From the NCBI GenBank assembly GCA_017462565.1, contig JAFTQW010000020.1:1-64000 (forward strand): a DNA stretch of 64,000 nucleotides, written 5' to 3'. Both the position numbers and the translations under genes were made by a program. Position 1 is the stretch's first letter. Every line of letters begins with the position of its first letter. Source of the DNA: Ruminococcus sp. Lineage in GTDB: Bacteria; Bacillota; Clostridia; Oscillospirales; Ruminococcaceae. The notes beneath the pieces were generated by a model. That model was given only the letters and a program-made list of their open reading frames with translations, was not told the DNA's origin and made no database searches. This document shows positions 1 through 64,000 of the stretch, piece after piece.

Positions 1-96
1 AACGATATCTTCAAGCTTATGTCGGATATTTCCGTATCTCGTCCTCCTCGGATCTGTTAGTTCGGAAAGCCGTTCTGTTAATCTTTCTATCTTCAT
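1..96 (-). CDS. ISAs1-family transposase, N-terminal fragment (runs off the left edge)
   Basis: Only the first 32 codons are inside the window, read from ATG at 94-96 down to base 1 with no stop. The N-terminus (MKIERLTERLSELTDPRRTR, then YGNIRHKLEDIV) resembles the DDE_Tnp_1-associated segment that begins ISAs1-family transposases, where a conserved D-P-R-R is followed by a basic, hydrophobic helix. No strong ribosome binding site is seen (AGAAGA just before ATG). The outer end of this IS probably lies near 127-147, where a CAGCATTTAC terminus similar to the 220-bp repeats elsewhere in the window is found. Only the N-terminus is visible, so intactness cannot be judged. Confidence 0.6.
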   Translation of the reverse strand, partial: MKIERLTERLSELTDPRRTRYGNIRHKLEDIV

Positions 97-126
97 TCTT
101 CTATTTTACCACTTTTCTGATAAAAT

Positions 127-147
127 GTAAATGCTGTTGCCGTGCGT
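127..147. repeat. Putative IS terminus resembling the ends of the 220-bp repeat family
   Basis: On the minus strand this reads ACGCACGGCAACAGCATTTAC. The left ends of the repeats at 9843 and 57281 read GCACGGCGCAGCATTTGC and GCGAGGCAACAGCATTTGC. The shared core CAGCATTT with a GC-rich outer flank suggests a common transposase-recognised end. It lies just upstream of the transposase start, where an IS terminus is expected. Inference from similarity only; the other IS end is outside the window. Confidence 0.4.
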
Positions 148-148
148 A

Positions 149-190
149 AAAAGCCTGTCCGAACAGAGATCATTCTCTGTTCGGACAGGC
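149..190 (-). terminator. Intrinsic terminator after the YdcF-like gene
   Basis: A perfect 17-bp stem (153-169 with 174-190; GCCTGTCCGAACAGAGA and its complement) with a 4-nt loop is followed on the minus strand by TTTTT. It ends transcription of the minus-strand operon and shields it from the IS. The stem contains the CTGTCCG motif found in three other terminators here. Confidence 0.85.
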
Positions 191-238
191 TCTAAGAACT
201 GCTCATATATAATTATTATCCGCTTAATAATATTTATC

Positions 239-1021
239 CTAATCTGAAATTCCATAATAAGCAATGCCAAACCATTCTCTGACCCAATATGTCGGAACAA
301 GCCACCATGATATAGTGGCAGAAATATTTTTAGCGTTCATGCCAATTTTTTTTGCAAGAATTTCTGCTCTGAGCTGATGATAACCGTCTGTAACAATAGT
401 TATATCCGTGCAGAGTCCTTCACGTTCTATCAAATCTTTGGAAAATCTCAGATTTTCTTTTGTGTCGGAAGATTTTTCCTCCATATAGATCCTATCGGCA
501 GAAATTCCCTTTGAAACAAGATAATTCTTCATACAAAGAGCCTCGCTTATCAGTTCATCGCTGCCCTTTCCGCCTGAAACGATCACAGCCGTCTCTTCAT
601 GTTCCGAAAGAAAGCCGTATGCGGCATCCAGTCTTTTTTTAAGCATAAGACTCGGTCTGCCGTCCTTCACTTGACAGCCGAGAACAATCAGCGTTGTATT
701 TCCGTTTTCAGGATGATCGTTCATTGCTTTCAGCATAAAAATGCTCACTGTTACTGCAAAAATCAGACATATTCCGGCAATAGAAGAAAAAACAGAAATA
801 AATATTTTTCCTGCCGGCTTGCTCCACATCTGCTTTACCAATTCGCAGAACGGTCTGAAAAATACGAAACAAGCGGTTAAAGCTGCGGAAACAAAAGCGC
901 CTGCACAGTTTCCGATGTTGATTATTCCATGTGAAAACGGAATCAAGAACAAAATCGCAGCAATAAATGAAATAAGAGCCGGGATGATCTTTATTCCGGT
1001 AAATTCAAAAAAATTACTCAT
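239..1021 (-). CDS. YdcF/SanA-like DUF218 membrane protein
   Basis: 260 aa. Three hydrophobic segments (about residues 12-28, 36-54 and 72-96) anchor the protein, followed by a DUF218 domain at about 108-245. Family signatures visible are VLGCQVKDG (113-121), SGGKG (149-153), the DTKEN stretch near 186-190 and TDGYHQLRA (211-219). YdcF/SanA proteins are envelope-associated; E. coli SanA affects vancomycin sensitivity and YdcF binds S-adenosylmethionine, but no reaction is settled for this family. The gene follows the PHP phosphoesterase by 6 bp, so the two are probably co-transcribed, and a strong terminator follows. Family assignment is secure; function is not. Confidence 0.8.
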   Translation of the reverse strand: MSNFFEFTGIKIIPALISFIAAILFLIPFSHGIINIGNCAGAFVSAALTACFVFFRPFCELVKQMWSKPAGKIFISVFSSIAGICLIFAVTVSIFMLKAMNDHPENGNTTLIVLGCQVKDGRPSLMLKKRLDAAYGFLSEHEETAVIVSGGKGSDELISEALCMKNYLVSKGISADRIYMEEKSSDTKENLRFSKDLIEREGLCTDITIVTDGYHQLRAEILAKKIGMNAKNISATISWWLVPTYWVREWFGIAYYGISD

Positions 1022-1027
1022 TCTCTC

Positions 1028-1861
1028 CTACTTTTTAGATGTAAATTTCAGAATTCTTTCAAGATTTTCTTTTGTCGTTGAGTCGCTTCCAAGATGAGTT
1101 GGTACGCAGTTATAAAGTCCGTGGAAATCAGAACCGCCCGTTTCTATAAGTTCATATCTTGAAGCAATAGCAGAAAGCTCTTTGCGGCAGTTTTCATCTG
1201 CGGAATAATGCCCTGTCTCCACTCCGTCAATCTTGCCGTCTTTGGCAAGTTCTTCAAGAAGCTCAATGCTGTCATACTGCGCCGGATGAGCCATAACAGC
1301 AACGCCCTTTGCAAGATGAATAAGATCAATAACAAAATTCACATCCGGATATTCACGTTCAACGTAGCAGGAACCGATCTGAGGATTAAAAAGCTCTCTG
1401 TCCAGATCGCCGTACATTTCAAGAGCGTATCCGTAATCTATCAAAGCACGCATTATATGCTGTTTGAAAATACTTTTCGAAGCTGTTGTATGCTTCAGAA
1501 TGCTTTCGATAGTTATAGGATATTTCTCCATAACCTTATTTATCATTTCCTTTGAACAGGCTTTTCTTATCTCGCAGGATTTAAGGCACAGTCCCTCAAG
1601 TCTGTCCGGTTTTTTCGGATCATAGCATAAAATATGAACCTTTCTGTTCCTCTTTTTATCCCAGGCAGACAGCTCTGTTCCGTGAAGAATTTTCACTCCT
1701 TCTCTCTCTCCGAGAACATCGGAGCGTGAAAACGAAGCCATTGTATCATGATCAGTTATCGAAAGCCACTCGATGCCTGTACGTTTAGCCTGAGCAATTA
1801 TATCTTCTATTCCGAGCGAACCGTCGGAAAGCTTGGTATGACAATGCAGATCACAGATCAT
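1028..1861 (-). CDS. PHP-domain phosphoesterase (RNase AM / YciV-like)
   Basis: 277 aa, close to the usual size of stand-alone PHP phosphoesterases. Metal-binding motifs are visible: DLHCHTKLSDG (4-14), TDHDT (36-40), a glutamate near 65 (TELSAWD), MAHPAQYD near 190 and GGSDFHG near 242. Related enzymes (YciV/RNase AM) hydrolyse 3',5'-nucleoside bisphosphates and trim RNA 5' ends using a trinuclear metal site. Likely cytoplasmic: no signal peptide or membrane segment is visible. It lies upstream of the DUF218 gene in transcription order and 185 bp downstream of rsmI, so it may have its own promoter. Substrate is inferred from the family. Confidence 0.8.
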   Translation of the reverse strand: MICDLHCHTKLSDGSLGIEDIIAQAKRTGIEWLSITDHDTMASFSRSDVLGEREGVKILHGTELSAWDKKRNRKVHILCYDPKKPDRLEGLCLKSCEIRKACSKEMINKVMEKYPITIESILKHTTASKSIFKQHIMRALIDYGYALEMYGDLDRELFNPQIGSCYVEREYPDVNFVIDLIHLAKGVAVMAHPAQYDSIELLEELAKDGKIDGVETGHYSADENCRKELSAIASRYELIETGGSDFHGLYNCVPTHLGSDSTTKENLERILKFTSKK

Positions 1862-2046
1862 ATTAATCCTCTCTTTCTCTGCTAATATTGAAAATAATTG
1901 CAGTGAAGTTATCAGAAGTTGTTTCTATTTTACAGATATATACAAAATCCACAACAATTATACCATATAGTTTCAAAGAATGCAAGCTTTTCACGAATAT
2001 TTCATATACTTACCATAAAACTTTAAAAGAGAGATCATTTATTATT

Positions 2047-2880
2047 TTATTTATCGGAGCAAAAAGCTGAATAAAGCTCGCCTTTTTTGAATCCGCTTTC
2101 TTTGGCAACGGCTTTGCAAGCGTCAACCGGACGTTCACCCATATCGACAAGCTTCTGAACCTGCATTATTGCCTCTTCTACTGTAAGCTTTTCGCCATTT
2201 TCCTCGCCTTTTCCTTCAAGGACAAGCACATATTCGCCTTTCGGCTCACGCTCGCTGTAGTATTCAATGGCTTCTCCGAGACTCATGCGAAGCACCTCTT
2301 CATGAATTTTCGTAAGCTCACGGCAAAGCGAGATTTTTCTCTCTCCTCCGAAAAAAGCCGTCAGATCGCCAAGAGTATTTCTCAGCTTATGCGGAGCTTC
2401 GTAAAACACCATAACTGCTGTTTCGTTTCTCAGTTTTTCAAGACGTTCAGTCCGTTCCTTTTTTGCAACGGGAAGAAATCCCTCAAACGTGAATCTTTTT
2501 GTGTTCAGCCCTGAAACAGCCACTGCCGATACGACCGCACTCGGTCCGGGAACAACTTTTACCTCAATGCCGTTTTCTGCGCACATCTTTACAAGAACCT
2601 CTCCCGGATCAGAAATACAGGGCATTCCGGCATCCGTAACGATACCGCAGCTTTCTCCGGCAAGCAAACGCTCAATAATACGCTGTCCGTCCGCCTTAGA
2701 GCTATGCTCATGAAAGCTTACAAGCTGTTTTTTTATCTCGTACCTGTTAAGAAGTTTAAGAGTAACTCTCGTATCTTCGGCGCATATGAAATCCACGCTT
2801 TCAAGCGTTTTAAGCTGTCTGAGCGTTATGTCCTCAAGATTGCCGATCGGAGTTCCTATAACATAAAAAATTCCGCTCAT
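2047..2880 (-). CDS. rsmI: 16S rRNA (cytidine1402-2'-O)-methyltransferase RsmI
   Basis: 277 aa, full length. RsmI 2'-O-methylates C1402 in the 16S rRNA decoding centre using S-adenosylmethionine. Tetrapyrrole-methylase-fold motifs are visible: VIGTPIGNLEDIT (7-19), CAEDTR (33-38), VTDAGMPCISDPG (81-93), VPGPSA (110-115) and FEGFLP (132-137), with FYEAPHK near 160. The start codon overlaps the stop of the upstream methyltransferase gene by 4 nt (ATGA), indicating translational coupling. The same pairing (YabB-like methyltransferase with rsmI) is found in other Firmicutes. Confidence 0.95.
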   Translation of the reverse strand: MSGIFYVIGTPIGNLEDITLRQLKTLESVDFICAEDTRVTLKLLNRYEIKKQLVSFHEHSSKADGQRIIERLLAGESCGIVTDAGMPCISDPGEVLVKMCAENGIEVKVVPGPSAVVSAVAVSGLNTKRFTFEGFLPVAKKERTERLEKLRNETAVMVFYEAPHKLRNTLGDLTAFFGGERKISLCRELTKIHEEVLRMSLGEAIEYYSEREPKGEYVLVLEGKGEENGEKLTVEEAIMQVQKLVDMGERPVDACKAVAKESGFKKGELYSAFCSDK

Positions 2881-3599
2881 ATCTGCTCCTTTCCGATAGC
2901 GTAAATTTTCTGAAGCTCTTCCGAAAAGCCGTTTTCACTGCGGATATAAAGCTGCTGTTCAACTTTCATAAACGGCTTTGAACCCTTTTTCCCCTCAATG
3001 AGAAAGAGCCATGGAGCTTCGTCGGGATTCTTTGAAACAAACCGCAGACGCTTAGGTTCGATATTATGATTTTTCATGGCAAAAATAACGTCGCTGAGCC
3101 TTTCGGGTCGATTGCAGACGCAAAGCCGTCCGCCGAATTTAAGAAGCTTCTCCGCTGCGCCGCAGACGTCGTCGATATTGCACATTATCTCATGACGGGC
3201 GATCTTCTGGGCGGTTATCGCACTCTCAAAGCCTGCGTTTGCGGCCTTATACGGCGGATTGCAGGTTACAAGATCAAGTCTGCCGAGCGGAGCTTCATCC
3301 CACAATTCTTTAAGATCGGCGCATATCGGAATGATGCCGGAGGTATCGCTTTTCTCCATACCGAGACGAAGCTGATTTATGGCTTCCTCCTGAATATCAA
3401 CAGCATAAGTTATCTGCGGAGGAAGCTTTTTCTGCATTATAAGCGGAATTATACCGCATCCCGTTCCAAGATCGCAGACCTTATCCTTACTGCGGTATCC
3501 CGAAAAATCGGCAAGAAGGAAAGCGTCTGTTCCGAATCGGTGATCTGAGCTTGCACAGACAAAAATTTTATCGGTCAGCTTTTCAAATTTATATTCCAT
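2877..3599 (-). CDS. TrmN6/YabB-like SAM-dependent methyltransferase
   Basis: 240 aa. A class I methyltransferase of the tRNA1(Val) adenine-37 N6 (TrmN6) type. The SAM-binding loop DLGTGCGI is at 43-50, the acidic residue that grips the ribose is in YAVDIQ (65-70), and the catalytic NPPY tetrad of N6-adenine methyltransferases is at 114-117. The family modifies tRNA A37; the exact tRNA substrate in Firmicutes is less certain, so I give no symbol. It overlaps mnmA by 1 nt upstream (TAATG) and rsmI by 4 nt downstream, placing it in a tRNA/rRNA-modification operon. Confidence 0.88.
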   Translation of the reverse strand: MEYKFEKLTDKIFVCASSDHRFGTDAFLLADFSGYRSKDKVCDLGTGCGIIPLIMQKKLPPQITYAVDIQEEAINQLRLGMEKSDTSGIIPICADLKELWDEAPLGRLDLVTCNPPYKAANAGFESAITAQKIARHEIMCNIDDVCGAAEKLLKFGGRLCVCNRPERLSDVIFAMKNHNIEPKRLRFVSKNPDEAPWLFLIEGKKGSKPFMKVEQQLYIRSENGFSEELQKIYAIGKEQI

Positions 3600-4675
3600 T
3601 ACTTTATCGTTCCTCCGCCGACAACGCAGTCTCCGTCGTATAAAACTACCGCCTGACCGCTTGTAACGGCTCGCTGAGGTTCATCAAACTCTACCATATA
3701 CTCTCCGTTTCCGAGATACGAAGCAACGGCAGGCTGTTCATGCTGGCTATAGCGTGTTTTTGCGGTAACTCTCATCGGCTCTTTCAGCTCGGATACAGAA
3801 ATCAGATTGAAGTCGTCGGCAATAAGCGTTTTCGTGTACAGATCCTTTTCATCCCCGAGTACGACCGTATTTGATTCAATGTCTTTTTTTACTACATAAG
3901 CAGGTTTTCCCAAAGAGATTCCCAATCCTTTGCGCTGTCCGACAGTATAGTTGATTATCCCCTTATGTTCGCCGAGAACTTTTCCAGATGTATCGGTAAA
4001 ATTTCCGGAAGTTATCTCTGCTCCGGTAAAACGCTCGATAAATCCTGCATAATCGCCGTCCGGAACAAAGCATATATCCTGACTGTCCGGCTTTGACGAA
4101 TTTACAAGGCCTGCTTTTTCCGCAAGACTGCGTACCTGAGTTTTTTCCAGACTGCCAAGCGGAAAAAGAGTATGCGCAAGCTGTTCCTGAGTAAGCGAGT
4201 AAAGCACATATGTCTGATCCTTGCTGCGGTCTTTAGAACGTTTCAAAAGCCAGCGTCCCGAAGCTTCATCGTATTCATTCACTGCATAGTGTCCGGTAGC
4301 GATATAGTCAAATTCAAGCTCCAGCGCTCTGCGGAGCATTTTATCAAATTTAACGTGTCTGTTGCACTCGATACACGGATTTGGCGTTCTTCCGCATAAA
4401 TAGCTGTCCGCAAAATGCTTCATAACATATTCACGGAAATTATCCTTGAAGTTAAAAACAATATGCTCAAATCCAAGACGATATGCCACGCTTCGTGCAT
4501 CCATAACGTCTGAAAGAGCGCAGCAGGTCTTGCCTTCCTTCTGCGCCTCTGATATATCTTCATCCGAAAAGAGCTTTAAGGTTGCTCCCATAACTTCGTA
4601 ACCCTGCTCCCTGAGAAGCATTGCGGCAACCGAGCTGTCAACTCCGCCGCTCATTCCAACCATAACTTTCTTCAT
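3599..4675 (-). CDS. mnmA: tRNA-specific 2-thiouridylase MnmA
   Basis: 358 aa. MnmA adenylates and thiolates U34 of the Lys, Glu and Gln tRNAs, taking sulfur from a persulfide relay. Visible elements are the PP-loop SGGVDSS (9-15), the first catalytic cysteine in TPNPC (Cys101), TGHYA (128-132), KDQTYVLYSL (152-161) and the second catalytic cysteine in QDICFVPDGDY (Cys202). The C-terminal beta-barrel region is complete. It is followed directly by the TrmN6-like gene (1-nt overlap) and lies 14 bp downstream of the HAD gene in the same operon. Confidence 0.96.
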   Translation of the reverse strand: MKKVMVGMSGGVDSSVAAMLLREQGYEVMGATLKLFSDEDISEAQKEGKTCCALSDVMDARSVAYRLGFEHIVFNFKDNFREYVMKHFADSYLCGRTPNPCIECNRHVKFDKMLRRALELEFDYIATGHYAVNEYDEASGRWLLKRSKDRSKDQTYVLYSLTQEQLAHTLFPLGSLEKTQVRSLAEKAGLVNSSKPDSQDICFVPDGDYAGFIERFTGAEITSGNFTDTSGKVLGEHKGIINYTVGQRKGLGISLGKPAYVVKKDIESNTVVLGDEKDLYTKTLIADDFNLISVSELKEPMRVTAKTRYSQHEQPAVASYLGNGEYMVEFDEPQRAVTSGQAVVLYDGDCVVGGGTIK

Positions 4676-4689
4676 AATATAAAAATTCC

Positions 4690-5340
4690 TTATTTGAATA
4701 ATACTTCAAGTTCTTTCAGCGATCTCACATAATGATCTGCCATATCGGCAATGAGACTCTGCTCATTCCAAGAAACTTCATCGTAAATGCCTGCCGTTAC
4801 AAATCCCGCTTTTGCTGCCGTTTCTATGCAGTGAAGCGAATCCTCAACAACAAGAACTTCCTCCGGTTCTGAACCAAGCCTTTTTGCTCCGCCAAGAAAG
4901 ATATCAGGAAAATTTTTTCCCAGAGGATATTCGATCTCCGTCAGCAGAAATTGAATCCGTTCCCGGATTCCACAGCGTTTCAGAACAGCTTCTGCAAGTC
5001 CTTTATATGTAGCCGTAGCGACCCCGTATGGTACACCCTTTTCGTCAAGAAAGTCAAGGATTTCTTTTGCATACGGCTTCAGCGGAATATTTTCTTCATA
5101 TTCTGTCCGAACCAGCTCTTCAATACGTTTTATAATATACTCAATTGTACATTCAAGTCTGAATTCGTCTATAAAATACTGCGCTGATTCCTCAATGGTC
5201 ATTTTTCTTACCCTGTCGGATATATCCGGAGGAATATTTTCAACACCGTTTTCTCTGAGAAGCCTGCGGTCTATTTTAGTCCATATCTTCATGGAGTCTA
5301 TCAGCGTTCCGTCAAGATCAAAAATTATTCCTTTTATCAA
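4690..5340 (-). CDS. HAD-superfamily hydrolase (beta-phosphoglucomutase-like subfamily)
   Basis: 216 aa. A haloacid-dehalogenase phosphatase: motif I FDLDGTLIDS starts at residue 7 and carries the nucleophile Asp and the acid/base Asp, an alpha-helical cap follows, motif II is at ATATY (about 109), and motif III/IV is VVEDSLHCIETAAKAGF near 170. The cap position (between motifs I and II) places it with the phosphoglycolate phosphatase / beta-PGM group. Substrate is unknown. The gene sits 3 bp downstream of the C39-like lipoprotein gene and upstream of mnmA. Confidence 0.85.
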   Translation of the reverse strand: MIKGIIFDLDGTLIDSMKIWTKIDRRLLRENGVENIPPDISDRVRKMTIEESAQYFIDEFRLECTIEYIIKRIEELVRTEYEENIPLKPYAKEILDFLDEKGVPYGVATATYKGLAEAVLKRCGIRERIQFLLTEIEYPLGKNFPDIFLGGAKRLGSEPEEVLVVEDSLHCIETAAKAGFVTAGIYDEVSWNEQSLIADMADHYVRSLKELEVLFK

Positions 5341-5343
5341 GGC

Positions 5344-6339
5344 TTACTCCTCCATATATGAATCTGCCGTATTCACATCTGTCAACTCATATCCGGAGTC
5401 CGCCGAGTTTTCTTCAATCAACTGCTCTTTACGGCTCCAGACATCGTTATTCTCAATTTCCGGATCAGGAGTAAAATTTCCTTCCGTTTCCGAATCACCG
5501 CATATAACGACTGCCTGCTTATACATAATATCGTATATCATCTCAAATTGGTCGATCGAATACGTCGTATTTCCGACTAAAGGATCTCCGGCATAAACTA
5601 TTCCTTCATTGAGATCATACCCGTAAATAGCCATACAGTGCTGATAATCGTTGAAAATCATATCCTCGCCGTTTCCGGCGGTCCATTTATAATTCGGATA
5701 AGATTCCGTAAGATACATGGTCGCCCAGACTATAACAGGTCTGCCCTGATATATCTGATAAAACAGATCACGGAAATCCGTTCCGGAAAGATCGGCCGCA
5801 TAGCACGGCGAATCGATCGATTCAAAATATTCGTATGCAGATTTTACTATTACCGGCGAATAACATCCGAATCCGTTATTCGATCTTGGGTCGCCCAGGT
5901 AAGCCTGAGTCATTGTAACCGAGCCGGCATAATCCACAGGCATAAAATTGTCGCAAAGCTCTTCCTTATCGATGTTGAATCCGTGATAATTAAGGACCTC
6001 TGCAAGAGCTGTTATTTCACATCCTGTCGGAAGCTCCGGTTCCTGAAGAACCGTCTCGAAGCCATCAAGAACAAAACTGTCGGGAATTGTATAATCATCC
6101 GGAACGCTCACATCAATTGAAAAAGGCTCTGTTTCAGTCTCTCTGTATTTCTCGGTGACATACATGGCTGCGTCCGATATCTCCGATGCATCCGGTTCTG
6201 ATGAAATTTCCGCTTCGTTTGAAGCTCCCGTTACCGATACAAAAGAATCGTCCATTGTCGGAACCTTGCTTCCACAGGACGTTAAGATCAGCGAGGTAAT
6301 AAAAGCGGCAGCGGCAATGCCTGTAAATTTCTGTATCAT
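5344..6339 (-). CDS. Secreted lipoprotein with a C39-like cysteine peptidase domain
   Basis: 331 aa. The N-terminus has a lysine, a hydrophobic core and a lipobox LTSC (Cys22), so it is probably tethered outside the membrane. After an acidic, Ser/Glu-rich linker (about 27-80) comes a peptidase_C39_2-like papain fold: LPTGCEITALAEVLNYHG (Cys107 as candidate nucleophile), DYQHCMAIYG (His234) and YAGDPL (Asp252). The C-terminus is acidic again. Proteins of this domain type are common in Firmicutes, but substrates are mostly unknown. It is unusual inside a tRNA-modification operon, 6 bp downstream of tmcAL. Peptidase activity is inferred from conserved Cys/His/Asp. Confidence 0.8.
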   Translation of the reverse strand: MIQKFTGIAAAAFITSLILTSCGSKVPTMDDSFVSVTGASNEAEISSEPDASEISDAAMYVTEKYRETETEPFSIDVSVPDDYTIPDSFVLDGFETVLQEPELPTGCEITALAEVLNYHGFNIDKEELCDNFMPVDYAGSVTMTQAYLGDPRSNNGFGCYSPVIVKSAYEYFESIDSPCYAADLSGTDFRDLFYQIYQGRPVIVWATMYLTESYPNYKWTAGNGEDMIFNDYQHCMAIYGYDLNEGIVYAGDPLVGNTTYSIDQFEMIYDIMYKQAVVICGDSETEGNFTPDPEIENNDVWSRKEQLIEENSADSGYELTDVNTADSYMEE

Positions 6340-6345
6340 TGAATT

Positions 6346-7548
6346 TTACTCCATGTCTATCATTATTTTTGCCCTGTAATCTTTCTGAGCAGAGTTTACC
6401 GTTTCAAGAGCAAGACCGTAAACGTCGGAAGCTCTTATTTCCAGCTCGGCAAATCTTTCAGCGGTTTCATTAAGCTGTGAAAGCCTTGCAATGGACGAGG
6501 CATAGGGTATAGCCGTCATATGTTTTGCCTTGGCAAGGATTTCCTTTCCTCTCTCGTTAAACGCAAGGATTCTTCCATAAGGCGGAAGTTTTTTCATATC
6601 GTCCTTTGTTATTCCGATAAGAAGAGAAAGCATAATACGTCTTATCCGTGACATTGTGTATCTTTTTGTTTTTACCGTGAAGAGAAGCTCGTCCAGCGAA
6701 CCGGACATTCTTGCTCCGTAGATCCTGTTTTCAAGCCCCTGACCTACGTCGCTTATTTCAGCTATTTCATCAACAGATGTGCTTCGCAGCTTATAAAGAA
6801 GAACTCTTTCAAGTCTGCTTAAAGAAGCGATTTCGCCGTTTCTCACAGCGCCTGCGATTGCCTCCGTCCACAGAGATGTAGTATACGCCCCTATAGAATC
6901 AGCGCTGTACCCTGATGCAATTTTATCACGGATATAGGATGCGCTTGCATATCCGTTCTCCGCAGCAGCTCCGTCATGCGGAACACTTACTCTTTTAATC
7001 GTAAAAGGTTTCATTATTGAAGCATATTTTTTCAAGGCTCTCATATACTCGATAGCGAGAAGATTATTTGGCGAAGATATTATTTCTGCTATTTCCGGTT
7101 CTATTCCGTTTATAACCGAATTAAGCGCTCTTGGATAAGTATATCCCTTTTCCATTATCTGACGGATATCATCATGATGAACCATTGCCGTTATCTCGAT
7201 AGTTTCAAGAGCTTTTTCAAGCTTTGACGTATCTCCGCACTCGCTGCCGAACGAAAGCTCTTCCACAACGCCGAGGGAATCGAGAAGAAAAACTGCTCCG
7301 GCGGCGAAATTTTCCGCAGATGAAAGACAATACTGCACAGGAAGCTCTATAACAAGATCTGCGCCGGAGCGAACGGCAAGTCTGGCTCTGTCGAGCTTAT
7401 CCATAATTGCGGTATCTCCTCTTTGAACGAAATTTCCGCTCATTACCGCAACAATATGAGTTGCACCATTTTTTCTCGTTTCACGGATATGATGAAGATG
7501 TCCGTTATGGAAAGGATTGTATTCGCATATGATTCCACTGATTTTCAT
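6346..7548 (-). CDS. tmcAL: tRNA(Met) cytidine acetate ligase TmcAL
   Basis: 400 aa from the chosen ATG at 7546-7548. TmcAL uses acetate and ATP to make N4-acetylcytidine at the wobble position of elongator tRNA(Met). The nucleotidyltransferase signature EYNPFHNGH is at residues 9-17, GNFVQRGD follows near 40, and the helical C-terminal half is complete. The reading frame is open 13 codons further upstream, but GAGAGG sits at the right distance before MKISGI, which is the usual family start. First gene of the minus-strand operon, behind a good promoter at 7599-7627. It may use the acetate pool also handled by the divergent ackA. Confidence 0.92.
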   Translation of the reverse strand: MKISGIICEYNPFHNGHLHHIRETRKNGATHIVAVMSGNFVQRGDTAIMDKLDRARLAVRSGADLVIELPVQYCLSSAENFAAGAVFLLDSLGVVEELSFGSECGDTSKLEKALETIEITAMVHHDDIRQIMEKGYTYPRALNSVINGIEPEIAEIISSPNNLLAIEYMRALKKYASIMKPFTIKRVSVPHDGAAAENGYASASYIRDKIASGYSADSIGAYTTSLWTEAIAGAVRNGEIASLSRLERVLLYKLRSTSVDEIAEISDVGQGLENRIYGARMSGSLDELLFTVKTKRYTMSRIRRIMLSLLIGITKDDMKKLPPYGRILAFNERGKEILAKAKHMTAIPYASSIARLSQLNETAERFAELEIRASDVYGLALETVNSAQKDYRAKIMIDME

Positions 7549-7598
7549 TTTACTACCTCTCTTGATAAAATTCAATATTTTTTTCAAAACTTTCGCTT

Positions 7599-7627
7599 AT
7601 TTTACATTTTATTTGCAAAAAAATCAA
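7599..7627 (-). promoter_or_regulatory. Sigma-A-type promoter of the tmcAL-mnmA-rsmI operon
   Basis: On the minus strand TTGATT (7622-7627), a 17-bp spacer and TAAAAT (7599-7604), about 50 bp upstream of the tmcAL start. Divergent from the ackA promoter. Confidence 0.6.
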
Positions 7628-7676
7628 TTCATTTTGACACTTTTTTGTGCCGGAACAAAAAAAATTAAAAAAACAC

Positions 7677-7704
7677 TTGCAATTCGCTGAAAAAAGTATA
7701 TAAT
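7677..7704 (+). promoter_or_regulatory. Promoter of ackA
   Basis: TTGCAA (7677-7682), a 16-bp spacer and a consensus TATAAT (7699-7704); the start codon is about 48 bp further on, behind GAAAGGA. Confidence 0.7.
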
Positions 7705-7752
7705 TATATATGGTCAAATATAAAAAAATGCTTTTGAAAGGAAAATATTTAT

Positions 7753-8952
7753 ATGATTATTTTAGTTGTTAATGCAGGAAGCTCTTCGCTCAAGTATCAG
7801 CTCATCAATATGGACGATGAAAGCGTTATTGCAAAGGGTAACTGCGACAGAATCGGTATCGACGGTCATATTGCTCACAAGACAAGCGACGGAAGAGAGC
7901 TTAACGAAGACTGTGCATTCCCGACTCACACAGAAGCTTTTATGAAGCTTGTAGAAGCTCTTACTTCCGGAGACGCAAAGGTTATCGACAGCATGGATGA
8001 AATTTCTGCCGTTGGTCACAGAATAGTTCAGGGCGCTGATGTTTTCGATAAATCCGTTCTTGTTACGGATGAGATCATCGACAAGATAGACGAGCTTCGT
8101 GAGCTTGCCCCTGTACATAACCATGCTCATGCTCTCGCTCTCAGAGCCTGCAAGAGCGTTATTCCTGAAAATGTACCACAGGTGGTTGTATTCGATACGG
8201 CTTTCCATCAGACCATGCCTCCGAAAGCTTATATGTTCGGTCTTCCTTACGATGACTACGAGAATTATCATGTAAGAAAATACGGTTTCCACGGTACTTC
8301 ACACAGATTCGTTTCCGCTGCTCTTGCCAAAGCAATGGGTAAAGACATCAAGGATCTTAAAATCGTTTCATGCCACCTCGGCAACGGCTCTTCAATCACT
8401 GCTGTTGACGGAGGTAAATCCGTAGATACTTCTATGGGATTCACTCCTCTTGACGGCGTTGTAATGGGAACCCGTACCGGCGCTGTTGATCCTTCCGCTG
8501 TTACATTTGTTGCAGACAAGCATCATTTCACACCTTCTGAAATGAGCGAATATATGAATAAAAAGTCCGGTTTCCTCGGAGTATCCGGCATTGGTTCTGA
8601 TAACCGTGATATCACCGAGGCTGCTGCTCACGGAAATGAAAGAGCTAAGCTTGTTTCGGAAATGCTCGTTTACGAGATCAAGAAGTATATCGGTTCTTAC
8701 GCTGCTGCAATGAACGGTCTTGACGCTGTTCTCTTCACAGGCGGTATCGGTGAAAACGCTTACGATGTAAGAGCTGATGTCTGCAAGAACATGGAATTCT
8801 TCGGAATCAAGCTTGATGAAGCTGCAAATGACGGTCTCAGAGGAAAGCTTGCAAAGATCTCTGCTCCTGATTCAAAGGTTGAAGTATGGGTAGTTCCTAC
8901 AAACGAGGAGCTTCTTATCGCAAGAGATACTCTTGCCCTCATCTCCAAGTAA
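7753..8952 (+). CDS. ackA: Acetate kinase
   Basis: 399 aa, full length. Interconverts acetyl phosphate plus ADP with acetate plus ATP, the last step of acetogenic fermentation. Motifs: NAGSSSLKY (7-15) near the N-terminus, HNH and VVFDTAFH in the middle of the first domain, KYGFHGTSH near 180, SCHLGNGSS near 207, FTGGIGEN near 326 and TNEE near 380. It stands alone here: phosphotransacetylase is not adjacent. Own promoter upstream and a strong terminator downstream make it a single-gene unit, fitting a rumen/gut fermenter. Confidence 0.98.
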   Translation: MIILVVNAGSSSLKYQLINMDDESVIAKGNCDRIGIDGHIAHKTSDGRELNEDCAFPTHTEAFMKLVEALTSGDAKVIDSMDEISAVGHRIVQGADVFDKSVLVTDEIIDKIDELRELAPVHNHAHALALRACKSVIPENVPQVVVFDTAFHQTMPPKAYMFGLPYDDYENYHVRKYGFHGTSHRFVSAALAKAMGKDIKDLKIVSCHLGNGSSITAVDGGKSVDTSMGFTPLDGVVMGTRTGAVDPSAVTFVADKHHFTPSEMSEYMNKKSGFLGVSGIGSDNRDITEAAAHGNERAKLVSEMLVYEIKKYIGSYAAAMNGLDAVLFTGGIGENAYDVRADVCKNMEFFGIKLDEAANDGLRGKLAKISAPDSKVEVWVVPTNEELLIARDTLALISK

Positions 8953-8968
8953 GATTAATTTTAACCAT

Positions 8969-8997
8969 ATCCCTCCCTTTTCGGGAGGGATTTTTTT
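8969..8997 (+). terminator. Intrinsic terminator of ackA
   Basis: Stem ATCCCTCCC (8969-8977) with GGGAGGGAT, a 5-nt loop, then seven T residues (8991-8997). Confidence 0.92.
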
Positions 8998-9063
8998 GGA
9001 AATAATGTATTTTTTCTTACTAAAAGGAAATAATATACTTATTCTTTTTCGGAGGTATTTCCT

Positions 9064-9237
9064 ATGAAAAAATTGATAAAAGGAGCTGCTTTGATCGCAA
9101 TTCTGCTCGTTCTTTTCGGACAAAACGGAAACCGCAAATTAAGGTTTCCTTCTTTTTCAAGAATAATCGAATGCGCTTCTGACATTGCAAGTTCAATTTC
9201 AGATCTTCTTCATGAAATTCGTTTTGAAGAAACCTGA
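9064..9237 (+). CDS. Small membrane or secreted peptide, 57 aa, unknown
   Basis: An ORF of 58 codons beginning MKKLIKGAALIAILLVLFGQ and ending in TGA at 9235-9237. A well-placed ribosome binding site (GGAGGT at 9051-9056, 7 bp before ATG) supports translation. Residues about 7-19 form a single hydrophobic segment preceded by lysines: a signal peptide or a single membrane span. The remaining 35 residues are mixed polar and hydrophobic, with one Cys and an acidic end. I recognise no family. It lies between the ackA terminator and the convergent dCMP deaminase gene. Moderately confident that it is a real gene because of the RBS. Confidence 0.45.
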   Translation: MKKLIKGAALIAILLVLFGQNGNRKLRFPSFSRIIECASDIASSISDLLHEIRFEET

Positions 9238-9263
9238 AACTTCATATGAACTTTTTTCACTTA

Positions 9264-9746
9264 TTATAAAGCTAAAACAAGCTTTTTGCCGCTTATTTTG
9301 TACTCTTCTGTCTGAACTCCGCATTTTTCAAAAAGCAAGGATGAAGCTTTGCTGCTTTCTGTATCGGCATATTTATTGCTGTAATAAACAACTCTTTTTA
9401 TTCCGGATTGGATGATAGCCTTAGCGCATTCATTGCATGGAAAAAGCGTTACATACACAGTACATCCGCTTAAATTGCCGATATTGCTGTTAAGTATGGC
9501 GTTCAATTCTGCATGACAGACAAACGGATACTTCGTATCAAGAGAAGTTTCACCGTCACGTTCCCAGGGCATTTCATCGTCAGTACATCCGGTAGGCATT
9601 CCATTATATCCAACGGAAACGATTTTTTTATCGCTGTTTACGATGCAGGCGCCGACTTGCGTCGAGTTATCCTTGCTTCGTTCAGCTGAAAGCATGGCAA
9701 TTCCCATGAAATATTCATCCCAGCTTATGTAATCATTACGTTTCAT
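9264..9746 (-). CDS. comEB: Deoxycytidylate (dCMP) deaminase, ComEB-like
   Basis: 160 aa from the chosen start at 9746. Converts dCMP to dUMP, feeding thymidylate synthesis. The zinc site of the cytidine/deoxycytidylate deaminase fold is complete: CHAE (His78, Glu80 as proton shuttle) and PCNEC (Cys104, Cys107). NSTQVGACIV (27-36) and GYNGMPTGC (46-54) are family hallmarks. The frame is open 11 codons further upstream, but GGAG lies correctly before MKRNDY and downstream of a consensus promoter. Single-gene unit. ComEB is a historical name; the gene need not be linked to competence. Confidence 0.92.
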   Translation of the reverse strand: MKRNDYISWDEYFMGIAMLSAERSKDNSTQVGACIVNSDKKIVSVGYNGMPTGCTDDEMPWERDGETSLDTKYPFVCHAELNAILNSNIGNLSGCTVYVTLFPCNECAKAIIQSGIKRVVYYSNKYADTESSKASSLLFEKCGVQTEEYKISGKKLVLAL

Positions 9747-9787
9747 AAAAACCACTCCATTATCAGAATTTGTTCTCATTTATTATT

Positions 9788-9816
9788 AGTATATCATTTT
9801 TACATATATATGTCAA
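9788..9816 (-). promoter_or_regulatory. Consensus promoter of the dCMP deaminase gene
   Basis: On the minus strand TTGACA (9811-9816), a 17-bp spacer, then TATACT (9788-9793), about 40 bp before the chosen ATG. Confidence 0.8.
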
Positions 9817-9842
9817 GCGGATTATGTGCATGATGCACGGCG

Positions 9843-10062
9843 CAGCATTTGCTTTTTCTGTTAGTTATTAAGGGGACGCTGTCCCCTTATACCCCTGCCA
9901 AAGGGTGAATCCACCCTTTGGAAACCCGGTATTAATCCTCTCAGATACCCTTTATGGGTATCTGAGAGGATTAGGGCAGAATGCCCGGACGAAAATACAC
10001 CGTTCAGCAGAAAATTAAAGAATCAAAGTCCACTTGATAAACATAACAAAAAGTAAATGCTG
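9843..10062. mobile_element. 220-bp MITE-like repeat, family A, copy 1
   Basis: Starts CAGCATTTGCTTTTT and ends with the near-complement AAAAAGTAAATGCTG. Inside are a GGGGAC/GTCCCC hairpin, a CCAAAGGGTG/CACCCTTTGG hairpin, a long hairpin built from CCTCTCAGATACCC and its complement, and GGGCAGAATGCCC. The same order of hairpins is found at 57281-57498. No coding potential is seen. Ends resemble the IS terminus at 127-147, suggesting mobilisation in trans by an ISAs1-type transposase; that link is inference. Confidence 0.7.
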
Positions 10063-10089
10063 TTTTCCTGACAGGCTTTCATATTATTA

Positions 10090-10118
10090 TTTACAAAGTA
10101 ATAAAAATGTGATAAAAT
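10090..10118 (+). promoter_or_regulatory. Promoter-like site upstream of the dockerin protease
   Basis: TTTACA (10090-10095), a 17-bp spacer and TAAAAT (10113-10118). The family B repeat lies between it and the gene, so the transcript would carry a large hairpin in its 5' leader. Confidence 0.45.
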
Positions 10119-10133
10119 AAGTTTAGCATTATT

Positions 10134-10296
10134 AGAACTTGTTCTTATAGGATTTGTGCGTAGATTTTCGAGCATAATTTTACTTAGGACAAGGCGAAAA
10201 AGCGAAAGCATACTATCGTATGGTAAGCTTTTTCAACGCAGTAATCAGTAAAATTTGCCGAAAAGATATGTGCAATATCCTATGAGAACAAGTTCT
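10134..10296. mobile_element. 163-bp MITE-like repeat, family B, copy 1, with target duplication
   Basis: Inverted ends AGAACTTGTTCTTATAGGAT (10134-10153) and ATCCTATGAGAACAAGTTCT (10277-10296) match at 19 of 20 positions. Directly outside lie TATT (10130-10133) and TATT (10297-10300), a probable target-site duplication. The interior is also self-complementary. A diverged copy occurs at 53750-53911. No ORF inside. Confidence 0.75.
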
Positions 10297-10340
10297 TATT
10301 TGAAAGGTAGTCAATCAAGCAATAGAGTAGGAGGTATTTT

Positions 10341-13300
10341 ATGAATAAGTATATAAGCAAAACAGTTTCGGTTATATCAGCAGCGGCAATTTCAGCAGCT
10401 TTTTGTTTTCCGGCTTCTATTAATGCAGGATTCAAAGCTGATACTGCTGAAACAGGGAAACTGAAAAATGCTCCGGATTTTTCATACGCAATTCCGGAAT
10501 TTACACATCTTATAGGTAAGTCAGGACTTGAGCTTACTCCTGTGGCAGGATATGCTCCGTTAAAAGAAGAACCGGAACTTTACGGAAGCGCTGAAAATCT
10601 TCCGGAATCATACGATCTGAGAAAAACTTCCGGTATAAGTTCTGTGAAAGATCAGTCGATTTATGGGACTTGCTGGACGCATTCTTCTGCGGCGAGTGCA
10701 GAAAGCGGACTGCTTAAAACCGATCCGTCTGTTAATTTGTCGGAACTGCATACGGCATTTTACTCTTATTACGGTTCAGATCAGATCGAAACGGGTCTTG
10801 ATAAGATAAGCGATATTCTGAATTATGGCGGTTCAACAAGCGTTGTTGCTAATCTGTGGTCGCAGTGGATAGGACCTGTAAAGGAGGAAAAGCTCCCGTA
10901 TGATAACGTACAGTTTTTCGACGATCCCATAAAAATCGAAGAAATGAGAAACGAAAGCGATTATCACCTTGAAAATGCATACTTGTTTGATTTCGACGAC
11001 GAAAGAAACAACTTTGACGAAGTGAACGGACTTATAAAACAGTTTGTTTATGAAGGGCATGGAGTTGATGTTTCGTTTTACAGCAATACTGCTCTGAATT
11101 ATGATTATAATAAATATTCGAGCTATACCGTTCGCAAACCTCGTTTTGCAAATCATGCTGTAACCATTGTGGGCTGGGACGATAATTTTCCTGCATCAGA
11201 TTTTAAACAAACACCCGAGGGAGACGGCGCATGGCTTGTAAAAAACAGCTGGGGTTCAAATTACGGCGAGGAGGGATATTTCTGGCTCTCATATTATGAC
11301 AGATCTCTGAGTCAATTTGCAGTTTACGATCTTGGCGATAAAAACAATTATAACTACATTCATCAGCACGATTCTTTTGTTCCCACCAACAGTATGTCAG
11401 CTTATGATGAATCTGATATTATTGCGTCTTCTTATATGGCAAATATTTTTAGTTCGGAAAACGGCGAACAGATCGAGGCTGTTTCAACATATTTCAATAA
11501 TCCCGATACCGAATATGAAGTGGTGATTTACACAGATCTTACCGATTTATCCGATCCTGTATCGGGCAATCCTTCGTCGGTAACGTCAGGAAGCTGTAAA
11601 CTGACCGGATATCAGACAATAGAGCTTTCCGAAGATGTTCTGGTTGACGCAGGCGAAAGCTTTGGAGTTGTTGTAAAAATGTACTGCGAGGATACGCCTT
11701 ATGTAATTCCGCTTGAAACGAGCTTATATGCGGAAAATTATGAAACCGGTGAAATAACTGATCTCGGCGGATATACGACTAAATCCGGAATAGAAGCATA
11801 TACTGATATAAATCAGAGCTTTTTCAGTTCTGACGGTATAAGTTGGAGCGATACGGTGGACGCTCCCTATACTTATTCGGAAGAGGAAAAAAACATTCTT
11901 CTTGAATCTCTCAATAAACAGCTTTTTGACGGCATTGAACCTTATGAAACAGATCTTCTTGAAGACGCTCAAACAAGATATCAGTATTACAGTAATATAT
12001 TTGAAACCTGTGATGTAAGTGTAATTATGGGAAACATTTCGCTTAAGGCGTTCGGCAGTGAAAAGAATACTGTAGATTTCTCGCACATTTCGGGAGAGGT
12101 TCCGCTGGATGAGAAAGTTGAATTATCTGTAAAAGACGGCTCGGAAATCTTTGTTTCAATAAATGGGGGAGAGTATAATGCTTATACAGAGCCTATCGCT
12201 GTAACTGAAAAAATGACTATTTCAGCAACCTCTGATAAAAATACGTTTACTGAAAGAACTTACGAACCGGCTTCAGCTCAGTTTTTCAGCTTGTGTTACG
12301 ATGCTGATACAAGGCACGGAGGTTTGATTCTCAGTGAAGCAGAAAAAAAGAGTAAAAATGAATACGAAATAAGACTGGGAAATACCGAATCGGAACTAAA
12401 GCTTTATCCGGTCACAGACGCTGACATTAAAATGAATGGAGAGCATATTGAAAGCTACAGCGCTACTGATGCAATACCGGTCGGCTACGGTGAAACTGTA
12501 GTGGAATTTGAGCTTGAAAAGCCGAATGCTCTTAAAAACAGCGTATATCTTACGATTGTAAGAAGTCCGATAATAATTAATATTCAATCTGAAAATGTTA
12601 TTTTTTCCGGAGCTGATAAGCTTTACGCTCCTGACGGAACAGAAATATCAAACGGATCATATGTCGGAAATTATGCCGGCGAGACTCTTACTGCCGTAGT
12701 CGGCAGCGAAGAGATAGAATGCCGTGTTCCGGAGAGAATAAGCATCCCTGAACTGGAAATTGATTACTATTATGAAACTCTTGGGTTTATTCCAAATGAA
12801 ACGGCTGAACTGCTTGAATATGCGCCTATGGAAAATCCTGCGGAAAGTGATTACATTTCCGCTGAAAAACGTTTCCGTGACGGAACATGGATAAACTCCG
12901 GAATGATAATGAATAAGGTTTTCGTGGTAATTCCTGGTGAAACGATAACTTTGAAGGCTAAAGCTGGAAACGGAAAATTTGCGAGCGAGCCTGTTACATA
13001 TTATATACCTGAAGCTCCGGAAGCTCCCGCTGAGTTCACGGATTACACAATAAAAGACGGAAATTTAATTTTGAACGGATATGAATATGAAATAGCTTTG
13101 CCTGATAATTCAGTTACAATATCGGAAAAAGCAGAAGCAATGGGATATTCAGATACGGAACAATTTGCTGACATTATGCTCTCAAGAATTGGATGCGCTG
13201 ATAAAGAAGCTCTTGAACGTTACTTGGGTTCATTATGGGACAGTTCAAATAAGGTCGGACAAGGAAGTGAATTTGCCGTAAGATATTCATCAACTGCCGA

Positions 13301-13550
13301 TTCATTTGCCTCGAAAGCGCTGTTCACAAAGGCTGCCGAAAAAGGAGACGTGAATGGGGACGGAGTTGTTGACGGTATCGATGCAACTTTAATTCTAAGG
13401 CATTATACGCTTATTATATCCGGAGCTGACGGCTGCATTACTGAACCGTTTATCAGTTACGCTGATTATAACGGCGATGGAGTGATAGATGCTGTTGATG
13501 CAACGCTCGTATTGAGATTTTATACGGAAAAGATTTCTGCAAAGCCATGA
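10341..13550 (+). CDS. Secreted C1-family (papain-like) cysteine protease with C-terminal dockerin
   Basis: 1069 aa. A signal peptide (about 1-30) is followed by a papain-type domain (about 85-330): Gln105 and Cys111 in KDQSIYGTCWTHS, His272 in NHAVTIVGWDD and Asn302 in VKNSWGSNYGEEGYFWLSY form the catalytic set. A long middle region (about 340-980) of beta-rich, probably Ig-like or chitobiase-type modules follows. The C-terminus is a type I dockerin (about 1002-1066) with two calcium-loop/helix repeats, DVNGDGVVDGIDATLILR and DYNGDGVIDAVDATLVLR. It should therefore be secreted and plugged into a cellulosome through a cohesin. AGGAGG precedes the ATG. Its dockerin differs in sequence from those of the GH9 and GH26 enzymes, so it may bind another cohesin. 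Substrate unknown. Confidence 0.9.
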   Translation: MNKYISKTVSVISAAAISAAFCFPASINAGFKADTAETGKLKNAPDFSYAIPEFTHLIGKSGLELTPVAGYAPLKEEPELYGSAENLPESYDLRKTSGISSVKDQSIYGTCWTHSSAASAESGLLKTDPSVNLSELHTAFYSYYGSDQIETGLDKISDILNYGGSTSVVANLWSQWIGPVKEEKLPYDNVQFFDDPIKIEEMRNESDYHLENAYLFDFDDERNNFDEVNGLIKQFVYEGHGVDVSFYSNTALNYDYNKYSSYTVRKPRFANHAVTIVGWDDNFPASDFKQTPEGDGAWLVKNSWGSNYGEEGYFWLSYYDRSLSQFAVYDLGDKNNYNYIHQHDSFVPTNSMSAYDESDIIASSYMANIFSSENGEQIEAVSTYFNNPDTEYEVVIYTDLTDLSDPVSGNPSSVTSGSCKLTGYQTIELSEDVLVDAGESFGVVVKMYCEDTPYVIPLETSLYAENYETGEITDLGGYTTKSGIEAYTDINQSFFSSDGISWSDTVDAPYTYSEEEKNILLESLNKQLFDGIEPYETDLLEDAQTRYQYYSNIFETCDVSVIMGNISLKAFGSEKNTVDFSHISGEVPLDEKVELSVKDGSEIFVSINGGEYNAYTEPIAVTEKMTISATSDKNTFTERTYEPASAQFFSLCYDADTRHGGLILSEAEKKSKNEYEIRLGNTESELKLYPVTDADIKMNGEHIESYSATDAIPVGYGETVVEFELEKPNALKNSVYLTIVRSPIIINIQSENVIFSGADKLYAPDGTEISNGSYVGNYAGETLTAVVGSEEIECRVPERISIPELEIDYYYETLGFIPNETAELLEYAPMENPAESDYISAEKRFRDGTWINSGMIMNKVFVVIPGETITLKAKAGNGKFASEPVTYYIPEAPEAPAEFTDYTIKDGNLILNGYEYEIALPDNSVTISEKAEAMGYSDTEQFADIMLSRIGCADKEALERYLGSLWDSSNKVGQGSEFAVRYSSTADSFASKALFTKAAEKGDVNGDGVVDGIDATLILRHYTLIISGADGCITEPFISYADYNGDGVIDAVDATLVLRFYTEKISAKP

Positions 13551-13804
13551 TTTTTAATCAGAAAAAAGATTCGTTTGAAGTTGGATAAATATACTAAAAA
13601 TGCATGGAAAAACTTTGAATAATTGTATTTATTATGCAATACCTATAAAAGAAGGGTTATGAATTTGTGAAATAAGAGTGAAAAAAGCTTTTACCGTTTT
13701 GTAACCTTTTGACTTTATTGTTTTTAAATATGTGATATTTGCTAAAAAAACAATGTTGAAAGTGTATAGGATGCACAAAAAATATTAAATAACGCTACAA
13801 ACCA
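13551..13804. other. Non-coding AT-rich spacer downstream of the protease
   Basis: 254 bp with no supported ORF, clear terminator or repeat. It contains many short A/T runs and ends at the promoter of the leader RNA. Confidence 0.5.
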
Positions 13805-13833
13805 TTGACTTTGAACAAAAAATACGGTATATT
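13805..13833 (+). promoter_or_regulatory. Promoter of the ABC-importer leader RNA
   Basis: TTGACT (13805-13810), a 17-bp spacer and TATATT (13828-13833). It lies about 400 bp before the first coding gene, implying a long 5' leader. Confidence 0.7.
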
Positions 13834-13839
13834 TTATAT

Positions 13840-14220
13840 TACAAAGAGCAATTGTGCCTATTTTTGCTGTGCGTATGTTTTGATTTATAACCGCATTAAA
13901 GCAGATGCACCGCATACAAGCTGACCGGAGCATAGCGGACTGAAACATCGGATACAGGAAGAAAACTTCTGAATGTACTCGCTATGGAAGAATGCTTTGT
14001 TTCCGCAAAACGGGAAACTCCCGTACAAGCAGTTGCTTCAAGATTACACTGACCTAATCGTCTTTCGTAATAGCTGTTATATTAAAACAGCAGCCCGGAA
14101 TGCGACAGGATAAATATGGCAGGCGGCGAGTACATTCGCTGAGCCGGAAATAATCCGGAAGCGGACCGTGGAAAATTTATCCAAACATATTATACTTTAA
14201 TTTGAGTATAATATACATAT
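13840..14220 (+). ncRNA. Candidate structured 5' leader RNA (unassigned) upstream of the sugar ABC importer
   Basis: About 375 nt between a good promoter and the binding-protein gene, without an ORF. Pairings seen by eye: GAATGTACTCGC (13971-13982) with GCGAGTACATTC (14126-14137), 12 perfect pairs; GGATAAAT (14108-14115) with ATTTATCC (14175-14182), which crosses the first and gives a pseudoknot; hairpins ACGGG/CCCGT (14010-14024), GCTGTT/AACAGC (14073-14091) and CCGGA/TCCGG (14144-14158). An alternative helix CATAGCG/CGCTATG (13931-13937 with 13980-13986) competes with the long stem. A last hairpin (14187-14196 with 14205-14214) lies just before the AAGGAGG. I find no match to T-box, cobalamin, SAM, M-box, tmRNA, RNase P or 6S signatures. 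It could be a riboswitch-like leader or an independent RNA. Confidence 0.55.
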
Positions 14221-14237
14221 TTAAGGAGGAAATTCTA

Positions 14238-15716
14238 ATGAACAATCTTAAGAAAACATTAGCTTTAGTAGCTACACTTGCAATGGCTTCTACAGCATTC
14301 GTTGGATGCGGCAGCAAGGATTCATCTTCTGATGCTGGTACTGCAGCAACAACAGCAGCTCCTACAGATGCTACTACAGAGGCTCCTACAGATGACGTAG
14401 AGCCTACAGATGACGTAGAGCCTACAGACGAACCTGATACACCTTCAGCTGGCAACTCTACAGAGCTCGGCGCTGTAACACTTAAGACAGGCGGCGACAC
14501 ATTCTCAGTAGCTGCTTGGAACCCAGATGACGTTCCGGCTCTTCTCGAGCAGTGGGAAAAGAACACAGGCTACGATGCTTCTAAGGTAGCTTTCACAAAC
14601 TTTGACTGCGGCGGCGGCGATGCAGCTGAAAAGTATGACGCTCTCTTCAGCGCCGGCGACGACCTCGACGTTTACTTCTGCGAAGCTGACTGGGCTCTCA
14701 AGTATATCAACGATGATACAAAGACAGCTCCTCTCGAGGCTCTCGGATTCTCCGATGCTAACTTCCAGGATGCTTATGCTTACACAGCTGAAATCGGTAG
14801 AGCTACATCAGGCGCTAACGCTGGTAAGATGGTAGGTGCTTCATGGCAGGCTGCTGCTGGCGGATTTGCTTACAGAACAGACCTCGCAGAGCAGTACCTC
14901 GGCGTTAAGACACCTGAGGAAATGCAGGAAAAGATTCAGGGTTGGGATAACTTCGTAGCTGCTGCTACAGAGGTTGCTACAGCTTCTGACGGTAAGGTTG
15001 CTTTCGCTGACTCACTCGGCGGTATGTGGCAGGTATTTGCTGCTAACAGAACACAGCCTTGGGTTGTTGACGGACTTCTCGAAATTGACGATTCCTGCAA
15101 GACATTTGCTGACTATGCAAAGACACTTTGGGATAACGGCGGCGTAACACACAACGCTCAGTGGACAGACGCTTGGATCCCTGCTGGTAAGGACGGCACT
15201 TGCATGGGTTACTTCGTATCTACATGGGGCTTCGGCGAGAACGCATTCTTCGGTCAGGCTTCTTCTGATTCCTACGGTAAGTGGGCAGTTTGCGAAGGTC
15301 CTGACAAGTACTTCTGGGGCGGCACATGGATCGTTGTAAATCCTGCTACAGATAACGCTGAGGAAGCTCAGTCATTCATCTTCAACGCAACAGTTGATTC
15401 TGATGCAATGAAGGAATTCGCTCTTAGCAAGCCTGAGTATGTAAACAACCAGACAGCTATGAACGCTATTATTGACGCTAAGGAAGTTCCTAACCAGTGG
15501 GTAACTGATAACCTCGGCGGACAGAACTACTTTGAAGTTCTCAACGAGAACGCTAAGAACATCGACCTTAAGGGACTTATCACTCCTTATGATGCTACAA
15601 TCAAGAGCGAGTTCCTTAACGCTGTAACAGAAGAGTACTGTGCTGGTAAGTCATGGGATGACACAATCAACAGAGTATACGCTAAGGTTGGCGAAGCAAT
15701 TCCTGAGCTTGCATAA
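14238..15716 (+). CDS. Sugar ABC transporter substrate-binding lipoprotein
   Basis: 492 aa from ATG at 14238, preceded by AAGGAGG at 14223-14229. Lipobox FVGC (Cys24), then an Ala/Thr/Asp/Glu/Pro-rich linker with a short tandem repeat (DDVEPT twice, about 53-66), then a family 1-type extracellular solute-binding fold. Family members deliver oligosaccharides to MalFG-type permeases, here encoded directly downstream. Codon use is strikingly uniform (ACA, GCT, CTC, AAG preferred) unlike its neighbours, suggesting very high expression. The gene is followed by a stable stem-loop and then the permeases. Sugar specificity cannot be read from the sequence; plant oligosaccharides fit the cellulosomal context. 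Confidence 0.9.
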   Translation: MNNLKKTLALVATLAMASTAFVGCGSKDSSSDAGTAATTAAPTDATTEAPTDDVEPTDDVEPTDEPDTPSAGNSTELGAVTLKTGGDTFSVAAWNPDDVPALLEQWEKNTGYDASKVAFTNFDCGGGDAAEKYDALFSAGDDLDVYFCEADWALKYINDDTKTAPLEALGFSDANFQDAYAYTAEIGRATSGANAGKMVGASWQAAAGGFAYRTDLAEQYLGVKTPEEMQEKIQGWDNFVAAATEVATASDGKVAFADSLGGMWQVFAANRTQPWVVDGLLEIDDSCKTFADYAKTLWDNGGVTHNAQWTDAWIPAGKDGTCMGYFVSTWGFGENAFFGQASSDSYGKWAVCEGPDKYFWGGTWIVVNPATDNAEEAQSFIFNATVDSDAMKEFALSKPEYVNNQTAMNAIIDAKEVPNQWVTDNLGGQNYFEVLNENAKNIDLKGLITPYDATIKSEFLNAVTEEYCAGKSWDDTINRVYAKVGEAIPELA

Positions 15717-15758
15717 TTCTGATTGCATTTAAATTTCACTAATTAATTGAATTTATGA

Positions 15759-15798
15759 TAGTTGCCTATTGAACGCAAGTTCTATAGGCAGCTATTTA
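15759..15798 (+). terminator. Intercistronic stem-loop between binding protein and permease genes
   Basis: A long hairpin: TAGTTGCCTAT (15759-15769) pairs with ATAGGCAGCTA (15784-15794), with an inner GAAC-GCAA-GTTC, followed by a short weak T stretch. Likely a partial terminator or an RNA-stability element that makes more binding protein than permease, as in maltose operons. Confidence 0.7.
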
Positions 15799-15834
15799 TA
15801 ATCTCAAAACAAATTTTACGAGAGGGTGTGTGCT

Positions 15835-16980
15835 ATGGCATCAGCTGCCCAGAAAAGAATTAAATCTATCAGCTATGCTAAATATGGCTATATTTTTATT
15901 CTGCCGTTTTTTCTTGTTTATTTCTTTTTTCAACTATGGCCTTTAGTTAATACTTTCGTTCTTTCCTTTAAGGGAAACGATACAACCGTTGAAGAATTTG
16001 TTGGATTTGACAACTATAAAACTATCCTTTTTGATACAGACGTAGATATGGATGTTGTTAAGGGAACTTCTCCTAAATTAGCGAATATGTCTGCTGATGA
16101 GAAAAAGGAAGCCAGAAAGGCCGAACAGGCTAAGGTTGGTCAGAAGGCTCAGCATGATACTTTTGTCAAATCATTTGGAAATACTCTTATTCTCTGGATA
16201 GGAAACTTTATTCCTCAGATTATTCTTTCTCTTTCACTCGCTGTTTGGTTTACTGACGCTAAACTTAAAATTCCTGGAAAAGGTTTCTTTAAGGTTGTTA
16301 TGTATATGCCAAATATAATCACTGCGGCTTCTGTTGCGGTATTGTTCCTGTCACTTTGTTCTGAATCTAAATATGGTGCGTTAAACCAGATTTTACATAG
16401 TGTTGGTATTGTTGACGATATTACATCAACGAATTCTAACGATTTTGTTAAGTTCATTTCAGGTAAATGGGAACCAAGAATTGTCGTTATGTTTATTCAG
16501 ACATGGATGTGGTTCGGTAACACAATGATCATGCTTATGTCCGGTATCATGGGTATTAACCCGTCGCTCTTTGAAGCTGCAAGCATTGACGGCGCAAGCA
16601 GCGGACAGGTATTCAGAAAGATCACACTTCCGCTTCTTAGTCCTATCATGGTTTATACTCTTGTAACATCTATGATCGGTGGTCTTCAGATGTTTGATAT
16701 TCCTTATCTTTTCCATAAGGGTACAAACGATCTTAATCCTGAAATCCGTACTGTTGCTGTTTATATTTATGAAAGATTCCATACTTCTGGTACTATTTCA
16801 TACAGCTACGGTTATTCAGGTGCTGCATCTGTTCTTCTCTTTATCGTAACTCTTATTCTCGGATCCATTACATTCTACATGAATAGAGATGTTGACGCAA
16901 TTGCAAAAAAGAAGCAGCGTAAAAAGCTTGCAAAACAGGCAAAGCTTCAGAATAAACAGTTTGGAGGTCTTAGCATATGA
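15835..16980 (+). CDS. Sugar ABC transporter permease (MalF/UgpA type)
   Basis: 381 aa from ATG at 15835 (AGAGGG 8 bp upstream; an in-frame GTG 9 bp earlier lies too close to the RBS). A polytopic membrane protein with six or more hydrophobic segments and the binding-protein-dependent transport EAA loop (EAASIDGASSGQVFRKITLPLL), which contacts the ATPase. An unusual charged insertion (about residues 70-110, rich in K, E and A, ANMSADEKKEARKAEQAK) sits in the first external loop. The C-terminal tail is basic (KKKQRKKLAKQ). It overlaps the next permease gene by 4 nt (ATGA). Confidence 0.92.
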   Translation: MASAAQKRIKSISYAKYGYIFILPFFLVYFFFQLWPLVNTFVLSFKGNDTTVEEFVGFDNYKTILFDTDVDMDVVKGTSPKLANMSADEKKEARKAEQAKVGQKAQHDTFVKSFGNTLILWIGNFIPQIILSLSLAVWFTDAKLKIPGKGFFKVVMYMPNIITAASVAVLFLSLCSESKYGALNQILHSVGIVDDITSTNSNDFVKFISGKWEPRIVVMFIQTWMWFGNTMIMLMSGIMGINPSLFEAASIDGASSGQVFRKITLPLLSPIMVYTLVTSMIGGLQMFDIPYLFHKGTNDLNPEIRTVAVYIYERFHTSGTISYSYGYSGAASVLLFIVTLILGSITFYMNRDVDAIAKKKQRKKLAKQAKLQNKQFGGLSI

Positions 16981-17873
16981 GTGATATGAAATCCGTTTAC
17001 GGAAACAAAAAAGATAATTATATGTTTAAGATACGACTTAAGTCGACAATTCTGTTTATCTGGTTCCTTATCTTAACAATTATTTGCTTGCTTCCTATTT
17101 ATATTCTTTTAGTTAATGCAACACGCAGCAATAATGATATTTCCGGTGGTTTCTCACTTATCCCTGGCGATTATCTTGCTACAAACTTCAAAAATATGAG
17201 AACTCTTGAATATGCTAAGAGTGCTTTCAGACCTCTCATTGGTTACAGAAACAGTGCTATTATTACTGTTTCCTCAACATTTCTGACGGTTTTCTTCTCA
17301 GCTTTAACATCATATGGTATACATGTATACGACTTCAAGCTTAAAGAAGCTTCATATACATTTATTCTTTTAATCATGATGATTCCTGTACAGGTAACAT
17401 CAGCAGGTTTTGTACAGTTTATGATTAAGATGCATCTTCATAATACATACTGGCCGCTTATCATACCGGCTGTTGCTGCTCCGGCAGTTGTATTCTTTAT
17501 GAGATCGTACATGAAGTCATCGTTCCCGCTTGATATTGTTGAGGCTGCTCGTATTGATGGTTCAGGCGAGTTCAGAACTTTCCTTACAATTGCAATTCCT
17601 ATGATGAAGCCAGCTATTGCTGTTCAGGCAATTTTTGCTTTCGTTGCAAGCTGGAATAACTTCTATACACCTTCTATGATCCTTCTTAATGGTGATAAGA
17701 CTAAGCAAACCCTTCCTATGATGATTCAGGCAGTTCAGGCTTCGGATAAGTTTACTGATTACGGTATTGTTTATACATGTATCGCACTTAGTATCGTTCC
17801 GATCGTTATTGCTTATGTTTGTCTTTCAAGATTTATCATTGCCGGTGTTGCACTTGGCGGTGTAAAGGAATAA
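16977..17873 (+). CDS. Sugar ABC transporter permease (MalG/MsmG type)
   Basis: 298 aa, six predicted transmembrane segments and the EAA motif (VEAARIDGSGEFRTFLTIAIP, about 180-200). It forms the inner-membrane channel with the preceding permease. No ATPase gene follows; such importers in Firmicutes commonly share a multi-system MsmK/UgpC-type ATPase encoded elsewhere. A strong terminator follows directly. Confidence 0.93.
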   Translation: MSDMKSVYGNKKDNYMFKIRLKSTILFIWFLILTIICLLPIYILLVNATRSNNDISGGFSLIPGDYLATNFKNMRTLEYAKSAFRPLIGYRNSAIITVSSTFLTVFFSALTSYGIHVYDFKLKEASYTFILLIMMIPVQVTSAGFVQFMIKMHLHNTYWPLIIPAVAAPAVVFFMRSYMKSSFPLDIVEAARIDGSGEFRTFLTIAIPMMKPAIAVQAIFAFVASWNNFYTPSMILLNGDKTKQTLPMMIQAVQASDKFTDYGIVYTCIALSIVPIVIAYVCLSRFIIAGVALGGVKE

Positions 17874-17883
17874 TTTTAAAATT

Positions 17884-17912
17884 AACAGCACACTTTAGTG
17901 TGCTGTTTTTTT
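17884..17912 (+). terminator. Terminator of the sugar ABC importer operon
   Basis: AACAGCACAC (17884-17893), loop TTTA, GTGTGCTGTT (17898-17907), then a T run. Confidence 0.93.
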
Positions 17913-17923
17913 ACATTAATTTA

Positions 17924-17952
17924 TTGACAATTGCTTGATATATTGCTATAAT
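17924..17952 (+). promoter_or_regulatory. Consensus promoter of the nicotinamidase-nadE operon
   Basis: TTGACA (17924-17929), a 17-bp spacer and TATAAT (17947-17952); ATG follows at 17984 behind AAAGGGG. Confidence 0.88.
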
Positions 17953-17983
17953 AATATTATAATCTGTAAAAAGGGGAAATTCT

Positions 17984-18514
17984 ATGAAGATTCTGGTCGT
18001 TATTGATATGCAAAATGATTTTTTAACTGGTGCTTTAGGAAATGCTGAGACAGCTTCTGTAGTCGATAAGGTCGTGGAGAAGATGAAGGATTTCCATGCA
18101 GCTGAAATGGACGGAAGAATTATTGCAACACTCGATACACACTATGAAAATTATCTTTCAACTCAGGAAGGAAAAAATCTCCCGATTCCTCATTGTATTA
18201 AAGGAACGCACGGCTGGAATTTAGCGGATCAAATAAAATCTTCACTTTCAGAAAATGATGTAACGATAAATAAAAAAACATTCGGAGCAATTGATTTGCC
18301 GGATGTAATCAGAAAAATGGGAGAAGTGGACGAAATAAGTCTCATTGGAGTTTGCACTGATATATGTGTTATTTCAAATGCGATGATACTCAAGGCAGCG
18401 TTTCCTGAAGTTCCGATAAAAGTAATATCAAGCTGTTGTGCGGGAGTTACTCCTGAGAGTCATGAAAATGCATTGAACGCCATGAGAGTATGTCAGATTA
18501 CTATTGAAGAATAA
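17984..18514 (+). CDS. Nicotinamidase-like cysteine hydrolase (isochorismatase fold)
   Basis: 176 aa. Hydrolyses nicotinamide to nicotinate in NAD salvage, if the family call is right. Visible residues: Asp9 in VIDMQNDF, the metal site DTH (Asp51, His53) with His70 in IPHC, a catalytic-lysine candidate at 97-98 (KKTF), and the nucleophile Cys128 in GVCTDICV. The metal triad distinguishes nicotinamidases from other isochorismatase-like hydrolases. The next gene, 24 bp downstream, is NAD synthetase, which strongly supports an NAD role (pncA function). Confidence 0.88.
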   Translation: MKILVVIDMQNDFLTGALGNAETASVVDKVVEKMKDFHAAEMDGRIIATLDTHYENYLSTQEGKNLPIPHCIKGTHGWNLADQIKSSLSENDVTINKKTFGAIDLPDVIRKMGEVDEISLIGVCTDICVISNAMILKAAFPEVPIKVISSCCAGVTPESHENALNAMRVCQITIEE

Positions 18515-18538
18515 AGAAATGTTTTGGAGGATAATTTT

Positions 18539-19309
18539 ATGAAAAATAATCTTGTTAAAGAATATGAATTTAATGCAGAAAGTGTGGCAAATGAAGTTGT
18601 AGAATGGGTGAGAGCTTATTTTGAAAAAAATGCTGCACCTGATACTAAAGCTGTAATTGGAATTTCTGGGGGTAAAGATAGTTCTGTTGCTGCGGCAATT
18701 TGCGTGAAAGCTCTTGGTAAGGACAGAGTTATCGGAGTTCTTATGCCTCAGGGTGAACAGTCAGATATTGAATATAGTCGTCGTTTAGTTGAATTTCTTA
18801 GTATTAAATCTTATACAATTAATGTTGGTGAAACAGTAAAAACTTTTATGAACGAACTGAAAAAACATATTGAACCCTCAAATCAGGCTATTGTCAATAC
18901 TCCTGCAAGAATACGTATGACAACTTTGTATTCAGTCGCAGCAAGTGTAGGCGGCAGAGTCGTAAATACCTGTAATTTATCTGAGGATTGGGTAGGATAT
19001 TCAACGAAATATGGGGATGCTGCCGGAGATTTTTCACCGCTTTCGGATCTGACGGTTACTGAAGTTCTTGCAGTCGGTGATGTACTCGGACTTCCTTATG
19101 ATATTGTTCACAAAGTTCCAACTGACGGTCTTTGCGGAAAAACTGATGAGGAAAATCTCGGATTTACTTATGCTTTGCTTGATAATTATATCAGAGGAAT
19201 TGATGATCTTAGCGAGTATCCCGATATAAAGGAAAAAATTGATCGTCTTCACGCCGCAAATCTTCATAAGTTAATGCTTATGCCAAAGTATGAGCAAAAA
19301 TTAGATTGA
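18539..19309 (+). CDS. nadE: NH3-dependent NAD(+) synthetase
   Basis: 256 aa from ATG at 18539, with GGAGG 8 bp upstream. Amidates nicotinate adenine dinucleotide to NAD using ATP and ammonia. The PP-loop ISGGKDSS is at 42-49, and TPARIRMTTLY and STKYGDAAGDFSP are typical of the synthetase active site. There is no N-terminal glutaminase domain, so it should use free ammonia. Co-transcribed with the nicotinamidase gene: together they close the nicotinamide-to-NAD route with the adenylyltransferase NadD encoded at 47316. Confidence 0.95.
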   Translation: MKNNLVKEYEFNAESVANEVVEWVRAYFEKNAAPDTKAVIGISGGKDSSVAAAICVKALGKDRVIGVLMPQGEQSDIEYSRRLVEFLSIKSYTINVGETVKTFMNELKKHIEPSNQAIVNTPARIRMTTLYSVAASVGGRVVNTCNLSEDWVGYSTKYGDAAGDFSPLSDLTVTEVLAVGDVLGLPYDIVHKVPTDGLCGKTDEENLGFTYALLDNYIRGIDDLSEYPDIKEKIDRLHAANLHKLMLMPKYEQKLD

Positions 19310-19323
19310 TCGTATTTTAATTC

Positions 19324-19366
19324 AAAAAGGCTGCTGCACTTTATAAATGCAGCAGCCTTTTTATTA
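19324..19366. terminator. Bidirectional terminator between nadE and thrH
   Basis: AAAAAGGCTGCTGCA (19324-19338) pairs perfectly with TGCAGCAGCCTTTTT (19348-19362), so both strands have a T run after a 10-bp GC-rich stem. Confidence 0.92.
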
Positions 19367-19375
19367 TGCTGATAA

Positions 19376-19978
19376 TTATTTCATGGCATTTTTTATTGCG
19401 GCAAGAAGTTCATCGTAAGTTTCAAAGGCAGGAAGTTCCGGATTATCAGCTTTGATAGAATCTGTACTTTTGAAGAGGAAACCTGCTTTACTTGCTTTGA
19501 TCATTCCAAGATCATTAAAGCTATCTCCGCTTGCGATAGTATCGTAACCGATAGATTGAAGAGCCTTTACAGTTGTGAGCTTAGATTGTTCGCAGCGCAT
19601 TTTAAATCCTGTTATCTCGCCGTTTTCTGCTACTTCAAGGGAATTGCAGAAAATTGTAGGCCATCCGAGCTTCTTCATAAGAGGGGCAGCGAATTGAGTA
19701 AAAGTATCGCTGATTATAATGACCTGACAAATTGAACGAAGTTCATCCAGGAATTCTTTTGCACCTGGCATAGGATCGATTTTAGCTATAGTATCCTGAA
19801 TTTCTTTTAATCCGAGACCATGTTCTTTAAGAATTCCCAGACGCCAGTTCATTAGTTTATCGTAATCCGGCTCGTCACGAGTAGTTCTTTTAAGCTCAGG
19901 AATTCCGCTTGCTTCAGCAAAAGCAATCCAGATTTCGGGCACAAGCACTCCTTCAAGGTCAAGACAAGTGATATACAT
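19376..19978 (-). CDS. thrH: ThrH-type phosphoserine phosphatase / phosphoserine:homoserine phosphotransferase
   Basis: 200 aa. A HAD-family enzyme of the ThrH group, which removes phosphate from phosphoserine and can transfer it to homoserine. Motif I is DLEGVLVPE (7-15), with the E in place of the usual second D that is typical of ThrH; motif II is in IIISDTF (near 95), and GDSFNDLGM (about 153) is motif IV. Length fits the family. Own consensus-like promoter at 20016-20044; convergent with nadE and sharing its terminator. Confidence 0.9.
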   Translation of the reverse strand: MYITCLDLEGVLVPEIWIAFAEASGIPELKRTTRDEPDYDKLMNWRLGILKEHGLGLKEIQDTIAKIDPMPGAKEFLDELRSICQVIIISDTFTQFAAPLMKKLGWPTIFCNSLEVAENGEITGFKMRCEQSKLTTVKALQSIGYDTIASGDSFNDLGMIKASKAGFLFKSTDSIKADNPELPAFETYDELLAAIKNAMK

Positions 19979-20015
19979 AATTATTCCTCCAGTAAAATAA
20001 GTTTAAACTATCTTA

Positions 20016-20044
20016 ATTATACTACAAAGTTATTATTTTGTAAA
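20016..20044 (-). promoter_or_regulatory. Promoter of thrH
   Basis: On the minus strand TTTACA (20039-20044), a 17-bp spacer and TATAAT (20016-20021); GGAGG lies just before the ATG. Confidence 0.75.
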
Positions 20045-20212
20045 GCTTTAATGAAAATTAATTTTCAACAATTCATTTAAAATAATATTAATGGTTTCCA
20101 TGCGAAATATAAGATCTATATCAAGTGTAGGTTAAATTTAGAAAATCAGCGTTTTTATTGACTTTACAAAGTATCCCTTAGAATAATTTCCGGAAAACCG
20201 ATACGTATTTAA

Positions 20213-20241
20213 TTGACAAATATCAATGGTTATGTTATAAT
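20213..20241 (+). promoter_or_regulatory. Consensus promoter of the rSAM-associated lipoprotein gene
   Basis: TTGACA (20213-20218), a 17-bp spacer and TATAAT (20236-20241). A 70-nt leader leads to the ATG at 20313. Confidence 0.85.
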
Positions 20242-20312
20242 TACACATGGAATAAAACGTAAATACCTGTTTACTGAAATTTATATTATAACGGCAATCG
20301 GAGTGTGTATAC

Positions 20313-20513
20313 ATGAAAAAAACAAAAAAGACTGCGCTTACAGCTGCGATACTTGCTGCGGCAATGAATCTTGCTGCCTGTGAAAATGATTCATCTGAAA
20401 AAAACAATCCTGATTCAGATGTTTTGGTAACAAAAGAATATCGTCCCGAGGATGATGAGATATATGATGTTTATGGACCTCCGATAGCATATGAAGATGA
20501 ACAGTCACATTAG
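20313..20513 (+). CDS. Small lipoprotein, putative substrate of a radical SAM enzyme
   Basis: 66 aa. Lysine-rich start (MKKTKKT), a hydrophobic Ala-rich core and lipobox LAAC (Cys23) predict a lipid-anchored peptide of about 43 residues after processing. The mature part is acidic and ends with EYRPEDDEIYDVYGPP followed by IAYEDEQSH. The Tyr-Gly-Pro-Pro motif recalls the short lipoproteins that accompany radical SAM proteins (the rSAM/lipoprotein pairs described by TIGRFAMs, by recollection). GGAG about 10 bp before ATG and a consensus promoter support expression. The radical SAM gene follows, separated by a MITE-like repeat. Modification is inferred, not shown. Confidence 0.7.
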   Translation: MKKTKKTALTAAILAAAMNLAACENDSSEKNNPDSDVLVTKEYRPEDDEIYDVYGPPIAYEDEQSH

Positions 20514-20517
20514 ATAA

Positions 20518-20685
20518 TTAAGGAACCACTGAATAAATCACGCCTGACGGCTCAGTACGTATCTTGCTTGCATATTTTCCCTCATCTTGCACAGAAATTT
20601 CTTGACAGGCGACAGCCTGCCTGTGAAATTTCTATACAATCTGACTGCGCAATCTACGCACTGGATTTAATCAGTGCTTCCTTAA
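20518..20685. mobile_element. 168-bp MITE-like repeat, family C
   Basis: Ends TTAAGGAACCACTGAATAAA and the complement of TTAAGGAAGCACTGATTAAA are near-perfect inverted repeats (20 of 22 over the full end). The interior holds a second hairpin (AGAAATTTC with GAAATTTCT around GACAGGC/GCCTGCC). No ORF. It separates the lipoprotein gene (stop 20513) from its presumed maturase. Confidence 0.7.
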
Positions 20686-20762
20686 TATAACGCTGAAAAT
20701 GAAATGTTTGCAACTGTATATGAATCTCCGGAATGTTTTTATGAATAATTGGAGCTGTAAAT

Positions 20763-20823
20763 ATGCTTGATTTAAATAAAAAAAAATGATCTTTCAAAAC
20801 TTTCTGATTACAGAAAAAATCTT
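20763..20823 (+). pseudogene. Displaced original start of the radical SAM gene (9-A frameshift)
   Basis: ATG at 20763 has a well-placed GGAG and encodes MLDLNKKK, then stops at TGA 2087-89 (20787-20789) after a run of nine A residues (20778-20786). With eight A residues the frame would read MLDLNKKNDLSKLSDYRKNL and join the radical SAM ORF in frame at 20824. So the annotated internal ATG is probably not the ancestral start. Confidence 0.6.
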
Positions 20824-21837
20824 ATGAATAACCCCCAACTGAGAAATCTTTTTCTTGAACTCACTTTGCGTTGTAATGAAAACTGCGTACACTGTGGAAG
20901 CAGGTGCGGAGAGGTGCATTCAGAAGAGCTTTCTGCGGCCCAATATCGTGATTTCTTAAGACAAGTTAAAGAGGATATGGGAATTGAAAGAAAAATGCTC
21001 TGTATTACGGGAGGCGAGCCGCTTCTGCGAAAAGACTTTTTTGATATTATGGCAGAAGTGAAAAAGCTTGAATTTCGATGGGGAATGACCAGTAATGCAA
21101 CTCTTATCGACGACAGCACAGCTAAGGAACTGAAGCGCTGCGGAATGGGCACCATTTCAGTAAGCATAGATGGTCTTGAAGAAACCCATAATAGCTTCAG
21201 AAGAACCAAAAACGGATATAAAAAGGCTATGGGCGGTATTGAAAGCTTACTTCGAATAGGGGGATTTAAAGCTGTTCAGGTTACAACAGTAGTAACTCAT
21301 GAGAATATCGGTCAACTTGATGAGCTTTATCGTATTTTCAACGACATTGACATTGATTCGTGGCGTATTATTAATATTGAGCCAATGGGAAGAGCGCTTG
21401 AATATCCGGAGCTTATCTTAACAAAAGACGATTATATAATGCTGTTTGAATTTATCAGAAATAAGCGTATCGCAGGCGAACCAGTTACATATGGATGCAG
21501 TCATTATCTCGGGATGGAGTATGAGCGAGAGGTACGTGATTGGTATTATCTCTGTACTGCAGGACTGTACACCGCAAGTATTACAGCTAATGGTGATATT
21601 ATAGCTTGTCTTGATATTGAGCGCAGACCAGAATTAGTTCAGGGCAATATTCTTCATGATCGTTTCAGTGAGATCTGGAAGAATAAATTTAAGGTATTCC
21701 GCCGTGATTTGTCGAATAAAAACAAGCAATGTTTGTCCTGTAAGGAGCGTAAATTTTGTCATGGTGATTCATACCACAGCTGGGATTTCGATGAAAATCG
21801 TCCAAGAGTATGTTTTAAAGATATTTTATTCTGCTAA
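20824..21837 (+). CDS. Radical SAM/SPASM enzyme, putative lipoprotein/peptide maturase
   Basis: 337 aa from the internal ATG (weak RBS; see the frameshifted start at 20763). The radical SAM cluster motif is CNENCVHC (Cys17, Cys21, Cys24), with an extra Cys28 in GSRC. TGGEPLLRKD follows near 65, and SIDGLEETHNSFR near 118 is typical of peptide-modifying members. The C-terminal SPASM region holds further cysteines: CTAGLY (about 240), CLDIERR, CLSCKERKFC and CF near 330, fitting auxiliary iron-sulfur clusters. The partner peptide is most likely the 66-aa lipoprotein upstream. Probable reaction: a radical cross-link or epimerisation in that peptide; which one cannot be read. Confidence 0.82.
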   Translation: MNNPQLRNLFLELTLRCNENCVHCGSRCGEVHSEELSAAQYRDFLRQVKEDMGIERKMLCITGGEPLLRKDFFDIMAEVKKLEFRWGMTSNATLIDDSTAKELKRCGMGTISVSIDGLEETHNSFRRTKNGYKKAMGGIESLLRIGGFKAVQVTTVVTHENIGQLDELYRIFNDIDIDSWRIINIEPMGRALEYPELILTKDDYIMLFEFIRNKRIAGEPVTYGCSHYLGMEYEREVRDWYYLCTAGLYTASITANGDIIACLDIERRPELVQGNILHDRFSEIWKNKFKVFRRDLSNKNKQCLSCKERKFCHGDSYHSWDFDENRPRVCFKDILFC

Positions 21838-21840
21838 TGA

Positions 21841-21869
21841 AAAAGTCCGGAAAAAACCGGACTTTTTTG
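21841..21869. terminator. Bidirectional terminator after the radical SAM gene
   Basis: AAAAAGTCCGG, a short A-rich loop, CCGGACTTTTTT; T runs on both strands serve this gene and the converging membrane-protein gene. Confidence 0.9.
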
Positions 21870-21880
21870 TTTGGAAATAA

Positions 21881-22357
21881 TCAGGAGACCGCAGTAAAAG
21901 CAGTAACTCCAAGAAGTGAAAGAACCGTCATAATGATTCCGGCGAGCAGAACACCGAGAACAACGGCAAGAACGCTCTTTTTGAAATCAAGATCAAGAAG
22001 GCTTGCGGCAAGAGTGCCTGTCCAAGCGCCTGTTCCGGGAAGCGGGATTCCGACAAAGAGAAGCAAAGCCCAGAACATTCCCTTTCCTGCTTTTTCTTTA
22101 AGCTTTTCGCCGCCGTGATGACCTTTTTCAAGACACCATGAGAAAAATTTTCCGATTACTGGTTTATTGCTGCCCCATTCGAGAATTTTTCTTGCGAAAA
22201 AGAAGATAAACGGAACAGGTATCATATTTGCGATCATGCAAAGAGGAAGAGCCTTATACCACTCGATTCCTCGAATAATTCCAAATGGAACGCCGCCTCT
22301 GAGTTCAACGATCGGAACCATTGAAATTAAAAATGTGAGTAAATAATTAACAAACAT
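21881..22357 (-). CDS. COG2426-type small multidrug-export-like membrane protein
   Basis: 158 aa. Several hydrophobic segments (about 2-16, 33-55, 90-115 and 125-150) and the motifs VELRGGVPFG (17-26) and GIPLPGTGAWTG (about 102-113) match the Sm_multidrug_ex family. The name comes from an early export observation; transport substrates are not established. Single-gene unit: a TTGACT/AATAAT promoter lies upstream (22392-22420) and the shared terminator downstream. Confidence 0.85.
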   Translation of the reverse strand: MFVNYLLTFLISMVPIVELRGGVPFGIIRGIEWYKALPLCMIANMIPVPFIFFFARKILEWGSNKPVIGKFFSWCLEKGHHGGEKLKEKAGKGMFWALLLFVGIPLPGTGAWTGTLAASLLDLDFKKSVLAVVLGVLLAGIIMTVLSLLGVTAFTAVS

Positions 22358-22391
22358 AGTAAATTCTCTCTTTCATAAGTATGTACATATT

Positions 22392-22420
22392 ATTATTGCA
22401 TATTATTTCTAATTAGTCAA
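22392..22420 (-). promoter_or_regulatory. Promoter-like site of the COG2426 gene
   Basis: On the minus strand TTGACT (22415-22420), a 17-bp spacer and AATAAT (22392-22397). Confidence 0.5.
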
Positions 22421-22472
22421 GTGTTTTTTGATAATTTAGGAAATTGAATTATTTTGCAATAGGGACGAGTTT

Positions 22473-22557
22473 AGGCAGTATCGCACAAAGACCGTCTAAC
22501 GGCTTTGTAACGAATCTGTTTGCGCTTTTTCCGTCATAATTTTTGTGCGGTGTTGCA
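22473..22557. repeat. 85-bp inverted-repeat element, family D
   Basis: Left end AGGCAGTATCGCACAAA and right end TTTTGTGCGGTGTTGCA are imperfect inverted repeats sharing CGCACAAA. Short interior with ACCGTCTAACGGCT. Only one copy in the window, so its mobile nature is a guess. Confidence 0.4.
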
Positions 22558-22565
22558 TATAATAA

Positions 22566-22604
22566 CTTGTCCGCATAGAAAATCCTATGCGGACAGGCTT
22601 TTTT
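22566..22604 (+). terminator. Intrinsic-terminator hairpin with CTGTCCG-type stem near the ftsH end
   Basis: GTCCGCATAG (22569-22578) pairs with CTATGCGGAC (22585-22594), extended by three pairs outside, followed by TTTTTT on the plus strand. On the minus strand, where ftsH ends, only an AT-rich stretch follows, so its service to ftsH is uncertain. No plus-strand gene ends here. Confidence 0.6.
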
Positions 22605-22623
22605 GTAATAAATTTATTGAATT

Positions 22624-24459
22624 TTACTTGACAGCTACATTTTCGTTAAGAATCGCCATAAATTCCTCTCCGGTTATCGTTTCCTTTTCAAGGAGAAAAT
22701 GTGCAAGTTCGTGGAGTTTATCAATATTATCAGAGAGTATCTGAACAGCCTTTGCATGAGCGCTACGAACGATGCTGTTGACCTCATCGTCGATTTTAGC
22801 AGCAGTTTCAGGGGAGCATACAAGAGATGTATCGCCGCCGAGATACTGATTATTGACGGTTTCAAGAGCTATCATATCGAAGCTTCCACTCATGCCGTAG
22901 CGTGTTACCATAGCTCTTGCAAGCTGTGTGGATTTTTCTATATCGTTTGAAGCGCCGCTGGTGCAGGTATTGAAAATAAGCTCTTCTGCGGAACGTCCTC
23001 CGGTAAGAGTTGCTATCCTTGCGAGAGCCTCCTCCTTGGTAAGCAGGAACTTTTCACCCTCGTCTACCTGCATAGTATAGCCTAAAGCTCCTGATGTACG
23101 GGGGATAATGGTGATCTTATGTACCGGAGCAGAATCCTTTTGCATTGCTGCAACAAGAGCGTGACCGATTTCGTGATAAGCAATAATTTCCTTTTCTTTC
23201 TGAGAAATAACTGCATTTTTTCTCTGATATCCGGCAATAACAACTTCAACGCTTTCTTCAAGATCAGATTGATTAACAAGTTTTCTGCCGTTTCTTACTG
23301 CTCTGAGAGCGGATTCGTTTATAATATTGGCAAGCTCTGCGCCGGAAGCGCCTGCGGTCGCTCTTGCAATAGCGTTATAGTCGATATCCGGTTCAGTTTT
23401 TATTTTCTTTGCATGAACTTTAAGAATTGCTTCTCTTCCGCCCATATCAGGAAGCTCGGCAGGAATTCTTCTATCGAATCTTCCCGGACGAAGAAGAGCC
23501 GGATCAAGCGATTCGGGACGGTTTGTTGCCGCAAGAATAACGACTCCCTTTTTGCCGTCAAATCCGTCCATTTCAGTAAGAAGCTGATTTAAAGTCTGCT
23601 CACGCTCATCGTTTCCGCCTATCTGACCGTCACGCTTTTTGCCGATAGTGTCGATCTCATCGATAAATACGATACACGGAGCTTTTTCGTTAGCCTGCTG
23701 GAAAAGATCACGAACCTTTGCAGCGCCCATTCCGACGAACATTTCTACGAATTCAGAACCTGAAATCGAGAAAAACGGAACATTTGCCTCTCCGGCAACT
23801 GCTTGTGCAAGAAGAGTTTTACCTGTTCCGGGAGGACCAACAAGAAGGGCGCCTTTAGGAAGATTTGCACCTATATCAGCGTATTTATCAGGATTATGGA
23901 GAAAATCCACGATTTCTTCAAGAGCCTCTTTAGCCTCATCCTGTCCGGCAACATCGGCAAAGGTTTTTCCGGTCTGAGCCTTAACATAGATTTTTGCGTT
24001 GCTTTTTCCGAAAGACATTGCATTGCCCATTCCGCCCATACGTTTGCTCATTCCACGCATAAGGATGTTCCAGATAACTATCATGAAAACTATCGGAAGA
24101 ACCCATGAAATAAGAAAATTTGCAAAAGGGCTTGTTTTTTCTATACTTCCCGTGAAATCAATATTACCTTTTTCGTAAAGCTTTGAAACAAGGTCAGGAT
24201 CGTCGATTCTAATCGTTGAATAAAGCTGTTTAGAACCGTTTGCACCAGTTACCTGAAACAGAATGGTGTCCTCTTTGATCTGAACCTGCGAAACTGTTCC
24301 CGCATCGACCTGTTTCAGGAAGAAACTGTAATTAGTATCTTTTATCTGAGCTTTTTTGATTGCCGGAATGATAAATGAATTATACAAAAGCAGCAGTATA
24401 ATTGCAATTACAGCAAAAATCAAATAGCTTTTTTTGTTGTTTTTGTTTTCTTCTTTCAT
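22624..24459 (-). CDS. ftsH: ATP-dependent zinc metalloprotease FtsH
   Basis: 611 aa from ATG at 24459 (an in-frame TTG at 24471 abuts the AAGGAG and is less likely). Membrane-anchored hexameric AAA+ protease that degrades misplaced membrane proteins and regulators. N-terminal membrane segment (about 13-32), external domain, second segment (about 116-135), Walker A GPPGTGKT (208-215), Walker [10 protein letters not shown] (about 262-270), second region of homology ([17 protein letters not shown]) and the zinc motif HEIGH (429-433). Full length and intact. Own promoter upstream; single-gene unit. Confidence 0.97.
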
Positions 24460-24494
24460 TAGGAAAATCAACTCCTTAAAGTATTACTGAAATG

Positions 24495-24523
24495 ATTATA
24501 ACATATATTTAAAAGAAAAACAA
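24495..24523 (-). promoter_or_regulatory. Promoter of ftsH
   Basis: On the minus strand TTGTTT (24518-24523), a 17-bp spacer and TATAAT (24495-24500). Confidence 0.6.
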
Positions 24524-24571
24524 CAAGTAAATTGTGAGATTTATGAAAGTTGTGTGAAAAAAAGCCGTTTA

Positions 24572-24604
24572 TAAAATGAAAATGGGCAGTCGTATTGGCT
24601 GCCC
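24572..24604 (-). terminator. Terminator of the GH26-GH9 operon
   Basis: On the minus strand GGGCAG (24599-24604) pairs with CTGCCC (24584-24589) around a 9-nt loop, followed by ATTTTCATTTTAT. Short stem, acceptable T-rich tail. Confidence 0.65.
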
Positions 24605-24614
24605 GTTAAAATTT

Positions 24615-27092
24615 TCAGTTGGTTTCCGGAAGAGAGGGAATCAGATTGAGCTTGAATTTCTGAATAGAAAGAGCGTCGTTGTTTGTAAGTCCGTCACCGG
24701 TCATATAGCAATCACCGTTTTTGATGCCTGCTTCTGTGATAGCGTGTTCGTCCGTGCCGCCCAATCCGTATTTATCCGGATTAGAGAGAGACTGCATGAT
24801 AAGAACAGCATCTGACATATCCACTGTTTTGTCACAGTTTGCGTCGCCATAGAGAATGTCATCATCACCTTCAGACGGGTTGGTGGGATCTTCTTTTATG
24901 GGAGTACTGCCGTCCGGTTCGGTTCCGCCGACATGAACTCCGTCGGAGTAAACGCAGATATTATCCGTTTTGACCTCGTTGCCTGTGCCGAAGAAAGCGC
25001 CGTCATCGGTAAAAATCGTAAGACCGTCATAGCTCCAGTCGTTCTTTGGATCCCAATTGTCGCCGTAATACATTCCGACAGTAAACTGATACTTCTTTCC
25101 GGAATTAGCTATATTGTAACCATCCCACTTTATCTCAACATAATATGTATCAGGAGTTTTATCATACTTATAAGGACCGCTGATAATTCCGTCTGCACCG
25201 TCTGCCGCAGCTTCAACAGCAGCCTGATCGTAAAGCTCGCTTGGTTTTACGCTGTTGACATCAGAAATTTCCGAGCTGTTGAAATAGTAACGTACAGAAA
25301 TATCCTTAGCTGCTTTAGTTGAATCGGTCATAACCATTAATGAAACCTTGGTAACTCCGCAGCCGCTGGCATTAAGATCGTCGATTCCGCAGGCGTTTAC
25401 CCAGTAATTGTTTCCGCCGCCGCTTCCGCCGTTATATTTAGGAGCGGGAGGGAAATCCTTAGTCGGCTGCATTTCATCCGTTCCGAAGTATTCGTAAAGA
25501 CCGGCGCAAGCTCCTACGAAAGCGGCGTTATAGTCGATAGTAACTTCGTTGTATATCCAGTCTTTGGTTATATCGTTGTGTTTATCTTCAACATCAGGAC
25601 CTCCGGCAAGAGCTCCGTAAAGAACGTATCTGTGTTCATCCGGATCTTCACACTTCGTAAGACCGGAACAAGCTCTGTGATGCGGATATTTAACAGAGTT
25701 TTCGTTGTATCCGACGATATATGAACGATTCAGCGGATTGTTGCCCATGATGTATTCCATCTGACCCTTAGCCCATTCGCTGTATTTTCCCGGTTTGCCG
25801 TTGTTGTTATATTTATCATAGACAAGAGCGACAAGCTGCGCTGCGGTATTGTAACGGGCAGAACCCCATGTACTGAGCCACCAGTAGCCTGCTGGTGTGA
25901 TTGTACCTATTCCGCCTGACATATATGTTTCAACAGCCTTTGCTATCGAAGCCCAGCAGTCCATTTCTTCGTAAGGACTTTTTCCTGCTGCTTCTTTGAA
26001 TTCGTCGATAAATCCTGGATAAACGTGTTCACCCTCTTTAAGAGGCTTATCCATAGAAATTTCACCGAGGATACATTGTGCGCCGCCCCAGACGTCGTTC
26101 CAGCAGTGAACGTAGCAGGGAGCAGCATAGTAATCGTAATTGGGGTAAATTTCCTCAAGATATTTATGATCTCCGGTTATTTTGTAAAGCCATGCGGCAG
26201 CCCAGCAGTAGTCGTCTTCCCATTTGCTTGATACGTAGTAGCTTTTAGGACCGTCTGCATTATCACTGAGTTCCTTTGGGTTTTCCATAGCGAAATCGAA
26301 GAGCGCAACTGCGTAATCAAGCGATTTCTGAGCATATTCCTTATCTGTGTCCTTGAAATTGAGATAATTTATAGCAAGGGAAGCCGCTGCGGAAGCGACA
26401 TAATCGGTTTGCGGCTTATCGGCTGTGAGAAAGAATGCCGGACGAGCCATGCTGTCGACCTCAGGAGAGTTCCAGTAAGCGTGGTCGATATCTCCGTCGC
26501 CGACCTGATAGCAGTGAGCAATTACCTTTCCGCTGTCGTCAAGGAAAGTACATTTCATAAGGTAGTCGTTAAAATAGCGGAGAATGGTTTCAACATGATC
26601 CTGCTGACCTGTTTTTACATATGAGTCACGGAATTCATAATATCCCCAGCCGACTGTTGAAGCGGCATAATTTTCCGGCATACCGAATTCAACATGATCT
26701 CCGGCATCGTGGAAACCTCCGGCAACGTCAACGCATCCGTCGCCGTCCGGATCAAGAATATCCTTATATTTGTCAATGAAAGCCTGAGAAAGATTGGTTC
26801 CCTGACTTTGAGAGTCCATAGGTTTAAGCGGAACCTGCGAATCGTAGGTATGGCAGTTGCCTCTCCATGAATAACGATTATTTTCCTCAACCTCTGTTCC
26901 GCACATATTAGCGTCATAGAAGTAGATAGAATACTGAAGAGCACGGGCAAAATCGTAATCCAGTCCGGAATCGTTTGCGATAGAATCGGCAAGTTCTTCC
27001 GCTGCGTTTACGGCTGGGAAAGCTGACGCTGCCGAACATAAAGCTGTCGCTGCGCATATAGCGGAAGCGAGCAGACGTTTTGTAAATTTCAT
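24615..27092 (-). CDS. Glycoside hydrolase family 9 cellulase with CBM3-like module and dockerin
   Basis: 825 aa from ATG at 27092 (GGAGG 6-7 bp upstream; frame open 9 codons earlier). Signal peptide about 1-31. GH9 (alpha/alpha)6 domain about 40-540: GGFHDAGDHVEFG holds the paired catalytic aspartates (129, 132), MGNNPLNRSYIVGY (about 449-462) is a family signature, and NEVTIDYNAAFVGA carries the general acid Glu516. A beta-rich region (about 566-720, with NDWSYDGL) resembles a family 3 carbohydrate-binding module. The dockerin (about 748-819) has ANCDKTVDMSDAVLIMQSL and TGDGLTNNDALSIQKF loops. Cleaves beta-1,4-glucan as a cellulosome subunit. It follows the GH26 gene by 13 bp, in one operon. 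Confidence 0.94.
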   Translation of the reverse strand: MKFTKRLLASAICAATALCSAASAFPAVNAAEELADSIANDSGLDYDFARALQYSIYFYDANMCGTEVEENNRYSWRGNCHTYDSQVPLKPMDSQSQGTNLSQAFIDKYKDILDPDGDGCVDVAGGFHDAGDHVEFGMPENYAASTVGWGYYEFRDSYVKTGQQDHVETILRYFNDYLMKCTFLDDSGKVIAHCYQVGDGDIDHAYWNSPEVDSMARPAFFLTADKPQTDYVASAAASLAINYLNFKDTDKEYAQKSLDYAVALFDFAMENPKELSDNADGPKSYYVSSKWEDDYCWAAAWLYKITGDHKYLEEIYPNYDYYAAPCYVHCWNDVWGGAQCILGEISMDKPLKEGEHVYPGFIDEFKEAAGKSPYEEMDCWASIAKAVETYMSGGIGTITPAGYWWLSTWGSARYNTAAQLVALVYDKYNNNGKPGKYSEWAKGQMEYIMGNNPLNRSYIVGYNENSVKYPHHRACSGLTKCEDPDEHRYVLYGALAGGPDVEDKHNDITKDWIYNEVTIDYNAAFVGACAGLYEYFGTDEMQPTKDFPPAPKYNGGSGGGNNYWVNACGIDDLNASGCGVTKVSLMVMTDSTKAAKDISVRYYFNSSEISDVNSVKPSELYDQAAVEAAADGADGIISGPYKYDKTPDTYYVEIKWDGYNIANSGKKYQFTVGMYYGDNWDPKNDWSYDGLTIFTDDGAFFGTGNEVKTDNICVYSDGVHVGGTEPDGSTPIKEDPTNPSEGDDDILYGDANCDKTVDMSDAVLIMQSLSNPDKYGLGGTDEHAITEAGIKNGDCYMTGDGLTNNDALSIQKFKLNLIPSLPETN

Positions 27093-27105
27093 AAAAATCC
27101 TCCAA

Positions 27106-28965
27106 TCATTTAATGTCAAAATCTGTAATCAGATTAAGTTTATATTTCTGAATTTCAAGCGCATCATTATTTGTAACGCCGTCGCCGTGATTAAAAACAT
27201 CGGCATTAATAAGTCCCTGTTTAGTAATGGCGCTGTCGTCCGTTCCGCCTAAGCCATATTTATCGGGATTGGACAGTGACTGCATTATAAGAACGGCGTC
27301 CGACATATCTATCTGACCGTCGCAGTTTGCATCACCCCAGAGATTTTCTTCATCTCCGGAAGATACCGGCGGTTTTTCTTCGCTTATTGGATAGCTTTTA
27401 AGGTCGGGAAGCTCGTCAAGCGTTATGCAGTAATCGCTTGTATAGATCTTAACCAGCTCTTCAACCGGATTATTCTGTTCGCTGGTGAGATAGTTCATAT
27501 ACCACGGACAAAAATAGAGCCATGCCGCTTTATCGTTGATGAGATTTTCAAGCGACGGAATAGAGTCGTTTTCCGACATTGCGACCATTTTCTGACCGTT
27601 TACGCTCTGAACAAGACTGTAGAATGTGGATGAGATCGAGCTGAGATTAGGCAATCCGTCAACAGCGTTATATTTATCGTAGCCGACTATATCGACAACG
27701 TCGTCGCCGGGATACCATGCAGAGGAAGTGGGGTAGGTATATCCTGTCCATACCCAGATGAGATTATCAAGACCGTATTCGTTGGTAAGCTTATCATAAA
27801 GGAGTCTGTAAAGTTCCTTGCAGGCTTCCGGACCTTCTGCTCCCCACCAGAACCAAGCGCCCTCGGCCTCGTGGAGAGGACGCCATAAAACGGGAACGTC
27901 AGCTTCTTTAAGCTTTGTAAGCTCTTTTGCAATAACGTCGATATCGGCAAGGATCTGTTCATGCTCCCATGTACCTTCTTTGAGAGCATTTTTAACGCTG
28001 AAGGTCGTATAAGGAGAATTTCCTGTCGATTCAACATAGAAAGCGGCGGTCTCTCCGCCTTCTTCGGACGGTACATTCCAGTGCCATGTAAGAGTGGCGA
28101 TTCCTTTGTATTCGTTTACCCACTGTATAGCACGTTCAGGAGCATGATCTGTCCACGGGGAATTCGAGCGGTAATTCAGAAGATCTATACCTCTTATAGC
28201 CGGCTGTTTGCCTGTTTTTTCGAGAATATATTCAAATTCAGCTTCGTTATCCTTGATGAAGTTGTCGGGATCGGACCAGAGATTATAATTGTGTTCACCG
28301 CAGTATTCCTGCTGTCCGGAAATAATATGGTTTCCATACTGATCGCAGAGGTAGTTATAAAGTCTTTTAGCAGAATCGGAAGCGTTTGGATTTGAAAGCG
28401 TTCTTGTAGGAGAAAGATTAGCGAGCTTTTCATCCGCCGGTTTTATAGTCAGATAATCAAAGTAGGTATATCCCCAGTAGGCTTTCAGCTCGATAGTATT
28501 TTTACCCTTTTGCAGATTGACGATGCCTCCGGATGTTTCCTCGAATGCAAGGTTATGGGGAAAGCTTACTTCGCCCTGATTTACGCCGTTTACATTGAGA
28601 TACTGAACCTTTTTGTTTGGATCTGACGGTTCACAGTAGCAAATTGTAAGTTCATAAAGACCTGCTTCAGGAACATCAACTTCAACGTTTACGGTAGTGC
28701 CTTTCTGATCAAGATAAGAAAATCCGTCTCCTGAGTAATTAGTAAGATCAAAATCCTCTCCCGAACCGTCTTTCTGAGTATTGCCTTTCCAGCCGGAGCT
28801 GTGAATTTTTCCTCCGCTTGTTGCTCCGTCCTCAAATTCATATTTAAGTACAAGATCCTCAGCCGATGCGCTTTCCGGAAGTTTCGGAGCAAAAGAAGTT
28901 CCGGCAGAAACAACTGCTGCGGCAAGAGCGGTGCATATGGCTGATTTAATAAATTTTTTCTTCAA
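27106..28965 (-). CDS. GH26 beta-mannanase with CBM35-like module and dockerin
   Basis: 619 aa from a TTG start at 28965: AGGAGGG sits 5 bp before it and a signal peptide (KKKFIKSAICTALAAAVVSA) begins there, whereas the upstream open frame has neither. CBM35-like beta-sandwich about 38-176 (YEFEDG start, YWGYTYFDYLTI end). GH26 domain about 195-530: HEAEGAWFWWG carries the acid/base Glu366 and MSENDS the nucleophile Glu465; SGQQEY is a family marker. Dockerin about 543-616, nearly the same in sequence as that of the GH9 enzyme (MSDAVLIMQSLSNPDKYGLG in both). Hydrolyses mannan within a cellulosome. Confidence 0.93.
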   Translation of the reverse strand: MKKKFIKSAICTALAAAVVSAGTSFAPKLPESASAEDLVLKYEFEDGATSGGKIHSSGWKGNTQKDGSGEDFDLTNYSGDGFSYLDQKGTTVNVEVDVPEAGLYELTICYCEPSDPNKKVQYLNVNGVNQGEVSFPHNLAFEETSGGIVNLQKGKNTIELKAYWGYTYFDYLTIKPADEKLANLSPTRTLSNPNASDSAKRLYNYLCDQYGNHIISGQQEYCGEHNYNLWSDPDNFIKDNEAEFEYILEKTGKQPAIRGIDLLNYRSNSPWTDHAPERAIQWVNEYKGIATLTWHWNVPSEEGGETAAFYVESTGNSPYTTFSVKNALKEGTWEHEQILADIDVIAKELTKLKEADVPVLWRPLHEAEGAWFWWGAEGPEACKELYRLLYDKLTNEYGLDNLIWVWTGYTYPTSSAWYPGDDVVDIVGYDKYNAVDGLPNLSSISSTFYSLVQSVNGQKMVAMSENDSIPSLENLINDKAAWLYFCPWYMNYLTSEQNNPVEELVKIYTSDYCITLDELPDLKSYPISEEKPPVSSGDEENLWGDANCDGQIDMSDAVLIMQSLSNPDKYGLGGTDDSAITKQGLINADVFNHGDGVTNNDALEIQKYKLNLITDFDIK

Positions 28966-29012
28966 GTTATCCCTCCTAAAATACGTGATATTATTATGAA
29001 ATTCATATAGAT

Positions 29013-29041
29013 ATATTATCACATTTTTATAAAAAAATCAA
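29013..29041 (-). promoter_or_regulatory. Promoter of the GH26-GH9 operon
   Basis: On the minus strand TTGATT (29036-29041), a 17-bp spacer and TAATAT (29013-29018), about 48 bp before the TTG start of the GH26 gene. Confidence 0.65.
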
Positions 29042-29069
29042 TAGTTTTTATGGAAAATGCAGATTTTTT

Positions 29070-29963
29070 CTAATGATGACGTTTTTTACTTTTAAAATGC
29101 TGCCTGAGAGCGATGACGCAGGCAACTATGAAAAAGAAAACTCCGGCTGTTACAAATATTTTTGGAATCGTTATGGGAGCATTGTCCGGATTTTTGAGGG
29201 AAAAAGCCGGAACGGCTTTTGCTTGTCCGGAAAAACTGATAGAGTTCTCTTTTGCATACTTTTCAGCATGAGAATTTTTACATCCCGAAACGGAAAAATC
29301 CCGGACGACAGAATGCTCCGTATCGCTGACAGTGAAACCGATGGCTTCTGTTCCAAAGGATTTTACTGATTCCGGAATATATAAATTTTTCAGGGAATCG
29401 CACATAAAAAAAGCGTAATCGCCGATTCCGGTTATTCTTCCGCTGAGAGAGACATCTGAAAGAGAGGTGCATCCGGAAAAGCAGAATTTTTCGATTTCTG
29501 TTATATTCTGAGGAATAATAATACCGGCAAGCGAAGTGCAGTTTCGGAAGCATGAATCCGGCAAAATCTCAAGAGAATCCGGAATACTCACATATGACAG
29601 CGACGAACATTCCGAAAAACATCCCATTCCTATTTCTGAGACATATTCAGGGAGCTCAATTCCCTCAAGGGCGGAACATTCGTAGAAGCAGTGATGTCCT
29701 ATTTTTTTTAATGAATCCGGAAGCATGATCTGTTTAAGCGTGCGGCATTCATAAAAAGCATTGTCTCTTATTTCTGTAACCGGAACTCCCTCTATTTCGG
29801 CAGGAATAACTATATACTCAGGTTCACCCTCAAAGCCGATAATCGAAGCTTCTTCGTTTATAATAGTGTAGCAGAAATCCTGTTTTTCTTCGGCGAATGC
29901 TTTGATCGGACAACAACAGAAAATTAATGTTATAAAAAAAATAAAGATTATTTTTGACTTCAT
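29070..29963 (-). CDS. Secreted leucine-rich repeat (BspA-type) protein with C-terminal membrane anchor
   Basis: 297 aa. Signal peptide about 1-24. About 7 LRR_5 units of roughly 23 residues follow (about 45-215), each with a pattern such as IPDSLEILPDSCFRNCTSL, in which a Cys takes the place of the common Phe/Tyr in C-x-S positions. Near the C-terminus is a membrane segment (about 267-287) followed by basic residues (RQHFKSKKRHH), so the repeats are displayed outside. BspA-like LRR proteins often mediate surface binding. Upstream of the GH26-GH9 operon on the same strand but separated by a promoter. Confidence 0.82.
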   Translation of the reverse strand: MKSKIIFIFFITLIFCCCPIKAFAEEKQDFCYTIINEEASIIGFEGEPEYIVIPAEIEGVPVTEIRDNAFYECRTLKQIMLPDSLKKIGHHCFYECSALEGIELPEYVSEIGMGCFSECSSLSYVSIPDSLEILPDSCFRNCTSLAGIIIPQNITEIEKFCFSGCTSLSDVSLSGRITGIGDYAFFMCDSLKNLYIPESVKSFGTEAIGFTVSDTEHSVVRDFSVSGCKNSHAEKYAKENSISFSGQAKAVPAFSLKNPDNAPITIPKIFVTAGVFFFIVACVIALRQHFKSKKRHH

Positions 29964-30137
29964 AAAAAATTCCTCCTTGCTGAATACATATATAATAGCT
30001 TTTTATCGTATTAATGTTAAGAGGAGTTTTTCGTCTGTTTGCTGTGGAAAGATCTATAATCCAGTATATTTTTAGTATTATATTGAAATTTCACCACAAA
30101 TATATAGCGAAAAAAATGTTTTTTTGTAAGAATTTTC
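29964..30137. other. Divergent intergenic region between the LRR gene and spoIIR
   Basis: AT-rich, no supported ORF or repeat. Contains GGAGG before the LRR gene start and leads to the spoIIR promoter. Confidence 0.5.
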
Positions 30138-30166
30138 TTGCGCTTTTTGGCGAAATGCGGTATAAT
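30138..30166 (+). promoter_or_regulatory. Promoter-like site of spoIIR
   Basis: TTGCGC (30138-30143), a 17-bp spacer and TATAAT (30161-30166). It fits sigma-A; no clear sigma-F site (the regulator of spoIIR in Bacillus) was recognised by eye. Confidence 0.5.
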
Positions 30167-30232
30167 AAATTTATTGGAAAAACTGAATATTTTTTCCACA
30201 ATTATCCAATCCTCATTATCGAGGTGAGGAAA

Positions 30233-30847
30233 ATGAAAAAATATATTACACTTATTATGGCTGGCGGAATGCTGCTGGCGATTGCGATTACAAATTCCTT
30301 TAAGTTCATCAGAGACGGAAGAAAGCTCGATGAGCTTCGTGGAAGCGTTCTCCGACTTCATATTCTTGCAAATTCGGATACTGACGAAGATCAAAGGTTG
30401 AAACTTTGCGTGAGAGACGCTCTTCTTGAAAATTCAGACGAAATATTCGGAAATACCGATTCCCTTAAAGAAGCGGAAGCGGCGGCAGAGGAAAAGCTTC
30501 CGGAAATAGTAGAGATAGCAGAAAGAACACTCCGCTCGCAGGGATGCTATAACACGGTAAAAGCCGAAATTACCGATATGCACTTTGACGACAGGGTTTA
30601 CGGAGATATAACCATGCCTGCCGGTAATTACAGGGCATTGCGTATAGAAATCGGCGAAGCTGAGGGACATAACTGGTGGTGCGTTATGTATCCGCCGCTT
30701 TGCATTCCGGCAGCAAGCGAGGTCGAGGACAATAAAAGCTCTGAGGATGAATTTTTCGATGAGGAAGAGCTTGATATAATGTATCATCCGAAAAAATATA
30801 GAGTTCGATTTGCTTTATGGGATAAGATAAAGGAGGCTTTTGATTGA
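30233..30847 (+). CDS. spoIIR: Stage II sporulation protein R
   Basis: 204 aa from ATG at 30233 (GAGGTGAGG upstream; the frame is open a further 73 codons but without an RBS). In Bacillus, SpoIIR is made in the forespore, crosses to the intermembrane space and activates SpoIIGA, which matures sigma-E in the mother cell. N-terminal hydrophobic segment (about 5-22), then the family signature VLRLHILANSDTDEDQRLKL and, near 145, GHNWWCVMYPPLC. The C-terminus is somewhat acidic and ends in YRVRFALWDKIKEAF. Monocistronic. Confidence 0.9.
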   Translation: MKKYITLIMAGGMLLAIAITNSFKFIRDGRKLDELRGSVLRLHILANSDTDEDQRLKLCVRDALLENSDEIFGNTDSLKEAEAAAEEKLPEIVEIAERTLRSQGCYNTVKAEITDMHFDDRVYGDITMPAGNYRALRIEIGEAEGHNWWCVMYPPLCIPAASEVEDNKSSEDEFFDEEELDIMYHPKKYRVRFALWDKIKEAFD

Positions 30848-30882
30848 ATATTTGTGCAAAATACCAAAAAAATCAAATTTGC

Positions 30883-30911
30883 TTGACAAATTCAGCCGAA
30901 GGGTGTATACT
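30883..30911 (+). promoter_or_regulatory. Consensus promoter of infC-rpmI-rplT
   Basis: TTGACA (30883-30888), a 17-bp spacer and TATACT (30906-30911). Confidence 0.9.
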
Positions 30912-30917
30912 TAGTGA

Positions 30918-31060
30918 GTAAACAAAGCAGAACTATGCGTTCTCACCGTGAGGCAATGCTTAAACGGTCAATATGTAAACGACTTCTTGCAGTTCATTAA
31001 TGTGCTGCTTTGATTTTGTGCGTATTGTGTGAGTGCGGATATTTTCTGCACTCATTTTTG
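30918..31060 (+). promoter_or_regulatory. infC (L20-type) leader with intrinsic attenuator
   Basis: The leader between promoter and infC has a long-range helix CAAAGCAG (30923-30930) with CTGCTTTG (31005-31012) and then a terminator: GAGTGC (31031-31036) with GCACTC (31048-31053) followed by ATTTTTG. In Bacillus, L20 binds the infC leader and causes premature termination; the arrangement fits the same feedback. The exact L20 site was not located. Confidence 0.65.
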
Positions 31061-31095
31061 TTTCAGACTTTATTTATAGTTGGAGGTGCTTGACT

Positions 31096-31614
31096 ATTAG
31101 CAAACAGGAACTGCAGATCAACGAAGAGATAAGAGATAAGGAAATTCTTGTAATCGACGATGACGGAAAGAAGCTCGGTATTTTATCTGCCAGAGAGGCA
31201 CAGCAGATCGCCTTTGATAAGGATCTTGATCTCGTTAAAATCGCTCCGCAGGCAACACCGCCTGTGTGCCGTATAATGGACTACGGCAAGTATTGCTTTG
31301 AGCAGGCTAAACGTGAAAAAGAGGCAAGAAAAAATCAGAAAATAGTTTCAATCAAGGAAATCAGAATGTTTTCCACTATTGATACTCATGATTACGAAAC
31401 AAAGGTAAATCAGGCGGTTAAATTTTTACAGGGCGGCGATAAGCTGAAGGTTTCGGTAAGATTCCGTAAAAGAGCTATTGCGCACCCACAGCTTGGCGAA
31501 GAGCTGCTTGAGCGTTTCAAAGAAGCAGTTTCGGCGGTCGGCACTGTGGAAAAGCCAGCTAAAATGGAGGGACGCAGCATCGTAATGTTCGTTTCCCCGA
31601 AGGCTGCTAAGTAA
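31096..31614 (+). CDS. infC: Translation initiation factor IF-3, starting at an AUU codon
   Basis: 172 aa when begun at ATT 31096. The ribosome binding site GGAGGT (31082-31087) is 8 nt from this ATT, but only 2 nt from an in-frame TTG and far from any ATG, so ATT is the best start. An AUU start is the hallmark of infC, used for autoregulation because IF-3 discriminates against it. N-domain ([21 protein letters not shown]), then the linker helix and C-domain ([30 protein letters not shown]). IF-3 binds the 30S subunit and checks start-codon pairing. Followed by rpmI at 14 bp. Confidence 0.93.
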
Positions 31615-31627
31615 GGAGGATTATATA

Positions 31628-31831
31628 ATGGCAAAGGTTAAGGTAAAAACTCACTCAGGCGCTAAGAAGCGTTTTAAGATTACAGGATCCGGTAAGGTTA
31701 AGTATCAGCACACAAATAAGAGACACAGACTTACTCAGAAGGATACTAAGCGTAAGAGAATCGCTCGTAACGCAGGCGTGGCAGACGTTACAAACGCTCC
31801 TACAATCAAGAAGCTCGTTCCTTATATGTAA
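31628..31831 (+). CDS. rpmI: Ribosomal protein bL35
   Basis: 67 aa, usual length. Basic protein with the [20 protein letters not shown] start and a KRHRLTQK segment diagnostic of bL35 of the large subunit. AAGGAGG upstream. Middle gene of the infC-rpmI-rplT operon. Confidence 0.97.
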
Positions 31832-31909
31832 TTCAGGCGGAGTTATGCTGCCTGTTCGGCAGGAACAATTACCGGTTTTTCGTAATTTTAATTTTGGAGG
31901 TATAAGACT

Positions 31910-32263
31910 ATGGCACGTATTAAAGGTGCAATGATGACTCGTAAGAGAAGAAATAAAACTTTAAAGCTTGCTAAGGGCTATTTCGGCGCAAAGAGCAAGC
32001 ATTTCAAGATGGCTAAACAGGCCGTAATGAAGTCAGGAAATTATGCATACATCGGCAGAAAGCAGAAGAAGAGACAGTTCAGACAGCTCTGGATCACAAG
32101 AATTTCTGCTGCTGCTAAGCTCAACGGCATGAATTATTCAACATTTATGAACGGATGCAAGAAGGCTGGCATTACTCTTAACAGAAAAATGCTCTCAGAG
32201 ATCGCTATTAACGATGCTGCCGGCTTTACAGCAATTGCTGATAAGGCAAAGGCTGCTCTTTAA
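31910..32263 (+). CDS. rplT: Ribosomal protein bL20
   Basis: 117 aa, usual length. [24 protein letters not shown]-type N-terminus that wraps 23S rRNA early in assembly, and a globular C-terminal half ([18 protein letters not shown]). In Firmicutes it also represses its own operon by binding the infC leader. TGGAGGT upstream; a strong terminator follows. Confidence 0.97.
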
Positions 32264-32270
32264 TCGAACC

Positions 32271-32308
32271 AAAACACGCTCCTTTATATTAAAAGAGCGT
32301 GTTTTATT
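32271..32308 (+). terminator. Terminator of infC-rpmI-rplT
   Basis: AAAACACGCTC (32271-32281) with GAGCGTGTTTT (32295-32305), then an AT-rich tail. Confidence 0.9.
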
Positions 32309-32378
32309 AAATTATGGATGAGGCTTCTCATTGAATAAGAGAAGCTTTCATGCATATTATCAAGAGGAGTTCGTGCTA

Positions 32379-33161
32379 TTGGAAAATATAATCACATCAA
32401 AGGACAATCCCGTTATCAAGCTGTATCAGAAGCTTTCTTCATCAAAAAAAGAAAGGCTCGAATACGGCTTATTTGTGTTAGAAGGAGCAAGAATCGTTGA
32501 GGACGCTCTTAAAGAAAACGGCGATATTACTCATATTATCATAACAAAACAGGCAAATGAAAAATTCGGCTGCGAGCTGTTTCAGGCTGATTTGAGAAAT
32601 ACAAAAGTAATTGTTATTTCAAATGAGCTTGGAAACAAAATCGCTTCAACCGGTACAACACAGGGCGTTTTTGCAATATGTCGCATTCCCGAAAAAAAGA
32701 GGATGACTTTTTGCAGCGATGGACGTTATATCGTACTTTTCGGCTTACAGGATCCTGGAAATGCCGGTATGATCATCCGTACTGCTGACGCTCTTGGAAT
32801 AGACGGTATTATTCTTTCGGGAAGCTGTGATCTTTATAGTCCGAAAGTTGTACGCTCAACAATGGGATCAATTTTCAGAACTAATATATTGATCGAAAAT
32901 GACGCCGAAAAACTCTTTTCTATGCTGTCCGAGAATAAGGTAACGACTTCCGCTGCCGTTATAGATAAGGATGCATTTGATGTTACCAAATGTGTGTTTG
33001 AAGGACTTCAGGCGATTTTTATCGGAAATGAAGGAAACGGCCTTCCAAAGGATATTGCAGAACGCTGCGACAGACGTATAACTATTCCCATGCAAGGAAG
33101 TATTAATTCTCTTAATGCAGCTATGGCAGCCGGAATTCTTATGTGGGAACTGAAAAAATGA
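32379..33161 (+). CDS. TrmH/SpoU-family RNA 2'-O-methyltransferase
   Basis: 260 aa from TTG at 32379: AGGAG lies 9 nt upstream, and the product starts MENIITSKDNP as in relatives. A substrate-binding N-domain (about 1-100) precedes the SPOUT knot domain: GLQDPGNAGMIIRTADALG (about 126-144), IFIGNEGNGLPKDI (about 215) and MQGSINSLNAAMAAGI (about 238-253) are motifs 1-3. Probably methylates 23S rRNA (TsnR/RlmB-like); the target base is not determinable. Single gene between the ribosomal operon and dprA. Confidence 0.9.
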   Translation: MENIITSKDNPVIKLYQKLSSSKKERLEYGLFVLEGARIVEDALKENGDITHIIITKQANEKFGCELFQADLRNTKVIVISNELGNKIASTGTTQGVFAICRIPEKKRMTFCSDGRYIVLFGLQDPGNAGMIIRTADALGIDGIILSGSCDLYSPKVVRSTMGSIFRTNILIENDAEKLFSMLSENKVTTSAAVIDKDAFDVTKCVFEGLQAIFIGNEGNGLPKDIAERCDRRITIPMQGSINSLNAAMAAGILMWELKK

Positions 33162-33195
33162 TTTCAATTTAACACTCGGAAAAGGAGGCTTTACA

Positions 33196-34473
33196 ATGGA
33201 TGAAACAAAATACTGGCTGTGGCTTTCAATGATTTTTGGAACGGGAAGCAGCCGCATATGGGATGCGATAAGCCTTTATGAAACCGCTGCTGAAACTTAT
33301 TCCGCTTTGAATTCGGATATAAGCGGTCTTAATCTGAAGGATAAGGAGATACGCAATATTACCGGAGTAAGTATTGAAAAAGCTTCCGAATATATTGAAC
33401 AGTGCAGAAAAATTGGAATCGGGGTTATAGGTTACAGCAGTGAAGAATATCCGAAACAGCTCCGGCATATATTTAATCCTCCTGCCGTGCTTTATTACAG
33501 AGGAAACATTTCCTGTCTGAATGGCACAAGAACAATAACCGCAGTCGGCACGAGAAATCCCACCAATTACGGTCTTGATTCAGCGTATCGCATTTGCGGC
33601 GAGCTTGCAAGAAACGGGTTTGTTATCGTAAGCGGATTTGCTATCGGAACGGACATAACGTCGCATATAGCAGCAGCCGACGCTCAAAGACCTACAGCCT
33701 GCGTAATGGGATGCGGACTTGACGTTGATTATCCTAAAAATAATTTTATGTTCAGAGATATTATTCTTGAAAACGGAGGAGTTTTTATTTCGGAGTATCC
33801 TTTGGGAACTCCTCCCCATGCACAGAATTTTCCTAAAAGGAACAGAATTCTTGCAGCTCTTGGAATGGCGACAATGATATTTGAAGCGGCTGTAGGAAGC
33901 GGTTCTTTAATAACTGCCGATCTTGCAGCCGAGCAGGGCAGAGAGGTTTTCTGTCTGCCGCCGGCTGATATTTTCAGCAAAGCTTTTTCAGGAAATATCG
34001 AACTGCTCAGGGATGGAGCAACGCCTCTTTACAGTGTTTCCGATGTAATAGATATATTCAGAATTGGCGGAGCGCTCGATATGGAGATTCGTTCCGAGGA
34101 AGTTTCCGGAGTAAGCAGTTTTGGCCGCAAAAGCATCATAAAAACCGAAAATACAATGTCTTCTTTAGATATGATAAAATCGGTAAGAAAGCGCTCGGCG
34201 GCGAGAAAGAAATCTGAAAAGAATGAGAATAATGCCGCTGAACAAGAAAAACCGAAAGAAATAAAAAAAATTGCAGATAATAATATAACAGAGGAAATGA
34301 CCGATATTCAGAAAAAGATTTACGGTCTTTTCTCGGAAGAAGCGCTTCATGCGGACTTTATCGCTCAGAAGCTCGAGCTTGATACGGCAGATCTTATGAC
34401 TGAACTGACAGAGCTTGAAATTCTCGGAGCAATCCGTTCTCTTCCGGGGAAAATGTTTGAAATATGTGGATAA
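33196..34473 (+). CDS. dprA: DNA-processing protein DprA
   Basis: 425 aa. Loads RecA on incoming single-stranded DNA in transformation. N-terminal helical region, a Rossmann domain (about 95-290) with AVGTRNPTNYG, SGFAIGTDITSH and KRNRILAALG, and a C-terminal winged helix (about 360-425). A lysine/glutamate-rich linker (about 330-365) joins them. AAAGGAGG upstream. First gene of the dprA-topA-trmFO run that is common in Firmicutes. Presence alone does not prove natural competence. Confidence 0.94.
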   Translation: MDETKYWLWLSMIFGTGSSRIWDAISLYETAAETYSALNSDISGLNLKDKEIRNITGVSIEKASEYIEQCRKIGIGVIGYSSEEYPKQLRHIFNPPAVLYYRGNISCLNGTRTITAVGTRNPTNYGLDSAYRICGELARNGFVIVSGFAIGTDITSHIAAADAQRPTACVMGCGLDVDYPKNNFMFRDIILENGGVFISEYPLGTPPHAQNFPKRNRILAALGMATMIFEAAVGSGSLITADLAAEQGREVFCLPPADIFSKAFSGNIELLRDGATPLYSVSDVIDIFRIGGALDMEIRSEEVSGVSSFGRKSIIKTENTMSSLDMIKSVRKRSAARKKSEKNENNAAEQEKPKEIKKIADNNITEEMTDIQKKIYGLFSEEALHADFIAQKLELDTADLMTELTELEILGAIRSLPGKMFEICG

Positions 34474-34485
34474 GGAGAAAAGAAA

Positions 34486-36567
34486 ATGGCAAATTTAGTA
34501 ATAGTTGAATCTCCTGCAAAGGCGAAAACAATACAGAAATATCTTGGTTCGGGCTATGAAGTTATGGCGTCGATGGGACATATCCGTGATTTACCAAAGT
34601 CGAAAATGGGTGTTGATAAGGACAACGATTTCAAACCTCAGTATACCGATATGAAAGGTAAAGAGGATGTTATAAAAGAAATGAAGAAACGTGCCAAAAA
34701 ATGCGATAAGGTTTACCTCGCAACCGACCCTGATCGTGAGGGTGAGGCTATATCATGGCATATTGCGCAGCTCCTTAAACTTGATATGAACGAAAACAAC
34801 AGAGTTGCCTTTAACGAGATAACTAAAACCGGAGTTAAAAACGGTATGAGCAATCCCCATAAAATTGATATAGATCTTGTAAATGCTCAGCAGGCAAGAC
34901 GTATTCTCGACAGACTTGTGGGCTACGAGCTTAGTCCGTTTCTCTGGAAAAAAGTTAAAAGAGGTCTTTCCGCCGGAAGAGTTCAGTCGGTAGCGGTTCG
35001 TCTTGTTGTTGACAGAGAAAACGAGATACGGAAATTTGTTCCGAAGGAATATTGGTCTATAGACGCCAAATTCACAGCTCCTTCTTCAAGAAAAGTGTTT
35101 GATGCGGCTCTTGTATCGGTTGACGGAGAAAAGCTTGAGATTCCGAACCAGACAGAAGCGGACGGCATTCTTAAAAGACTGGAAAATGCTGAATATACTG
35201 TTGCTTCAGTTAAGAAAAGAGTCACCAAAAAACAGCCTGCGCCTCCTTTTATTACATCCACTCTTCAGCAGGAAGCTTCACGTAAGCTTGGATTTACTGC
35301 TAAACGTACCATGAAAGCAGCTCAGGAGCTTTATGAAGGCGTCGATGTCGAGGGCGTAGGAGCTGTCGGACTTATAACTTATATGAGAACGGACAGTCTG
35401 AGAATATCCGATGAAGCAAAAGCTGCTGCTGCCGAATATATCGGAACGGTCTACGGCAAGGATTATCTTCCTCCCGAGCCAAGAACGTTTAAGTCCAAAA
35501 ATAATGCGCAGGACGCTCATGAAGCAATAAGACCGTCAACTCCGGAGCTTACTCCGGAAAGGGTAAAATCAAGCCTTTCCGTCGATCAGTTCAAGCTATA
35601 TAAGCTTATCTGGGAGCGTTTTATCGCAAGTCAGATGGCAAATGCTCTTCTTGATACGGTTTCGGCAGATATTTCGGCAAACGGATGCATTTTCCGTGCT
35701 TCCGGGTATTCCGTTAAATTCGATGGATTTATGGCTCTTTACGTTGAATCCTCAGATACGGAGGAAAGCAGCAAGAAGATGCTTCCCGAGCTTAAAGCAA
35801 ACGATATTCTGAAGCTGAAATCCATTGCCGGAAATCAGCATTTCACACAGCCGCCTCCGAGATATACCGAAGCTTCGCTTATAAAGGCTCTTGAGGAAAA
35901 CGGTATCGGCAGACCGAGTACTTACGCTCCGACCATAACAACGATAACCTCACGCCGCTATGTTGAGCATGAGGGAAAAGCTCTTAAACCGACAAATCTC
36001 GGCGAGGTAATTACCGATCTTATGAAAGAGCATTTCAATAATATTGTCGACGCTAAATTCACTGCCGGAATGGAAAACAGTCTCGATGAGGTCGAGCATG
36101 GAAATAAGGACTGGGTAAGCACTCTTCATGAATTTTATGACGATTTTTCGGAAACTCTGAAAAAAGCCGAAGACGCTATGGAGGGCAAAAGAGTTAAAGT
36201 TCCGGATGAAGAAACCGATGTCGTATGCGAGCTTTGCGGAAGAAATATGGTTATCAAGTACAGCAAATACGGAAAATTTCTTGCCTGTCCGGGATTTCCG
36301 GAGTGTAAGAATACAAAAAAGATCGTTACGGAATCAGACGGAAATTGTCCTCGGTGCGGAAAGAAAATGCTGCTGAAAAAATCGAAAAAGGGCAGAAGCT
36401 TTTACGGATGCGAGGGATTCCCCGATTGCAGCTTCATGACATGGAATGTTCCGACTAAAGAGCTTTGCCCGAACTGCGGAAAATCCTTATTTATAAAGGG
36501 AGGAAAATCAGGCAGGCTCGTTTGTGAAAACGAGGGCTGCGGATATGAAAGAGAGCTGAAAAAATGA
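34486..36567 (+). CDS. topA: DNA topoisomerase I
   Basis: 693 aa. Type IA topoisomerase that relaxes negative supercoils. Toprim domain at the N-terminus (IVESPAKAKTIQKYLG, 5-20; DPDREGEA near 84), active-site tyrosine in LITYMRTDSLRIS (about 298), and IGRPSTYAPTI near 485. The C-terminus has three zinc-finger modules: CELCGRNM with CPGFPEC, CPRCGKKM with CEGFPDC, and CPNCGKSL with CENEGC. AAGGAG upstream; 4-nt overlap with trmFO. Confidence 0.97.
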   Translation: MANLVIVESPAKAKTIQKYLGSGYEVMASMGHIRDLPKSKMGVDKDNDFKPQYTDMKGKEDVIKEMKKRAKKCDKVYLATDPDREGEAISWHIAQLLKLDMNENNRVAFNEITKTGVKNGMSNPHKIDIDLVNAQQARRILDRLVGYELSPFLWKKVKRGLSAGRVQSVAVRLVVDRENEIRKFVPKEYWSIDAKFTAPSSRKVFDAALVSVDGEKLEIPNQTEADGILKRLENAEYTVASVKKRVTKKQPAPPFITSTLQQEASRKLGFTAKRTMKAAQELYEGVDVEGVGAVGLITYMRTDSLRISDEAKAAAAEYIGTVYGKDYLPPEPRTFKSKNNAQDAHEAIRPSTPELTPERVKSSLSVDQFKLYKLIWERFIASQMANALLDTVSADISANGCIFRASGYSVKFDGFMALYVESSDTEESSKKMLPELKANDILKLKSIAGNQHFTQPPPRYTEASLIKALEENGIGRPSTYAPTITTITSRRYVEHEGKALKPTNLGEVITDLMKEHFNNIVDAKFTAGMENSLDEVEHGNKDWVSTLHEFYDDFSETLKKAEDAMEGKRVKVPDEETDVVCELCGRNMVIKYSKYGKFLACPGFPECKNTKKIVTESDGNCPRCGKKMLLKKSKKGRSFYGCEGFPDCSFMTWNVPTKELCPNCGKSLFIKGGKSGRLVCENEGCGYERELKK

Positions 36568-37898
36568 GAGAAACCGTTAATGTTATTGGCGCAGGTCTTG
36601 CCGGATGCGAGGCTGCATGGAAGATCGCACAAGAGGGGATAAATGTAAAGCTTTATGAAATGAAGCCTGAAAAATACTCTCCTGCCCATAAATACAGCGG
36701 ATTCGCCGAGCTTGTATGCTCAAATTCGCTTAAAGCGGCAAGACTTGAATCGGCAGCGGGACTTCTTAAACATGAAATGGAAATTCTCGGTTCGCTGACT
36801 GTTCCGTGCGCAAAGGAAAATTCGGTCGAAGCCGGAGGAGCGCTTGCTGTCGACCGGGAAAAATTTTCCGACAGTATTACAAATAAAATAAAAAATCACA
36901 GTCTTATAGAGGTTATCGGCGGCGAGGTTACTTCCATTTCTGATGGGATAACAGTAATTGCAACAGGTCCGCTTACTTCCGGAGCAATGGCGGACGCTAT
37001 AACTGAGCTTTGCGGTGAATCGCTGAGTTTTTATGATGCTGCCGCACCTATTGTAACATTTGAAAGTCTTGATAATGAAAAGGTTTTCTTCGCATCACGC
37101 TATGACAGAGGCGATGCGGATTACATAAACTGTCCCATGAACAAAGAGGAGTACCTCGCCTTTTATGAAGCTCTTATCTCGGCGGAGCGTGTTCAGCTCA
37201 AGGATTTTGAAACGCATCCTTTCAGCGTTTACGAGGGATGTATGCCTATCGAAGAGCTTGCTTCAAGAGGTGTGGATACAATGCGTTTCGGACCGATGAA
37301 GCCGGTTGGAATTACCGACAGACGGACAGGAAAACGTCCTTACGCAGTCGTTCAGCTCAGACGTGAAAATCGTGAGGGAACTCTTTTCAATCTTGTCGGA
37401 TTTCAGACCAATTTGAAATTCGGCGAGCAGAAGCGTGTTTTTTCAAAAATTCCCGGACTTGAAAACGCTGAATTTATGCGTTACGGAGTTATGCACAGAA
37501 ATACTTTTATCAATAGTCCAAAACTGCTTAATTCAGATTTTTCTATGAGAGAGCGTCCCGATATTTTCTTCGCCGGACAAATAACCGGAGTTGAAGGCTA
37601 CATGGAATCTGCGGCAAGCGGAATAATTGCCGGAATCGCTGTTTCCAGAAAAATAAAAGGACTTGATCCGCTGAAGCTGCCCCTTGATACTATGACAGGA
37701 GCGCTTTCGGCATATATAAGTGATCCGTTCAACAGCGGAAAGTTCCAGCCTATGGGAGCAAACATGGGCATTTTGCCTGATATCGGAGTAAGGATCCGGG
37801 ATAAAAAGGAAAAATACGGAGTTTATGCGAACCGTGCAATAGAATCGCTCAGAAAATGTCTTTACAATGAGAATGCAGAGTCGGATTCTGAAACATGA
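36564..37898 (+). CDS. trmFO: Folate-dependent tRNA (uracil-54-C5) methyltransferase TrmFO
   Basis: 444 aa. Makes ribothymidine at position 54 of tRNA with 5,10-methylenetetrahydrofolate and FADH2. FAD-binding VIGAGLAGCEAAWKIA (5-20), the catalytic-region cysteine in LVCSNSLKAAR (about 51), CMPIEELASRGVDTMRFGPMKP near 230 and the terminal FAD contact QFQPMGANMGILPD near 395. Coupled to topA by a 4-nt overlap, as in many Firmicutes. Confidence 0.96.
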   Translation: MRETVNVIGAGLAGCEAAWKIAQEGINVKLYEMKPEKYSPAHKYSGFAELVCSNSLKAARLESAAGLLKHEMEILGSLTVPCAKENSVEAGGALAVDREKFSDSITNKIKNHSLIEVIGGEVTSISDGITVIATGPLTSGAMADAITELCGESLSFYDAAAPIVTFESLDNEKVFFASRYDRGDADYINCPMNKEEYLAFYEALISAERVQLKDFETHPFSVYEGCMPIEELASRGVDTMRFGPMKPVGITDRRTGKRPYAVVQLRRENREGTLFNLVGFQTNLKFGEQKRVFSKIPGLENAEFMRYGVMHRNTFINSPKLLNSDFSMRERPDIFFAGQITGVEGYMESAASGIIAGIAVSRKIKGLDPLKLPLDTMTGALSAYISDPFNSGKFQPMGANMGILPDIGVRIRDKKEKYGVYANRAIESLRKCLYNENAESDSET

Positions 37899-37915
37899 AA
37901 TGGAGATGATCGTTT

Positions 37916-38917
37916 GTGAAGGTGATAGTTGACGCTTTCGGGGGAGATAACGCTCCCCTTGAGGTTTTAAAAGGATGCGCAAGAGCTGTTTCGGAGCTTG
38001 GAGTTAATATCATACTTACGGGAAGCAGTGAAAAAATTAAAAGGTGTGCCGCCGATAACGGAATAAGTCTCAGCGGTATTGAAATTGAGCATACAGATGA
38101 TGTTTTTGATATACATGAAGAACCAAAGGAAATAACACGTTCCGGTAAAAATACTTCAATGGCACTTGGTCTCCGTCTGCTTGCAGAGGGAAAAGGCGAC
38201 GCATTTGTTTCAGCCGGAAGTACTGGAGCGCTTGTTATGGGAGCAACCTTTATCGTCAAGCGTATCAAAGGCATTAAACGTATAGCTCCGTCGCCGGTAA
38301 TGCCGGCAGACAAGGGCAATTTTGTACTGGTCGATGCCGGAGCAAATATTGAATGCCGTCCGGAAATGCTGGTTCAGTTTGCCGTTATGGGCAGCGCATA
38401 TATGGAAAAGGTTATGGGAATAATGAAACCAAAGGTAGCTCTTCTGAATATCGGCGCAGAGGACACAAAGGGACGTGAACTTGAGACAGAGTCGTATAAG
38501 CTTCTTAAAGAATCCGGACTTAATTTCGTTGGAAATATTGAAGCAAGGGATATGCCTAAGGGCGGGGTTCAGGTCGTTGTGACCGACGGATTTACCGGAA
38601 ATATTGCTTTGAAGCTTTACGAGGGAATGGGTTCTTTCTTTGGCAAAAAAATGAAATGGATATTTTCTGGCATCGGCAAAATAGGAGCAGTTTTCTCGCT
38701 TGGAAAAATCAAGGTTCTTCGTAAACAGATGGATTATAAAGAGGTTGGCGGTTCAGCTCTTCTCGGAGTGAAAAAAACGGTTATAAAGGCGCATGGAAGC
38801 TCGGACGCTACGGCATTTTTCAATGCTGTAAGGCAGGCGAAAAAATGTGTTGAAAGTAATGTTACAGGCGAGATAGAAAGCTATGTATCAAGTATTGCCG
38901 CTGCCGGAAAGGAATGA
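37916..38917 (+). CDS. plsX: Phosphate acyltransferase PlsX
   Basis: 333 aa from a GTG start (GGAG upstream). Converts acyl-ACP to acyl-phosphate at the start of phospholipid synthesis. Signatures: DAFGGDNAP (5-13), SAGSTGALVMGA (about 101), LVDAGANIECRPEMLVQF (about 139) and TDGFTGNIALKLYEG (about 224). The fab genes and acpP that often lie between plsX and rnc are absent here. Confidence 0.96.
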   Translation: MKVIVDAFGGDNAPLEVLKGCARAVSELGVNIILTGSSEKIKRCAADNGISLSGIEIEHTDDVFDIHEEPKEITRSGKNTSMALGLRLLAEGKGDAFVSAGSTGALVMGATFIVKRIKGIKRIAPSPVMPADKGNFVLVDAGANIECRPEMLVQFAVMGSAYMEKVMGIMKPKVALLNIGAEDTKGRELETESYKLLKESGLNFVGNIEARDMPKGGVQVVVTDGFTGNIALKLYEGMGSFFGKKMKWIFSGIGKIGAVFSLGKIKVLRKQMDYKEVGGSALLGVKKTVIKAHGSSDATAFFNAVRQAKKCVESNVTGEIESYVSSIAAAGKE

Positions 38918-38922
38918 CTATA

Positions 38923-39612
38923 ATGGATAAAATTGAAGAATTGGAAAAAACGATCGGCTATAAATTTAAAAACAAGAATCTCATACAGCAGGCTCTTTCA
39001 CACTCTTCATATGCTAATGAACGCAAACAGCCGAACGGAAGCAACGAAAGACTTGAATTTCTCGGCGACAGTGTTTTGTCGATAGTCGTATCGGATTTTT
39101 TATACAAAAATCTTAACGTTGCAGAGGGTGAGCTTACAAAAATGAGAGCGTCGCTTGTCTGTGAAAAATCGCTTCATATTTTTGCAAAGCAGATAAATCT
39201 TGGGGATTATCTTCATCTTGGAAAAGGTGAGGAAAATACCGGAGGAAGAGAAAGACCCTCTATTCTTGCTGACGCTTTTGAAGCGGTGATCGCAGCAATT
39301 TATCTTGACGGCGGAATGGAAGCCGCAGCTAAGCACATCCTTCATTTCATGCCTGAGGATATTCACCATTTTGTAAAACCGGCATTCAGCGATTTTAAAA
39401 CGGTTTTGCAGGAGATAGTTCAGAAAAATCCCGAGGAAAAGGTTGAATATGTCCTCATCGGCGAGGAAGGTCCGGATCATAACAAGCGTTTTGTAGTTGA
39501 AGTATGCCTCAATTCGCAGGTAATAGGAAAGGGCAGCGGCAAAAGCAAAAAGGAAGCCGAACAGCTCGCCGCAAAAGAAGCTCTGGAGCTTATGGGATAT
39601 GAAGCACAGTAA
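38923..39612 (+). CDS. rnc: Ribonuclease III
   Basis: 229 aa from ATG at 38923 (an earlier in-frame ATG at 38914 overlaps the plsX stop but is only 1 nt from the GGAAAGGA). Cleaves double-stranded RNA, including rRNA precursors. RNase III signature NERLEFLGDSVLS (about 40), DAFEAVIAAIYLDGG (about 115) and a C-terminal double-stranded-RNA-binding domain (about 155-225, GKGSGKSKKEAEQLAAKEAL). Confidence 0.96.
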   Translation: MDKIEELEKTIGYKFKNKNLIQQALSHSSYANERKQPNGSNERLEFLGDSVLSIVVSDFLYKNLNVAEGELTKMRASLVCEKSLHIFAKQINLGDYLHLGKGEENTGGRERPSILADAFEAVIAAIYLDGGMEAAAKHILHFMPEDIHHFVKPAFSDFKTVLQEIVQKNPEEKVEYVLIGEEGPDHNKRFVVEVCLNSQVIGKGSGKSKKEAEQLAAKEALELMGYEAQ

Positions 39613-40672
39613 TATTTCGATTTTCGTGCCGCATATAGGATGTCCGAATATGTGCAGCTTCTGCAATCAGCACACTATAAGCGGAGCACAGAGCGCTCCG
39701 ACGGCAGAAGAGGTTCATGATATATGTGAAAAAGCTTTTGGAGAGATAAAATCTCCTGCCGATACGGAAATAGCCTTTTTTGGCGGAAGCTTTACGGCAA
39801 TTCCGAGGGGATATATGCTTGAGCTGCTTGAAGCGGTTCAAGATTTTATCGGTGAAGGAAAGTTCAGGGGAATCCGCATTTCAACTCGTCCGGACTGCAT
39901 AGACCGACCGATTCTGGAGCTTCTTAAAAGATATGGAGTTACGTCGATAGAGCTTGGGGCGCAGTCTATGAGCGATAATGTTCTTGCCGCCAATGACCGT
40001 GGGCATACGGCTCAGGACGTTGTAAATGCGAGCAGACTTATCCGTGAATATGGATTTGAGCTTGGACTTCAGATGATGATAGGTCTTTATAAAAGCACCG
40101 GCGATGACGAGCTTGAAACCGTACGCAAAATTATAGAAATACATCCTGATACCGTAAGGATATATCCGGTTGTTATACTTAAAGGAACAAAGCTTGCGGA
40201 GCTTTATCAGTCGGGCGAATATGAATTCTTTGACGGAGCAGGCTGCGGAGACTGCTTTGAGGATGCGGTCGCTTTAGCTGCCGGAGCTATGGAAGAGTTT
40301 GAAGAGAATAATATTAAAGTTATCAAGGTCGGACTTCATGCAAGCGAGTTTGTTGAAAACGATATGATCGGAGGATTTTATCATCCCGCTTTCCGTGAGC
40401 TTTGCGAAAGTCTGATATATCAAAACAGAATGTACAGTGAAATATTAAAAGCGGTTGGTTTGTTTTATCCGCAGAAATATGATGAAAAAAAAGTATCGGA
40501 AAAGCTTGCTAAGCTTTGCGGAGAGTATATTTTTGCTGTTAATCCAAAGTGTATCAGCAAGGCGCTCGGACATAAAAAATCAAATTATAATGAATTTAAA
40601 AGTCAGGGTATTACTATAAAGGTCATCGGAGATGAGAACGTTCCGAAATATAAATGCGAACTGAGGAGGTGA
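39599..40672 (+). CDS. Elp3-like radical SAM protein
   Basis: 357 aa. Cluster motif GCPNMCSFC (Cys15, Cys19, Cys22), then FFGGSFTAIP (about 60), ISTRPDCID (about 94), ELGAQSMSDNVL (about 115) and GLQMMIGLY. It matches the bacterial relatives of the elongator Elp3 radical SAM domain but lacks the acetyltransferase domain of the archaeal/eukaryotic protein. Likely tRNA-modifying, although the reaction in bacteria is not settled. Overlaps rnc by 14 nt and lies 4 bp before smc; the rnc-elp3-like-smc-ftsY order is typical of Clostridia. Confidence 0.85.
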   Translation: MKHSNISIFVPHIGCPNMCSFCNQHTISGAQSAPTAEEVHDICEKAFGEIKSPADTEIAFFGGSFTAIPRGYMLELLEAVQDFIGEGKFRGIRISTRPDCIDRPILELLKRYGVTSIELGAQSMSDNVLAANDRGHTAQDVVNASRLIREYGFELGLQMMIGLYKSTGDDELETVRKIIEIHPDTVRIYPVVILKGTKLAELYQSGEYEFFDGAGCGDCFEDAVALAAGAMEEFEENNIKVIKVGLHASEFVENDMIGGFYHPAFRELCESLIYQNRMYSEILKAVGLFYPQKYDEKKVSEKLAKLCGEYIFAVNPKCISKALGHKKSNYNEFKSQGITIKVIGDENVPKYKCELRR

Positions 40673-40676
40673 ATAA

Positions 40677-43600
40677 ATGTATCTTAAATCATTGGAAATA
40701 CAGGGCTTTAAGTCTTTTCCGGATAAAATAAGCCTGACCTTTGACAAGGGTCTTACGGCAGTTGTCGGACCGAACGGCAGCGGAAAAAGTAATATCGGCG
40801 ATTCGGTTCGCTGGGTTCTTGGGGAACAGTCTACCAAAACGCTCAGAGGAAATAAAATGGAGGACGTTATTTTTTCCGGTACTGTTGCGAGAAAGCCTAT
40901 GGGATTTGCCGCTGTTACGCTGAATATTGATAATTCCGATAAAACTCTTTCCGATATGGACGATGAGGTTGCTGTCACGAGAAAGCTTTATCGGAGCGGT
41001 GAAAGCGAATATCTGATAAACGGCAGACAATGCCGATTAAAGGATATAAACGAACTTTTTATGGATACCGGTCTTGGACGTGACGGATATTCTATCATCG
41101 GACAGGGCAGGATTGCTGAGATTGTCGGTGCAAAAAGCAACGAGCGGCGTGATATTTTTGAAGAAGCCGCAGGAATCTCGAAATTCCGCTATAAGAAGCT
41201 TGAAGCGGAACGAAAACTGACATCTGCTCAGGAAAATCTTATGCGCCTTAACGATATTCTTTCAGAGCTTGAAGGACGTGTTGAACCGCTCAGAATCCAG
41301 TCTCAGAAAGCGGAGAAATTTATAAAGCTTGCCGAACAGCGTAAAAAACTCGAAATATCAGTCTGGGTGAGTCGTCTTGAAGAGCTTAAGTCTAAAACGG
41401 AAGAGCTTGATGAGAAGATTCTGATCAGCAGAAACGAATATGAAAATATTGAAAACGACATTCGCCGTGAGGAGGAAAAAATCAGCGGCGGTTATCGTAA
41501 AATGCAGGAAAGCACTGTAAAATCCGATGAGCTGAGAAGAAAAATGCTTGAAGAAGAGCAGGAAGCTTCCGAAATGAAATCAGGTATCGCCGTTCTTGAG
41601 AATGATATAAAGCACTGCGAAGAAGCTATAAGATCAGCGAAAAGAAATATCGAGGAATCCGGCAAAAACAAAAACGCTCTTATTTCAAAAAAGACTGAAA
41701 CAGGAAAGAAAATTGCGGAACTTGAAAAAAAGAGAGAAGAGCTTGAAAAGGAAATTTTCAGTGTTACAGAAAGCTTTGAAAATGCAGAGGAAGAAAGCTC
41801 ACGTCTCGGAGAAAGCGTTGAAAATGCAGGAAGTGAGATAAATAATCTTTACATAAAACAGAGCGAATATCGTTTTGCTATAGAGTCCTCACGTTCGTCC
41901 ATAAAGGACGAAGAAAAGCGTCTTTCCGAGATTCTTGGCAATAACAGTGATTTCGGCAGAAAAATTGAAGAATACCGCAGCATTCTTGCTGAAAACGAGA
42001 AAGAATCCGAAAAAAATCTTGACAAGACCAATGAAATAAAAAACAGGCTTGCAGGACTTGAAAAACTTTGCAAATCACGCAGGGATGCGTTTGAAGAGGC
42101 AAAAAACGAGTTTGAAAGAAGTCTTTACGAGCTTAAAGAAAAACAGCAGAGAAGAAAAATTTTAACCGATCTTGAGAATAATATGGACGGTTTTGCCGGA
42201 AGCGTAAAGCAGATACTTAAAGCTTCCAGACAAGGCAGAATCGGCGGAATTTTCGGAACCGTTGCTCAGAATATCGGAGTAAAACCGGAATACGCAGTCG
42301 CCGTTGAAACGGCTCTCGGCGGAGCAATGCAGAATATTATCGTTGAAAATGAAGATATCGCAAAGCGCTGTATCCGCTATCTCAAAGAACAGAAAGGCGG
42401 ACGTGCGACTTTTCTGCCGCTTACCTCCGTTAAGGGACGTGAGATTTATGAGCAGGGATTCGAAAACTGCGAGGGTTATATCAGCAGCGCAAGCCGTATA
42501 GTTTCCTATGACGCTAAATTCAGCGGAGTAATATCCTCTCTTCTTGGACGTATCGTTGTTGCGGAAGATATTGATTCTGCAACGGTCATTGCAAAAAAAT
42601 ACGGCTATAAATTTAAAATAGTTACGCTTGACGGACAGGTGATTAATGCTGGAGGTTCGTTTACAGGAGGCTCGGCTCAGCGTTCCGGAGGAATTATCAC
42701 CAGAAAAAATGAAATAGATACTCTTGATGCTGAAATTGAAGTTCTTACCAAGAAGCGTGACGCTTTAAAAGAAAAAGCTGAAAAACTTCGTGCAGAATCA
42801 GAGAAACGGCGTTATGATTCTGAAGCGGCAAAAGAAGAGCTTTCACAGCTCGAAGCCGATTTGGTCAGAATAAATGCGGAAACATCGAGTCTTAAATCTC
42901 TTATTGAGCAGATGAATGTTCAGTCTGAAAATTCGGGAAAGCTTGCAGCCGATGCCGAGCAGAAAATAAAGACGGCTCAGAGCAGTATTGCGGAAAATGA
43001 AAAAGCTCTTTCCGATATTGACGGGCAGATACGTATTGCGGAAGAAAAGCTTGCTCAGGGACAGGGAATCCGTGAAAAGCTTCGTCTTGAAAGAGCGGAG
43101 CTTGCTGAAAAGCTTTCACAGCTTAAAATAAAACGGATAGAGCTTTCAAAGGATATTCAGGCGCACGAGCTTGATTTGCAGCGTTTGGATGAAAATATAG
43201 AAGCCTCCGGACAGAGCGTGAATCAGCTGGAACATGAGATATCTCAGCAGAATGACGTCATTTTGCAGAAAAAAACTGAAATCGAAAGCCTTAATGAACA
43301 GCTTTCAGGCTTTAAGGATAATACATCCGGCTATCTTGAACAGATCCAGCGTTATCAGGCTATGCACACTGAGCAAAGCAGACTTGTAAATGAGCTGACA
43401 AAAGGTCTTAAACAGTTTAATGAGACGAAAGAAAAAATTTCTGCTGCCGTAACGAGACTGGAGGAACACCGTGAGGCTTTGTGCCGTGATAACGATTCAA
43501 TCATCAGACAGCTTCTTGAAGTCTATGAGCTTACTCGTTCGGAAGCGATTCAAATGGCTGATAAGATCGACGATATGGTAATCGCTCAGAAAGAACTTGC

Positions 43601-44243
43601 CGAGGTCAAGAATAAGATACGAGGTCTCGGAAACGTAAACGTTGAGGCTATTGAAGAATATAAGGAAGTTTCTGAAAGATACAGATTCATGTCTGAGCAG
43701 ATAGATGATGTAAGAAAATCCAAGGCAGAGCTTGAAAAAATCATAAGCGGACTTACCGAAGAAATGTGCAGGATATTCTCGGAAAGCTTCGCTGTTATTA
43801 ATTCTAATTTCAAGGAGATCTTTGTCGAGCTTTTCGGTGGAGGCAATGCCGAACTTATTCTTACAGATCCTGAAAATGTACTTGAATCCGGAATCGAAAT
43901 AAGCGTTGCGCCGCCGGGAAAGGTTATAAAAAATCTTATATCCCTTTCCGGAGGAGAGCAGTCTTTTGTAGCTATTGCAATTTATTTTTCTATTCTGAAG
44001 TTAAGACCTGCACCGTTTTGTATCCTTGATGAAATAGATGCGGCTCTTGACGAGGTTAATGTAAGAAAATATGCGCAGTATCTGAAAAAATTCACGGATA
44101 CAACGCAGTTTGTCCTTGTTACTCACAGAAGAAGCGCAATGGAGGAAGCTAACGTCCTTTACGGCGTAACTATGCAGGAGGACGGAATTTCTAAGCTTCT
44201 GAAAATGGAACAGGTCGATTTTCAGGAGGATGCAGAAGAATAA
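40677..44243 (+). CDS. smc: Chromosome segregation protein SMC
   Basis: 1188 aa, typical length. Condensin ATPase that organises and separates chromosomes. Walker A GPNGSGKSN (31-39), two long coiled coils (about 165-500 and 665-1000), a hinge (about 510-660, with GGRATFLPL and the GG turns near 648), signature LSGGE (about 1085) and Walker B CILDEIDAALD (about 1110). AGGAGG before the ATG. Confidence 0.97.
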   Translation: MYLKSLEIQGFKSFPDKISLTFDKGLTAVVGPNGSGKSNIGDSVRWVLGEQSTKTLRGNKMEDVIFSGTVARKPMGFAAVTLNIDNSDKTLSDMDDEVAVTRKLYRSGESEYLINGRQCRLKDINELFMDTGLGRDGYSIIGQGRIAEIVGAKSNERRDIFEEAAGISKFRYKKLEAERKLTSAQENLMRLNDILSELEGRVEPLRIQSQKAEKFIKLAEQRKKLEISVWVSRLEELKSKTEELDEKILISRNEYENIENDIRREEEKISGGYRKMQESTVKSDELRRKMLEEEQEASEMKSGIAVLENDIKHCEEAIRSAKRNIEESGKNKNALISKKTETGKKIAELEKKREELEKEIFSVTESFENAEEESSRLGESVENAGSEINNLYIKQSEYRFAIESSRSSIKDEEKRLSEILGNNSDFGRKIEEYRSILAENEKESEKNLDKTNEIKNRLAGLEKLCKSRRDAFEEAKNEFERSLYELKEKQQRRKILTDLENNMDGFAGSVKQILKASRQGRIGGIFGTVAQNIGVKPEYAVAVETALGGAMQNIIVENEDIAKRCIRYLKEQKGGRATFLPLTSVKGREIYEQGFENCEGYISSASRIVSYDAKFSGVISSLLGRIVVAEDIDSATVIAKKYGYKFKIVTLDGQVINAGGSFTGGSAQRSGGIITRKNEIDTLDAEIEVLTKKRDALKEKAEKLRAESEKRRYDSEAAKEELSQLEADLVRINAETSSLKSLIEQMNVQSENSGKLAADAEQKIKTAQSSIAENEKALSDIDGQIRIAEEKLAQGQGIREKLRLERAELAEKLSQLKIKRIELSKDIQAHELDLQRLDENIEASGQSVNQLEHEISQQNDVILQKKTEIESLNEQLSGFKDNTSGYLEQIQRYQAMHTEQSRLVNELTKGLKQFNETKEKISAAVTRLEEHREALCRDNDSIIRQLLEVYELTRSEAIQMADKIDDMVIAQKELAEVKNKIRGLGNVNVEAIEEYKEVSERYRFMSEQIDDVRKSKAELEKIISGLTEEMCRIFSESFAVINSNFKEIFVELFGGGNAELILTDPENVLESGIEISVAPPGKVIKNLISLSGGEQSFVAIAIYFSILKLRPAPFCILDEIDAALDEVNVRKYAQYLKKFTDTTQFVLVTHRRSAMEEANVLYGVTMQEDGISKLLKMEQVDFQEDAEE

Positions 44244-44310
44244 GCATATATCGTCTGTTGTAACAGATTATAGAGTATAAAGCCGTTTAACGGCAGATTG
44301 GAAGTATTTT

Positions 44311-45711
44311 ATGGGAATTATTGCAAAAATTGCGGCAGGTTTGAAGAAAACCAAGGATAATTTTCTCGGAAGATTGAAAAAAATATTCAATTCATTCACC
44401 AAAATTGATGAAGAGCTTTTTGAAGAGCTTGAAGAAGCTATGATAATGAGCGATATCGGAGTTGAAACATCAGAGGAGATATGCGATCGTCTCCGCAAGA
44501 TGATAAAGGAAAGGGGAATTACCGATCCGAATGAGATAATGGAGCTTATTCAGGAAATTATCGGCGATATGATGGGCGACGATACGGGACTGGATCTTAC
44601 TCAGTCACCTGCGGTTATCATGGTTATCGGAGTAAACGGAGCAGGAAAAACAACGACTATCGGTAAGCTTTGCTATCAATTCAAAAAAGAGAAGAAAAAG
44701 GTTCTTGTTGCTGCGGCGGATACTTTCCGTGCGGCAGCGATAGATCAGCTTGAGGTCTGGACGGAAAGAGCGGGCGTTGACATCGTAAAACACGCTGAGG
44801 GTTCTGATCCGGGAGCAGTAGTTTACGATGCTCTTGAAGCGGCAAAGGCAAGAAACTGCGATGTTGTTATCATCGACACTGCCGGACGTCTGCACAACAA
44901 AAAGAATCTCATGGATGAGCTTGCGAAGATAAACAGAATTATCGACAATAAAGCCGGCGACTGTTCAAGAGAGGTTCTGCTGGTTCTTGACGCTACGACG
45001 GGACAGAATGCCGTTAATCAGGCAAAGCTTTTCAGCGAAACAGCTCCGATAACGGGTATTGTTCTTACGAAGCTTGACGGAACAGCTAAGGGCGGAATAG
45101 TTATTTCCATTAAAAATGAACTCGGAATCCCTGTTAAGCTTATCGGAGTTGGAGAGAAAATCGACGATCTGCAACCGTTTGACAGCCGCAGCTTTGTTCA
45201 GGCATTATTCAGCGACGCTGATTTTGAGGAGGATGACGAAGCCGAAGAAGAAACTGAGCTTTCCGAATCCAATGAAGAGTCTGAGGAAGAAGCGGTTACG
45301 GAGGAGATCTCCCTTTATGATGAAAATGAGATTGAGAGCGAATCTGTATCTGAAATCGAAGAGGCTGAAATTGAAGAATCAGAAGAAATCAATACCGAGG
45401 ACGAAGCTTCTGATGAAGAAAACGAAGAGGCAGACCTTGCTGAGGCGGAAAAGGCTGTATATGAGTATTTCGGAGGTAAGGATAACGTCGAGATAGTTGA
45501 CGAAGATTCGGAAGATACTGAGGAAAGTCTTGACACCGAGGATAAAAACGGCGAGTCTGAGACTGAAGAGAACGAGGAAGCAAATGAATCCGGCGAATCC
45601 GATGCAATCGAATCCGAAGAAGCTCCTGCGGAGGAAGCTGAACCTGAAAAGAAGAAAAAACGTGGATTCTTCAGTCGAATTTTCGGCAGAAAGGATGAAG
45701 AAGATGATTGA
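44311..45711 (+). CDS. ftsY: Signal recognition particle receptor FtsY with acidic C-terminal extension
   Basis: 466 aa. NG GTPase core at 1-305: N-terminal amphipathic helix ([20 protein letters not shown]), GVNGAGKT (107-114), DTAGR near 190 and [10 protein letters not shown] near 250. Most FtsY proteins carry any acidic A domain at the N-terminus; here a very acidic stretch (about 305-445, mostly D/E/S) follows the GTPase and ends in a basic tail [20 protein letters not shown] that resembles a membrane-binding helix. Docks SRP-bound ribosomes to the membrane. Overlaps rdgB by 8 nt. Confidence 0.94.
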
Positions 45712-46285
45712 AAAGCTGGTAATGGCAACAAATAATGCAAATAAGCTGAGAGAAGCAAGAGAAATTCTTGCTCCGCTCGGAATAGAGGTTCTCTCGCAGA
45801 AAGATGTCGGGGCGGATGTTGAAGCTGATGAATGCGGCGATACTTTCGAGGAAAACGCCGTTATAAAAGCTCAGGCGATCTATGATATAATTGGATTGCC
45901 CGTTATTGCGGATGACAGCGGACTCTGCGTTGACGCTCTTGACGGCAGACCGGGAGTTCATTCAGCTCGTTATGCTCCGAAAGGAAAAGAGTGTGCAAAG
46001 CTTCTGGAAGAGATGAAAAATGTTCCAGAAGAGGAAAGAACGGCTCGTTTTGAGTGCTGGATAGTTTTCATGGATTATGAGGGAATTTCAGTTGTAAGCG
46101 GAAGCTGCGGCGGAAAAATCGGTTTTGAACAGCGTGGAAAAAACGGATTCGGGTATGATCCGATATTCGTTTACGGTGATAAAACCCTTGCAGAGATGAA
46201 TCCGGATGAAAAAAATGCTATCAGCCACAGAGGAGCTGCTTTAAGAGAGCTTTATAAATTTTTGAAAGAAAGATACGGTGATTAA
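45704..46285 (+). CDS. rdgB: Non-canonical purine NTP pyrophosphatase RdgB/HAM1
   Basis: 193 aa from ATG at 45704, inside the end of ftsY (AAAGGA 8 nt upstream). Hydrolyses XTP, dITP and ITP to keep damaged purines out of nucleic acids. Signatures: MATNNANKLREARE, DECGDTFEENAVIKAQA, VIADDSGLCVDALDGRPGVHSARY and GFGYDPIFV near 145. The reading frame upstream within ftsY is open but is only a shadow of the acidic region. Confidence 0.95.
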   Translation: MIEKLVMATNNANKLREAREILAPLGIEVLSQKDVGADVEADECGDTFEENAVIKAQAIYDIIGLPVIADDSGLCVDALDGRPGVHSARYAPKGKECAKLLEEMKNVPEEERTARFECWIVFMDYEGISVVSGSCGGKIGFEQRGKNGFGYDPIFVYGDKTLAEMNPDEKNAISHRGAALRELYKFLKERYGD

Positions 46286-46286
46286 A

Positions 46287-46580
46287 ATGCTGACAAGTAA
46301 ACAGAGAGCGTACCTCAGAGGAATTGCTTCTACATATGAAACTATTTTCCAGATAGGAAAGGGCGGAGTTACCGAAATTATGTGCAGAGATATCGGAGAG
46401 GCTCTCCGCAAGCGTGAGCTTATCAAGCTGAGAGTTCTTGATAATTCCGGATATACCGCAAGAGAAGCTGCCGATGAAATTGCAGAAGCAACAGGAGCTG
46501 ACGTAGTTCAGGTTATAGGTTCAAAATTCGTACTGTTCAAGAGAAATCCCAAAGAACCGGTTATTGATATAAAGCTTTAA
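46287..46580 (+). CDS. yhbY: YhbY/CRS1-type RNA-binding protein
   Basis: 97 aa from ATG at 46287, 1 nt after the rdgB stop. A CRM domain: MLTSKQRAYLRGIAS, QIGKGGVTE and the GxxG-like loop. E. coli YhbY binds pre-50S ribosomal particles; a role in ribosome assembly is likely. In Bacillus it sits in the yqeG-aroE-yhbY-nadD-yqeK cluster, and here nadD-yqeK lies two genes on. Confidence 0.9.
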   Translation: MLTSKQRAYLRGIASTYETIFQIGKGGVTEIMCRDIGEALRKRELIKLRVLDNSGYTAREAADEIAEATGADVVQVIGSKFVLFKRNPKEPVIDIKL

Positions 46581-46592
46581 GAGGGCAGTTCA

Positions 46593-47294
46593 ATGAAGGT
46601 TGTTATTGTTAACGGTCAGAATCACAGGGGATCGACTTATCATGCAGGAAGAATGATCGCAGATAAGCTTGCAGACGAAAACGATATAAAAGAATTTTTT
46701 CTGCCAAGAGATTTCTCTGATTTTTGCTGCGGCTGTACAAAATGCTTTGAAACTGATGAGAAAAAATGTCCGCACTATGAGAAACTCAAACCAATAACGG
46801 ACGCCGTGGACGATGCGGATGTTATTATTCTTACGTCGCCGGTTTATGTTTATCATTGTACAGGTTCAATGAAAGCGTGGCTCGATCATTATGGCTGGAG
46901 ATGGCTTGTTCATCGTCCGGAAGAGAAAATGTTCTCAAAGCAGGCTGTAGTTGTTTCAACTGCGGCAGGCGCAGGAATGAAATCAACCAATAAAGATATG
47001 AAGGATAGTCTTTCATTCTGGGGCATTCCAAAGATCTATTCGCTTGGTATCGCTGTAATGGCAACGTCATGGAGCGAGGTCAAACCGTCTGTGAAAGCGA
47101 AAATCGAAAGGAAAGCAGATTACATTGCTGCTAAGATAAAATCTTCCGGAATAAAGCCAAGGGTAAGCATTAAGGGAAGAATTTTCTTTACTGTTTTTCA
47201 TAATGTTAACCGTAAAGGCGGCATGAATCCCGCTGACAGCGCATACTGGAAAAATAAAGGCTGGACAGACAAAACAAGACCTTGGAAAAAATGA
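46593..47294 (+). CDS. Flavodoxin-fold NAD(P)H-dependent oxidoreductase
   Basis: 233 aa. A flavodoxin-like FMN reductase: VNGQNHRGSTYHAGRMIADKL (5-25) is the FMN phosphate loop, CCGCTKCF (about 45-52) with a further Cys near 58 is a cysteine-rich motif of the iron-sulfur flavoprotein-like group, and LTSPVYVYHCTGSMKAWLDH (about 75-95) lines the flavin. Acceptor unknown. It sits as an extra gene between yhbY and nadD-yqeK. Confidence 0.82.
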   Translation: MKVVIVNGQNHRGSTYHAGRMIADKLADENDIKEFFLPRDFSDFCCGCTKCFETDEKKCPHYEKLKPITDAVDDADVIILTSPVYVYHCTGSMKAWLDHYGWRWLVHRPEEKMFSKQAVVVSTAAGAGMKSTNKDMKDSLSFWGIPKIYSLGIAVMATSWSEVKPSVKAKIERKADYIAAKIKSSGIKPRVSIKGRIFFTVFHNVNRKGGMNPADSAYWKNKGWTDKTRPWKK

Positions 47295-47315
47295 TTTATT
47301 CATTGGAGGCACAAT

Positions 47316-48536
47316 ATGAGAATAGGAATTTACGGCGGAAGCTTTAATCCCGTTCATAATGGGCACGTTCATCTTGCAAGAACCGCTGCGGCTGATTTCG
47401 CTCTTGACAGAGTTTATTTTGTTCCGTCCAAGATATCGCCGCATCGCTCCAGCGATGAATATGCTTCGGAAAAAGACCGGCTTGAAATGCTTCGGCTCGT
47501 TTGTCGGAATGAGGAAAAACTTGAAGTCTGCGATTATGAGCTGAATTCCGACAGAGTCAGCTATTCTGTTTATACTGTTGGATATTTCCGAAAGACTTTT
47601 CCGGACGACGAACTTTTTCTGCTTATCGGAAGCGATATGCTGCTTTCCTTTGATAAATGGTATCGTTTTGAGGATATTATGAAATGTGCTGTTCTATGTG
47701 TTGTCTCAAGAAACGAAGGAGATATTGGAAAGCTCAGGAAAAAAGCCGCAGAACTTGGAAAATTCGGCAATATTCTTATAAGTGAAGCTGCTCCGATCGA
47801 GGTTTCTTCTACCGAAATCAGAAAAAAAATTGAAAAAAATAAGAATTATGCTTGCTATCTTGACGAAAATGTAGTACAATATATAACATTAAGGGGATTA
47901 TATTCTGTCAGAGGTGAAACAAAATTGCTTTACAATCCCGAGGAAAAAAAGAAATATCTTAAAGAACATCTTTCTGTAAAACGTTATAACCATTCGCTGA
48001 ATGTTGCGGCGGAATGCAGGAAGCTTGCTCAAAAATACGGAGAAGATCCCGATAAGGCTTATTTCGCCGGACTTCTTCACGATATCTGCAAAGAACTTCT
48101 CGATGCCGAGCAGAAAGCTCTTGTTGAAAAAAGCGGCTTTGCCGTTTGCAGGGAAGAGCTTGAAACACGTTCGCTGTGGCACGCTGTTGCCGGAGCTTAT
48201 TTCATCAAAACTGAGTTTGGAATAGAGGATATAGATATTCTTAATTCCGTCAGATTTCATACGGTAGGACGTGCGGGAATGTCACGTCTTGAAGAAATTG
48301 TTTATCTTGGGGATCTTATTTCAGCAGACAGGGATTATAAAGATGTTGATAAGATGCGTAAGCTTTCATATTCAACTCTTAACGGCGCTATGCTGGAGGC
48401 ATTTGCTTTTTCAGTTAAATCTGTTGTGAAAAAAGGGGGATTGGTGCCTATCTGCACTGCCGAGGGGTATAATTTTTATACGAGATTACAAAGAGAAGAA
48501 AAAAACAACAGCAATATGAAAAGAGGACTCAAATGA
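47316..48536 (+). CDS. nadD-yqeK: Fusion of nicotinate-nucleotide adenylyltransferase (NadD) and HD hydrolase (YqeK)
   Basis: 406 aa, one uninterrupted frame. Residues 1-200 are NadD: GGSFNPVHNGHVHLA (7-21, the HxGH nucleotidyltransferase motif) and SSTEIRKKI near 165, which adenylates nicotinate mononucleotide. Residues about 205-400 are a YqeK-type HD domain: RYNHSLNVA (His), GLLHDICKEL (HD pair) and LGDLISADR; YqeK proteins cleave diadenosine tetraphosphate. Many Firmicutes carry these as two adjacent genes. The LCP gene overlaps its stop by 4 nt. The junction (about 195-208) shows no ribosome binding site with a start codon strong enough to suggest two proteins. Confidence 0.92.
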   Translation: MRIGIYGGSFNPVHNGHVHLARTAAADFALDRVYFVPSKISPHRSSDEYASEKDRLEMLRLVCRNEEKLEVCDYELNSDRVSYSVYTVGYFRKTFPDDELFLLIGSDMLLSFDKWYRFEDIMKCAVLCVVSRNEGDIGKLRKKAAELGKFGNILISEAAPIEVSSTEIRKKIEKNKNYACYLDENVVQYITLRGLYSVRGETKLLYNPEEKKKYLKEHLSVKRYNHSLNVAAECRKLAQKYGEDPDKAYFAGLLHDICKELLDAEQKALVEKSGFAVCREELETRSLWHAVAGAYFIKTEFGIEDIDILNSVRFHTVGRAGMSRLEEIVYLGDLISADRDYKDVDKMRKLSYSTLNGAMLEAFAFSVKSVVKKGGLVPICTAEGYNFYTRLQREEKNNSNMKRGLK

Positions 48537-50095
48537 ACGAAAAAGATAATTTTGAGGAATTTGTCGGCAGAGAGTCGGAACAATCAAGACCAAAGCCTTT
48601 AAGGACGCTTAAAAGAATAGATCCTGTGAATGAAACAACAGGTGTTCAGAACGAATATCACGGAAAACATGAAGCTCCGGCTTCAGCTCCTTATAAAGGG
48701 CTGCATGAAGCTGAAACGTCACAGCCTTATCACGGAAGATATGAAGCTGAACCGCCTAAAGAGTATCATGGCAGATACGAGGCTGCATCTGATAGTTCTG
48801 ATCAGAGAATATATGAATCAAATACCGCTGAGGATGATTATCGCAGTAAGCGTCCGAATGACGGATCGTTTGATAATTATTATACCGATAACAATGACAG
48901 CGATTCGGGAAAAAAGAAAAAATACTCTTGGAAGGATGGAATTGTAAAAACCATTTCGGTTGTTGTGAGTCTTGCCATGATTTTCATTATGGTATTAAAT
49001 CTGCCTATTTTATGGTATAAAAAGAACGGACAGCAGGAGAGAGTTTCTATTGTAACTTATTTTAAACGCTGGCAGCCCCTTGTTGAGATTGAGGGTGAGC
49101 TTGATAAAACAAAGGTCGTTCCTAATATTGATCGCAACGTTGTTCCGGATGATTACGATGACGGACTCGATCTTCCACAGCTTGTTGAAGGACAGTATAC
49201 GGTTCTTTTTCTTGGATTTGAGCCGGATAACTTCAATACCGACGTTATGTGGGTTTGCCAGTTCGATCTTGGCGCCGGAAAGCTGAGAATCCTTCAGATC
49301 CCTCGTGATACGGCTGTTCCGGACTTCACAACTTCGGCTTCTACTAAGTTTAACAGTATTTATTCAATGGGTGATCCCTCTGAAACGGTTCCCGTACAGC
49401 GTGTCGTTAACGCTGTTCAGCAGAATTTCGGTATCCCGATCGACGCTTATGTTACCACTAAATGCAGTGATATAGAGCAGATCATTGATCTTATCGGCGG
49501 AATTCCGATGACACTTGACGCTCCGATTAATTTTGACGTCGGACAGACTATTGATGCGGGTGATATTGTTCTTAACGGACAGCAGTCGGTATGGTTCGTT
49601 CGATATCGTTCGGGCTGGCTTGAAGGCGACATAGGACGTATGCAGAATCAGCGCCGTTTTATGGCTGCGGCAATGCAGAAGCTTCTTGATATATCGAAAA
49701 ATGACGGAAAAGTGAAGCTTTACGGTTATATAAAGGATATATACGACCGTCAGCTTATTGCAACGGATATGAGCGTTGAAGATATGAGCAAGCTTTCGGA
49801 TTTCTGCGGAACACTTTCTATGGACAGCGTTCAGGTCGATATGGTTCCGGGTGAAGGAACTTCAAATGACGCTCCGTATGTAGGAATTGACGGCAATCTG
49901 TATTCGATTTACTCAATTCACAAGCAGGAGACAATAGATCTTCTTAATGAGTATTACCGTCCGTATCAGACTCCTTTATCGTGGGATGATGTGGCGATCG
50001 TTGAATATTTTGTGGAACACAACTATGATAATTATGACAATAAGACTGAAACTCTTGACGAGCTTCTGAACGGAGAATCTCCCGCGAGAGGATAG
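48533..50095 (+). CDS. LytR-CpsA-Psr (LCP) family cell-wall ligase with N-terminal tandem repeats
   Basis: 520 aa. LCP enzymes attach wall polymers to peptidoglycan outside the cell. The cytoplasmic N-terminus has four 12-residue tandem repeats (41-88: EYHGKHEAPASA, PYKGLHEAETSQ, PYHGRYEAEPPK, EYHGRYEAASDS), then an acidic and Lys-rich stretch, one membrane segment (about 140-160) and the LCP domain (about 220-430) with VLFLGFEPD, QIPRDTAV and WFVRYRSGWLEGDIGRMQNQ, where arginines bind the polyprenyl phosphate. Overlaps nadD-yqeK by 4 nt and precedes rsfS. Confidence 0.9.
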   Translation: MNEKDNFEEFVGRESEQSRPKPLRTLKRIDPVNETTGVQNEYHGKHEAPASAPYKGLHEAETSQPYHGRYEAEPPKEYHGRYEAASDSSDQRIYESNTAEDDYRSKRPNDGSFDNYYTDNNDSDSGKKKKYSWKDGIVKTISVVVSLAMIFIMVLNLPILWYKKNGQQERVSIVTYFKRWQPLVEIEGELDKTKVVPNIDRNVVPDDYDDGLDLPQLVEGQYTVLFLGFEPDNFNTDVMWVCQFDLGAGKLRILQIPRDTAVPDFTTSASTKFNSIYSMGDPSETVPVQRVVNAVQQNFGIPIDAYVTTKCSDIEQIIDLIGGIPMTLDAPINFDVGQTIDAGDIVLNGQQSVWFVRYRSGWLEGDIGRMQNQRRFMAAAMQKLLDISKNDGKVKLYGYIKDIYDRQLIATDMSVEDMSKLSDFCGTLSMDSVQVDMVPGEGTSNDAPYVGIDGNLYSIYSIHKQETIDLLNEYYRPYQTPLSWDDVAIVEYFVEHNYDNYDNKTETLDELLNGESPARG

Positions 50096-50106
50096 GAGGA
50101 TAAATT

Positions 50107-50466
50107 ATGACACAGCAGGAAAAACTTGAGCTTATTATAAAAACGCTCGACAGCAAACGAGGCGAGGACATTCAGGCTATCAAAATTTCTGATTTAACAA
50201 TTCTTGCCGATTATTTCGTTATCGTAAACGGAACGAGCAATACTCATGCAAGAACCCTTGCAGACGAAGTTGAATTTCAGCTCTCGCAGCAGGGAATTGA
50301 GCCGCAGCGCAGAGAATCCGATACCGGAAATACTTGGATAGTTCTTGATTATGCGGATATTATTGTTCATGTTTTCTATAAGGAGACAAGAAGCTTTTAT
50401 AAGCTTGAAGGACTTTGGGCAGACGGTGAACAGATAGATATAAGCGATCTCATCGTAAAGGAGTAA
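50107..50466 (+). CDS. rsfS: Ribosomal silencing factor RsfS
   Basis: 119 aa, usual length. Binds ribosomal protein uL14 and prevents subunit joining under starvation. Signatures: ISDLTILADYFVIVNGTSNTHA and WIVLDYADIIVHVFYKETRSFYKLEGLWAD. AGGAGG upstream. The nadD/yqeK-LCP-rsfS order is shared by many Clostridia. Confidence 0.95.
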   Translation: MTQQEKLELIIKTLDSKRGEDIQAIKISDLTILADYFVIVNGTSNTHARTLADEVEFQLSQQGIEPQRRESDTGNTWIVLDYADIIVHVFYKETRSFYKLEGLWADGEQIDISDLIVKE

Positions 50467-50472
50467 ACGGAT

Positions 50473-50838
50473 ATGAAAACAAATAACGTTCAGGGACGTA
50501 ATTTTGCCCTGATTGTCGGATGCTATCTTATAATAAAAGCTATTGTGAATATGGCTATAGGCGGAGGATTCAATATTGCCGACCTTCTGCTTGCTGTCGT
50601 GATGACCTGTATGCTTTTTACCGGACTTCAATTTGTTAATTATGCTGTTGCCGGAATCATGGCTATAATCGCGCTTGTGCATCTTCCGGATAATATATCG
50701 AATTTCAGCAGCAACTGGTTCTATCTTCTTGAGGGAATAATTGATATCGGCTTAGCAGCCGTACTCGTCGTTAAAAGCGATATTAAGGAGCATTTCACAA
50801 ATAAGTGGAGCGAAATTCAGGATCTTTTCAGTAAGTAA
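50473..50838 (+). CDS. Small membrane protein, unknown
   Basis: 121 aa with about four hydrophobic segments (13-30, 35-52, 55-72 and 80-100) and a charged C-terminal tail (KSDIKEHFTNKWSEIQDLF). Start ATG lies 6 bp after rsfS, with AAAGGAG upstream, so it is translated in the same operon. No family recognised. It sits 22 bp before leuS. Confidence 0.65.
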   Translation: MKTNNVQGRNFALIVGCYLIIKAIVNMAIGGGFNIADLLLAVVMTCMLFTGLQFVNYAVAGIMAIIALVHLPDNISNFSSNWFYLLEGIIDIGLAAVLVVKSDIKEHFTNKWSEIQDLFSK

Positions 50839-50860
50839 ATTTTAAAAAGGAATGATAAAA

Positions 50861-53266
50861 ATGAGCAGATATGAGCATAAAGCCGTTGAACAGAAATGGC
50901 AGAAATACTGGGATGAACATAAAACTTTTGAGGCTTCTGACGATTATTCAAAGCCCAAATTCTATTCACTTGTAGAATTTCCGTATCCTTCCGGTCACGG
51001 TATGCACGTTGGACATATTAAGGCGTATTCCGGACTTGAAGTAATTTCAAGAAAAAGAAGACTCGAGGGTTACAATGTGCTTTTCCCTATCGGATTTGAC
51101 GCATACGGTCTCCCCACGGAAAATACGGCAATAAAAGATAATATTCATCCGAGAATTGTCACTGACAGAAATATCGAAAAGTTTACAAATCAGCTTAAAA
51201 CAGTCGGATTTTCTTTTGATTGGTCAAGAGTTATCGATACGACCGAAGAGAGCTATTATAAATGGACTCAGTGGATATTCCTTAAAATGTTTGAAAACGG
51301 ACTTGTTTTCCGTGATAAAACCTCTGTAAACTACTGCCCGAGCTGCAAGGTCGTTCTCTCAAACGAGGATTCACAGGGCGGAAAGTGCGATATCTGCCAC
51401 AGTGATATTGTTCAGAAAACAAAAGAAGTCTGGTATCTGCGTATCACAGAATATGCCGATAAGCTTCTTCAGGGACTGGAAGAGGTGGATTATCTTCCGA
51501 ATGTAAAGCTTCAGCAGCAGAACTGGATAGGCAAATCCACAGGCGCATTTGTAAACTTCAAAATAAAAGAACAGGATGAAACCCTTAAAATTTACACAAC
51601 TCGTCCTGATACGTTATACGGCGTAACGTTTATGGTTATTGCACCGGAGCATCCTATTATTCAGAAATACAGAGACAGTATCGCCAATATTCAGGCTCTC
51701 GATGATTATAAGACAGAGTGTGCGAAGAAGAGCGAATTTGAAAGAACTCAGCTCGTTAAGGATAAAACAGGCGTGAAAATTGACGGACTTACAGCGGTAA
51801 ATCCTATCACAGGCAAGGAGATTCCGATTTATATCTCAGACTATGTAATGATGGGTTATGGTACGGGAGCAATTATGGCTGTTCCGGCTCATGATACAAG
51901 AGATTACGATTTCGCTAAGAAATTCGGCATCGACATTATCGAGGTCATCAAGGGCGGAGATATCTCTAAAGAGGCTTATACGGGCGAGGGCGAGCTTGTT
52001 AATTCCGGCGAACTGAACGGTATAAGCAACAAAAAGGATGCAATTGCAAAGGCTCTTGAAATCCTTGAAAAGCTCGGATGCGGCGAAAAGGGAGTTCAGT
52101 ATAAAATGAAGGACTGGGCATTCAATCGTCAGAGATACTGGGGCGAGCCTATTCCTATCGTACACTGTCCCGACTGCGGTATGGTTGCTGTTCCATATGA
52201 AGAGCTTCCACTGAAGCTTCCGGCTGTTGAGAATTTTGAACCCGGAACAGACGGTGAAAGTCCGCTTGCAAAAATCGACAGCTTTGTAAACTGCAAGTGT
52301 CCGAAATGTGGAAAAGACGCAAAACGTGAGACCGATACAATGCCTCAGTGGGCAGGCTCATCATGGTATTTTCTCCGTTACTGCGATCCGAAGAACGATA
52401 AGGAGTTTGCTTCGGAAAAGGCTCTTAAATACTGGATGCCCGTTGACTGGTATAACGGCGGTATGGAACACGTTACACGTCATATGATCTATTCACGTTT
52501 CTGGCATAAGTTCCTGTATGATATGGGACTTGTTCCTACATCCGAGCCTTATGCAAAAAGAACGGCTCAGGGACTTATTCTCGGTCCGGACGGAGAAAAA
52601 ATGTCTAAATCAAGAGGAAACGTCATTGATCCTAACGATGTTGTTGAGGAATACGGCGCCGACGTTCTCAGACTTTACGTCCTCTTTATGGGCGACTACG
52701 AAAAGGCTGCTCCATGGAGCGAGTCAAGCATCAAGGGCTGTAAGAGATTCCTTGACAGAGTATGGGGACTTCAGGATATTCTCGTTGACGGCGACAGTTA
52801 CAGCGATGCACTTTGTTCTAACTTCCATAAAACAGTGAAGAAGGTTACGGAAGATATCGAAGCCATGAAGTTCAATACAGCGATTGCCGCTATGATGACT
52901 CTTATCAATGATATTTACTCCGTTGGTTCGATCAATAAGGAAGAGATGAGAACGCTTTGCATTATGCTCAATCCCTTTGCGCCTCATATAACTGAGGAAA
53001 TGTTCAATAATATTTTCGGAGAGATTCTTAACGAACAGAGCTGGGTTACTTATGACGAGGCTCTCTGCAAGGATGAAACTATCGAGATCGTTGTTCAGGT
53101 AAACGGAAAACTCAAGGCTAAGCTTAACATTGCTGTTGACGCTGATAAAGATTCCGTTATCGCAGCAGCTATGGCGGATGAAAAAGTTGCAGAAGCAGTA
53201 TCAGGCAAGAATATAGTTAAACAGATATATGTACCAAATAAACTTGTTAATATTGTTGCAAAATAA
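50861..53266 (+). CDS. leuS: Leucyl-tRNA synthetase
   Basis: 801 aa from ATG at 50861 (AAAGGA upstream; an ATG three codons earlier abuts it). Class Ia synthetase with PYPSGHGMHVGH (the HIGH signature, about 42-53), a zinc-type region CPSCKVVL (about 160), the CP1 editing domain (about 220-420, TTRPDTLYG), a second cysteine set near 435-480 (CPDCGMV and CKCPKCG), and GEKMSKSRG near 575. No T-box leader is present in the 22-bp gap upstream. Confidence 0.96.
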   Translation: MSRYEHKAVEQKWQKYWDEHKTFEASDDYSKPKFYSLVEFPYPSGHGMHVGHIKAYSGLEVISRKRRLEGYNVLFPIGFDAYGLPTENTAIKDNIHPRIVTDRNIEKFTNQLKTVGFSFDWSRVIDTTEESYYKWTQWIFLKMFENGLVFRDKTSVNYCPSCKVVLSNEDSQGGKCDICHSDIVQKTKEVWYLRITEYADKLLQGLEEVDYLPNVKLQQQNWIGKSTGAFVNFKIKEQDETLKIYTTRPDTLYGVTFMVIAPEHPIIQKYRDSIANIQALDDYKTECAKKSEFERTQLVKDKTGVKIDGLTAVNPITGKEIPIYISDYVMMGYGTGAIMAVPAHDTRDYDFAKKFGIDIIEVIKGGDISKEAYTGEGELVNSGELNGISNKKDAIAKALEILEKLGCGEKGVQYKMKDWAFNRQRYWGEPIPIVHCPDCGMVAVPYEELPLKLPAVENFEPGTDGESPLAKIDSFVNCKCPKCGKDAKRETDTMPQWAGSSWYFLRYCDPKNDKEFASEKALKYWMPVDWYNGGMEHVTRHMIYSRFWHKFLYDMGLVPTSEPYAKRTAQGLILGPDGEKMSKSRGNVIDPNDVVEEYGADVLRLYVLFMGDYEKAAPWSESSIKGCKRFLDRVWGLQDILVDGDSYSDALCSNFHKTVKKVTEDIEAMKFNTAIAAMMTLINDIYSVGSINKEEMRTLCIMLNPFAPHITEEMFNNIFGEILNEQSWVTYDEALCKDETIEIVVQVNGKLKAKLNIAVDADKDSVIAAAMADEKVAEAVSGKNIVKQIYVPNKLVNIVAK

Positions 53267-53293
53267 CGAAAATAAAAACTCTGAAAAAAACAC

Positions 53294-53322
53294 TTGACAA
53301 CATTAAGAAAATGTGGTAAACT
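53294..53322 (+). promoter_or_regulatory. Promoter of rpsU
   Basis: TTGACA (53294-53299), a 17-bp spacer and TAAACT (53317-53322). About 130 nt of leader follow before rpsU. Confidence 0.8.
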
Positions 53323-53404
53323 ATTATTATATTATTTGTAATGTATATCTGCTGTTTTTTCGAGGTATATGCTGACTGGCGCTCTTATGAGTGATTAGTA
53401 TAGA

Positions 53405-53440
53405 TGCCTTGAGGTTACACTTCAGGCAACCTCTGAATAA
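53405..53440 (+). promoter_or_regulatory. Hairpins in the rpsU leader
   Basis: GAGGTT (53411-53416) can pair with AACCTC (53428-53433), while GCCT before it can pair with AGGC in the loop (53424-53427). The two folds exclude each other, and both lie just before the GGGAGGG Shine-Dalgarno. Possible translational control; no ligand is known. Confidence 0.35.
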
Positions 53441-53455
53441 GGGAGGGAAAGATAA

Positions 53456-53629
53456 GTGGCAGAAGTTCGTGTTGGCAAAAACGAGTCTTTAGACACAGCT
53501 CTTAAGAGATTTAAGAGATCATGTGCAAAGGATGGCGTCATTGCTGAGGTTCGTAAGAGAGAACACTACGAAAAGCCTTCGGTAAAGCGTAAGAAGAAGT
53601 CTGAGGCAGCTCGTAAGCGTAAGTATTGA
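53456..53629 (+). CDS. rpsU: Ribosomal protein bS21
   Basis: 57 aa from a GTG start, with GGGAGGG 8 nt before it. Product [20 protein letters not shown] then [20 protein letters not shown] and a basic tail ending RKRKY. bS21 is a small-subunit protein needed for initiation. Own promoter and own terminator. Too short to be listed by size-limited gene finders but unmistakable. Confidence 0.97.
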
Positions 53630-53656
53630 TCTTACAGTAACAATTTATGTTGATAA

Positions 53657-53682
53657 AAGCGAGCCTTTTGGTTCGCTTTTTC
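53657..53682 (+). terminator. Terminator of rpsU
   Basis: AAGCGAGCC (53657-53665), loop TTTT, GGTTCGCTT (53670-53678), then TTT. Confidence 0.9.
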
Positions 53683-53749
53683 ATTTAAGGCAGCACTGCT
53701 TTAAGATCTTGTGCTTATATGGAATTCGTTTTGATGAAGTGTGAATATC

Positions 53750-53911
53750 AGAACTTGTTTTCACAAGATATTGTACATATCTTTTTGGCAAATTTTACCG
53801 ATGACTGCGTTAAAACTTCTTGATCTGCGACTGCAAGTCTGCGAAATTTTTCCTTGCTCCCGGAAAAATTTGCCTAAAAATCCACACACAAATCTTATGA
53901 AAACTGGTTCT
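53750..53911. mobile_element. 162-bp MITE-like repeat, family B, copy 2 (diverged)
   Basis: Left end AGAACTTGTTTTCACAAGAT and inner block TTTTTGGCAAATTTTACCGA match the reversed copy at 10134-10296; the right end reads AGAACCAGTTTTCATAAGAT on the minus strand. Less symmetric than copy 1 and no clear target duplication, so an older insertion. It fills the gap between rpsU and yqeG. Confidence 0.65.
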
Positions 53912-53971
53912 AAGTCTACCGTTTGCGACAGCTTTTGCAGTTCGTTTGCGGTATAATATACGGAGGAGCTT

Positions 53972-54454
53972 ATGTTATTCAAAATAACCGCCGCTTTCAG
54001 AAAAGCTTCGGATATTACGCCGCAAAAGCTGAAAGAGCTTGGCATAAGGGGACTTATTCTTGATTTGGACAATACTCTGACAACTCATGATAATCCCGTT
54101 CCGGCAGATGGGATTCTTGAATGGCTTGACTGCATGAAGAAAAATAATATCAGACTTATGATCGTTTCCAATAATCATCCGCCTCGTGTTAAGCCGTTTG
54201 CGGATATGCTCGGACTTGATTTTGTAAGTGAGGGAAGAAAACCTCTTACTAAAGGCTTCAGAGAGGCAAGCCAAAAAATGAATCTTCCGAAAAAACAGCT
54301 TGCCGCCGTCGGAGATCAGATCTATACGGACGTTCTCGGAGCAAATCTTTATGGCATAAAAATGCTTTATGTTCAGCCGATAGAGCATGAAAAAACAAAT
54401 TTTTTTAAATTTAAAAGAAAAATGGAAAAACCGTTTCTTCCAAAGAATTTCTAA
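53972..54454 (+). CDS. yqeG: YqeG-family HAD IIIA phosphatase
   Basis: 160 aa. HAD signature LILDLDNTLTTHDNP (about 28-42), MIVSNNHPPRV (motif II, near 65) and VGDQIYTDVLGAN (motif IV, near 110). GGAGGAG precedes the ATG. A relative of the mitochondrial phosphatidylglycerophosphate phosphatase GEP4, so a role in lipid or in the ribosome-linked yqeG-yqeH cluster is possible; the substrate is not certain here. 14 bp before aroQ. Confidence 0.88.
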   Translation: MLFKITAAFRKASDITPQKLKELGIRGLILDLDNTLTTHDNPVPADGILEWLDCMKKNNIRLMIVSNNHPPRVKPFADMLGLDFVSEGRKPLTKGFREASQKMNLPKKQLAAVGDQIYTDVLGANLYGIKMLYVQPIEHEKTNFFKFKRKMEKPFLPKNF

Positions 54455-54468
54455 GGAGTTAATTGATT

Positions 54469-54900
54469 ATGATTAAAAAAATACTTGTAATACACGGACC
54501 AAACCTTAATCTCGTCGGAGAACGGGAGCCTGGAATATACGGCAATTCCAGCATAGAACTTCTCAACAGCAATATAATTGACAGAGCAAAGGAACAAGGA
54601 CTTCAATGTGAAATTTTTCAGTCTAATCACGAAGGAGCTATAATTGATAAGCTTCATGCAGCAAGAACTAATTTTGACGGAGTCATCATAAATGCAGGAG
54701 CTTATACGCACTACAGCTATGCTATCAGAGACGCTATTGCCGCTATAAAAATTCCTTGCATAGAGGTTCATATAAGCAACGTTTTTGCAAGAGACGAGTT
54801 CCGTTCAAAGTCGGTGATCGCTCCTGTATGTAAGGGAAGCATAAGCGGATTCGGTTTTGCAAGCTATTATCTTGCAGTTCAGGCACTTTCCGAAATGTGA
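54469..54900 (+). CDS. aroQ: 3-dehydroquinate dehydratase, type II
   Basis: 143 aa from ATG at 54469 (AAGGAG upstream). Third step of the shikimate pathway. Type II signatures: HGPNLNLVGEREPGIYG (about 8-24, with the catalytic Tyr), FQSNHEGAIIDKLH, INAGAYTHYSYAIRDA and EVHISNVFARDEFR. In Bacillus the same order aroQ(yqhS)-yqhT-efp is found. Confidence 0.95.
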   Translation: MIKKILVIHGPNLNLVGEREPGIYGNSSIELLNSNIIDRAKEQGLQCEIFQSNHEGAIIDKLHAARTNFDGVIINAGAYTHYSYAIRDAIAAIKIPCIEVHISNVFARDEFRSKSVIAPVCKGSISGFGFASYYLAVQALSEM

Positions 54901-54913
54901 GGAGGGGAGAGTT

Positions 54914-55978
54914 TTGAACAGACTTGGCAGGTTATTCGATGATTTTAAAAACGCCGATTGTGCGCTTATAACTTCTGATATTAACAGAAGATATTTTACA
55001 GGAATGAAATCCTCGGCAGGAGTTATCGCTGCTTTCCCGGAAAAGTCATATCTGCTCATAGATTTCCGCTATATTGGAAAGGCAAGAGCCGTTGTTAAAG
55101 ATGCTGAGGTTATTGAAATGAAACGTATTTTTCCCCAGCTTATGGAGCTTTTTAACAGACACGGCACAAAAACAGTTGCTATTGAATCTGAATGTATGAC
55201 CGTTAAAGAGCTTAGCGGATATAAGCATTTTTTCCGTGACATTAACTTTGATGACTCGGATGCTCTCAGCAACGCTATTAATTCGATGCGAATGATCAAG
55301 GATGAAGAAGAGATTTACTGTATTAAAAAAGCTCAGGAAATAGCAGAAAAGGCTTTTGATGAGCTTCTGAACTTTATTCATGCAGGCGTTACCGAGCGTG
55401 AAATTGCTCTTGAATTGAACAGGCTGATGTTTCAGTACGGTGCAGAAGATCTCTCGTTCGATACGATTGCCCTTTCCGGAGTTAATACGTCAATGCCTCA
55501 TGGAGTTCCGTCTGAAAAAGTTGTTGAGAACGGGGAGTTTGTTCTTCTTGATTTTGGTGCGGTCTGGAACGGTTATCACAGCGATATGACAAGGACAATA
55601 TGTGTTGGGAAACCGTCCGACGATATGAGAAAGGTTTACGATATCGTCCTTGAAGCTCAGCTTGCAGGATTGGAAGCTGCTCGCTCAGGAATAACCGGAA
55701 GAGAACTGGATATGATATCACGTGATATTATTGAAAAGGCGGGATACGGAGAGTGCTTCGGACACTCTCTTGGTCATGGGGTAGGACTCGAGATCCATGA
55801 AAAACCAAATGCGTCGCCGAATTATAAGCTTCCGCTTGAAAAAGGCTCGGTCGTAACTGTAGAACCGGGCATATATATCGAGGGAAAATTTGGTGTTCGT
55901 ATAGAAGATTTTGTCATTTTAACCGAAAATGGATGTGAAAATCTGACAAAATGTGCAAAAAAATTATTATCTTTATAA
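54914..55978 (+). CDS. M24-family aminopeptidase (Xaa-Pro-type, YqhT-like)
   Basis: 354 aa from TTG at 54914, with GAGGAGGGGAGAG immediately upstream; the longer open frame through aroQ has no such site. Creatinase-like N-domain (about 1-125) and pita-bread catalytic domain: SFDTIALSGVNTSMPHG, LLDFGAVWNGYHSDMTRT (metal-binding Asp pair), FGHSLGHGVGLEIHEKP (metal His), VVTVEPGIYIEGKFGVRIEDFV (metal Glu). Probably removes N-terminal residues before proline. Upstream of efp, as in other Firmicutes. Confidence 0.93.
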   Translation: MNRLGRLFDDFKNADCALITSDINRRYFTGMKSSAGVIAAFPEKSYLLIDFRYIGKARAVVKDAEVIEMKRIFPQLMELFNRHGTKTVAIESECMTVKELSGYKHFFRDINFDDSDALSNAINSMRMIKDEEEIYCIKKAQEIAEKAFDELLNFIHAGVTEREIALELNRLMFQYGAEDLSFDTIALSGVNTSMPHGVPSEKVVENGEFVLLDFGAVWNGYHSDMTRTICVGKPSDDMRKVYDIVLEAQLAGLEAARSGITGRELDMISRDIIEKAGYGECFGHSLGHGVGLEIHEKPNASPNYKLPLEKGSVVTVEPGIYIEGKFGVRIEDFVILTENGCENLTKCAKKLLSL

Positions 55979-55995
55979 TTATATCGCTTTAGGTA

Positions 55996-56024
55996 TTGCA
56001 AAAAAACTTAAAATGTGGTAAAAT
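55996..56024 (+). promoter_or_regulatory. Promoter of efp
   Basis: TTGCAA (55996-56001), a 17-bp spacer and TAAAAT (56019-56024). The ~95-nt leader contains a small CTGCA/TGCAG hairpin. Confidence 0.65.
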
Positions 56025-56119
56025 AATTATATTCTATAGCTCTGCCAAGCTGCAAAGTATGCAGTGAACTAAAGATCTGTTATGGGGAGCATTAATTGTA
56101 AATTACGGAGGTATTTCTA

Positions 56120-56677
56120 ATGATTTCAGCAGGAGATTTCAGAAACGGCGTTACTTTTGAACTTGACGGTCAGGTTGTACAGGTCGTTGAATTCCAGCAC
56201 GTTAAGCCCGGTAAAGGCGCAGCTTTTGTAAGAACTAAGTATAAGAACGTTATTACAGGTTCAGTTGTTGAAACTTCTTTCAACCCAACAGCTAAATTCC
56301 CGACAGCTTTCGTTGAAAGAAAGGATATGCAGTACAGCTATAATGACGGCGATCTTTACTACTTTATGGATATGGAAACTTATGAACAGGTTCCGATCAG
56401 TGCGTCTATTCTCGGCGACAGCTTTAAGTTTGTTAAGGAAGAAATGATTTGTAAGATTCTTTCTTATAAGGGTACTGTTTTCGGTGTAGAGCCGCCTAAC
56501 TTTGTAGAACTTGTCGTTACTCAGACCGATCCCGGTTTCAAGGGCGATACTGCTACTAACGCTACAAAGCCTGCAACGCTTGAAACAGGCGCAGAGGTTA
56601 AAGTTCCGCTTTTCATTAACGAAGGCGAAAAAATTCAGATCGATACAAGAACCGGCGAATATATGTCAAGAGCATAA
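56120..56677 (+). CDS. efp: Elongation factor P
   Basis: 185 aa, usual length. Relieves ribosome stalling at polyproline stretches. Three beta-barrel domains; the functional loop is [10 protein letters not shown] with Lys32 at its tip. The C-terminus [11 protein letters not shown] is typical. GGAGGT upstream and own promoter, though it may also be read from aroQ. Confidence 0.97.
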
Positions 56678-56724
56678 TCCGAAGCTTCTTGTTTTGAAAA
56701 ATTATTTGCGAGGAGGAAATGTTT

Positions 56725-57225
56725 ATGAAGCTTACTGAAAAAATGTCTTATTTACAGGGACTGCTTGACGGTCTTGAAATTGACAATTCTACAAAAGAGG
56801 GCAAGGCTCTGATTCAGATGTCTGATGTTTTATCTGAGCTTGTACTCTATGTAGAAGATCTTCAGTCTCAGGTCGATGAGCTTACAGAGCTTTGCGATAT
56901 CCTTGATGAGGATCTCGGCGCTGTTGAGGACGATATCTATGAGGATGAGGATTGCGTCTGCACAGGCGACTGTGAAAACTGCGATGAACAGGATTGCGAT
57001 GATGAGGAAGAATTTGACGACGAATTTGACTTCGATGATGACGATGATGAGCTTTACGAAATAACTTGTCCTACTTGCGGAGATACTATTCTCCTTGACG
57101 AGGGCATGATTGAAGAAGGTTCTATCAATTGTCCCAACTGTAATGAGCTTCTTGAATTCGATTATGATGATCTGACAATTGAAGATTTTGAAAATGTCGA
57201 TAAAGAAGACGCTGACAAAGAATAA
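56725..57225 (+). CDS. CD1247-like acidic zinc-ribbon protein
   Basis: 166 aa from ATG at 56725 (AGGAGG 8 nt upstream). The N-terminal helical part (about 1-55, MKLTEKMSYLQGLLDGLEID) matches the CD1247 N-terminal domain of Clostridia. A Cys/Asp/Glu-rich stretch (about 72-112) with CVCTGDCENCDEQDC comes next, then a zinc ribbon CPTCGDTILL and CPNCNELLEF (about 115-145). Function unknown; nearly always downstream of efp-like genes in relatives, by recollection. Terminator follows. Confidence 0.8.
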   Translation: MKLTEKMSYLQGLLDGLEIDNSTKEGKALIQMSDVLSELVLYVEDLQSQVDELTELCDILDEDLGAVEDDIYEDEDCVCTGDCENCDEQDCDDEEEFDDEFDFDDDDDELYEITCPTCGDTILLDEGMIEEGSINCPNCNELLEFDYDDLTIEDFENVDKEDADKE

Positions 57226-57239
57226 TTTCAGCTGCAAGG

Positions 57240-57269
57240 CGGACAGGCTTAAATGCCTGTCCGTTTTTT
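57240..57269 (+). terminator. Terminator after the CD1247-like gene
   Basis: CGGACAGGC (57240-57248), loop TTAAAT, GCCTGTCCG (57255-57263), TTTTTT. Carries the recurring CTGTCCG stem. Confidence 0.93.
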
Positions 57270-57280
57270 ATGCGAGGCAA

Positions 57281-57498
57281 CAGCATTTGCTTTTCACACA
57301 TTTTAAGGGAGACGCTGTCTCCCTTAAACCCTCTGCCAAAGGGATATCATCCCTTTGGAAACCCAGTATTAATAAATTCTAATTCCAATAGGGGATTAGA
57401 ATTTATTAGGGCAGGATGCCCAGATGGAGATAATTCCATTCAGCAAGGAATTCAAGATACAAAATCCCCATGATAAGCATAACAAAATGCAAATGTTG
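57281..57498. mobile_element. 218-bp MITE-like repeat, family A, copy 2
   Basis: Starts CAGCATTTGCTTTTC and ends GCAAATGTTG, with the same hairpin order as 9843-10062: GGGAGACGCTGTCTCCC, CCAAAGGGAT/ATCCCTTTGG, a hairpin of TAATAAATTCTAATTCC with its complement, GGGCAGGATGCCC. The compensated stem changes between copies (GGGGAC to GGGAGAC with its partner) suggest a conserved structure. It abuts the glnA promoter. Confidence 0.7.
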
Positions 57499-57515
57499 TT
57501 TTTATGGAAAACCTA

Positions 57516-57544
57516 TTTACTTTATGAAAAAAATATAGTATAAT
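57516..57544 (+). promoter_or_regulatory. Promoter of the glutamine synthetase gene
   Basis: TTTACT (57516-57521), a 17-bp spacer and TATAAT (57539-57544), 18 bp beyond the repeat's right end. Confidence 0.7.
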
Positions 57545-57584
57545 ATAAAGGAGATTTCTGAAAAATTTTTACGGAGGTTTTGAA

Positions 57585-58880
57585 ATGAGCTTTCTTCCAA
57601 AAGAGATTCTGAATTTTGTTGAGGAAAACGATGTTAAATTTATAAGGCTTACTTTCTGCGATATGTTCGGCAATCTTAAAAATCTTGCAATAATGCCCAA
57701 CGAACTGCCTCGTGCATTTGAATACGGAATCCCATTTGATGCTTCGTGTATTTATGAAGGATGTTCTGATCTTCTGCTTGTACCTGATATTTCGACTCTT
57801 TCTGTTTTACCGTGGAGACCTAAGTCCGGAAGAGTAGTCCGTTTTTTTTGCAGTCTGAAAAATATCGACGGAAGCGACTATGTCGGCGATATGCGTGCCG
57901 AGCTTATTAATTATATCAACACGCTTCGGCTTGACGGCTATTCCTGCGAAATGGGCACTAAATGTGAATTTTATCTTTTTGAACTTGATGAACACGGCGA
58001 GCCAACTAAAATACCCCATGATAAGGGAGGTTATATGGACGTTGCGCCTCTTGATAAATGCGAAAATGCAAGAAGAGAAATTTGTCTTTCCCTTGAGGAA
58101 ATGGGAATGAATCCTAAAAGTTCGTGCCATAAGCATGGTCCTGCGCAGAATGAGATAGAATTTCGTGAAAGCGAACCGGTAACGGCTGCTGACAACATGG
58201 TTCACTATAAGACTGTCGTTAAATCAGTTGCTGCGCAAAGCGGACTTTTTGCATCGTTTATGCCTAAACCTCTTCCTGACGAGCACGGCAGTGCTCTCAG
58301 CATTTCTCTTAGCGTTAAAAAAGGCGGCGAGAACATTTTTGTTTCTGATTCAAATGAAATGTCTCACGAGGGAAAATGCTTTATTACAGGAGTTCTCAAG
58401 CATATTCGTGAAATTACAGTGTTTCTTAACGCTACAACGAATTCGTATAAACGCTTTGGAATCGGATATGCTCCAAAATATGTCGACTGGTCTTTTGAGA
58501 ATCGTTCACAGCTTATAAGAATTCCGAAATCAGTTGGAGTTGCGCCGAAAATCGAAATACGTTCGGCTGACGCTTCGTGCAATCCATATATTACATTCAA
58601 GCTTATTCTTGCGGCAGGAATTGAGGGGATACGTCAGAATGACTGCTCATTGCTTGACAGAACGATGAAGATTGAATCTGCTCCGGAAGAGCGTCAGCCG
58701 CTTCCCATGTCGCTGAAGGAAGCTGTAGAAATAGCTAAACACAGCAATTTTATAAGCATAACTATTTCGCCGGAGATTCGTATGAATGTTTTGGGTCAGC
58801 TCGATATGCAGATCCAGCAGTATGATCTTGCACGAAGCAAGGATGAATTTGAGGACAAAACTTATTTCAAATTAATGTAG
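57585..58880 (+). CDS. Glutamine synthetase (type I, short form)
   Basis: 431 aa. Makes glutamine from glutamate, ammonia and ATP. Beta-grasp N-terminus (about 8-95) with IRLTFCDMFGNLKN, then the catalytic domain: CEFYLF (Glu of the metal site), GPAQNEIEFRES (metal Glu), NSYKRFGIGYAPKYVDWS (about 290) and NRSQLIRIP. The usual G-[ST]-G-M-H loop is replaced by DEHGSALSISLS (about 225-236), a notable change near the ammonia/ATP site. GGAGGT precedes ATG. The ANTAR gene follows 14 bp downstream. glnA is the likely name, but a related gamma-glutamyl ligase cannot be excluded. Confidence 0.85.
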   Translation: MSFLPKEILNFVEENDVKFIRLTFCDMFGNLKNLAIMPNELPRAFEYGIPFDASCIYEGCSDLLLVPDISTLSVLPWRPKSGRVVRFFCSLKNIDGSDYVGDMRAELINYINTLRLDGYSCEMGTKCEFYLFELDEHGEPTKIPHDKGGYMDVAPLDKCENARREICLSLEEMGMNPKSSCHKHGPAQNEIEFRESEPVTAADNMVHYKTVVKSVAAQSGLFASFMPKPLPDEHGSALSISLSVKKGGENIFVSDSNEMSHEGKCFITGVLKHIREITVFLNATTNSYKRFGIGYAPKYVDWSFENRSQLIRIPKSVGVAPKIEIRSADASCNPYITFKLILAAGIEGIRQNDCSLLDRTMKIESAPEERQPLPMSLKEAVEIAKHSNFISITISPEIRMNVLGQLDMQIQQYDLARSKDEFEDKTYFKLM

Positions 58881-58894
58881 AAGGTGTTTCTTGA

Positions 58895-59461
58895 ATGAAC
58901 AGAGCGTTGATAGTTTCCTCATGCGCTGATATTGCAGAAGCCGCGGAAAATTATCTGAGAGCCGAGGGATATGGAAAAATCGCAGTAATTTCAAGCGGAA
59001 GCGAGGCAAGAAGATTTATTACAAGCAAGCCCGAAGCCGATATTGTTGTGATAAATACTCCATTGCCGGATGAATTTGGTTCAGAGCTTTCAATGATGAT
59101 ATCAGAATCGACTGCCGCCGGAATAATTTTAATATGCGGAAACGATCTTGTCGGAGATGTAAACGAAAGCGTTGGCGATGGAAATATATTTGTTATACAA
59201 AAACCGCTTAATCGAGCTGCTTTTATCCGCTGTGTTCAAAAAATTGAGAATTCAAAGCCGAATGAACATCGGAAAGAAAGCGCTGATATTCTTTCAAGGA
59301 TTGATGAAATGCGGCTGATAAACCGTGCTAAATGTACGTTGATGCAGAATCTGAAATTTACTGAACCGCAGGCGCACAAATATATTGAAAAACAAGCGAT
59401 GAATAATCGGCAGACACGAAAAGAGGTAGCTCTGAAAATTCTCGCATCATATGGAAACTGA
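58895..59461 (+). CDS. ANTAR-domain regulator with degenerate receiver
   Basis: 188 aa. The N-terminal receiver-like domain (about 1-115) has VVINTPLPDE, where the residue in the phospho-acceptor position is Asn, not Asp, although the KPL motif (QKPLNRA) near 110 is kept. The ANTAR domain (about 125-185, LINRAKCTLMQNLKFTEPQA with HKYIEKQAMNNRQTRKEVAL) binds tandem hairpins in RNA and prevents termination. Together with the glutamine synthetase directly upstream, a nitrogen-linked antiterminator is likely; no target hairpin pair is evident in the short glnA leader. Confidence 0.88.
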   Translation: MNRALIVSSCADIAEAAENYLRAEGYGKIAVISSGSEARRFITSKPEADIVVINTPLPDEFGSELSMMISESTAAGIILICGNDLVGDVNESVGDGNIFVIQKPLNRAAFIRCVQKIENSKPNEHRKESADILSRIDEMRLINRAKCTLMQNLKFTEPQAHKYIEKQAMNNRQTRKEVALKILASYGN

Positions 59462-59501
59462 ATTTTATATTGAACGGCAAATTCTTTTTTGGCGTTTATT
59501 A

Positions 59502-59660
59502 ATACCAATCCCCGAAATTCCAATAGACAAACTGACGGCTGAAATGCTGTCATGCTGTGTCGAACAGCCTCTGTGGGCGACAGCCCGACTTGCGGTGTTC
59601 TCCTTGCCTGACAGCATTTCATTTCGCCATTTTGTCTATTTCTATTTCGGGGATTGGTAT
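59502..59660. mobile_element. 159-bp near-palindromic MITE-like repeat, family E
   Basis: Ends ATACCAATCCCCGAAAT and its complement extend to about 30 bp with three mismatches; inner halves GAAATGCTGTCA and TGACAGCATTTC continue the palindrome, so nearly the whole element folds on itself. No ORF. It lies between the ANTAR gene and its terminator. Confidence 0.75.
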
Positions 59661-59664
59661 AAAA

Positions 59665-59700
59665 AACTGTCCGCAATTTATGCAGACAGGTTCTTTTTTT
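59665..59700 (+). terminator. Terminator after the ANTAR gene
   Basis: AACTGTCCGCA (59665-59675) pairs with TGCAGACAGGTT (59681-59692) with a bulge, followed by seven T residues. CTGTC-type stem again. Confidence 0.8.
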
Positions 59701-60667
59701 ATGACAGTTTATTTGTTCTCATCTGAAGCCGGACATCGTCGCCTTTGAATTCAAGACACGTGTAAACTGATATAATACGTGAAACAACTCGGCTTTCATA
59801 ACGGCGGCTGATACCGTCAAAATTGAGATTTGTGCTTATTATCGTAGGTTTTCCACTGTTCAGACGTGAATTGATGATGTTATAAATTGTCGCATTATAG
59901 AATGAAGTCTCATATTCCGTACCAAGATCGTCAAGGATCAGAAGGTCGGTACTCATAACGAGGTCGATCATTTCCGAAGAATGTTCACGGCTGAAATGCT
60001 CGTGTTCGATATTACGGAGGATGTTAACGGCAGAATCATAAATTACGCTGTATCCTTTTTCGAGAACATGATTAGCGATAGCAAGCGAGAGGTGGGTTTT
60101 TCCAAGACCTGTTTCGCCGAACATGAAAATGCTGCCTGATTCCGGAGTAAAAGTTTCTGCATACTGATGTGTAAATTCAAGAATTTTCTGCATTGTGAAG
60201 TAGTCGTCGCCTTTATAATAGCTGAGGGAAAATGATGAAAAACTGGATAATTTCAGGTGTGCGCTTTTATTAAGCTCGTCCGCCGAAAGCTTTCCGCAGA
60301 GCCTTTTGAAGCAGTCGCAGAAACGGTTGTTATAATATCCGGTATCGCTGCATTTTGGACAAGTATAGTGTATATCGAGATAATCTGCGGGGTAGCCGTG
60401 CTCCTCAAGAAGCTTTCTCGACATTGCCTGCGCTCCGAGATTATATTGTCTTAGCTGTTCTATTTTGCTGTTTACATTATCAGAACCGTTTTTTTGAGAA
60501 ATAATTTGTATAAGTTCTTTTCCCGTGTTGAATAAAGCGTCGTTGACTTCCTTTATCTGGGGTATTTTTTTATTGATTTCAGCGATACGCTGATCGTTTT
60601 CACTAACGGCTTTCATACGCCGGTTAGTCATTATCGACTGAGCTTTATCGAAAACAGAGCTGTCCAT
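59699..60667 (-). CDS. DnaC/DnaI-like ATPase (helicase loader)
   Basis: 322 aa. AAA+ ATPase related to DnaC and the primosome loader DnaI, which places the replicative helicase on DNA. The N-terminal helical part (about 1-95) has a zinc-finger-like CPKCSDTGYYNNRFCDC (about 103-119); Walker A GETGLGKTHLS (about 168), Walker B LLILDDLG near 235, and the sensor region TNLNFDGISRRYESRVVSRI near 280. Read in the same direction as the dnaD-like gene upstream, but separated from it by two membrane genes. Confidence 0.88.
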   Translation of the reverse strand: MDSSVFDKAQSIMTNRRMKAVSENDQRIAEINKKIPQIKEVNDALFNTGKELIQIISQKNGSDNVNSKIEQLRQYNLGAQAMSRKLLEEHGYPADYLDIHYTCPKCSDTGYYNNRFCDCFKRLCGKLSADELNKSAHLKLSSFSSFSLSYYKGDDYFTMQKILEFTHQYAETFTPESGSIFMFGETGLGKTHLSLAIANHVLEKGYSVIYDSAVNILRNIEHEHFSREHSSEMIDLVMSTDLLILDDLGTEYETSFYNATIYNIINSRLNSGKPTIISTNLNFDGISRRYESRVVSRIISVYTCLEFKGDDVRLQMRTNKLS

Positions 60668-60713
60668 AGCTTTACATCTCCTTGTAATATTGATTGAAAT
60701 CAGAATTTTTTGC

Positions 60714-61330
60714 CTATATCAATGAAATAAAGGTCATAACAACATCTATTCCATTTCCTAATAGATTGTCTATAAAATGCGCTGTCATTGGTACAAATAT
60801 ATTTTTTGTCTTTATATATGAAACACTTAACGGCAAAGCCCATATCATAGTTAAAAGAATTCCCCATATTGTTAACGAATGCTCCAAGGCATACAGAAAC
60901 ATACTTATGAGAGTTGTGACAGCCAAGATTCCTTTGTTATTGAAAGAAATCATGTTTTTTCTGTAACGGCTGGAAATAATATGGTAGATATTGCAAATAT
61001 TGTTAATTTCAACCAACTGTCTTGTTTTAAACCAATCATTCCCGTGTTAAAATCAGAAAAGGCATTTTCTAAAATTATTGTTAATGCAAATGCTGCAATA
61101 AAGAGAATTAATGTAATTATTACCTGTTTCCAGAATTTTTTTCCGCTTTTTATATTATTTATCTATTCTCTTATAGAAAAATCTTTTTTTATCACAAAAT
61201 ATATCAGTAATGATAAATAGAACAAAAAATTAGCGTAAATAAAATAGTTCTTAGGGATTATAAAGCAAAATATAATAAATATAATTTCTATTATGATTGG
61301 TATTGCATTCAATTTTATATATTTTCTCAT
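60714..61330 (-). pseudogene. Decayed CPBP-family (ABI) intramembrane protease
   Basis: ATG at 61330 opens a hydrophobic frame (MRKYIKLNAIPIIIEIIFII), which stops at TAG (61163-61165, codon 56), resumes in the same frame to TGA (60950-60952), and then continues in another frame. One A short in a six-A run near 60955 would join FPAVTEK to NMISFNNKG and the C-terminal half (FLYALEHSLTIWG, then FVPMTAHFIDNLL). CPBP motifs 2 and 3 (ALEH, AHFIDN) are kept but the glutamate pair and arginine of motif 1 are lost. Very AT-rich. A dead gene of a family that often gives bacteriocin immunity. Confidence 0.7.
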
Positions 61331-61359
61331 ATTTTAAAATCGTCGTAATTAATAAAAAT

Positions 61360-61818
61360 CTATTTCTTATTTTTGAGTTTATTACATATAATTTTCGGAA
61401 CTTTTATAAAAATTTCCCGGAATAAACAGCCGCTCAAATGTATTAGTAACGGCTGGATCTGGAACATAATGTATAAAAGGATGTCGAGCTCCAAATGATG
61501 AACATCTGAAGAAAGCTGTGTAAAAACAGATACAACAGATACATAGATCAACATTCCAAAGAACAATATAAGCATACTGCATTTAATACGTTTTTTATTT
61601 GAATCGTAAAATTTGTCGCTTTTTCTTTCTCTCATTACAACAAAATAATATAAAGCCTGTATCGGGATCCATATTAGAAAAATATATGCTTTTTCTTTGC
61701 CTCGAAACATATTCTGAAATATAAAGTTGATCTCGGAAGGGATAACCAAAAGGCGTGTCAAGCATATGAGTAAAGATATTATTACCGTTTGTATCATGGC
61801 TTTTTTATCATTTTCCAT
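61360..61818 (-). CDS. Unknown membrane protein in the dnaD-dnaC interval
   Basis: 152 aa, with about four hydrophobic segments (8-26, 43-61, 80-101 and 108-130) and basic ends (KVPKIICNKLKNKK). No family recognised. AT-rich like the CPBP remnant 29 bp downstream, and probably arrived with it. ATG at 61818 follows a weak GAGAGG. It lies about 50 bp after the dnaD-like gene. Confidence 0.6.
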   Translation of the reverse strand: MENDKKAMIQTVIISLLICLTRLLVIPSEINFIFQNMFRGKEKAYIFLIWIPIQALYYFVVMRERKSDKFYDSNKKRIKCSMLILFFGMLIYVSVVSVFTQLSSDVHHLELDILLYIMFQIQPLLIHLSGCLFREIFIKVPKIICNKLKNKK

Positions 61819-61869
61819 TACGTATGACCTCTCTGCAATATTTCACATGATTTTTTTCATTTATATAAA

Positions 61870-62865
61870 TCAGAATTTATTAATAACAACCTTATATTTA
61901 TCCACATCAGAAGAAGCAGATTCACCTGATCTGACCGGAGTCTTTTTTGTTTTTTTGTAGCTGCTTTCGGCGTCACGCACGTTTTTTACCGTAGTATAAC
62001 CGTTTTCCTGCCATGTTAAAAGGATTTTATTTATGTAATCGAAAGAGAGCTTATTGATCTGCTCGATAGTTTTCTGGTATGCATATTCGATCAATTCAAG
62101 ACTGTAACCTGCATTTTTCCACTGTTCTATAAATTCATTCTGTTTAGGAGTAGGACGTCGTATCATTTCAAATATTTTAACAATTTTTCCTGCGAAGTCG
62201 TTGTGCTGGGATAAGCGCTGAACCTCATCCTGTGCGGCATTCAGACTGTTGATATCGTTTTCAGCCCAGTTGCAGGCAATTTTTTCAATATAGCCGGAAT
62301 TGGTTTTTTCTATCTGAATGCAGTAATAGATAAGAGTTATGATAACTTCTTTTTTCAAACCGAGATAATTATACATCCAGATAAGAGAATTCTGCATGGT
62401 GTGATTAAGAGTGCCGAGAGCAGCTTCCGATATTTTAAAGAGATCGGCAATATCGGCAGATTCTCCGAGCATTTCAGAAATTTCTGACGGAGTAAGATTC
62501 TGTTTCTGTCTTGGAGCAATTTTTATTTTTTCTTCTTCAGGCTCGGCAGTCTCCTGAATCTGTTTTGGAACTTCAAAAAAATCTGAAGATTGAACAGGCT
62601 GTGTATCGGTCTGAACAAGCGTATGAACTCCTGTTGAAAGAACGTTGACCTGCTGCCAGAAAAGAACTGCGTCCTCTGCCGTTTGTATGGAAACACCTGT
62701 ATTAAGGGCAATTTCCTCTCCGCTGCAAATTCTTCCGGAGCAGCGAAGAATGTAAAGGAGAACTTTGAGCTGATCTCCTGTTGCAAGTTTTAAAAAATTA
62801 TCGGCAACAACACAAGGCACACCGAACATTGTACCCCATATGCCGCTGTTAGCTGTGAAATCCAA
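61870..62865 (-). CDS. DnaD-domain replication initiation protein
   Basis: 331 aa from a TTG at 62865: AGGAGG sits 8 nt before it, and MDFTANSGIWG is a likely start. Winged-helix N-domain (about 25-100, ATGDQLKVLLYILRCSG) and a C-terminal DnaD/DnaB2 domain (about 235-310) with the YxxxIxxW-like YINKILLTWQENGYTT motif. In Firmicutes DnaD remodels the origin and recruits the helicase loader. The central part is acidic and glutamine-rich (about 110-150). Its partner ATPase gene is downstream, beyond two membrane genes. Confidence 0.88.
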   Translation of the reverse strand: MDFTANSGIWGTMFGVPCVVADNFLKLATGDQLKVLLYILRCSGRICSGEEIALNTGVSIQTAEDAVLFWQQVNVLSTGVHTLVQTDTQPVQSSDFFEVPKQIQETAEPEEEKIKIAPRQKQNLTPSEISEMLGESADIADLFKISEAALGTLNHTMQNSLIWMYNYLGLKKEVIITLIYYCIQIEKTNSGYIEKIACNWAENDINSLNAAQDEVQRLSQHNDFAGKIVKIFEMIRRPTPKQNEFIEQWKNAGYSLELIEYAYQKTIEQINKLSFDYINKILLTWQENGYTTVKNVRDAESSYKKTKKTPVRSGESASSDVDKYKVVINKF

Positions 62866-62979
62866 AAGATATTCCTCCTGAAAAAATACTGTAAGAAACA
62901 TTATACCACATTTTTTTCATGTTGTCACCATGCAAATTGAACAATCAAATATTAAATGAACTGTATATTTTTTATGATA

Positions 62980-63010
62980 AGAGCGTGTTCACAAAAAATG
63001 AACACGCTCT
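62980..63010 (-). terminator. Hairpin after the MATE gene
   Basis: GAGCGTGTTCA (62981-62991) and TGAACACGCTC (62999-63009) form a strong stem with a T-rich loop on the minus strand, but a poor T tail (TTATCAT). Probable terminator of the MATE gene. Confidence 0.65.
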
Positions 63011-63017
63011 GTAAGCT

Positions 63018-64000
63018 TTACATATAATGATATTTGTTTTTAAGACTGAAAAGAAATATCATGGTTATGATAACAGACATGATCTCAGCTGTAACGATGG
63101 AAAGCCAGATACCATTTATGCCAAGAAAAATCGGAATTATCAGAACCGCTGCAATCTGAAATACCAGTGTACGCATAAACGATATCGATGCAGAAACGAG
63201 ACCGTTATTAAGTGAGGTAAAGAAAGAAGAACCAAAAATTGAAATTCCCGCAAAAAGGAATGAAAAAGAAAATATACGAAATCCGCTGAGAGTTAAATTC
63301 AGCAGTTCCTTATCATAACCAACGAAAATTTTTGCAAGCGGATAAGCGAGCAGTTCTGATAGAGCAAGCATAAAAACGGAAAAAATTCCGATTATGATAA
63401 AGCTTTTTTTAAGGATATTTTTTAATTCTGAATGATTTCCTGCGCCGTAATGATATCCGCTTATCGGAGCTGTTCCAACGGAATACCCTATGAATGCGGC
63501 AAGAAATATCATGTTGACATACATCAGAACACCATATGCCGCAACGCCGTCCTCGCCCGCATATTTCATTAATTGAAAGTTGTACAGCATACTGACTATT
63601 GACATAGAAATATTGGACATAAGTTCTGAGGAACCGTTGGCGCAGGCTCTTAAAAGAGCTTTTCTGTCAAATTTGGTTTTCACAAGTCTGAGCATACTCG
63701 AATTTTTTCTTGCAAAGTAAATCAGAGGAATAAGACCTCCAACGAGCTGACTTATTGCCGTAGCGGCAGCTGCGCCGATAAGTCCCCATTTGAAAACTGC
63801 TACGAATAATGCGTCCAGCGCCATATTTGTACATCCGGCGGCTATCGTTACGCCAAGACCGATCTGAGGTTTTTCAGCCGTAGCGAAAAAACTTTGAAAC
63901 TCATATTGAAGCATGAAAAAGGGCAGGGCAGCAAGAATTATTCTGCCGTAGGTAACACAGTCATTAAGCATTTTGCCTTCTGCTCCGAGAAGCGATGATA
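63018..64000 (-). CDS. MATE-family efflux transporter, C-terminal part (runs off the right edge)
   Basis: At least 327 codons; the frame continues past base 64000 (SSLLGAEGKMLNDCVTYGRI), so the N-terminus is missing. About nine hydrophobic segments, with MATE signatures such as LGVTIAAGCTNMALDALFV, GAAAATAISQLVGGLIPLIYF and GTAPISGYHYGAGNHSELKN. MATE proteins expel cationic drugs or metabolites by Na+ or H+ antiport. Substrate unknown. The tail ends in LKNKYHYM followed by a terminator-like hairpin. Confidence 0.92.
   Translation of the reverse strand, partial: SSLLGAEGKMLNDCVTYGRIILAALPFFMLQYEFQSFFATAEKPQIGLGVTIAAGCTNMALDALFVAVFKWGLIGAAAATAISQLVGGLIPLIYFARKNSSMLRLVKTKFDRKALLRACANGSSELMSNISMSIVSMLYNFQLMKYAGEDGVAAYGVLMYVNMIFLAAFIGYSVGTAPISGYHYGAGNHSELKNILKKSFIIIGIFSVFMLALSELLAYPLAKIFVGYDKELLNLTLSGFRIFSFSFLFAGISIFGSSFFTSLNNGLVSASISFMRTLVFQIAAVLIIPIFLGINGIWLSIVTAEIMSVIITMIFLFSLKNKYHYM

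Follow-up and report, generated by a model that had tools for sequence, protein, structure and literature searches.

A conserved, structured leader RNA ahead of a sugar-binding lipoprotein gene in Ruminococcus

In a contig of Ruminococcus sp. (JAFTQW010000020.1, assembly GCA_017462565.1), the gene for a sugar-binding protein starts about 400 bp downstream of its promoter. What is the long stretch in between, and what might it do for the gene that follows? We addressed this question in 64,000 nucleotides of that contig, here referred to as the window, in which the leader and the importer genes are all on the forward (+) strand. An earlier note, made from the sequence of the window, had pointed to a good promoter about 400 bp before the gene, and this promoter is present as a sigma-70-type TTGACT-17-TATATT at 13805-13833. 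The gene itself (14238-15716, with its ATG at 14238) codes for an extracellular sugar-binding lipoprotein of 492 aa (SBP), its lipoprotein nature being read from its N-terminus. Two ABC permease genes follow, permease 1 at 15826-16980, which may in fact begin at an alternative ATG, 15835, and permease 2 at 16977-17873, both assigned to BPD_transp_1 by Pfam.

Searches of Pfam and NCBIfam with the SBP gave nothing at E<=0.001, and its sole match among PDB sequences at E<=0.1 was 8bfy, annotated as putative cellobiose-binding (E 1.1e-7). The host is probably a fibre-digesting gut bacterium. Upstream, at 10341-13547 of the window, Pfam identifies a protease of the papain family that also carries a lectin-like domain and a dockerin, which suggests a cellulosome-attached protease; downstream of the importer genes, at 17984-19309, lie an isochorismatase-fold gene (nicotinamidase-like) and NAD synthase.

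The leader (13840-14237) folds better than shuffled versions of itself (z -3.5, 0/100 shuffles as good), and so does the part from 13840 to 14180 (z -3.0, again 0/100). No part of the 64 kb window matched an Rfam 15 family at its gathering threshold (0 matches), and a search with 13700-14300 at E<=10 gave four sub-threshold hits of 11.7-18.1 bits, where the thresholds are 55-100. Thus, the proposal of a structured leader that matches no Rfam class stands. The individual helices on which that proposal was built fared differently. A perfect 12-bp long-range helix, 13971-13982 with 14126-14137, is present in the window and exceeds what chance would give, because 0/300 dinucleotide shuffles reach that length. 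However, L006, the closest of the relatives found to share this leader (92% identical), lacks the 5' arm of this helix, GAATGTACTCGC, while the 3' arm is unaltered as part of a local hairpin, B, within which it falls. Similarly, a competing helix of CATAGCG at 13931 and CGCTATG at 13980 exists in the window, but both of its arms are gone from L006 when the sequence is read. Because both helices are missing from L006, the alternative folds are not conserved, and we reject a switch that works by alternation between the 12-bp helix and the competing one. A crossing 8-bp helix, 14108-14115 with 14175-14182, is present in the window and does cross the 12-bp helix; its letters are identical in L006 and, therefore, uninformative either way. 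As a separate observation, window 13971-13982 is an exact inverted copy of 12 hairpin-B bases, a copy that L006 lacks. Judged by comparison of relatives, the conserved helices are the local hairpins A and B, which the earlier note had not singled out, together with a hairpin, T, beside the ribosome-binding site.

To describe these hairpins across the genus, we examined 98 loci upstream and kept 93 leaders; L073, L086, L094, L098 and L115 were dropped for want of a promoter or an ATG. The loci had been gathered by BLAST with leader DNA or by a T-arm pattern, so that selection accounts in part for their having T; hairpin B played no part in collecting them, although some BLAST matches (L006, L013, L029) span it. 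The genus sequences are related, and the counts for hairpin B and its loop are, therefore, not independent events. From -35 box to ATG the 93 leaders measure 223-595 nt. Their sequence diverges fast outside the hairpins, with few near-invariant letters beyond A, B and T, and we discarded a single whole-leader alignment, in which MAFFT had aligned chiefly the ends. In five clades aligned with plain MAFFT, RNAalifold recovered T and B in every clade listed, B with only two pairs in one of them, while A appeared in some of the listed clades and not in that of L014.

The promoter elements recur across this set, TTGACT in 91/93 leaders and TATATT 23 nt after the start of the -35 box in 91/93, counts that are no proof of the start position, since the leaders were chosen with the promoter pattern. 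A transcription start near 14220, which the earlier note had named as the finding that would speak against a long leader, is not favoured by the sequences, because TATAAT is missing from the T region in 19/93 leaders while TATATT is positioned as described in 91/93. Ahead of the -35 box, in window 13640-13804, TTTTACCGTTTTGTAACTTTT and an A-rich block look kept across the genus on reading; these bases may be a regulator site or an UP element. A simple scan of the leader from promoter to gene found no terminator-like site.

Hairpin B (14124-14141) is a covarying stem that closes a hexaloop of the form GNACAN, in the window GTACAT at 14130-14135. GNACAN closed by a stem of 4 bp or more occurs in 78/93 leaders, while 28/93 is the figure for the runner-up among 256 such patterns. 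Loop B lies 98-121 nt from the ATG in 75/93 leaders. Four genus members (L016, L066, L077 and L112) have no usable B. In L053, L072, L090 and L101 a second GAGTACATTC with complementary flanks stands further 5' than hairpin B, which looks like a duplication of the module. We also considered a pseudoknot formed by loop B and found no sign of one: 5/88 leaders carry a 6-nt complement of their own loop, compared with 7.1% of cross pairs.

Hairpin A (14043-14071) consists of an outer ATTAC/GTAAT stem, an internal loop and an inner GAC/GTC stem, which is GGC/GCC in others; its pair counts come from an alignment of A and B (A6, see below). In its strict form (TTAC/GTAA) it is found in 38/93 leaders, compared with a mean of 11.1 (max 19) over 20 shuffled sets, and is missing in 55/93; A2 took 32 of 37 hairpin-A sequences. 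Directly after A follows hairpin C (14073-14091), a short stem of variable sequence with at least 4 Watson-Crick pairs in 21/36 A-bearing leaders versus 19% in letter shuffles. There is, finally, a possible long-range helix, P1, between a promoter-proximal arm, GAGCAATTGT (13846-13855), and GCAGTTGCTT (14029-14038), just 5' of hairpin A. In the window, P1 has 10 bp including three G-U, with a pairing energy that does not surpass that of shuffles (p 0.55). At p<=0.05, the energy of P1 is better than that of shuffles in 16/92 leaders, and a helix of at least 8 bp forms in 23/83 own pairs versus 15% of cross-species pairs. Thus, from the sequences, P1 is a possible and weak candidate.

Hairpin T (14187-14214) has an 11-bp A/U-rich stem, with one U-G, and a 6-nt loop. 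It ends 8 nt before the Shine-Dalgarno sequence AAGGAGG (14223-14229), i.e. 10 nt before GGAGG, and it is preceded by an A/U-rich linker (14169-14186) that may be a processing region. Averaged over 92 leaders, the 18 nt before T are 70% A+U, compared with 53% in the remaining leader. The centroid fold leaves AAGGAGG free, while in the minimum-energy fold 3/7 of its bases are paired. With up to two mismatches, TAATATACATATTTAAGGAGG, which comprises the 3' arm of T, the spacer and the Shine-Dalgarno sequence, is found in 84/125 genus genomes, exactly once in each, while its reversed control matched once in all 125. A looser pattern (TATTAT..ATAATA..GGAGG) hit 110/125 genomes and was left unused for counts, since many hits were unrelated and some fell to the control. 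A script that allowed loops of 3-13 nt and distances of about 5-15 nt found T in 116/117 regions, the miss being L071, with loops of 3-12 nt and a distance to GGAGG of 8-12 nt, which is 10 nt in 81; L139, where an earlier T script had found none, was left out of the 117.

Do these hairpins behave as RNA structures? After removal of the four members without a usable B, 89 sequences were thinned to 67, of which 64 form alignment A1 of B and T (L032, L074 and L081 were out for length). In A1, 9/14 pairs show changes on both sides, namely all six pairs of B, the two loop-adjacent ones in one sequence each, and three of the eight pairs of T, whose outer pairs hardly vary; the signal comes mostly from outer B pairs and inner T pairs. 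Overall, 90.1% of cells are paired, compared with 21-55% in slid controls, and 0/500 shuffles attain any of the five values measured. In A6, an alignment of A and B in 60 sequences fitted to a structure model, 9/14 pairs again have both-side changes and 96.6% are paired versus 24-45% when slid, with 0/500 shuffles for four measures and 3/500 for the fifth. The shuffles leave sequence kinship in place, and the structures were drawn from the same sequences, which favours them over their slid versions. The covariation check in homologues that the earlier note had asked for thus gave compensatory changes on both A1 and A6, and the comparison gives good support to the leader as a conserved structured RNA, with compensatory pair changes beyond shuffled and slid controls.

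Two models were used to follow the parts of the leader beyond these loci. Model R1 (B and T) has matches in 28/396 family genomes from 10/126 genera, and 7/28 are in the genus of the window. All 28 precede an SBP homologue, which in one case (L129) is visible as a 21-residue piece only; in the nine other genera, T alone is evident by eye. In the window's own genome, R1 at E<=10 gives one strong site, the other four having E 1.26 or worse. This genome has a second SBP-like domain (L198, G000:C15:334-1584, minus strand), 70% identical over residues 61-478 and following an N-terminus unlike that of the window SBP, and its upstream region shows on reading no leader of the A-B-T type and has no R1 site either. 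Model R2 represents the domain from A to B and was built from A4, i.e. 23 of 37 A-to-B segments, which match it by construction. At E<=0.005, a search of 98 sources, the window among them, gave 60 R2 matches, of which 23 are the segments that built the model; these 60 make up A6, which left out matches with E >0.005, a looser list having held four low-scoring wrong-strand matches (L018, L092, L102 and L066). In an order-wide sample searched with stricter filters and including genus member G028, R2 matched 1/394 genomes, the window's own. Neither model matched G028, and its locus L169 has on reading a hairpin with GAGTACATTC and a different sequence at the place of T. Based on these searches, the A/B domain appears restricted to the genus, in which alone it was seen.

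T also occurs in another setting. In 13/25 loci, it lies 2-24 nt behind an open frame of 337-398 codons; three more genus loci have it 18-22 nt behind a frame truncated by the locus boundary. The one frame tested belongs to the LacI family; for the others, length and letters were the criteria. In a family sample collected by protein only, a hairpin of at least 8 bp stands at the place of T in 12/29 SBP loci, some of other sequence, a raw count from a sample in which some genomes also have R1 hits. Within the genus, L086, L094 and L098 have the SBP gene behind a lacI-like open frame and no long leader. The sequences suggest that the long leader replaced an older lacI-SBP arrangement, or that it was lost there.

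At the other end of the SBP gene, single-sequence folding predicts a long stem-loop between the SBP and permease genes (15757-15799). Judged by eye, the region folds in the window and in 17/17 relatives with changed letters, the check having taken 17 of 18 loci (L161 was left out). With the window, folding thus places a stem-loop at the SBP 3' end, as expected for an end-protected cistron, in 18/18. According to PMC9045158, stem-loops after SBP genes in R. cellulolyticum are internal terminators that affect the stability of the SBP transcript and go with SBP excess. The importer locus described here resembles those of cellulolytic clostridia in that paper in having the SBP gene first, an intergenic region of ~110 bp and a long stem-loop after the stop codon. 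It differs from what the abstract and section 6 of PMC9045158 describe in its conserved 5' hairpin and leader, and its 3' stem-loop is a predicted fold.

Based on these data, we suggest a model in which the 5' UTR has two parts, the genus-specific A-C-B domain, perhaps closed by P1, and then T, 8-12 nt before GGAGG. By comparison, T occurs alike where the gene has its own promoter and where it stands behind a lacI-type frame. T and the 3' stem-loop would protect the two ends of the transcript, and T would in addition keep the ribosome site open. As a result, the binding protein would be made in excess over the permeases from a gene that is presumably highly expressed, and the leader probably helps the cell to make much SBP. 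The A/U-rich linker may be the place where the leader or the lacI-SBP mRNA is cleaved. The A-C-B domain is most likely bound by a protein at its GNACAN loop, which would tune the stability or the output of the SBP mRNA. In other words, T and the 3' stem-loop would bracket a stabilised, well-translated SBP mRNA, with A-C-B as a genus-specific cis-acting module; we give this account an even chance of being correct. Stabilisers of the ompA/aprE type are hairpins near the 5' end and the ribosome site of the mRNA of a highly expressed gene. T differs from them in that its sequence and its position, ahead of a single gene, are nearly fixed in several genera, and the sequences speak against the stabiliser reading in so far as T is tied to one gene only, while a general stabiliser might be reused.

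The closest known parallel to such a bracketed cistron is selective RNA processing and stabilisation (SRPS) in C. cellulolyticum. As reported in PMC4423207, stem-loops at mRNA ends, there too of secreted fibre-degradation machinery, set the abundance of one cistron relative to its neighbours. In that system it is chiefly the 3' ends that the authors found protected: 27 stem-loops lie at 3' processing sites and 6 at 5' ones, which weakens the stabiliser reading of T. Here, by contrast, the 5' hairpin by the Shine-Dalgarno sequence is the most conserved element, and processing is only proposed.

Among the alternatives, the one that survives best, while still unlikely, is that the A/U-rich linker is cut, releasing a stable RNA of ~330 nt with a function elsewhere and leaving the remaining mRNA capped by T. 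The compact predicted fold and the position of the linker before T fit this possibility, and a free, abundant 5' UTR is reported in PMC5815224 for the xyl-doc cluster of C. cellulolyticum. The fast divergence outside the hairpins and the weak candidate for a closing helix, P1, argue against it. The comparison with the C. papyrosolvens xyl-doc 5' UTR in the same source extends to a leader of >400 bp with a complex fold ahead of fibre-utilisation genes. Unlike the present leader, in which the simple scan found no terminator, that one reportedly blocks transcription and is suspected to contain termination hairpins.

Could A-C-B instead be a metabolite riboswitch that binds a sugar or cofactor and changes how accessible the ribosome site is or how the RNA decays? 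A long leader with a fold of z -3.5 and near-invariant loop and internal-stem letters, ahead of a transporter gene, would suit this idea, which we nevertheless regard as rather unlikely. The conserved letters lie mainly in A, B and T, with variable spacing between them in leaders of 223-595 nt, the own genome has one R1 site, the A-B domain was not found outside the genus, and the mutually exclusive helices are not conserved. Moreover, with no terminator-like site in the simple scan and AAGGAGG free in the centroid fold, 3/7 paired bases in the minimum-energy fold notwithstanding, no clear platform for a classic on/off switch stands out among the folds examined.

Antitermination or attenuation in the leader under the control of a LoaP-, BglG- or ANTAR-like protein appears improbable. 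Antitermination proteins typically bind hairpins with a conserved small loop, a description that B fits. Nevertheless, the simple scan turned up nothing terminator-like from the promoter to the gene, and GNACAN does not seem to fit the ANTAR loop.

More doubtful still is that T works at the DNA level, as a palindromic site for a protein such as a LacI-type regulator, instead of as an RNA structure. It forms an inverted repeat that often adjoins a lacI-type frame, and its near-fixed outer pairs, which hardly vary, lend this idea slightly more weight. However, T does not have the fixed centre spacing of a LacI operator palindrome: loops of 3-12 nt favour RNA over a fixed-spacing DNA site, inner T pairs are changed on both sides, and T keeps to 8-12 nt 5' of GGAGG in 116 regions where the script allowed 5-15. 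In addition, the window T has no neighbouring lacI, and the best relative of the L131 LacI in the own genome is 28% identical and lies elsewhere. That an unselected spacer folds by chance is scarcely credible; leader length and most of the sequence do vary widely, but the covariation contradicts it, since compensatory changes greatly exceed those in the shuffled and slid controls, and the confinement of loop B to 98-121 nt from the ATG in 75/93 leaders also speaks against it.

The leader is comparable in kind to the cis-regulatory motifs in Rfam, but matches none of them. In titles and abstracts, a literature search found no description of this leader RNA; subscription papers are thinly covered by that search, and the leader may be in the supplementary lists of PMC8040213. 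Word look-ups in PMC11109978 and PMC8632094 likewise found no description of it. According to PMC4300822, R. albus transcribes family 1 solute-binding proteins higher on cellulose than on cellobiose. Going beyond the bracketed mRNA, we speculate, tentatively and with the balance against it, that the leader represents an undescribed class of regulatory leader RNA, with a GNACAN hairpin and a conserved internal-loop hairpin, that evolved in Ruminococcus to gate the import of products of cellulose breakdown, through direct sensing of a sugar-derived signal or through a dedicated RNA-binding protein, and that was joined onto an older cassette of hairpin plus Shine-Dalgarno sequence travelling with the SBP gene through the family.

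The finding adds a well-supported RNA family to the list of orphans, and it offers the B loop and the T stem as targets for mutation. If the proposed model is correct, one gene for fibre-sugar uptake would carry stacked RNA devices, a widespread hairpin at the ribosome site, a genus-specific folded leader and a 3' stem-loop, and would provide a concrete, testable case of how binding proteins are made in excess of their permeases.
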